Below, piece after piece: positions 1-20,421 of a DNA stretch of 20,421 bases. The position numbers and the translations under genes are program-made. Origin of the DNA: a virus; the IMG/VR virus record IMGVR_UViG_3300037278_000312, positions 1 through 20,421 of that record. The stretch is one strand, 5' to 3'. The notes under the pieces are model-generated. The model was not told the origin of the DNA. It was given only the letters and a program-made list of their open reading frames with translations, and searched no databases. Every line of letters starts with the position of its first letter. Within the stretch, counting starts at the first letter, position 1.

Positions 1-2360
1 AGAAACACAGACAAATGATCGAGAAGAACATGCTCAGGATTAAGATCGGTCGCGGCAACGCCGCCGATAGCGGCTAGTGTCTGGCCAGCATAGCCAGGAC
101 CCCAATAAGGAAAGCCGGGACATTCCATCGTGAAATCACGCAGCCGCACGTTATTAGACGTGCTTGTGTTGATGCCCGTAAAACGCGGCGTGGTTCCGTC
201 CACGTCATCGGCAAAGCTTGTCGCGCCGACATAGAGAACGGTTGCTGAATTTAGAGGCGTTCCTGAATTGTTACCGTAATTATTGCCGCCATTATTTCCC
301 ACAAGCTCCGTGTTGCTCGCCAAATGAAGATTATGAACCATACACTGGGAGGGAAGTTTGACGCGGCCTCCGTGATAGATGGCGCTGTCCGCTGAGGCGT
401 TGGCGATGGCTGACGTGTCGTCCACAGCCGCTGAAGGTGTTGTGGATGGATAAGCGGGAGCGCCGCCCATAATGGCCTGACCCGTGCTTGCAGAAACTGT
501 GCAACGTGCATTTTGGCCTAAGACCCAAGTATCGTTAAGGGTGGTTGTCGTAGCGCAAGCTGAAACATAAGTGGTCTTGAATGGATCGCAGGGTCCGAAT
601 ACAGAAATGACTTTGCCAACATCGCCAGGTTGTCCCTGCGAAGCTGTAGCTGGGTTGCAAGTCGTGTTTTCGATCTGGATATTAGGTGAACCGTTTGTCG
701 TTGACACACCCTGCGTCGGGCCACCGTAAGCATTATGGGAATAATACTGCGCGTTACAGGTAGCTCCATAATAACGAGGATCGATGTCCATACCATTTGA
801 AATCTGATAGAGAAGATTCGCGGCTTGATAGAACTCGTTGACGACACCACCATAAGTATTGCTGCTAAAGGTTAAACCACCTAAAGAATCTGCGCCATTG
901 TTGTATTGAACGCTGCCGCTTGCACCTCCAGTTGTTGAGGTGCCGAGAACGCCAGCCGTCGCAGTGACAAAACCTGTGCCCAAAGGAACGACTGTTACAT
1001 TGCCACTTGTCGTGCCTATAGACACACTTTGAGTGCCTGTTGAGACAAGCTGTGGAGAACCTGAAAAAGAGCCTGAACTATTGAATTGAAATTGGCCTGA
1101 CGAACCGCCAGGAGTACCGCCGCCAGCTCCAGATGCGCTGACAGTCTGGTTAGGCCATGAGCCGGTCACAGTCACATTTGTTCCGGCCACAAGAGAAGGA
1201 GATGATGTGCCGCTTCCGCCATTTGCTACCGGAAGTATTCCCGTCACCTGTGATGTCAAACTGACTAAGCCATTTGTCGCGGAGACGACTTGCTGCCAGC
1301 CGCCGTTAATATATGCTTCCAACATATGCAGGGTAGAGTTATCGCGGAAATTACCCTCAACGCCAGATGGCCGCTGCGTGGTTGTTCCTACAGGAAGCGT
1401 ATCAGCAGTCGTCGCCGTGGCTGCATAGGTCAATGCTGTGCTGGCACCGCTCCAGATGGCCGCAGCTCCGTTGACAGTGCCGGTGAAAGTTGGCGAGGCA
1501 AGAGGAGCCGCGCCCGTAACCTGTGCTACACCATAATCGCCAGACTGAGCCGTTATCGCACCAGTGCGACTAAAAACTGAAGAAACACCAGTGACTGGAA
1601 CTCCTGTCAATTGTGCATAGGGAAGAGACAGAGCGGAAAGAGTCGCCAGAGTCGAGTTGCTGGTCGCTGTGATATTGGCAGCGGTTCCGGTTGTGTTTTG
1701 GTTGAGTGTAGGAATCCGCGCGGAGTTCAAAGTTCCACTGCTAATATTTGAGGCGTTTGTCGTATCTGTCGTCGCGGAGGTAACAAAAGCCACCCCATTA
1801 GTCTTTGTGCAGGTGAGAGCGAGAGAACCTGCGGTATTTGTGCAGTCTCCGGTATGTGCAGGTTCTTGTGCAGCTTGAAGCGTGCCGCTCGCTTGAGACG
1901 AAAGATTTACAGTTCCAGACAATTGCGAGAAAGAATAATCATTAGTCTGCGCCGTCACAGCTCCGCTGCGCCCAAAAACACTCGATACTGATCCAGTGCC
2001 GGTTGGCGTGCCGCAAAGAGCGTTGCCGTTTGCAAGAATCCCATAGGCGTATTGACTGCCGGAGCAAGCCGAAGGCAGAGCGGCGAGAGCCGTGGCAGTA
2101 GCCACGTTTGCGATGGAGACAGACGTACCTGCTGTAACCAAACCTTTATTGTTGACGGTGAACTGTCCTACTGAAGAAGAGCTTCCATACGTTCCCGGAT
2201 TCGAGTTGACGGTCGGAAGTGTGGCTACGCTGCTCCCGGCAGGAATGCTAATGTCACCAGTAATCGCCTGTACCCCAGGATTGCTGGTAGAAGCAAATCC
2301 ATAAGAAGAAAGCAAAGCGACAAAAAGAAACGCGAAGAGAAGGATTTTAGCTTTGAACAT
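1..2360 (-). CDS. tail spike / fibre with pectate-lyase-type domain and N-terminal signal-like segment (3' end off window)
   Basis: An uninterrupted frame of 786 codons runs from ATG at 2360 to the left edge, so the C terminus is missing. The N terminus (MFKAKILLFAFLFVALLSSY) looks like a type I signal peptide with a cleavable GFA-S end. Residues about 25-500 are Gly/Ser/Thr-rich with fibre motifs: two copies of SVFxRxGAxTAQ (DNA about 1965-1930 and 1585-1550), LASPTFTGT, and LPVANGGSGTSS. From about residue 640, DDTSAI, GGRVKLPS and LASNTELVG match the start of the pectate-lyase-3 beta-helix fold used by phage depolymerase spikes. The start overlaps the preceding gene by 14 bp, suggesting translational coupling. 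Receptor binding or glycan cleavage is inferred; catalytic residues would lie outside the window. The secretion-like N terminus is odd for a virion protein. A bacterial-type surface protein with fibre repeats is the alternative. Confidence 0.8.
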   Translation of the reverse strand, partial: MFKAKILLFAFLFVALLSSYGFASTSNPGVQAITGDISIPAGSSVATLPTVNSNPGTYGSSSSVGQFTVNNKGLVTAGTSVSIANVATATALAALPSACSGSQYAYGILANGNALCGTPTGTGSVSSVFGRSGAVTAQTNDYSFSQLSGTVNLSSQASGTLQAAQEPAHTGDCTNTAGSLALTCTKTNGVAFVTSATTDTTNASNISSGTLNSARIPTLNQNTTGTAANITATSNSTLATLSALSLPYAQLTGVPVTGVSSVFSRTGAITAQSGDYGVAQVTGAAPLASPTFTGTVNGAAAIWSGASTALTYAATATTADTLPVGTTTQRPSGVEGNFRDNSTLHMLEAYINGGWQQVVSATNGLVSLTSQVTGILPVANGGSGTSSPSLVAGTNVTVTGSWPNQTVSASGAGGGTPGGSSGQFQFNSSGSFSGSPQLVSTGTQSVSIGTTSGNVTVVPLGTGFVTATAGVLGTSTTGGASGSVQYNNGADSLGGLTFSSNTYGGVVNEFYQAANLLYQISNGMDIDPRYYGATCNAQYYSHNAYGGPTQGVSTTNGSPNIQIENTTCNPATASQGQPGDVGKVISVFGPCDPFKTTYVSACATTTTLNDTWVLGQNARCTVSASTGQAIMGGAPAYPSTTPSAAVDDTSAIANASADSAIYHGGRVKLPSQCMVHNLHLASNTELVGNNGGNNYGNNSGTPLNSATVLYVGATSFADDVDGTTPRFTGINTSTSNNVRLRDFTMECPGFPYWGPGYAGQTLAAIGGVAATDLNPEHVLLDHLSVF

Positions 2361-2853
2361 ACCAGGCCGTCCCGCTGAGTTGAACTGCGTTGCTCGAATT
2401 GAGATTCAAAGCTGAATTAGCAGAGCTTGTGAACCAAGGCTCTCCGCTGAAATCTAACAAAATATTTCCGTAAGCAAGCAATGGAATAGGCCCGGAAAGA
2501 GGCGTTGTTCCGTCTTCAAATGTAAGAGTTGTGGGACCACCGACATATAAAATTAGACGGTGAAGTTTATTTCTAAGACCAACCATCGCAGATGCAATTT
2601 GTAAAGCACCAGAAGCCGCTGAGTTGATCACGAAGGGTGTGAGCTGAGGAGTTGCGATAGGACACGGTGCAACTCCAATGCCGCCCTGCGGGTTTACGAG
2701 AAGACGCTGACCACCAACTGCCGGATCACCAATTGTAACGCCCTGCCGATAAACAGCGATGCTCGCTTCATTAAGAACAACGGTGTTGTCGATCAATTTT
2801 CCGACATTAGCGGCATCACTTGGAAGAGTTACTGTGCCGGGGGTATCACTCAT
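2347..2853 (-). CDS. phage structural-type protein, 168 aa, upstream of the tail spike
   Basis: The start ATG at 2853 has a GAGG seven bases upstream. The protein is polar and beta-rich with no signal or membrane segment. It opens with MSDTPGTVTLPSDAANVGK and contains a VYRQGVTIGDPAVGGQ segment of a style seen in phage tail-proximal proteins. Its C-terminal half (DGTTPLSGPIPLLAYGNILLDF ... SANSALNLNSSNAVQLSG, written here in parts) resembles the terminal domains of head or tail decoration proteins. It overlaps the spike gene by 14 bp, so the two are probably made together, and it may be an adaptor, cap or second fibre subunit. I do not recognise a named family, so the structural role is inferred from composition and position. 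Confidence 0.7.
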   Translation of the reverse strand: MSDTPGTVTLPSDAANVGKLIDNTVVLNEASIAVYRQGVTIGDPAVGGQRLLVNPQGGIGVAPCPIATPQLTPFVINSAASGALQIASAMVGLRNKLHRLILYVGGPTTLTFEDGTTPLSGPIPLLAYGNILLDFSGEPWFTSSANSALNLNSSNAVQLSGTAWYVQS

Positions 2854-2912
2854 CGTGGAGCCTCGTTACTCGGTTGATTTTTTTTATCGCGGCACAAGCG
2901 GAATCCATGTTT

Positions 2913-2941
2913 GTTTTAGCCCATGCTGATTCGCAGGTCAA
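2913..2941 (-). promoter_or_regulatory. candidate sigma70-type promoter for the spike pair
   Basis: On the minus strand TTGACC (2941-2936) and TAAAAC (2918-2913) are separated by 17 bp, about 60 bases upstream of the ATG at 2853. The match is moderate (5/6 and 4/6) and no other upstream gene on this strand could supply read-through inside the window. Confidence 0.35.
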
Positions 2942-3008
2942 TATACCATAAAAGTTTAACGCAAGGATAAGTGTTTCTAAGCCGCTCGACCCCCCACAGG
3001 TTGATATT

Positions 3009-3026
3009 TTTTGTCTATTGACAAAA
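3009..3026. promoter_or_regulatory. 18-bp palindromic operator, copy 1
   Basis: TTTTGTC-TATT-GACAAAA is a perfect inverted repeat with 7-bp arms; one more T/A pair extends it to 3008-3027. The exact reverse complement recurs at 11763-11780 beside the Cro-like regulator gene. The TTGACA -35 hexamer of the rightward promoter (3018-3023) lies inside it, so a protein bound here should block primase/helicase transcription. The binding protein is inferred to be the regulator at 11512-11736. Confidence 0.75.
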
Positions 3027-3046
3027 ATTTATGGTTAAGGCTTTAT
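3018..3046 (+). promoter_or_regulatory. promoter for leader peptide-primase-helicase operon
   Basis: A consensus TTGACA at 3018-3023 is followed after 17 bp by CTTTAT at 3041-3046. This predicts a transcript start near 3053, just before the structured leader at 3061. The -35 box is embedded in the operator. Confidence 0.55.
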
Positions 3047-3060
3047 GCTTTAGTCATCGT

Positions 3061-3152
3061 CGTGTGAGGGAAAAATGAAGCATCAACGTAATTTTGTCGC
3101 TGATTCCATAAAGGAATCATCAAAAATGACATCGAGCTGATTCCCTCACATG
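3061..3152 (+). promoter_or_regulatory. structured mRNA leader with competing stems
   Basis: TGTGAGGGAA at 3063-3072, which contains the leader-peptide ribosome site, is perfectly complementary to TTCCCTCACA at 3141-3150, which ends on the A of the primase ATG. A C-G and a G-U pair extend this stem outward. A second hairpin pairs TGATTCC (3101-3107) with GGAATCA (3113-3119) around ATAAA. TGATTCC occurs again at 3138-3144, so GGAATCA could instead pair there, which would exclude the long stem. Such alternative folds suggest an attenuator-like switch; its function is inferred. Confidence 0.5.
3075..3140 (+). CDS. 21-residue leader peptide upstream of primase
   Basis: ATG at 3075 follows GAGGGAAAA, a good ribosome site, and reads 21 sense codons (MKHQRNFVADS...) to TGA at 3138-3140. 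The stop lies nine bases before the primase ATG, which has no Shine-Dalgarno of its own. This arrangement suggests that ribosomes translating the short frame are needed to start primase translation, and that its translation opens the leader stems. The peptide has no recognisable domain. It may matter only by being translated, or it may be a chance frame. Confidence 0.45.
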   Translation: MKHQRNFVADSIKESSKMTSS

Positions 3153-4139
3153 CGCGCCAGCGATATAAAAAACAGTTACACGCTTTCTGATGTGATCAGA
3201 AAATATGTCGATCTTAAAAGAGACGGCAATGAGTTTGTTGGATGCTGCCCATTTCACGGAGAGAGAACCCCATCTTTTCGTGTGCAGGATGCAAGACGAT
3301 CATGGCATTGTTTTGGATGTGGAGAACACGGAGACGTTGTTGACTTTGTTCAAAAGATGGAAAAATGTACTCTTCATGACGCATGTGAAAAAATAACCGG
3401 AACAAATTTTACTGCGACAGGAATTGAGAAACGAGAATTACCACCTATTGTTGACATTTATGCCGACCTAATTAGCATCCCAATCAAAGAGTGCGATATT
3501 CCGCGAGCCAATCAATGGTTCTCAGTTTGGAATCCAAAATCATCACCAGAGCATCCGAATGGCAGATTCACTCGCTACCGGCCAACATTGATTCATCCCT
3601 ACAGAAATTTTGACGGAGAGTTAGTCGGATGCACAGTTCGAATCAATATGAAGGATCGGAAAATTGTTCCAATGCTTCGTATGATAGAAAAAAATAAGCA
3701 ACGGAGCTGGTGCCACTTTCCTTTTGAAAAACCGCGTTCTCCGTATGGCGTTGATCAATTAAAAATAAATGAAACGTCTACAGTTTTAATCGTTGAAGGA
3801 GAAAAATGCGTAGACACAGCGCGCCTGGTCATAGGCTCTCCTTGTATAACTTGGGCTGGCGGGACAAACGCTGTGAAGTTTACAGATTGGTCAGCCCTGA
3901 AAAATAGAAATGTTTTGCTTTGGGCGGACGCCGACTCTCAAGGAAGAGAGGCTATGCTTGAAGTGTTCGATAGCGCGATTTCTGCCGGTGCTTCGAAAAT
4001 AAAATTATTGAATGAGGATATTTCAAAACCTAAGGGATGGGACATAGCAGACGCCGTGGATATCGATAAAATGTCACGCGCTGACATTCTTGCTTGGATG
4101 ACAGCGCAGATGCCCTCCAAATTTTATGGAGGAGAATAA
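3150..4139 (+). CDS. phage DNA primase, CHC2 zinc finger plus Toprim
   Basis: This 329-residue protein should synthesise RNA primers for phage replication. A CHC2-type zinc finger is visible at residues 33-57 (C33-x2-H36 ... C54-x2-C57) in the DnaG-like context CCPFHGERTPSF. A Toprim domain follows, with the metal-binding glutamate in LIVEGEKC (about 214-220) and the acidic pair in WADADSQGRE (D260, D262). It is much shorter than full DnaG (about 580 residues) and lacks a visible helicase-binding C-terminal domain, as is common for phage primases. The start is the first ATG after the leader-peptide stop and lacks a clear ribosome site. Its stop overlaps the helicase start by one base (TAATG), so the two are coupled. 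Confidence 0.93.
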   Translation: MRASDIKNSYTLSDVIRKYVDLKRDGNEFVGCCPFHGERTPSFRVQDARRSWHCFGCGEHGDVVDFVQKMEKCTLHDACEKITGTNFTATGIEKRELPPIVDIYADLISIPIKECDIPRANQWFSVWNPKSSPEHPNGRFTRYRPTLIHPYRNFDGELVGCTVRINMKDRKIVPMLRMIEKNKQRSWCHFPFEKPRSPYGVDQLKINETSTVLIVEGEKCVDTARLVIGSPCITWAGGTNAVKFTDWSALKNRNVLLWADADSQGREAMLEVFDSAISAGASKIKLLNEDISKPKGWDIADAVDIDKMSRADILAWMTAQMPSKFYGGE

Positions 4140-5455
4140 TGGTTAAGCAAACTGGGATCGACGATCAAAAAGACGCCGAGGTTTACGGTCTTTCTGGAAA
4201 CAGGTTTCAGAAGGGCGAAGAGTGGATGCGGTTTTTGATTTGGAAGGATGAAGACACCGTTATAGCGAAGAGCGTAACAAATGCGATCTGTTTTTTAACT
4301 CATCATCATGCTGTGGAAGGAGTGTTTATTTACAATGAATTTTCAGATGAAATTGTCCTCGGTAGATGTCCCCCTTGGAGGAACGATAAGGATAAATTTG
4401 AACCGATGCAGCGTATGCACGATCACGATATCACCCATGCCACAGCATGGCTGGAGCGAGTCGGCGTCACCACGTCGATCAATACCACGCGATCAGCAAT
4501 TATTGCGGCCGCAAAAAATAAAACGATAAATCCTCCTAAGGAATATTTGCAAAAACTTGTGTGGGATAAAATTTCGCGCCTCGATCACTGGCTCATAGAC
4601 ACATGTGGAACTGAAGATACGCCTTACGTCAGAACTGTCGGAGCGAAGTGGATGATAGGAGCCGCCGCCCGTGTTTTTAGGCCGGGATGCAAGATGGACA
4701 ATACGCTGATACTCGAAGGTGATCAGGGCATCGGTAAATCGACCGTGTTCAAGGAGCTGGCCACGTTCAACGATAAAGCGTATTTCACAGACGATCTCGC
4801 ACCACCAGGAACGAAAGACTGCTCGATCCAATTGCAAGGCGTGATCATCGTTGAGCTTCCAGAAATGCAAGCATTGATCCGTACAGACAGAAATGTTTTT
4901 GTACCGTGGTTGAGCCGAACATCAGATCGTTATCGCCCTCCATACGGCATCATGCTGGTGGAGTCGCCGCGCCGCTGCATTTTCGGAGGAACATGGAACC
5001 CTGATAACACAGGATTGTTTGAGGACCCCACGGGCGCGCGCAGATACTGGCCAGTGAGCTGCAAAGAAATCAACCTTGACCTCATCAGAACATGTCGCGA
5101 TCAGCTCTGGGCAGAGGCTATAGAGCGTTATAAGGCCGGAGAAAAATGGTGGCTAGAAGGCGAGGAGGCGATTGCCTTGGCGCGCGAGCAACAGGAGATG
5201 CGTGAGTCCGATGATGTGTGGGGTGAACTGATCAACGAATGCGTACACGGAAAGACAAGGACGACTATCAATGAAATTCTTCATGCCATGCACGTTCCAA
5301 TCGAAAAACGTGACAGGAAATGTGAGCGCAGAATTGGACATCATATGCGTCGTATAGGCTGGTCCAGAAAGAAAATGAGGCCGTCAGCTTACAAGGACCC
5401 CACATGGTATTTCATAAATCCTGACTGTTTAAATCTTAATCCCGAAGAGTTCTAG
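4139..5455 (+). CDS. VirE-family (virulence-associated E) replicative helicase-like ATPase
   Basis: The 438-residue product carries a P-loop GDQGIGKS (194-201) and Walker B VIIVELPEM (235-243). It also has the family hallmark SRTSDRYRPPYG (259-270), then CIFGGTWNPD and the ETGNRRFWPV-like segment DPTGARRYWPV. These match the VirE/DUF5906-like superfamily 3-type ATPases that sit directly behind primases in phages and mobile elements, so a role in unwinding DNA ahead of the fork is well supported by family and context. I start it at 4139, where GGAGGAGAATA precedes ATG and overlaps the primase stop; an in-frame ATG at 4094 lies deep in the primase gene and lacks a ribosome site. The last 27 bp overlap the convergent VRR-NUC gene end to end. 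Confidence 0.9.
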   Translation: MVKQTGIDDQKDAEVYGLSGNRFQKGEEWMRFLIWKDEDTVIAKSVTNAICFLTHHHAVEGVFIYNEFSDEIVLGRCPPWRNDKDKFEPMQRMHDHDITHATAWLERVGVTTSINTTRSAIIAAAKNKTINPPKEYLQKLVWDKISRLDHWLIDTCGTEDTPYVRTVGAKWMIGAAARVFRPGCKMDNTLILEGDQGIGKSTVFKELATFNDKAYFTDDLAPPGTKDCSIQLQGVIIVELPEMQALIRTDRNVFVPWLSRTSDRYRPPYGIMLVESPRRCIFGGTWNPDNTGLFEDPTGARRYWPVSCKEINLDLIRTCRDQLWAEAIERYKAGEKWWLEGEEAIALAREQQEMRESDDVWGELINECVHGKTRTTINEILHAMHVPIEKRDRKCERRIGHHMRRIGWSRKKMRPSAYKDPTWYFINPDCLNLNPEEF

Positions 5456-5818
5456 CGCGCCGATAAGAGACCTGAAGTGACCGGCGATACCTCCATCCTG
5501 TTGTACAACACGAATGAAATTTTTCTGATCTTCGGTTAAACGGCCGGATGTAGATTTGGCTTCGGGCGCGGCGAAGATGGCGATACGCTGACCGACCATA
5601 TCTTGAGTAATGATAACGGATTTATAACCGATGAGGTCAGAGGACCCTTTGCAAAGTCCTGCGTGAAGAGGGCGAGCGTTTGCAAGTAAAATCGAACCGT
5701 CAGGATTTTTTCTAACGAGTTTACCGATCCACCCGACACCCACGTTATTGCGAAACGTTTTGATGCCATGTTTTGCGAGTTCAATTTGCGCCTCGCGCTG
5801 TACGTTCGACTCGCTCAT
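5429..5818 (-). CDS. VRR-NUC-like nuclease
   Basis: This 129-residue protein fits the small stand-alone VRR-NUC nucleases of phages (PD-(D/E)XK fold). An N-terminal E..AQIEL helix is followed by FRNNVGVGW, then the metal-binding GSSDLIG and EAKSTSGRLTEDQKNFI, with GGIAGHFRS near the end. The D of SSDLIG, the E and K of EAK and the Q of DQKNF are the expected active-site residues. Members are thought to cut branched or structured DNA during replication or recombination. It is the last gene of the leftward early operon, starts 38 bp inside the methyltransferase gene with a weak ribosome site, and ends overlapping the convergent helicase gene by 27 bp. Confidence 0.85.
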   Translation of the reverse strand: MSESNVQREAQIELAKHGIKTFRNNVGVGWIGKLVRKNPDGSILLANARPLHAGLCKGSSDLIGYKSVIITQDMVGQRIAIFAAPEAKSTSGRLTEDQKNFIRVVQQDGGIAGHFRSLIGALELFGIKI

Positions 5819-6581
5819 GAGGAATGTCCAAAGATGTCTGTTTCAACTTAACATACGGAATAAACATATCCGCCTCTTTGGTAGCAGCATGAACGCGCTC
5901 ACAGCAGATGTCAAAATACTTCGCGTCTTGCTCGATTAATATACACCTACGGCCAAGCTGAACGGCAGCAACGCCGGTTGTGCCGGAACCTGCGAATGGA
6001 TCAAGTATAATTTGTCCGTGATCCGTAAAATCCAATATCAACTCGCGCATCAGTAGAAGTGGTTTTTCCGTTTTGTGAACGCCGTGGCGCGTCTTAGAAT
6101 TTGTAAGGTGCGTATAGACCCCACGTTTTCCACCAGCAGACCAGCGAGAGTATCCCTTGCCGCACCAAGCCGTCACCATCGATTCGTATCCTATAGCCGG
6201 TCCTTGCCCATTCATTTTAGGCGTAGCATCAGGTTTGACCCAGACCATCGGAGATTTATATTTTAATTCCTCAGATTCGATACTGTCGCGCCAGAAAGAA
6301 ACCTGTTCAGTTTGGCAGAAAGCGATAAACCATCCATCGCAGAGTCTCTTAGCCTCAGCACATACCTTGATCCTGAGACGATCATCAAGTGGGATAAAAT
6401 CCAGATCGTCACGATCTCTTGCGCCACCTTTTTTTTTGCGCCGTGGACGGAATTGTTTATGAGCCTCGGAATCATAAGGAGGGTCGCAGATAAAATGATC
6501 AACCTTCGTTGAAAACGAACTAATCACCTCGATGCAGTCACCGTGATATATATCACATGTGCCTATGGTTGTTCTGTTCAT
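5781..6581 (-). CDS. DNA methyltransferase, DPPY ... FAGSGT (beta-type order)
   Basis: A 266-residue S-adenosylmethionine-dependent DNA methylase. The catalytic motif IV DPPY is at 33-36, HKTEKP at 169-174 and the cofactor-binding DPFAGSGTTG at 194-203. This order (IV before I) is typical of the beta class of amino-methyltransferases, and DPPY favours N6-adenine over N4-cytosine. ATG at 6581 is chosen because AAGGAG lies eight bases upstream and the ATG overlaps the preceding stop as ATGA; longer in-frame starts lie inside the neighbour. No cognate restriction enzyme is recognised, so it is probably an orphan methylase protecting phage DNA from host restriction. The overlapping nuclease gene downstream is noted as a possible partner. 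Confidence 0.9.
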   Translation of the reverse strand: MNRTTIGTCDIYHGDCIEVISSFSTKVDHFICDPPYDSEAHKQFRPRRKKKGGARDRDDLDFIPLDDRLRIKVCAEAKRLCDGWFIAFCQTEQVSFWRDSIESEELKYKSPMVWVKPDATPKMNGQGPAIGYESMVTAWCGKGYSRWSAGGKRGVYTHLTNSKTRHGVHKTEKPLLLMRELILDFTDHGQIILDPFAGSGTTGVAAVQLGRRCILIEQDAKYFDICCERVHAATKEADMFIPYVKLKQTSLDIPHERVERTARGAN

Positions 6582-6814
6582 TTCTTTTTCTCCTTGAATG
6601 GACGGCGAAAAACAAACCATGTGAAAAGCTCTTCCGGTGAACGCCATTGTCTGACCGCCGGTCCTACATATTCCCAACCCTCCGTGTCCATCATGTTTAG
6701 AAACCACTCAATAGCTTCTGCGTGTGGAACGGGGGTTCCACAATTTGGTGGAAGCGTATTTTGGGTGACATGGTATTCCCATTTACGGGTGGTTTGTGGT
6801 TTACTCTCCGTCAT
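6578..6814 (-). CDS. small DUF4177-like protein, 78 aa
   Basis: The pattern KWEYHVTQN, a helix with IEWFLNMMDTEGWEYVGP, then FTWFVFRRP resembles DUF4177-type small proteins (beta strand, helix with GWE, beta strand ending FVFKR). Those are common in phages and have no settled function. ATG at 6814 has AGGT six bases upstream. The gene overlaps its upstream neighbour by 14 bp and the methyltransferase start by 4 bp (ATGA). The assignment rests on motif shape only. Confidence 0.75.
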   Translation of the reverse strand: MTESKPQTTRKWEYHVTQNTLPPNCGTPVPHAEAIEWFLNMMDTEGWEYVGPAVRQWRSPEELFTWFVFRRPFKEKKK

Positions 6815-7070
6815 GATCGAACCTCATTTTTGAGAAATCATCGTCTGGACCTTCCCAAAAAAAGTATGGACTTCCTGCATCGCTTCCACATCTACCTATT
6901 AGGTTGGCAATGTATGCTGGATCAATATTAAAATGTTTTGCTGCTTCGGCGACAGTTCCAAAGTCTGGACTTCCATCTGGTAGTTTCTTTCTGCGCCTCC
7001 AAGACCAGTTCTGGATTTGACCGAAAGTTTCAACGTCATCAATAAAGATTGGCGTGGTTTCAGTTGTCAT
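6801..7070 (-). CDS. hypothetical phage protein, 89 aa, with short helix-turn-helix-like stretch
   Basis: ATG at 7070 follows GGGAGGCAAGAT, a strong ribosome site, and overlaps the upstream stop as ATGA. The product is acidic at both ends. Its central segment (FGTVAEAAKHFNIDPAYIAN) resembles the recognition unit of a small DNA-binding domain, in which an AEAAKHF helix is followed by a turn and a second helix. It is followed by SPYFFWEGPDDD. I do not recognise a family. A DNA-binding or accessory replication role is only a guess from the motif and operon context. Confidence 0.7.
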   Translation of the reverse strand: MTTETTPIFIDDVETFGQIQNWSWRRRKKLPDGSPDFGTVAEAAKHFNIDPAYIANLIGRCGSDAGSPYFFWEGPDDDFSKMRFDHDGE

Positions 7071-7321
7071 ATCTTGCCTCCCATATATTCCTTGTCATGA
7101 ACGATAGCATTCGAAGCTATAGCCTCAACGCCGTACCAGTTCATCATATCCCAAAGAGCATCGCAAACATTCTTGAGCGATTGCTTTTTCACCGGGTCGG
7201 TTTCTTGGTCGTACAAGTGGTCTAGCTCATAATGTGCATGGCGAATGTCGCCTTGATCCAAAACTTTTACCATGACAGTCATCTTTTCGGTATCATTCGT
7301 CGTTTCAGATTCACTGGGCAT
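7067..7321 (-). CDS. hypothetical acidic phage protein, 84 aa
   Basis: I place the start at ATG 7321 (MPSESETTNDTEK), which overlaps the upstream gene by 11 bp; a longer frame to 7450 would be shadowed by that gene. The sequence is mostly helical: MTVMVKVLDQ, then HYELDHLYDQETDPVKKQSLKNV and ALWDMMNWYGVEAIA, shown in parts. It has no cysteine cluster, signal or membrane segment. It ends in an ATGA overlap with the next gene. No function is recognised. Confidence 0.65.
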   Translation of the reverse strand: MPSESETTNDTEKMTVMVKVLDQGDIRHAHYELDHLYDQETDPVKKQSLKNVCDALWDMMNWYGVEAIASNAIVHDKEYMGGKI

Positions 7322-7499
7322 TTTGCACCCGCATAGCATCAAAGTTTTTATATTCTGTATTCGCGCACTCAAAACAAACCACACGGCGCTTGTGACCAAT
7401 AAATGAATGACCGCAGGAGCAGCATCGGCATTCATAATTGCCGTTCTCATGGGAGAAGTCTTTGCCCCAATCCTTCTTGCTAGGAATCGAAATATTCAT
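7311..7499 (-). CDS. small phage zinc-ribbon protein, 62 aa
   Basis: The compact cysteine set C24, C26, C27, C29 with C42 and C45, around HSFIGHKRRVVC, is a treble-clef or zinc-ribbon layout (CxxC ... CxxC), and the GHKRRVVC core recurs in small phage proteins I recall. ATG at 7499 is preferred over 7511 because GGAG sits six bases before it and because it overlaps the upstream stop as ATGA. The role is probably nucleic-acid or protein binding; this is inferred. Confidence 0.75.
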   Translation of the reverse strand: MNISIPSKKDWGKDFSHENGNYECRCCSCGHSFIGHKRRVVCFECANTEYKNFDAMRVQNAQ

Positions 7500-7696
7500 G
7501 AAAAGCTCCATTCAAAGATTGATGCAGGTTTTTGCCAAGTGATGAAAAGCAAAACCCAAAGCAAAAGCATAATCGGTATCATCAAAGGATAAAGCGCCAG
7601 CCGCCATAGCAACAAGATCGGGTTGACAAGTTTACATTCATCCCACTCCCACTTTCTCAGATTAAATCTCGTCGCTTGATGTTTATCCACTGACAT
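7496..7696 (-). CDS. small membrane protein, 66 aa
   Basis: A soluble N terminus (MSVDKHQATRFNLRKWEWD) precedes one or two closely spaced hydrophobic segments, VNPILLLWRLALYPLM and IPIMLLLWVLLFITW. The protein should lie in the inner membrane. ATG at 7696 has GAGGAGG nine bases upstream, better than the in-frame ATG at 7714. It overlaps its upstream neighbour by 14 bp. Superinfection exclusion or early host-membrane modification are typical roles for such early phage proteins, but nothing specific can be said. Confidence 0.7.
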   Translation of the reverse strand: MSVDKHQATRFNLRKWEWDECKLVNPILLLWRLALYPLMIPIMLLLWVLLFITWQKPASIFEWSFS

Positions 7697-7865
7697 GCTG
7701 CCAAGCCTCCTCAAAACCTGCTCGATAAGCCCTCAAAGAAAACGATGTAAATGGGTTCGAGTAGTCTGTGCCATCTTCGTTTAAATCCAACGGAAGATAT
7801 TTGCACTCGGTCTTAACCCATTCCTCAAACTCTACTCTTTGCTGCCAAGTCGTCGTTTGAGTCAT
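7683..7865 (-). CDS. small conserved-type phage protein, 60 aa
   Basis: ATG at 7865 has AGGAG about seven bases upstream and overlaps the preceding stop as ATGA. The acidic, aromatic sequence contains FEEWVKTECKYLPLDLNEDG and ends ALRAYRAGFEEAWQ-like (SLRAYRAGFEEAWQHVSG). This combination of a polar N-terminal helix and a C-terminal AGFEEAWQ helix is common in tiny early phage proteins of unknown function. Confidence 0.7.
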   Translation of the reverse strand: MTQTTTWQQRVEFEEWVKTECKYLPLDLNEDGTDYSNPFTSFSLRAYRAGFEEAWQHVSG

Positions 7866-7975
7866 TTTAAACTCCTGTATTTTGCGAAGGCATACCCACC
7901 GAGGTAGGCGAGCGAAAGAAGCCCGATCAGGATTATCAAAAGAAAAATAGAACTGATGATATCACAGCAAGTCAT
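7862..7975 (-). CDS. 37-residue single-pass membrane micro-protein
   Basis: This short frame fills what would otherwise be a gap in the operon. It begins at ATG 7975 inside an ATGA overlap with the preceding gene and ends at 7862 inside an ATGA overlap with the next. It reads MTCCDIISS, a 20-residue hydrophobic helix (IFLLIILIGLLSLAYLGGYA), then FAKYRSLK. The basic C terminus suggests an N-out, C-in topology. The double coupling argues strongly that it is translated. The function is unknown; small phage membrane proteins often modulate host membrane processes. Confidence 0.7.
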   Translation of the reverse strand: MTCCDIISSIFLLIILIGLLSLAYLGGYAFAKYRSLK

Positions 7976-8205
7976 GGTGCAACTCTATCAAGAGCATCCA
8001 ATTTCATCGCTTCTTCGGCCATAGCCCTCACTTCATCAAAACTTTCCTTTCGGGGAAGTCCTTTGTCGGCTCGACCGCTTCTGAACCCGTGACGGTAGCT
8101 GCGAGAGCGATTATCCGAAGGTTCTGGATTGGAGAGGTCATAGCCATCCACGAAGCCTTCGATCATTTCCGCGTTGGCTTGCGGTGTCGTTTGTGGATCA
8201 CTCAT
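7972..8205 (-). CDS. small protein, 77 aa, Rmf/CrpP-like pattern
   Basis: The segment FVDGYDLSNPEPSDNRSRSY followed by RHGFRSGRADKG resembles the short 'GY.. G ... NP ... W..G...A' layout of ribosome-modulation-factor or CrpP-like small proteins that phages often carry. This is a weak, motif-level resemblance. A second helix, SFDEVRAMAEEAMKLDALD, follows. ATG at 8205 has AAGG about eight bases upstream. ATGA overlaps join it to genes on both sides. Confidence 0.65.
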   Translation of the reverse strand: MSDPQTTPQANAEMIEGFVDGYDLSNPEPSDNRSRSYRHGFRSGRADKGLPRKESFDEVRAMAEEAMKLDALDRVAP

Positions 8206-8366
8206 TTGAAAACCTTCGGTACATAGTTGTCGATTAATTCTACCAACCGTTCAAACGCCGGAAGTGCATGTTCGCATTCCCATACTGGGGATGGTTTTGC
8301 CTTTGCTGCTATCTGCATAGCCTGCCGCACTGCTCTAATGTCACCATCGGTCGTGGTTACTGTCAT
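8202..8366 (-). CDS. hypothetical 54-residue protein
   Basis: ATG at 8366 overlaps the preceding stop (ATGA at 8363-8366) and its own stop overlaps the next ATG (8202-8205). The sequence MTVTTTDGDIRAVRQAMQ ... HALPAFERLVELIDNYVPKV is soluble and helical with one cysteine. No domain is recognised. Its position in the unbroken chain of coupled genes is the main support. Confidence 0.65.
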   Translation of the reverse strand: MTVTTTDGDIRAVRQAMQIAAKAKPSPVWECEHALPAFERLVELIDNYVPKVFK

Positions 8367-8632
8367 GGCAATCTACCGCTCATAGCTTCTTCCATTGTTA
8401 GGTCTTTCGGACCCCAGTGTTCTTCTGTGCGGTTACGCAGAACAAAATAGACTGCGCCAAAATATCTTTTTTCATCGCCCGTTGCTGTGTCGCGCTTTAA
8501 TTTGATAAATTCACAAATTGCGTTTTTCGACAGGTCAATATCTGGCTTCGGCATTCCACAAAATATGCACTTACTTTCGCTTCCAAAGATATGCGCTTTT
8601 TGCGTTTCGCAGTTTATTACGTTCGGTATCAT
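8363..8632 (-). CDS. small phage protein with CxxC knuckle, 89 aa
   Basis: I choose ATG at 8632, which overlaps the preceding stop as ATGA and follows AAAGGTGAAGTC. The longer frame to 8668 would lie wholly within the neighbour. C22-x2-C25 (KCIFCGMPKP), with C8, H13 or C40, could bind zinc. The C-terminal half (KRYFGAVYFVLRNRTEEHWG) is amphipathic. No named family is recognised. Confidence 0.7.
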   Translation of the reverse strand: MIPNVINCETQKAHIFGSESKCIFCGMPKPDIDLSKNAICEFIKLKRDTATGDEKRYFGAVYFVLRNRTEEHWGPKDLTMEEAMSGRLP

Positions 8633-8829
8633 GACTTCACCTTTTGATCGCATCGTGGCGGACACCATTGTTCGGTCGGCTCCTGAAGTCTCGACACAGC
8701 AATATGCAGCCCCATAGCTTCGGCAACGGCTTTCAACTTTGGAAAATGTTGCTCACAAATAAAATGCTCACCATCCGAAGGCCAGATGTAGCGATAGGCT
8801 GCATCGTTGGGGCAGGTGGTTTGAGTCAT
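8629..8829 (-). CDS. small Cys/His-containing phage protein, 66 aa
   Basis: The start ATG at 8829 overlaps the preceding stop as ATGA. Residues C6, C25 and H28 (FICEQH), then C56 and C60, could form a zinc site. The layout 'C-P-N-D-A ... W..DG ... C..H ... L..VAEAMG' is one I recall from small phage proteins of unknown function. The ribosome site is weak, so it probably relies on coupling to the gene before it. Confidence 0.65.
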   Translation of the reverse strand: MTQTTCPNDAAYRYIWPSDGEHFICEQHFPKLKAVAEAMGLHIAVSRLQEPTEQWCPPRCDQKVKS

Positions 8830-9023
8830 TGGATCACGCTGATTGCCGGAAGTCCTTCGTTGCATCTGCTCTCCCATGAATTGATCTGCTTGCAAGTTAA
8901 GTCGTCTGCATACCCGCACCTCGGACAATTGCCATCGGCTGTACTCTCTAGCCGACCGTACCATCCGCAACCGCATGAGACGTAAACGTTTTCCGGGTTC
9001 GTGGTTAGAGTTTTATTTGACAT
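8826..9023 (-). CDS. small zinc-ribbon protein, 65 aa
   Basis: ATG at 9023 follows GGAGCAAAAATAAA and lies two bases after the preceding stop. VSCGCGWYGRL and GNCPRCGYAD present CxC ... CxxC ligands (C17, C19, C33, C36) of a rubredoxin-like or zinc-ribbon fold. It is probably an accessory nucleic-acid-binding protein, inferred from fold and context. It ends in an ATGA overlap with the next gene. Confidence 0.7.
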   Translation of the reverse strand: MSNKTLTTNPENVYVSCGCGWYGRLESTADGNCPRCGYADDLTCKQINSWESRCNEGLPAISVIQ

Positions 9024-9024
9024 T

Positions 9025-9255
9025 TTATTTTTGCTCCAGTTTCCATTCGAGAATGCGTTTGATAACCCACCGTGGTGTAAGAAAAGTTTCTTCAGTTCTG
9101 CGGTAATTTTTCTCAGCATATGTAACATAAATTGGCGTAATTCCCAACATGTTTGCCACATATTTTCTTCCGCGAGAGTTGCGTAATTCGTGCATAATTT
9201 TTGCAGCGTTAACTCGATCCATAAAGGACACATCTGGTCCAAGCCATTTAGACAT
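9025..9255 (-). CDS. small basic protein, 76 aa, possible helix-turn-helix
   Basis: ATG at 9255 overlaps the helicase stop by 8 bp. The segment RVNAAKIMHELRNSRGRKYV followed by ANMLGITPIYVTYAEKNYRR has the helix, turn (GIT), helix spacing of a small DNA-binding domain. A basic C terminus (RWVIKRILEWKLEQK) follows. It could help the helicase or act as a regulator. No family is recognised. Confidence 0.65.
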   Translation of the reverse strand: MSKWLGPDVSFMDRVNAAKIMHELRNSRGRKYVANMLGITPIYVTYAEKNYRRTEETFLTPRWVIKRILEWKLEQK

Positions 9256-10705
9256 CTTGCACACTTTCGTTGTAGATTTTTTCTCTTGCTTTAGCGCGAG
9301 CATAATTTGGTTGTCGTTTTTCTCGCGCCGCCGTCTTCAGCTCTGCCCAGATGAACGGATTTTTATACCCCTGCTCAATTCCTACAGCCTCTAGTTCGTC
9401 CAGTGATCGTGCATCGTTTGCAGCTCGCACGGCATCTTTCTTTTTATTAACCAAGGCAGCTTTGTCAAGCTTGACCAACTCACCGTCCACCTGCTCGACC
9501 TGCCGACTTTGTATCGGATAAACGTAACCACAAAAAGGACAAGATGGAGCTGGGCGATGAACGTAGAGGCACTTCCCACAGTTACGAATTTTAATTTTGA
9601 CTTCACTTTCCATATCCTTTTTCTTTTTCTTTTTTCTTCCTTCAAGCGACCATGTTCTTGGCTCGTCGGGAAGAAAATGGCGACGAACATTACCGGCATG
9701 ATCAAGAATTAAGGCTCGTTCCTTGCCTTCATATTTTCTAAGAACACGACCGACCTGCTGCACATAAAGAGCTAGCGACTGCGTTGGCCTGAGTAGGATC
9801 GCCGTTTCCATTGCCGGTAAGTCAAATCCTTCTCCAAAGATGTCAACAGATGTAAGAATAGTGATCTCGCCAGAACGGAAGGCGTTGACTGCCGCTTTCC
9901 TTTGTGCGCGCGGCGTAGAGCCATCAACGTGAACGGCAGAGATTCCCGAATCTCTAAATTGTTGTGCAACGTGTTCCGAATGCTTGACGGACACACAGAA
10001 CGCCACCGCCCTTTTTCCGGCCGAGTGCTTGATGTACTCTCTGATTGCATCTCCCGTAATAGACGGCGTATCCATAAGGGATTCTGTTTGGTCTGTCGCA
10101 TAGTCACCTGCTCTAATATCGAGGTTGCTCACATCCGGTATGCCCGGTTCAAATACTTCATAATCCGAAAGATATCCATTGTCTATCAACCACCGAACGG
10201 ACGGCCCTTGAACCATCGACGTGTAAATATTTCCGAGTCCCTTACCGTCAAGTCTCTCAGGTGTCGCGGTGAGACCGACAACACGCGCACTTGAAAAATG
10301 ATCGATGACAGCCTTCCAAGTTGGGGAACAAGAATGGGCGCATTCATCGACGACGATGAGATCAGGCATGAACGGAAATTTTTCCAGTCTTCGTCTAAGT
10401 GTATCAATACTCGCGATCTGAACCGGCTGTACCGGGTTGAAAGAATATCCTGCTGCCACACATCCATGCTCGATACCCTCCCGATTAAACGCCTCAATGG
10501 ATTGATCCATGAGTTCCTGCCGGTGGACCGTAAAAAGTGCTGTCTTGCCTTTAGCGACAGCTCCATGAATCATTTTTGCTGCAATGCGTGTCTTACCGGA
10601 GCCTGTTGCAGACACCAAAAGAACAGCGCGGTTAGTTTTTAAAGCATCGCGCGTATCATCGATCATTTTGTCCTGATAGGGACGATCTTCGAATTTATAT
10701 GACAT
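9248..10705 (-). CDS. superfamily 2 DEAD/DEAH-type DNA helicase with C-terminal zinc ribbon
   Basis: The 485-residue helicase shows motif I SATGSGKT (32-39), motif II DECAH (120-124), motif III GLTATP (144-149) and motif VI QQVGRVLRK, in the order of the type I restriction/UvrB-like ResIII group. After a lysine-rich linker (residues 357-364) a CGKC ... CPFC zinc ribbon lies around 375-395. It should translocate on DNA or displace proteins during phage replication or recombination; the exact partner is unknown. The start at 10705 overlaps the exonuclease gene by 11 bp. The linker is encoded by an A-rich tract with a correctly phased -1 slippery heptamer at 9635-9629, which could yield a shorter form lacking the zinc ribbon. 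Confidence 0.92.
   Translation of the reverse strand: MSYKFEDRPYQDKMIDDTRDALKTNRAVLLVSATGSGKTRIAAKMIHGAVAKGKTALFTVHRQELMDQSIEAFNREGIEHGCVAAGYSFNPVQPVQIASIDTLRRRLEKFPFMPDLIVVDECAHSCSPTWKAVIDHFSSARVVGLTATPERLDGKGLGNIYTSMVQGPSVRWLIDNGYLSDYEVFEPGIPDVSNLDIRAGDYATDQTESLMDTPSITGDAIREYIKHSAGKRAVAFCVSVKHSEHVAQQFRDSGISAVHVDGSTPRAQRKAAVNAFRSGEITILTSVDIFGEGFDLPAMETAILLRPTQSLALYVQQVGRVLRKYEGKERALILDHAGNVRRHFLPDEPRTWSLEGRKKKKKKDMESEVKIKIRNCGKCLYVHRPAPSCPFCGYVYPIQSRQVEQVDGELVKLDKAALVNKKKDAVRAANDARSLDELEAVGIEQGYKNPFIWAELKTAAREKRQPNYARAKAREKIYNESVQDV
9629..9635 (-). other. candidate -1 frameshift heptamer A AAA AAG
   Basis: Within the helicase frame the codons AGA AAA AAG (residues 357-359) place the heptamer A AAA AAG in exactly the X XXY YYZ phase used by bacterial dnaX. 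AAGGA lies immediately upstream. A -1 slip adds eight residues (EKEKGYGK) and stops at TGA 9605-9603, giving about 367 residues and removing the zinc ribbon. No clear downstream stem was identified. Confidence 0.35.
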
Positions 10706-11318
10706 TGTTTGTACCCGGCGCTCTTAGGTGTTTAATTCTGAGATAAATTCTCAGCGCCGCTTCAGTGTCAACCAACGCATCGTGAGCACCAACGATTTCT
10801 TCGTTGAAGAAAAATTTAAAAGCTTCAGAAAGTTTTGGGGACTTAGGAACTTCGTGCATTCCGGCCTTGACCATTTTTTCAGTTGGAGCAAGGTTGATAA
10901 TGTGAGCACTATTTTTTTGTGTACAAAAATGTTCCCTGCCATCGAACAGATCAGATTGATGTGCAATGCCAAGACGAAGTTTGGCAAGTTTAATTATATT
11001 CACGTCGAAATCAAGATTGTGACCAACAATAACATCGGCGCGCGCTATAAGCGAATAAAGCATAGTAACGGCCGTGATTGGCTTCAGGCCATATTCACGC
11101 GCACGTTCCTGCGTGATTCCATGCGCCTCCATTGCTCCAGGCTCAATTGGAATCGGTGGGTTCACCAGAAAATTCATTGTGGAATGTTTCACGCCGTCCT
11201 CTCCGGCGAGAATAGCGGCAATCTGAACCGGCCAAGGCTGGAGGATATTATCTGGAGAAATATCCATTTTGATAAAGCCGGTTGTTTCGGTATCAAGGGC
11301 GAGGATTTTTTTTGTCAT
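10695..11318 (-). CDS. DnaQ-like 3'-5' exonuclease (DEDDh)
   Basis: A 207-residue stand-alone exonuclease of the DNA polymerase III epsilon fold. ExoI is LALDTETTG with D9 and E11, ExoII is VGHNLDFDV (about 98-106), and ExoIII is AHDALVDTEAA with the catalytic H and D five residues apart (DEDDh subtype). GAMEAHGIT is also typical. It probably proofreads for the host polymerase or trims DNA ends; no phage polymerase is visible here. It overlaps the zinc-ribbon gene upstream as ATGA and the helicase downstream by 11 bp. Confidence 0.9.
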   Translation of the reverse strand: MTKKILALDTETTGFIKMDISPDNILQPWPVQIAAILAGEDGVKHSTMNFLVNPPIPIEPGAMEAHGITQERAREYGLKPITAVTMLYSLIARADVIVGHNLDFDVNIIKLAKLRLGIAHQSDLFDGREHFCTQKNSAHIINLAPTEKMVKAGMHEVPKSPKLSEAFKFFFNEEIVGAHDALVDTEAALRIYLRIKHLRAPGTNNVI

Positions 11319-11515
11319 TTTGAATCAATGGTAATGCCGTTAACTTCGATTAAACACCCACAATTATAGCATTTGACGAAACGTGCATCATCTGCCGGAT
11401 CAAATGATCGACCGTCATTTTGTTCATTCAAATTTACTTCAATACCTTGATCACAATCTGGACATGACATCTCAAAAGCAATGGCGGTTGGCGTTACCTT
11501 TTTATATCCAGTCAT
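11315..11515 (-). CDS. small zinc-ribbon protein, 66 aa
   Basis: MSCPDCDQGIEVNL and VKCYNCGCLIEVNG provide two CxxC knuckles about 30 residues apart, a classic zinc-ribbon spacing. It lies between the regulator and the exonuclease with ATGA overlaps on both sides (11512-11515 and 11315-11318). It may bind DNA or bridge replication proteins. The function is inferred only from the fold. Confidence 0.75.
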   Translation of the reverse strand: MTGYKKVTPTAIAFEMSCPDCDQGIEVNLNEQNDGRSFDPADDARFVKCYNCGCLIEVNGITIDSK

Positions 11516-11736
11516 TTTGCTTTCCTCTTTGGTTGATCAGTTACCCAGTCTTCTATCTGAATAGCCGCCTCCGTATGTTTCCATATCAGGTAAACAGTTT
11601 CGATATCAGGAACGTTTGTACCATCGAGAATCCTTGTGATCGTCGATGGTGATTTTTTAATTATTGAGGCAAAGCGAGACGGTCTCATGCGTCTCTCTTG
11701 AAGCCATTGCTGAAGTTTTGTTACGCCTATTTTCAT
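11512..11736 (-). CDS. Cro/XRE-like transcriptional regulator, 74 aa
   Basis: The product is a single helix-turn-helix domain: KLQQWLQERRMRPSRFASII, then KKSPSTITRILDGTNVPDIE, with the recognition helix at STITRIL. It lacks a peptidase or dimerisation domain, like Cro or YdaS-type regulators. ATG at 11736 is chosen for its AAGGGGGAG ribosome site; an upstream TTG at 11778 lies inside the operator and would be poorly placed. It is first in the 19-gene leftward early operon and sits next to operator copy 2, so autoregulation and control of copy 1 are likely. Whether it represses or antagonises another repressor is not shown. Confidence 0.85.
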   Translation of the reverse strand: MKIGVTKLQQWLQERRMRPSRFASIIKKSPSTITRILDGTNVPDIETVYLIWKHTEAAIQIEDWVTDQPKRKAK

Positions 11737-11762
11737 GCCCCGAATCTCCCCCTTATTTGTTA

Positions 11763-11780
11763 TTTTGTCAATAGACAAAA
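11763..11780. promoter_or_regulatory. 18-bp palindromic operator, copy 2 (inverted)
   Basis: TTTTGTC-AATA-GACAAAA is the exact reverse complement of the site at 3009-3026, so the asymmetric centre and the TTGACA it contains point leftward, toward the regulator gene (minus strand 11771-11766). A similar half-site TTGACAA follows at 11786-11792. It lies 27 bp upstream of the regulator ATG, between divergent operons. No convincing leftward -10 could be placed. Confidence 0.75.
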
Positions 11781-11785
11781 ATAGC

Positions 11786-11813
11786 TTGACAATATGGGTG
11801 ATAAAGCGAGAAT
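11786..11813 (+). promoter_or_regulatory. candidate rightward promoter for recombination operon
   Basis: TTGACA at 11786-11791 is followed after 16 bp by GAGAAT at 11808-11813, predicting a transcript start near 11820. This places the in-frame ATG at 11794 upstream of the start of transcription and supports ATG 11842 for the exonuclease. Confidence 0.4.
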
Positions 11814-11841
11814 GAGATATGTACCTCTTTATGGAATTAAC

Positions 11842-12873
11842 ATGCCCAAAAAACCACGTATCTCACTCCGTCCTCCAGCAAAAATGCCGACTGTTACAAA
11901 GGCAGAGGTGAAGATCGAAAAAACAAAAAAAATGACTCCTGCGGTAGCGTCTTCGCTACCGCAGTCCTCTGTTATTTCATTCCCCAAAGTTAAAGCCAAT
12001 GGATTTATAGACGGTATGCCTGATGACATTTACCACGGAGATTGCTGTGTTTCTCCGTCAATGAGCAGTTCGATGGCGAAACTTCTGATTGAAGAATGCC
12101 CAAAAAAGATGTGGTCGGATTCTTACCTCGATCCAAACCGTGAGAAAAAGGAAAACAAGAATTTTGATCTCGGACATGCGCTACATAAAATCTTCCTAGA
12201 GCCGGAAAAATTTGCTGACAGCATTCAAGAAATTGAATTTGATACCTATCAGAAAGACGAAGCGAAGCGCCAAAGATATGTCGCGCGTGAGCGCGGCAAA
12301 GTTCCTTTGCTGACGAAAGATTTACGGACAATCATTCGGATGCGCGAAGCACTGATGAGCGATCCCATAGCTCGAAAATCATTCACTAAAGGAGTTGCAG
12401 AGCGCAGCTATTTTGTGAAGGACAAAGAGACCGGCGTATGGCTGAAGGCGCGGCCGGACTGGGAAATGTTCACACCACGCATCCTGTGCGATTACAAAAC
12501 CACCGAGTCCGCAAACCCGGTCGATTTTTCAAATTCGGTGTATAACTTTGGTTATTACATTCAGCAGCCGTGGTATCAACACATCATTAAAGAGATCACT
12601 GGCGAGCAGATTGATGAGTGGTATTTCATTGCCCAGGAAAAAGAGTATCCATATCTGGTGTCGATCATTGAGATCAAGCCTGAGGCCATAGAATACGGAC
12701 AAAAAATAATGCGTAAGGCGATCAGAAAATTTGCTGACTGCCTGGATAAAGGAATCTGGCACGGTTATCGTGATCCATCGCGGCCGGATCAGGACGGCGT
12801 GATCACGGTGGACCTGCCAACACGGGCATATTTTCAACTTGCTGAACGGGAAGAGCGCAGAGAGTTCAACTGA
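11842..12873 (+). CDS. RecE-like PD-(D/E)XK exonuclease (DUF3799-type)
   Basis: A 343-residue phage recombination nuclease expected to resect double-stranded DNA and leave single strands for annealing. The RecB-family signature is visible: GHALH (H112 region), GVAERSYF (E188), RPDWE (D206), CDYKTT (D217-x-K219) and GYYIQQPWY (Q241/Y245). The first 50 residues are basic and low-complexity (MPKKPRISLRPPAK...), a probable flexible arm. I prefer ATG 11842, with GGA seven bases upstream, because the predicted promoter overlaps the alternative start at 11794. The stop overlaps the following ATPase start as TGATG. A perfect 11-bp hairpin is embedded in the arm-coding part. Confidence 0.88.
   Translation: MPKKPRISLRPPAKMPTVTKAEVKIEKTKKMTPAVASSLPQSSVISFPKVKANGFIDGMPDDIYHGDCCVSPSMSSSMAKLLIEECPKKMWSDSYLDPNREKKENKNFDLGHALHKIFLEPEKFADSIQEIEFDTYQKDEAKRQRYVARERGKVPLLTKDLRTIIRMREALMSDPIARKSFTKGVAERSYFVKDKETGVWLKARPDWEMFTPRILCDYKTTESANPVDFSNSVYNFGYYIQQPWYQHIIKEITGEQIDEWYFIAQEKEYPYLVSIIEIKPEAIEYGQKIMRKAIRKFADCLDKGIWHGYRDPSRPDQDGVITVDLPTRAYFQLAEREERREFN
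11939..11964 (+). repeat. perfect 11-bp stem-loop within exonuclease gene
   Basis: CTGCGGTAGCG (11939-11949) and CGCTACCGCAG (11954-11964) flank a TCTT loop. The stem is unusually GC-rich and perfect for coding DNA and lies in the low-complexity arm, about 100 bases after the start codon. No T-run follows, so it is not a simple terminator. A role in mRNA stability, pausing or protein binding is speculative. Confidence 0.6.
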
Positions 12874-13913
12874 TGCCTACTGTTAACTTCGCACCAGCTC
12901 AAGTAAGACAGCGCCGAGTCCTTCTGTGCATGATCGGAGAGTCCAGCTCCGGGAAAACTTTCAGCGCGTTGCTGATCGCCTGGGGCCTTGCGCGCGGCCT
13001 GAAGAAAGATAGCAAGCCATTCCTGATGGACACAGAGAACGGCCGTGGCGAGGATTATGCCGATGATGACCAGGTGGGAGGATATATCTATGGTGAGCTT
13101 ACGCCGCCCTTCACGCCAGAGCGTTTCATAGAGGGCATACAGGACGCAGAACAGGCCAAGTCTGAAGTGATGATCACGGATACGTTCAGCCATGAATGGG
13201 AGGGTCTAGGCGGAATTATCGATATTGCTGAATCGGCAAAAACAAATTCAGGTGGTGATCTCAGCGGATTGGTAAAATGGGCGAAGCCGAAGGGTCGCCA
13301 CAAAAAACTAATGCACTTTCTAAGCCGGAGTAAGATGCACCATATTCTCGTTCTGCGCGCCAAGGATGATGTAGAGCAGATTGAGCAGTTTGATGAGCAG
13401 ACGAAGAAAAATAAAAAAGTCATCGTCAATAAAGGAAAGAAATCCGTTCAGGAAAAGAGATTCAAATTTGAGATGACCGTTCAGCTCATCATGGAGGACG
13501 GCGATGATCGTGAGGGGTATTATCGAGTCAGTAAGTGCCCAAAAAACCTTCGGCACATTTTTAAAACTGGCGACCGAATCACGATGAGGACGGGTGAGCT
13601 TCTGGCTGACTGGGTTAATAAGAGGGAACCCATAAACTACGATTTGGAGAAACTGAGACTAGCCGGTGATGAGGCAGCAGGAAAGGGCAAGGACGTGTTT
13701 GTAAAATGGTGGAACAGTGATGCCATCAAACCGAAACGCGCGAGCCTAAAGCCCTTCCTTGACAACTTTAACAGCATCGCTAAGACGGCCGACGATGCTG
13801 CGGCACAAGCCAAGGCTGAGAATGATAATTCGGTCAAGACCGAACAACAGGCGGCGCGGAACAAGACTGATCCTTTCGCCGACCCGGAAAATCCGGTAAT
13901 CGCTGTAGAGTGA
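12873..13913 (+). CDS. Sak4-like RecA-fold ATPase (phage single-strand annealing / recombination)
   Basis: This 346-residue protein has a P-loop GESSSGKT (22-29), a Walker B strand VMITD (99-103) in VMITDTFSHEW, and further RecA-core-like segments. It resembles the AAA_24/Sak4 group of phage ATPases that pair with an exonuclease and a single-strand-binding protein. Its start overlaps the RecE-like gene by one base, so the two probably act together in repair and recombination of phage ends. The C-terminal 60 residues are polar, Ala/Lys/Glu-rich and acidic at the end, likely disordered and possibly a partner-binding tail. It ends two bases before a convergent small gene. Confidence 0.85.
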   Translation: MPTVNFAPAQVRQRRVLLCMIGESSSGKTFSALLIAWGLARGLKKDSKPFLMDTENGRGEDYADDDQVGGYIYGELTPPFTPERFIEGIQDAEQAKSEVMITDTFSHEWEGLGGIIDIAESAKTNSGGDLSGLVKWAKPKGRHKKLMHFLSRSKMHHILVLRAKDDVEQIEQFDEQTKKNKKVIVNKGKKSVQEKRFKFEMTVQLIMEDGDDREGYYRVSKCPKNLRHIFKTGDRITMRTGELLADWVNKREPINYDLEKLRLAGDEAAGKGKDVFVKWWNSDAIKPKRASLKPFLDNFNSIAKTADDAAAQAKAENDNSVKTEQQAARNKTDPFADPENPVIAVE

Positions 13914-13915
13914 AA

Positions 13916-14074
13916 TTATATTCTTCCAAAAATTACCAATACCAAAATGACAAGCAATATTATTCCGAAACCTCCAGAGGCGTGATATCCCCAATTTTGG
14001 CTGTAAGGCCACACAGGAAGTCCGCCTACCAGCAGGAAAATAAGAAGAATGAGAAGCAGTGTTCCTGCGGACAT
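13916..14074 (-). CDS. DUF3309 small membrane protein, 52 aa
   Basis: ATG at 14074 follows AGGAGAAAAAA. The product has two hydrophobic helices, MSAGTLLLILLIFLLVGG and GGFGIILLVILVLVIFG, joined by the family signature LPVWPYSQNWGYHASGG. This closely follows DUF3309, a widespread bacterial inner-membrane micro-protein (LPTWPYSRSWGYGPSGG in typical members as I recall it) of unknown function. Finding a chromosomal-type family inside a phage supports a moron. The gene lies downstream of a hairpin and a 52-residue gene and converges on the ATPase gene with a two-base gap. Confidence 0.85.
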   Translation of the reverse strand: MSAGTLLLILLIFLLVGGLPVWPYSQNWGYHASGGFGIILLVILVLVIFGRI

Positions 14075-14091
14075 TTTTTTCTCCTAAGTTA

Positions 14092-14119
14092 ATGGCCGCG
14101 CGATCTCTCACGCGGCCAT
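14092..14119 (-). terminator. stem-loop between the two moron genes
   Basis: ATGGCCGCG (14092-14100) and CGCGGCCAT (14111-14119) form a perfect 9-bp GC-rich stem with a 10-base loop, six bases after the 14125-14283 gene. No U-run follows; instead the DUF3309 ribosome site comes next. It could be a weak terminator, an mRNA-processing stem or a translational control. Confidence 0.45.
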
Positions 14120-14124
14120 AGAAA

Positions 14125-14283
14125 TTAAACGCCTTGTAACGCTGTCTTAAGTTCAGCGGCTTCCGCGAGAAATTCACCCACCTCAACGCTACCCAGACCG
14201 GCACTCTTTGATTCCTTCACGGCACTTACAAAAGCATCGATCTTAACGATGAGTGCCTTAGCATTTTCATGTGGTTGAGCCAT
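14125..14283 (-). CDS. hypothetical 52-residue helical protein (moron gene)
   Basis: ATG at 14283 has GGAG seven bases upstream. The sequence reads MAQPHENAKALIVKIDAFVS and continues as an Ala/Glu/Lys-rich helix pair (GSVEVGEFLAEAAELKTALQ) without cysteines or membrane segments. It is monocistronic or joined to the DUF3309 gene, behind its own AT-rich promoter region with an FNR-type palindrome. No family is recognised. Confidence 0.65.
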   Translation of the reverse strand: MAQPHENAKALIVKIDAFVSAVKESKSAGLGSVEVGEFLAEAAELKTALQGV

Positions 14284-14317
14284 AGTGATTCTCCAAGTTT
14301 GTTTTCGGAAGACAAGT

Positions 14318-14356
14318 GGTATAGATAAAAAAATAAAATGTTTTGATTTTTATCAA
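14318..14356 (-). promoter_or_regulatory. FNR-type box and candidate promoter for the moron cassette
   Basis: TTGAT-TTTT-ATCAA at 14343-14356 matches the FNR/Anr consensus TTGAT-N4-ATCAA exactly; one more T/A pair extends it to TTTGAT...ATCAAA. It lies about 60 bases upstream of the ATG at 14283. A possible -10, TATACC, at 14323-14318 would put the box centre near -38.5, close to the -41.5 expected of an activated promoter. Low-oxygen activation is an inference; the surrounding DNA is very AT-rich, so chance is possible. Confidence 0.45.
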
Positions 14357-14376
14357 ATTTATTATTTTTAGATCAA

Positions 14377-14411
14377 CCCGGCTCCGACGAAGCAAGAACA
14401 TCGGAGCCGGG
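14377..14411 (-). terminator. strong stem-loop after the lysis genes
   Basis: CCCGGCTCCGA (14377-14387) and TCGGAGCCGGG (14401-14411) form a perfect 11-bp stem with a 13-base loop, 38 bases past the last lysis gene on the minus strand. The sequence after it (TTGATCTAAAAATAA) has no U-run, so it may be an imperfect or bidirectional terminator insulating the moron cassette. The remaining intergenic bases to 14448 show nothing else. Confidence 0.6.
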
Positions 14412-14448
14412 GATCACGCCATCAGCCAGGAAGTACCGATGGCGGACT

Positions 14449-14877
14449 TTAATCCGCGAGCGCGTCCATCACGCCCTGCTGGATATCACGAGAATCAACC
14501 ACGTCAGTCGCCGGTTGACCTTGTTCAAAACGAATAATGGCATCGACCAGCAAACTTAAAAACGTTTGGCTCTCAAGCTGAACGGGATTGTCGGGCGATG
14601 TCTGACAATAATTAGAAACGAAGGCCACATAATTTTGCGTGGGGTTTTCAGTCGGAGGCGCATAGCGCGATACGATGGAACTGATGGTCTTACAACCGTC
14701 CTTCCTAAAATAGGACAATAGGTTTTTCGCACCTGCGCGCACACCGTTCGACATCAGATCAAAATCGCACAAGCGGCCGTCAGGATCGCGCGTGGGGCGC
14801 TGTTGTCCCTGCCATGTGATCTCAGGGTAGTCCATGAGATTCATTGGATTGTTGAGCATAATTCCACGCGTTGTCAT
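14449..14877 (-). CDS. virion-lysozyme / endolysin-like protein, 142 aa
   Basis: The layout RGIMLNNPMNLM ... ITWQGQ ... DGRLCDFDLMSNGVRAGAKNL ... TISSIVSRYAPPTENPTQNYV matches small phage proteins with a 'RGIRNNNPGNIR ... FxxFxxxxxGIRAxA ... IIxRWAPPxEN' pattern, which are annotated as structural, lysozyme-like or muralytic proteins. Its position directly after the spanin genes supports a role in degrading peptidoglycan. No signal sequence is visible, so it would need a holin. ATG at 14877 overlaps the preceding stop as ATGA. A virion-associated protein is the alternative. Confidence 0.75.
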   Translation of the reverse strand: MTTRGIMLNNPMNLMDYPEITWQGQQRPTRDPDGRLCDFDLMSNGVRAGAKNLLSYFRKDGCKTISSIVSRYAPPTENPTQNYVAFVSNYCQTSPDNPVQLESQTFLSLLVDAIIRFEQGQPATDVVDSRDIQQGVMDALAD

Positions 14878-15092
14878 AGGGATGCTCCGCAGTTTTTGTC
14901 GATGGATTGATCAAGCTGATCGATTTGGACTTTTTCATTGTGCGTCCAGCGATCCTGAAACCCTTGATCGGGAGAAACCGGCCGTAACCATGCACAGGCG
15001 TCAGGAATCGCGGTTGTGCATCCGTTTAGCGAGATCAGAATCAAGAGCAGAATCGCTTTCGTGAGAAACTTTTTCTGAAATATTGATTGCAT
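14874..15092 (-). CDS. outer-membrane spanin (Rz1-like lipoprotein), 72 aa
   Basis: A basic N terminus and hydrophobic segment (KAILLLILISLNGC) end in a lipobox with Cys25, predicting lipoprotein sorting to the outer membrane. The mature 48 residues contain ACAWLRPVSP and end in an Asn- and Cys-containing NCGASL tail, as in many Rz1-like proteins. The 5' end is nested in a different frame within the preceding Rz-like gene (92-bp overlap), which is the hallmark of a two-component spanin. It completes lysis by joining inner and outer membranes. Confidence 0.8.
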   Translation of the reverse strand: MQSIFQKKFLTKAILLLILISLNGCTTAIPDACAWLRPVSPDQGFQDRWTHNEKVQIDQLDQSIDKNCGASL

Positions 15093-15219
15093 TTTTAGCC
15101 TCCGAAACGCTTGCAGAAAGATCGGCAGATTTTTGATCTGCTGCCGTCTTAGGCGGAAAGAGGCGGTTCCAGAGTGAACCGAAAACCGCCTCTACCAACG
15201 ATGCAAAAAACGAAACCAT
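15001..15219 (-). CDS. inner-membrane spanin candidate (Rz-like), 72 aa
   Basis: The N-terminal FFASLVEAVFGSLWNRLF is a short hydrophobic anchor, followed by a polar, helical, probably coiled-coil periplasmic region (AADQKSADLSASVSEAKNAI...). ATG at 15219 overlaps the holin candidate's stop by one base (TAATG). The 3' 92 bp are shared out of frame with the lipoprotein gene. It is smaller than lambda Rz, so the call rests mainly on the nested arrangement. A 9-bp hairpin (15160-15168 with 15184-15192) falls within it. Confidence 0.65.
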   Translation of the reverse strand: MVSFFASLVEAVFGSLWNRLFPPKTAADQKSADLSASVSEAKNAINISEKVSHESDSALDSDLAKRMHNRDS

Positions 15220-15635
15220 TAAGTTGAACCGTTTGCCCCGGCGCTATTAGCTACTGATTCAGCAGCGGGAGGATTAAGCAATGCTTGCACAGTTGGATCA
15301 GCATCAATGGCTACTTCAGCACTCGCAAGAGCTGTTTTTGCGTCAGCAACGCCCGTGGTTGAGGCCGTCAACAGCAACGCCGAGCCGACTGCCGAAGGCA
15401 GAAGCGCCGGGTCAGCAATTGTTGCAGTGATGGCGCCAAGCACCGCTGTACAAAGCTGGCTGAACAGAACGCCCAAGGATGCTTTGACAACCGGCCAAAC
15501 GTCATTGCCAAAAACAAGGCCAATTTCATGCAGAGAAGAAACAACTTTTTGTTCCCCTGATTCTAAAAGGTCCCAAGATTCTTGTTCCCATGTTTCGGGT
15601 TTATTGACCGTGGTAACTGCTGTTGAATCAACCAT
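15219..15635 (-). CDS. putative holin-type or accessory lysis protein, 138 aa
   Basis: ATG at 15635 follows CAGGAGTAAGTAAAT. After a polar N terminus, two moderately hydrophobic stretches, VVKASLGVLFSQLCTAVLGAIT and LLPSAVGSALLLTA, are separated by a short polar loop, and an Ala-rich polar C terminus follows. The size, two segments and place immediately before the spanins suggest a holin of the LL-H-like type, but the helices are weak and a soluble helical protein is possible. The DUF6127-like gene upstream is a second holin candidate. Confidence 0.6.
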   Translation of the reverse strand: MVDSTAVTTVNKPETWEQESWDLLESGEQKVVSSLHEIGLVFGNDVWPVVKASLGVLFSQLCTAVLGAITATIADPALLPSAVGSALLLTASTTGVADAKTALASAEVAIDADPTVQALLNPPAAESVANSAGANGST

Positions 15636-15688
15636 ATTTACTTACTCCTGTTTTTTCGACCGATGATCCGCTGGTCGATACGCGGCTC

Positions 15689-16021
15689 TTATTGAAGAAT
15701 AGTAGACGCAAGTTTTTTACCAGTTTCACTGTGCAATATCAATCCAGCCAGAATAATTACTATAATCCAACCAGCCACCCTTCCCACACCGCCGAGGACT
15801 GTAGTCATGGCTGTTTTTCTTACAACACGAAACCCCCTAAGAAGATCACGAACATCGCGTAAATCTGCGGCGGCGGATTCATCGTCGAGACCCAGTTGTT
15901 TCAATACCTCACTTGCCGCTCGCTGTGCAAACGCACCGAGATATTCTTTTTGTGCTTCAGCATCAAGATCGCAAAATTTTTGATCAGCATATTTGTCAAT
16001 AACGCGGTTCATGTCGTTCAT
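15689..16021 (-). CDS. DUF6127-like membrane-anchored phage protein, 110 aa
   Basis: A charged N-terminal half with GLDDESAAADLRDVRDLLRG and FRVVRKTAMTTVL precedes one transmembrane helix (GWIIVIILAGLILHS) near the C terminus. The 'DESA.DLRD.R.LL.G.R..RKTA' signature followed by a membrane helix fits DUF6127-type proteins I recall from alphaproteobacterial phages. ATG at 16021 is preferred over 16084 because AGGA lies seven bases upstream and the longer form would overlap the neighbour. It may assist holin function. Confidence 0.7.
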   Translation of the reverse strand: MNDMNRVIDKYADQKFCDLDAEAQKEYLGAFAQRAASEVLKQLGLDDESAAADLRDVRDLLRGFRVVRKTAMTTVLGGVGRVAGWIIVIILAGLILHSETGKKLASTILQ

Positions 16022-16025
16022 GTTG

Positions 16026-16331
16026 TTATCCTGACCAAGGAAGGTTTGGGTCAAACCCTGCGATTGCATCTGTGCAGTGATCATAATTCGGTTTGCCCTT
16101 GTTAAACCTTTTGAAGCACCACGTTAGAATTTTACAGATCACACATGCTCTAGCCCAATTTTTCAGTCCCATTATTTTAGGTCCTGCCGCTCGCTCATAT
16201 GCCCAACGCTGAGACATTGTGTAATGCGGATTACCAGCTTCAGGAATCCCATTCACGCATCCCAAAACAGCGTTACCTGTTTCGTCCAATCCCTCAGCTA
16301 TCCCAAGGAAGCATTTTTCTTCCTGGTTCAT
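16026..16331 (-). CDS. conserved-type phage protein near lysis genes, 101 aa
   Basis: The segment GNAVLGCVNGIPEAGNPHYT followed by MSQRWAYERAAGPKIMGLKN and ending near HC (NYDHCTDAI) matches a small phage family I recall with 'GG.PDETLSARAYR ... W..L......HC', which often sits beside lysis genes. The protein has a cysteine-rich helix (ARACVICKILTWCF) but no clear signal. ATG at 16331 has AGGTGA four bases upstream. The function is unknown. Confidence 0.7.
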   Translation of the reverse strand: MNQEEKCFLGIAEGLDETGNAVLGCVNGIPEAGNPHYTMSQRWAYERAAGPKIMGLKNWARACVICKILTWCFKRFNKGKPNYDHCTDAIAGFDPNLPWSG

Positions 16332-16338
16332 ACATCAC

Positions 16339-16812
16339 CTAAGCAATCGTTACGGCATTCGATGGTATGGAACCACTTCCGGTGATTGCGTAATCCTCAA
16401 CAGCCTGAATAAAGCCGCCGAGGGCTTCAGCAAATTCTGTAAATTGAGAGACGGTGAAGCTATGAGGGATACCAGAGATATCGTACCAATTCATTGACGT
16501 AGCACCGCCAATAAAGCTTCCCTTAAGACCGATATATCCCAGGATACCTAGCACATCTACCTTCGTGTTCATTGAAGTGGCGTATGTGGCATTCAAATCT
16601 CCATTGCTCGTACAGGTAAGAATCATCCCTGAAGCGAGGGCAGATGTTGCGGCAATGGCAGCGGTTTGTATGGCAGTAGGGGCAGGAGGCCAGCTACCAG
16701 TTACTTCGGTCCAGTTGGCGGCAATAGCGTCGGCTATAAGAGTTTCATCTGTAGAAACACCTGTATCGTAACCGTATGTTTTTCCGTTGTTTTGAAAATA
16801 TCGCATCGTCAT
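16339..16812 (-). CDS. DUF4376-like protein, probable tail-fibre partner, 157 aa
   Basis: The N terminus (MRYFQNNGKTYGYDTGV) and the central GMILTCTSNGDLNATYATSM, with MNWYDISGIPHSFTVSQFTE, follow the pattern of DUF4376-type proteins, which are usually encoded just downstream of tail fibre genes and thought to help fibre assembly or serve as a tip domain. GAGG six bases before ATG 16812 overlaps the fibre gene's stop codon. The family link is from motif memory. Confidence 0.75.
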   Translation of the reverse strand: MTMRYFQNNGKTYGYDTGVSTDETLIADAIAANWTEVTGSWPPAPTAIQTAAIAATSALASGMILTCTSNGDLNATYATSMNTKVDVLGILGYIGLKGSFIGGATSMNWYDISGIPHSFTVSQFTEFAEALGGFIQAVEDYAITGSGSIPSNAVTIA

Positions 16813-16815
16813 TTT

Positions 16816-17673
16816 TTACCTCAATTCCGACCAATAAGTTAAGTTCGGGCTTCCAGCCGTTGTGATTAGCTCATAAGTTGCTCCAGCAGGAACAATGAAC
16901 CAAGCATTCGCTACAGAATAAGATGCTGTCGAGCATCCTATTTGTGCAAAAGCTCCACCGTTAAGTTGAACTTGAATCCCATCGCTTCCACTTGAAGAGG
17001 TGAAGCTAACTGAAACAAATATCGGCCGTCCAGTGCTGTTAGTATAGACTGTTCCTAGCGCACGACTTCCAGTGACAACCGCCCAAACTTGACCGGGACA
17101 ACCGAGAACTCCCAAATTAGTTTGCGTTGTACCAGCGTTGCTTCCCCAGCTCATGGGCTGTTGAGCTTGAATAGCGCCAGTTAAACCAGAATCACCAAGT
17201 TTTATATTATTTCCAGAGATAACCTGAAGAAGATTGCGTGGTGTTCCTCCAGAATCTCCAGACCTAACCTCTCCGGTAAAATTCATCAAATATCCACTGG
17301 CCGTAACTACCGACGAGAATGTAGGACTATTTCCGGTCCCAAGTCCAATATTTGTAGCCGCAGTCGCCGAATTAGCAACGTCCGAAAGATTGTTTGCTGA
17401 ATGCAATAAACCGCTTGTGCCTCCGCTGATTGCAGCAGCTATTAAATCATTAATGGAAGTGATAACTTGGTTATAAGTTGTTTTTGATGGAGCAACACTA
17501 GCGGCAGCAAGAACGTTCAATAATTCTTGCTGAATCATGTTCAGCCAATCTGCCTCAACAACGGTTGCCGGTGATCCAGTTCCAGGATTACCATCAGTAA
17601 AATACGCAGGAGTACCAGCAGTGGCCGGTGTCGGCAGGGTAGATGATGATGTTGAGTTGTCGATTGCGAACAA
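16816..17673 (-). CDS. tail fibre protein, 285 aa (TTG start)
   Basis: The N terminus TPAYFTDGNPGTGSPATVVE then ADWLNMIQQELLNVLAAASV is the baseplate-attachment signature of many phage tail fibres. A shaft segment (HSANNLSDVANSATAATNIG) follows, then a C-terminal beta domain with PIFVSVSFTSSSGSDGIQVQ and VPAGATYELI, probably the receptor-binding tip. No ATG lies near the N terminus; TTG at 17673 is preceded at a good distance by AAGGGGA, so I use it. It sits directly after the gp48-like gene, as in Mu-like tails. Confidence 0.85.
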   Translation of the reverse strand: MFAIDNSTSSSTLPTPATAGTPAYFTDGNPGTGSPATVVEADWLNMIQQELLNVLAAASVAPSKTTYNQVITSINDLIAAAISGGTSGLLHSANNLSDVANSATAATNIGLGTGNSPTFSSVVTASGYLMNFTGEVRSGDSGGTPRNLLQVISGNNIKLGDSGLTGAIQAQQPMSWGSNAGTTQTNLGVLGCPGQVWAVVTGSRALGTVYTNSTGRPIFVSVSFTSSSGSDGIQVQLNGGAFAQIGCSTASYSVANAWFIVPAGATYELITTAGSPNLTYWSELR

Positions 17674-17725
17674 GGCAGTTCCCCTTTATTGACTGATTCG
17701 GATTAACATGATTCTATGCAGTCTG

Positions 17726-18340
17726 TCACGAAGTGATCGCAAATAAAGGATTTGTATGAGCCGGGGCAAATTCTTCAATTATCCCCTCCAAAACAGTTCC
17801 ACCATTGATCGTATACAAAGCATCCCCGGCAGAAGATTGCCCAGACCTAAAATAGGTCACGCTCAAGCTGGGCGATGTTATCAACCATGTGAAAATCCAC
17901 CCGGCTCCGTAGCATGGGTCTCCGGCTCTACTTTTTCCAGCTCTAAATGGAGCATACTGCGTTATAGTGCATCCAATGTAACCCAATGATGTCAAAAGGT
18001 CTAAAAAATATTGCACACTTTGTCCACCTAGAGCGATAAATTTTGTGTAAACTAATTTCTGTCTCTGTTGGAGAGTTGTTACGGGTCCATAGTTTGGGTT
18101 AGGCAATCCCAGAGTCGCCTCCCATTCAGGCAGTAAATTTACAGGAAATTCAGGAAACGCGTCAGCAATCAAACCAGCTCCAGCATTCGCCACGCGCTGA
18201 ATTGTCGGAGCCATTGCCTCACAAAAATCAGTTTGCAAAGCATCTGGATCGCGCGGCCAAACACGTCCTGTCGGCAATAAATTTTGAAACGCCGTTGCGA
18301 AATCTTCCGCAGAATATAAGGGGACTACGGCTGCTGGCAT
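17726..18340 (-). CDS. Mu gp48-like tail protein (DUF2313/YmfQ)
   Basis: The 204-residue product begins YSAEDFATAFQNLLPTGRVW and contains TLLPEWEATLGLP-like text (LLPEWEATLGLP) and AHTNPLFAI at the end, the hallmarks of DUF2313 tail proteins that connect the baseplate wedge to the fibre. ATG at 18340 follows the gp47-like stop by five bases. The gene lies in the canonical gp45-46-47-48-fibre order. Confidence 0.9.
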   Translation of the reverse strand: MPAAVVPLYSAEDFATAFQNLLPTGRVWPRDPDALQTDFCEAMAPTIQRVANAGAGLIADAFPEFPVNLLPEWEATLGLPNPNYGPVTTLQQRQKLVYTKFIALGGQSVQYFLDLLTSLGYIGCTITQYAPFRAGKSRAGDPCYGAGWIFTWLITSPSLSVTYFRSGQSSAGDALYTINGGTVLEGIIEEFAPAHTNPLFAITS

Positions 18341-18344
18341 ATCG

Positions 18345-19487
18345 TCACCATGTAATCGTACCCAATGTTGCCAAATATCCAGTTGTACTCACGATATCGG
18401 TAGCTGGAGAAGTTACGATAAAATCAATTAGTCCTGGAACAGCATCAATTCCAGCTATAACATCGGCCAACGCAATCGTTCCTCCGGTCGTTCCGTCTGC
18501 AAGCCTCACACCTCCAGGCGTTCCTTCCCTCAAAAAAGTATCAGTTATGGCCGCAGCAACCGCTGTCTTCATCGCGGTTGTGTTTGGATTTAAATTTGTG
18601 ATCGTGAAATTTTTCGGATCAGCAATAGGAGCACATGAATAAACGAGTGCGGTTACCGGTTGTCGATAAGGACCAAAAATGTAATTAGCTACCGCGAGCT
18701 GGTCTCCTGTCGCTGCGGTGTCGCGCGGCTCACCAGTGGCAACGCCATTACTGCCTTGTGGAAATCCATTATATGCAGATTCCGATTCGTCAAACATTGT
18801 GTAGACAATAACGGTTCCTGATCCCATGCCGTTAGGCAAACACCATGCGCGCGTGACGCCATTGACAGCGAGCGCCCAAGTCACATAATCCTGAGCTGCA
18901 CCGCCTTGTGGTGGATTTGCGAAGGCTTGTAGAACGTCACTGCGAAATGAATCAGGTGATTGTGTATCGGTGCCGCCAGTATAGGCAAGCGTCACTGTTC
19001 CGTTTGTCGTCACACCTTCGATTGCCTGACTGATGCTCATCACTGAACTTACAGGTGTATTTCCGGCAGAACCTGCTGTCTGGGCTGTCGCAGGAACTTG
19101 AATCGTGCCGCCACCGCCCACTTGAACATCGGCCGTCGAAATGAATGTTGCACCATCGGCGCGAACTAAAATCGTATTAAGGGGGATATCAGTTCCGGGA
19201 GTTCCTGAGAATGTCGTTCCGCCTGATGCCGCCTGAGGACCTTGCTGATAAATATCTTTCAAAGCCCCCCATGCCTGAAGATATTCGCCGGTCGCCGTGA
19301 ATGGAACGGCTTGCAGAGCGATCCAATCAAGATACCCATACTGCAAATTAGCGAATCCAGCCTGAACCGTTCCGATAACGTTTAAATTCGCGCGCCGTAA
19401 AAGACCATCAGCTCCGGCAAGCGCGCCGTTGATGTCCGCCGCTGCCTGTTGCCGTAGCGTTGAAAGTGTGGGGCGTGGGAACGGCAT
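18345..19487 (-). CDS. baseplate J-like protein (Mu gp47-like)
   Basis: A 380-residue baseplate wedge protein. MPFPRPTLSTLRQQAAADIN and the GEYLQAWGALKDIYQQGPQA segment are typical of the gp47/baseplate_J N terminus. The middle has repeated VQVPATAQTAGSAGNTP-type beta strands, SPDSFRSDVLQAFANPPQGG and AQDYVTWAL...GVTRAW. The C terminus continues with helical and strand segments shared by the family. Its start abuts the gp46-like stop. Confidence 0.93.
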   Translation of the reverse strand: MPFPRPTLSTLRQQAAADINGALAGADGLLRRANLNVIGTVQAGFANLQYGYLDWIALQAVPFTATGEYLQAWGALKDIYQQGPQAASGGTTFSGTPGTDIPLNTILVRADGATFISTADVQVGGGGTIQVPATAQTAGSAGNTPVSSVMSISQAIEGVTTNGTVTLAYTGGTDTQSPDSFRSDVLQAFANPPQGGAAQDYVTWALAVNGVTRAWCLPNGMGSGTVIVYTMFDESESAYNGFPQGSNGVATGEPRDTAATGDQLAVANYIFGPYRQPVTALVYSCAPIADPKNFTITNLNPNTTAMKTAVAAAITDTFLREGTPGGVRLADGTTGGTIALADVIAGIDAVPGLIDFIVTSPATDIVSTTGYLATLGTITW

Positions 19488-19949
19488 TTATACTATCTCC
19501 TGCCAGAGCAAATCGAATTTAAAAGGCTTAGGTGTTGTATCATTAGTTTGAGAAATAGTCACGACCAATGCGAGATAATTAGGTGCATTCCATGATGCTT
19601 GAACATTAATATTCGCAGCCACACCGTCATCCAGCATCCATTGCAATGCCTCTTTGCAATAATCGACCGCCTGATTTAATACCTGAGTCGTTGGCGCTTT
19701 GCTTCGGTCGAGCAGCCATAAACGCGATCCTATAGGATCAACGCTTCCGTCAATTTGGTTGTCCCCCCACCAACCGCGAGGGTTCGTCGTACCGTCAGGA
19801 ATCACATCCGTTGGATGGGCAACTCGATCCGTAAAAAGACTAATCAAAACGGCCGTGTAAAGATCGTTACCGCTGGCCAAAGATGGACCAGACATCGCCC
19901 AGTCGCCGCGTGCGTTTAAAGTATCCCATATCGTCTGAACATCGCTCAT
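19488..19949 (-). CDS. GP46-like baseplate protein
   Basis: The 153-residue protein contains LYTAVLISLFTDRVAHPTDV, DGTTNPRGWWGDNQ and GSRLWLLDRSKAPTTQVLNQ, closely following phage GP46 (T4 gp25-like) proteins that form the inner baseplate. Its ATG overlaps the gp45-like stop as ATGA. The gp47-like gene follows without a gap. Confidence 0.92.
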   Translation of the reverse strand: MSDVQTIWDTLNARGDWAMSGPSLASGNDLYTAVLISLFTDRVAHPTDVIPDGTTNPRGWWGDNQIDGSVDPIGSRLWLLDRSKAPTTQVLNQAVDYCKEALQWMLDDGVAANINVQASWNAPNYLALVVTISQTNDTTPKPFKFDLLWQEIV

Positions 19950-20421
19950 GGTGGACCTGGCGGATTTATTGCGTGAGTATTTGTCGTCACAGTTGCACCA
20001 GTCGTGTAGTTATCGATTGTCCAGCTCGTGCCGCCTGTCCAAGTGATCTTCTGACCATAGCCGTTAACATCCCATTCATAGCAACTCGCGCCATGTACTT
20101 TGATTCCTGCCGAGCTAGAGACAACCGAATTACCGGAAAAATCTGTCAGAGAAAAACCAACAGAAGATAACACAACTTTATTTCCAAACATATCATACAG
20201 AGCAACAGAGCCGTTGCCGAGATTCTTCAAAATATAAGTCTGATTATTCGTCGCTGTGATGGCACCGTTAGACCTATCACCGGCCAAACAGCCTATAAAG
20301 AAATCGGTGCCAACTGGTGGATTTGATGCGAAACCGTATTGTTGGACCAAAGGGATATCGTCAACGATCTGATTGATTCCTAAATTTCCCTGTACAACTC
20401 GGACTAGACCTGAATCATTCA
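19946..20421 (-). CDS. baseplate assembly / spike protein V (Mu gp45-like), 5' end off window
   Basis: The frame is open from the right edge to a stop at 19946 (157 residues). QYGFASNPPVGTDFFIGCLA and GDRSNGAITATNNQTYIL match the OB-fold part of gp45. A repetitive beta-strand region follows, with VVLSSVGFSLTDFSGNSVVS and WTIDNYTTGATVTTNTHAIN. It ends NPPGPP. A start codon placed at 20350 would remove conserved sequence (NDSGLVRVVQGN ... DDIPLVQQYGF), so the true start lies beyond the window. It forms the membrane-piercing central spike. Confidence 0.88.
   Translation of the reverse strand, partial: NDSGLVRVVQGNLGINQIVDDIPLVQQYGFASNPPVGTDFFIGCLAGDRSNGAITATNNQTYILKNLGNGSVALYDMFGNKVVLSSVGFSLTDFSGNSVVSSSAGIKVHGASCYEWDVNGYGQKITWTGGTSWTIDNYTTGATVTTNTHAINPPGPP

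Follow-up and report, generated by a model that had tools for sequence, protein, structure and literature searches.

The question raised by this locus is why a phage should carry the same palindromic 18-mer at two distant places, and which protein would read it. The window, that is, the whole 20,421-nucleotide stretch of IMG/VR record IMGVR_UViG_3300037278_000312 analyzed here, contains TTTTGTCTATTGACAAAA at 3009-3026 and its exact reverse complement TTTTGTCAATAGACAAAA at 11763-11780. These positions confirm those of a first-pass annotation, which had put the copies about 8.7 kb apart (8754 bp from start to start). We conclude that the two 18-mers are very probably single-site operators of one phage-encoded, dimeric Cro-like helix-turn-helix (HTH) repressor, the 74-residue protein whose gene adjoins the second copy.

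The pattern TTTTGTCN4GACAAAA has two exact copies only in the window (operators 1 and 2; Table 1). When up to three mismatches were allowed in the window and in the whole record, all other sites carried three mismatches, and none with 0 to 2 arm mismatches was present elsewhere. Many copies scattered through coding DNA had been named beforehand as an observation that would speak against an operator; the whole-record scan found two sites only. Markov models of order 1 to 3 predict between 3.1×10−4 and 5.5×10−4 exact copies in the window, and the Poisson probability of two copies is around 1.5×10−7 for a pattern that was picked post hoc. This is the one family of perfect palindromes with 7-bp arms that is repeated in the window. 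Among 150 simulated genome pairs, a repeated palindrome family arose in one window-like genome only, a family common to both members of a pair was found in 0/150, and five or more copies were never reached.

The strongest further evidence for the motif came from a related record. G001 (IMGVR_UViG_3300029908_000083) and G002 (IMGVR_UViG_3300029914_000199) are the same phage as the window to 99.99%, while G003 (IMGVR_UViG_3300029957_000022) is a diverged relative, with a DNA identity of around 65-74% where alignable. The pattern had been set beforehand from the window, so that the search in G003 was out-of-sample. It revealed three sites without arm mismatch, at 4045, 32779 and 33876, against 2.3×10−4 to 2.7×10−4 exact copies expected (P around 3×10−12). 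The centres of these sites are AATC, GAAA and TATC, respectively. Over the five sites in the two phages, all 14 arm bases are invariant and the 4-bp centres differ; this indicates that selection acts on the dyad, as expected for a dimeric DNA-binding protein. The G003 site at 4045 is the ortholog of operator 2, both being located between a minus-strand HTH gene and a plus-strand exonuclease VIII-like gene. The site at 32779 overlaps a putative TTGTCT-16-TATAAT promoter of a unit that includes a minor-tail-type gene, followed by the terminase genes, and the site at 33876 stands at the head of a series of small early genes oriented towards VapE. A two-mismatch palindrome, TTATTGTCGCGCGACAATAA, was also seen at G003 31785 (L026:11785-11802), within the gene that precedes that of the large terminase subunit; it may be a weak internal site. 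No full operator was found at the late or early-region promoters of G001, the late region of which contains scattered TTTTGTC half-sites only, and the regulon therefore differs between the two phages. A near-identity search of GenBank phages gave no match, and searches of viral and genome collections with the primase, exonuclease, regulator, AAA and helicase proteins returned only G001, G002 and G003 together with distant proteins.

At operator 2, the palindrome overlaps the putative promoter of the regulator gene itself (promoters are defined here by consensus matches). The same overlap exists in G003, where the counterpart is TTGACA-17-GATATT, with TTGACA within the palindrome and the ATG 6 nt after the -10 box. 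The promoter scan reported the G003 promoter and missed that of the window because GAGATT, with 3 of 6 positions identical to TATAAT, falls below the threshold. In the opposite direction, the putative promoter of the exonuclease operon has a G003 counterpart, TTGACG-16-GATAAT; the operator centre lies near -49 to -51 relative to the start deduced from the -10 box in the window and in G003. The -35 boxes of the two promoters flanking operator 2 are 14 bp apart, on opposite strands. Operator 1 contains a -35-like TTGACA at 3018-3023, which faces the primase and VapE genes on the plus strand. The scan found no clear -10 box after this -35, and likewise at G003 33876. Each promoter is served by a single operator, with no other copy of 0-2 mismatches nearby. 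The start codon follows the -10 box by 6-7 nt at four putative promoters, and leaderless messages are predicted from this spacing.

The gene content around the sites agrees in part with the first-pass annotation, which had placed both copies at the head of early transcription units. The units downstream of the two sites are as it described; a third, divergent unit had been overlooked, which encodes the exonuclease and an AAA ATPase and has its inferred start about 50 bp downstream of operator 2. The minus-strand unit runs from 11736 to 5429 and comprises the regulator, an RNase T exonuclease, a DEAD/ResIII helicase, small ORFs, a DNA methyltransferase and a VRR-NUC protein. Since the VapE gene ends at 5455 on the plus strand and the VRR-NUC gene at 5429 on the minus strand, the primase/VapE and regulator-led units meet tail-to-tail at about 5.44 kb, and the two replication operons are indeed convergent. 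The proposed scope, replication units under one regulator, stands for these genes and has to be widened, because one of the G003 operators lies over the promoter of the late terminase unit. The region 3-2853 of the window, which immediately precedes operator 1, carries an extended tail-spike-like ORF together with an ORF of 168 residues on the minus strand. Neither had a Pfam match in the parts searched or a counterpart in G003 or G001; the region is possibly a swapped-in module.

Table 1. Coordinates of the operators, putative promoters, genes and non-coding stretches (window numbering unless another record is named).
Feature	Location	Strand	Remark
Operator 1	3009..3026	+	TTTTGTC arm, TATT centre, GACAAAA arm; ahead of primase/VapE unit
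DnaG-type primase, CHC2 zinc finger	3150..4139	+	First large gene of operator 1 unit
VapE-type helicase/primase domain protein	4094..5455	+	Operator 1 unit
Rest of regulator-led unit	5429..11515	-	Ends tail-to-tail with VapE gene
Cro-like HTH regulator, 74 residues (MKIGVTKLQQWLQ...)	11512..11736	-	Candidate binder of both operators
Putative regulator promoter	11743..11771	-	TTGACA (11771-11766), 17 nt, GAGATT (11748-11743), ATG 6 nt on
Operator 2	11763..11780	-	Same 18-mer; between regulator gene and exonuclease gene
Putative exonuclease-operon promoter	11786..11813	+	TTGACA-16-GAGAAT, operator centre at about -49
Exonuclease VIII-like (DUF3799, PHROG 412)	11842..12873	+	First gene of divergent unit
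AAA_24 ATPase (PHROG 1366)	12873..13913	+	Exonuclease-led divergent unit
-10/start-codon pairs	window 11736-11748; L025 4018-4030, 4092-4104; L026 12759-12772		
Late/early non-coding stretch	G001 L023:2650-3440; G003 32797-33875 (L026:12797-13875)		

A non-coding stretch of 0.8-1.1 kb separates the late and early units in both phages and is conserved in kind. Its GTTGACC repeats are clustered (4 and 7 copies) and are accompanied by two TGCCTA...TAGGCA palindromes, and in G003 an operator is found at both of its edges. The stretch is a candidate for a replication origin or a second control region. In G001, an ORF of 97 residues, transposase-like when judged by eye (L023:3442-3735), lies directly upstream of the late operon, at the place where G003 has its third operator. 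The left end of G001 (L023:2-259) bears a fragment of an IS66-type transposase, its plasmid matches being annotated as IS66.

The Cro-like gene that had been noted beside operator 2 proved to be a conserved HTH gene adjoining position 11763. The 74-residue window protein and its 75-residue ortholog in G003 are 49% identical. They match Pfam HTH_3 (PF01381) with 18.5 and 17.9 bits, below the curated cut-off of 23, and their matches to PHROG transcription-regulator profiles are weak but consistent. The regulator is the one HTH_3 match in each record. Searches of solved structures with the regulator sequence returned nothing significant, and among GenBank phages the window protein had no match while the ortholog had one weak match, in phage ZRG1. 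An AlphaFold run with two sequences produced a poor model of the window protein (pLDDT 55), whereas the run with three sequences for the G003 ortholog reached a mean pLDDT of 85. Compared with solved folds by VIA-align, the ortholog model gave Z values of 9.7 with HigA, 9.2 with P22 c2 and 8.1 with the 434 repressor; with HigA (6chv), 74 residues were aligned with an rmsd of 2.6. The matched entries include 2cro, 3jxb and 3zhm, from Cro/CI-type phage repressors such as 434 Cro, and many of the matched proteins were solved with operator DNA. Foldseek gave no match to the ortholog model at E 0.001 or better, so that the fold assignment relies on the agreement of many HTH entries at Z 8-10. The modeled ortholog thus appears to adopt a lambda-repressor-like helical HTH fold of the Cro/CI/HigA type. 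The proposal that both sites belong to one regulator is strengthened by the arms invariant at five sites, the promoter positions, the location of the -35 box within the palindrome and the adjacent HTH gene, and the action of the protein on them can be outlined as follows.

Bound as a dimer, the regulator would contact both TTTTGTC half-sites from the same side of the helix. Occupancy of operator 2 would cover the -35 box of the regulator's own promoter and so repress the regulator together with its helicase/methyltransferase unit. An autorepressor that hides its own -35 box is a common phage design. At operator 1, the bound protein would cover the -35-like TTGACA of the primase/VapE unit. Given the distance of 14 bp between the -35 boxes at operator 2, the polymerase probably holds one of the two promoters at a time; hence the bound repressor could either give the exonuclease promoter an advantage or shut off the two together. 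The TATT centre, identical at both window sites, is probably imposed by the need for a -35 TTGACA and not by the protein, since the centres of the late-unit and early-unit sites of G003 lack TTGACA.

The alternative that retains most weight, although we regard it as improbable, is that the operators are bound by a host transcription factor and that the phage borrows host control. Dyads of the TTGTCN4GACAA kind resemble the sites of several families of host regulators. The distribution of the motif in IMG/VR bears on this point. Ten other contigs contain the exact 18-mer, mostly within one coding family, and these occurrences are read as chance. The arms were found in other contigs at no fewer than 80 places; among the matches listed, 60 of 80 fall within ORFs of 100 aa or longer, each contig bears one site, and no regulator homolog is near any of them. 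A few of these sites adjoin promoters in unrelated phage contigs (L004, L050/L072/L081 and others), once in each and with no regulator homolog nearby, so that such a dyad may arise by convergence and a host factor is conceivable. Against a host factor, the orthologous site adjoins the conserved HTH gene and overlaps its promoter, the usual layout of autoregulation, and the other occurrences of the arms among the matches listed are mostly in coding sequence.

Two types of promoter site in these unrelated contigs are described here for themselves. Seven contigs (L050, L072, L075, L081, L112, L115 and L117) carry at a putative promoter the fully symmetric sequence TTTTGTCAATTGACAAAA, with the same two neighbour genes in the contigs checked and no regulator homolog nearby. 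In an unrelated 91.6-kb virus contig, the exact 18-mer at L004:10291-10308 provides the -35 box of a TTGACA-16-TATGCT promoter.

A role of the palindromes in RNA, as terminator or leader hairpins, or in DNA, as sites of recombination or as origins, is highly unlikely. A stem of 7-8 bp could fold in RNA with -5.6 to -7.1 kcal/mol, and the two window copies are mutually inverted. However, the sites contain or overlap -35 boxes and would therefore lie upstream of the transcripts, which argues against a role in RNA, and the terminator scan reported none at the sites. The orientation of a palindrome is nearly meaningless, the incomplete records gave no match to the resolvase or phage-integrase families, and the arms are conserved at promoters that are not homologous.

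The first-pass annotation had also suggested that one regulator might couple the operons by looping over the 8.7 kb, and here the evidence led us to abandon the idea, to which we give hardly any credence. Two identical sites on a single molecule, both with a high expected affinity, would suit a loop, but each promoter has one site, the 74-residue protein consists essentially of one HTH domain and has no oligomerization domain, and the sites of the relative are located at other genes and spaced by 1.1 kb and by around 7 kb or more around a circle. Lastly, chance, by which AT-rich promoter sequence around TTGACA would have become palindromic twice, has a negligible claim: the -35 consensus coincides in part with the right half of the palindrome, so that half-sites are common at promoters, and the same palindrome is present at promoters of a few unrelated phages, but fewer than 0.001 copies are expected per genome, three more exact copies occur in the independent genome G003, and no simulated pair shared such a family.

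The best reading is therefore a Cro-like repressor that acts alone, regulates its own gene and controls a small regulon through one operator per promoter. As for 434 Cro, P22 c2 and the N-terminal domain of TP901-1 CI, the protein is a small HTH protein encoded in a divergent gene layout, and as for Cro/CI-type repressors its predicted operator is a dyad of about 18 bp over the -35 box of its own promoter. Several features depart from the Cro/CI systems: the operators are single and not clustered as OR1-OR3-type sites, no opposing CI or Cro partner was found in these incomplete records, the relative G003 has an operator at its late terminase promoter, and the regulator sequence is too diverged to reach the HTH_3 cut-off. 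The hallmarks of a lambda-type bistable switch are likewise absent from the incomplete records, which contain one HTH_3 match each, unclustered operators and no Peptidase_S24 (CI-type) domain. A ParA-type domain was not detected in them, and the tyrosine recombinase (integrase) or serine recombinase (resolvase) of an integrating temperate phage (PF00589, PF00239) gave no match in the three incomplete records. HigA-type antitoxins, autorepressing Xre proteins that bind a dyad operator at their own promoter, provide the closest folds; unlike for HigA, no toxin gene was recognized as a neighbour, and the neighbours are replication and recombination genes. In Pseudomonas phage ZRG1 (OQ504961), an HTH regulator is also divergent from AAA/nuclease genes, followed by a DEAD helicase. 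The ZRG1 protein shares 39% identity with the regulator over part of its length and has a different recognition helix, and the whole ZRG1 genome contains no TTTTGTCN4GACAAAA with up to 3 mismatches. The mycobacteriophage stoperators, in the cited accounts, offer a precedent for a single repressor that binds several sites distributed over a phage genome (PMC9283540, PMC6550527). They are described as asymmetric and numerous and also stop elongation (PMC9283540), whereas the sites reported here are few (two in the window, three in G003), palindromic and located at promoters. The operator sequence itself was not found in the literature searched.

A broader proposal, which we put forward tentatively and consider doubtful, is that a single Cro-like repressor of 74-75 residues would run the developmental programme of this lineage. 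Single identical operators would be placed at the promoters of its own gene with the helicase, of the primase, of the exonuclease and, in one member, of the late terminase genes; a CI partner, an integrase and a distinct late activator would be lacking, and the operators would have moved between promoters since the phages split. Control of several gene blocks by one regulator is well documented and ordinary, and general principles are left unchanged. What is gained is that a motif seen by eye becomes an operator backed by comparative genomics, with a candidate binder and promoters, in a group of uncultured phages where regulation is usually unknown, and that the set of five sites may illustrate how a small phage regulon gains and loses operators.
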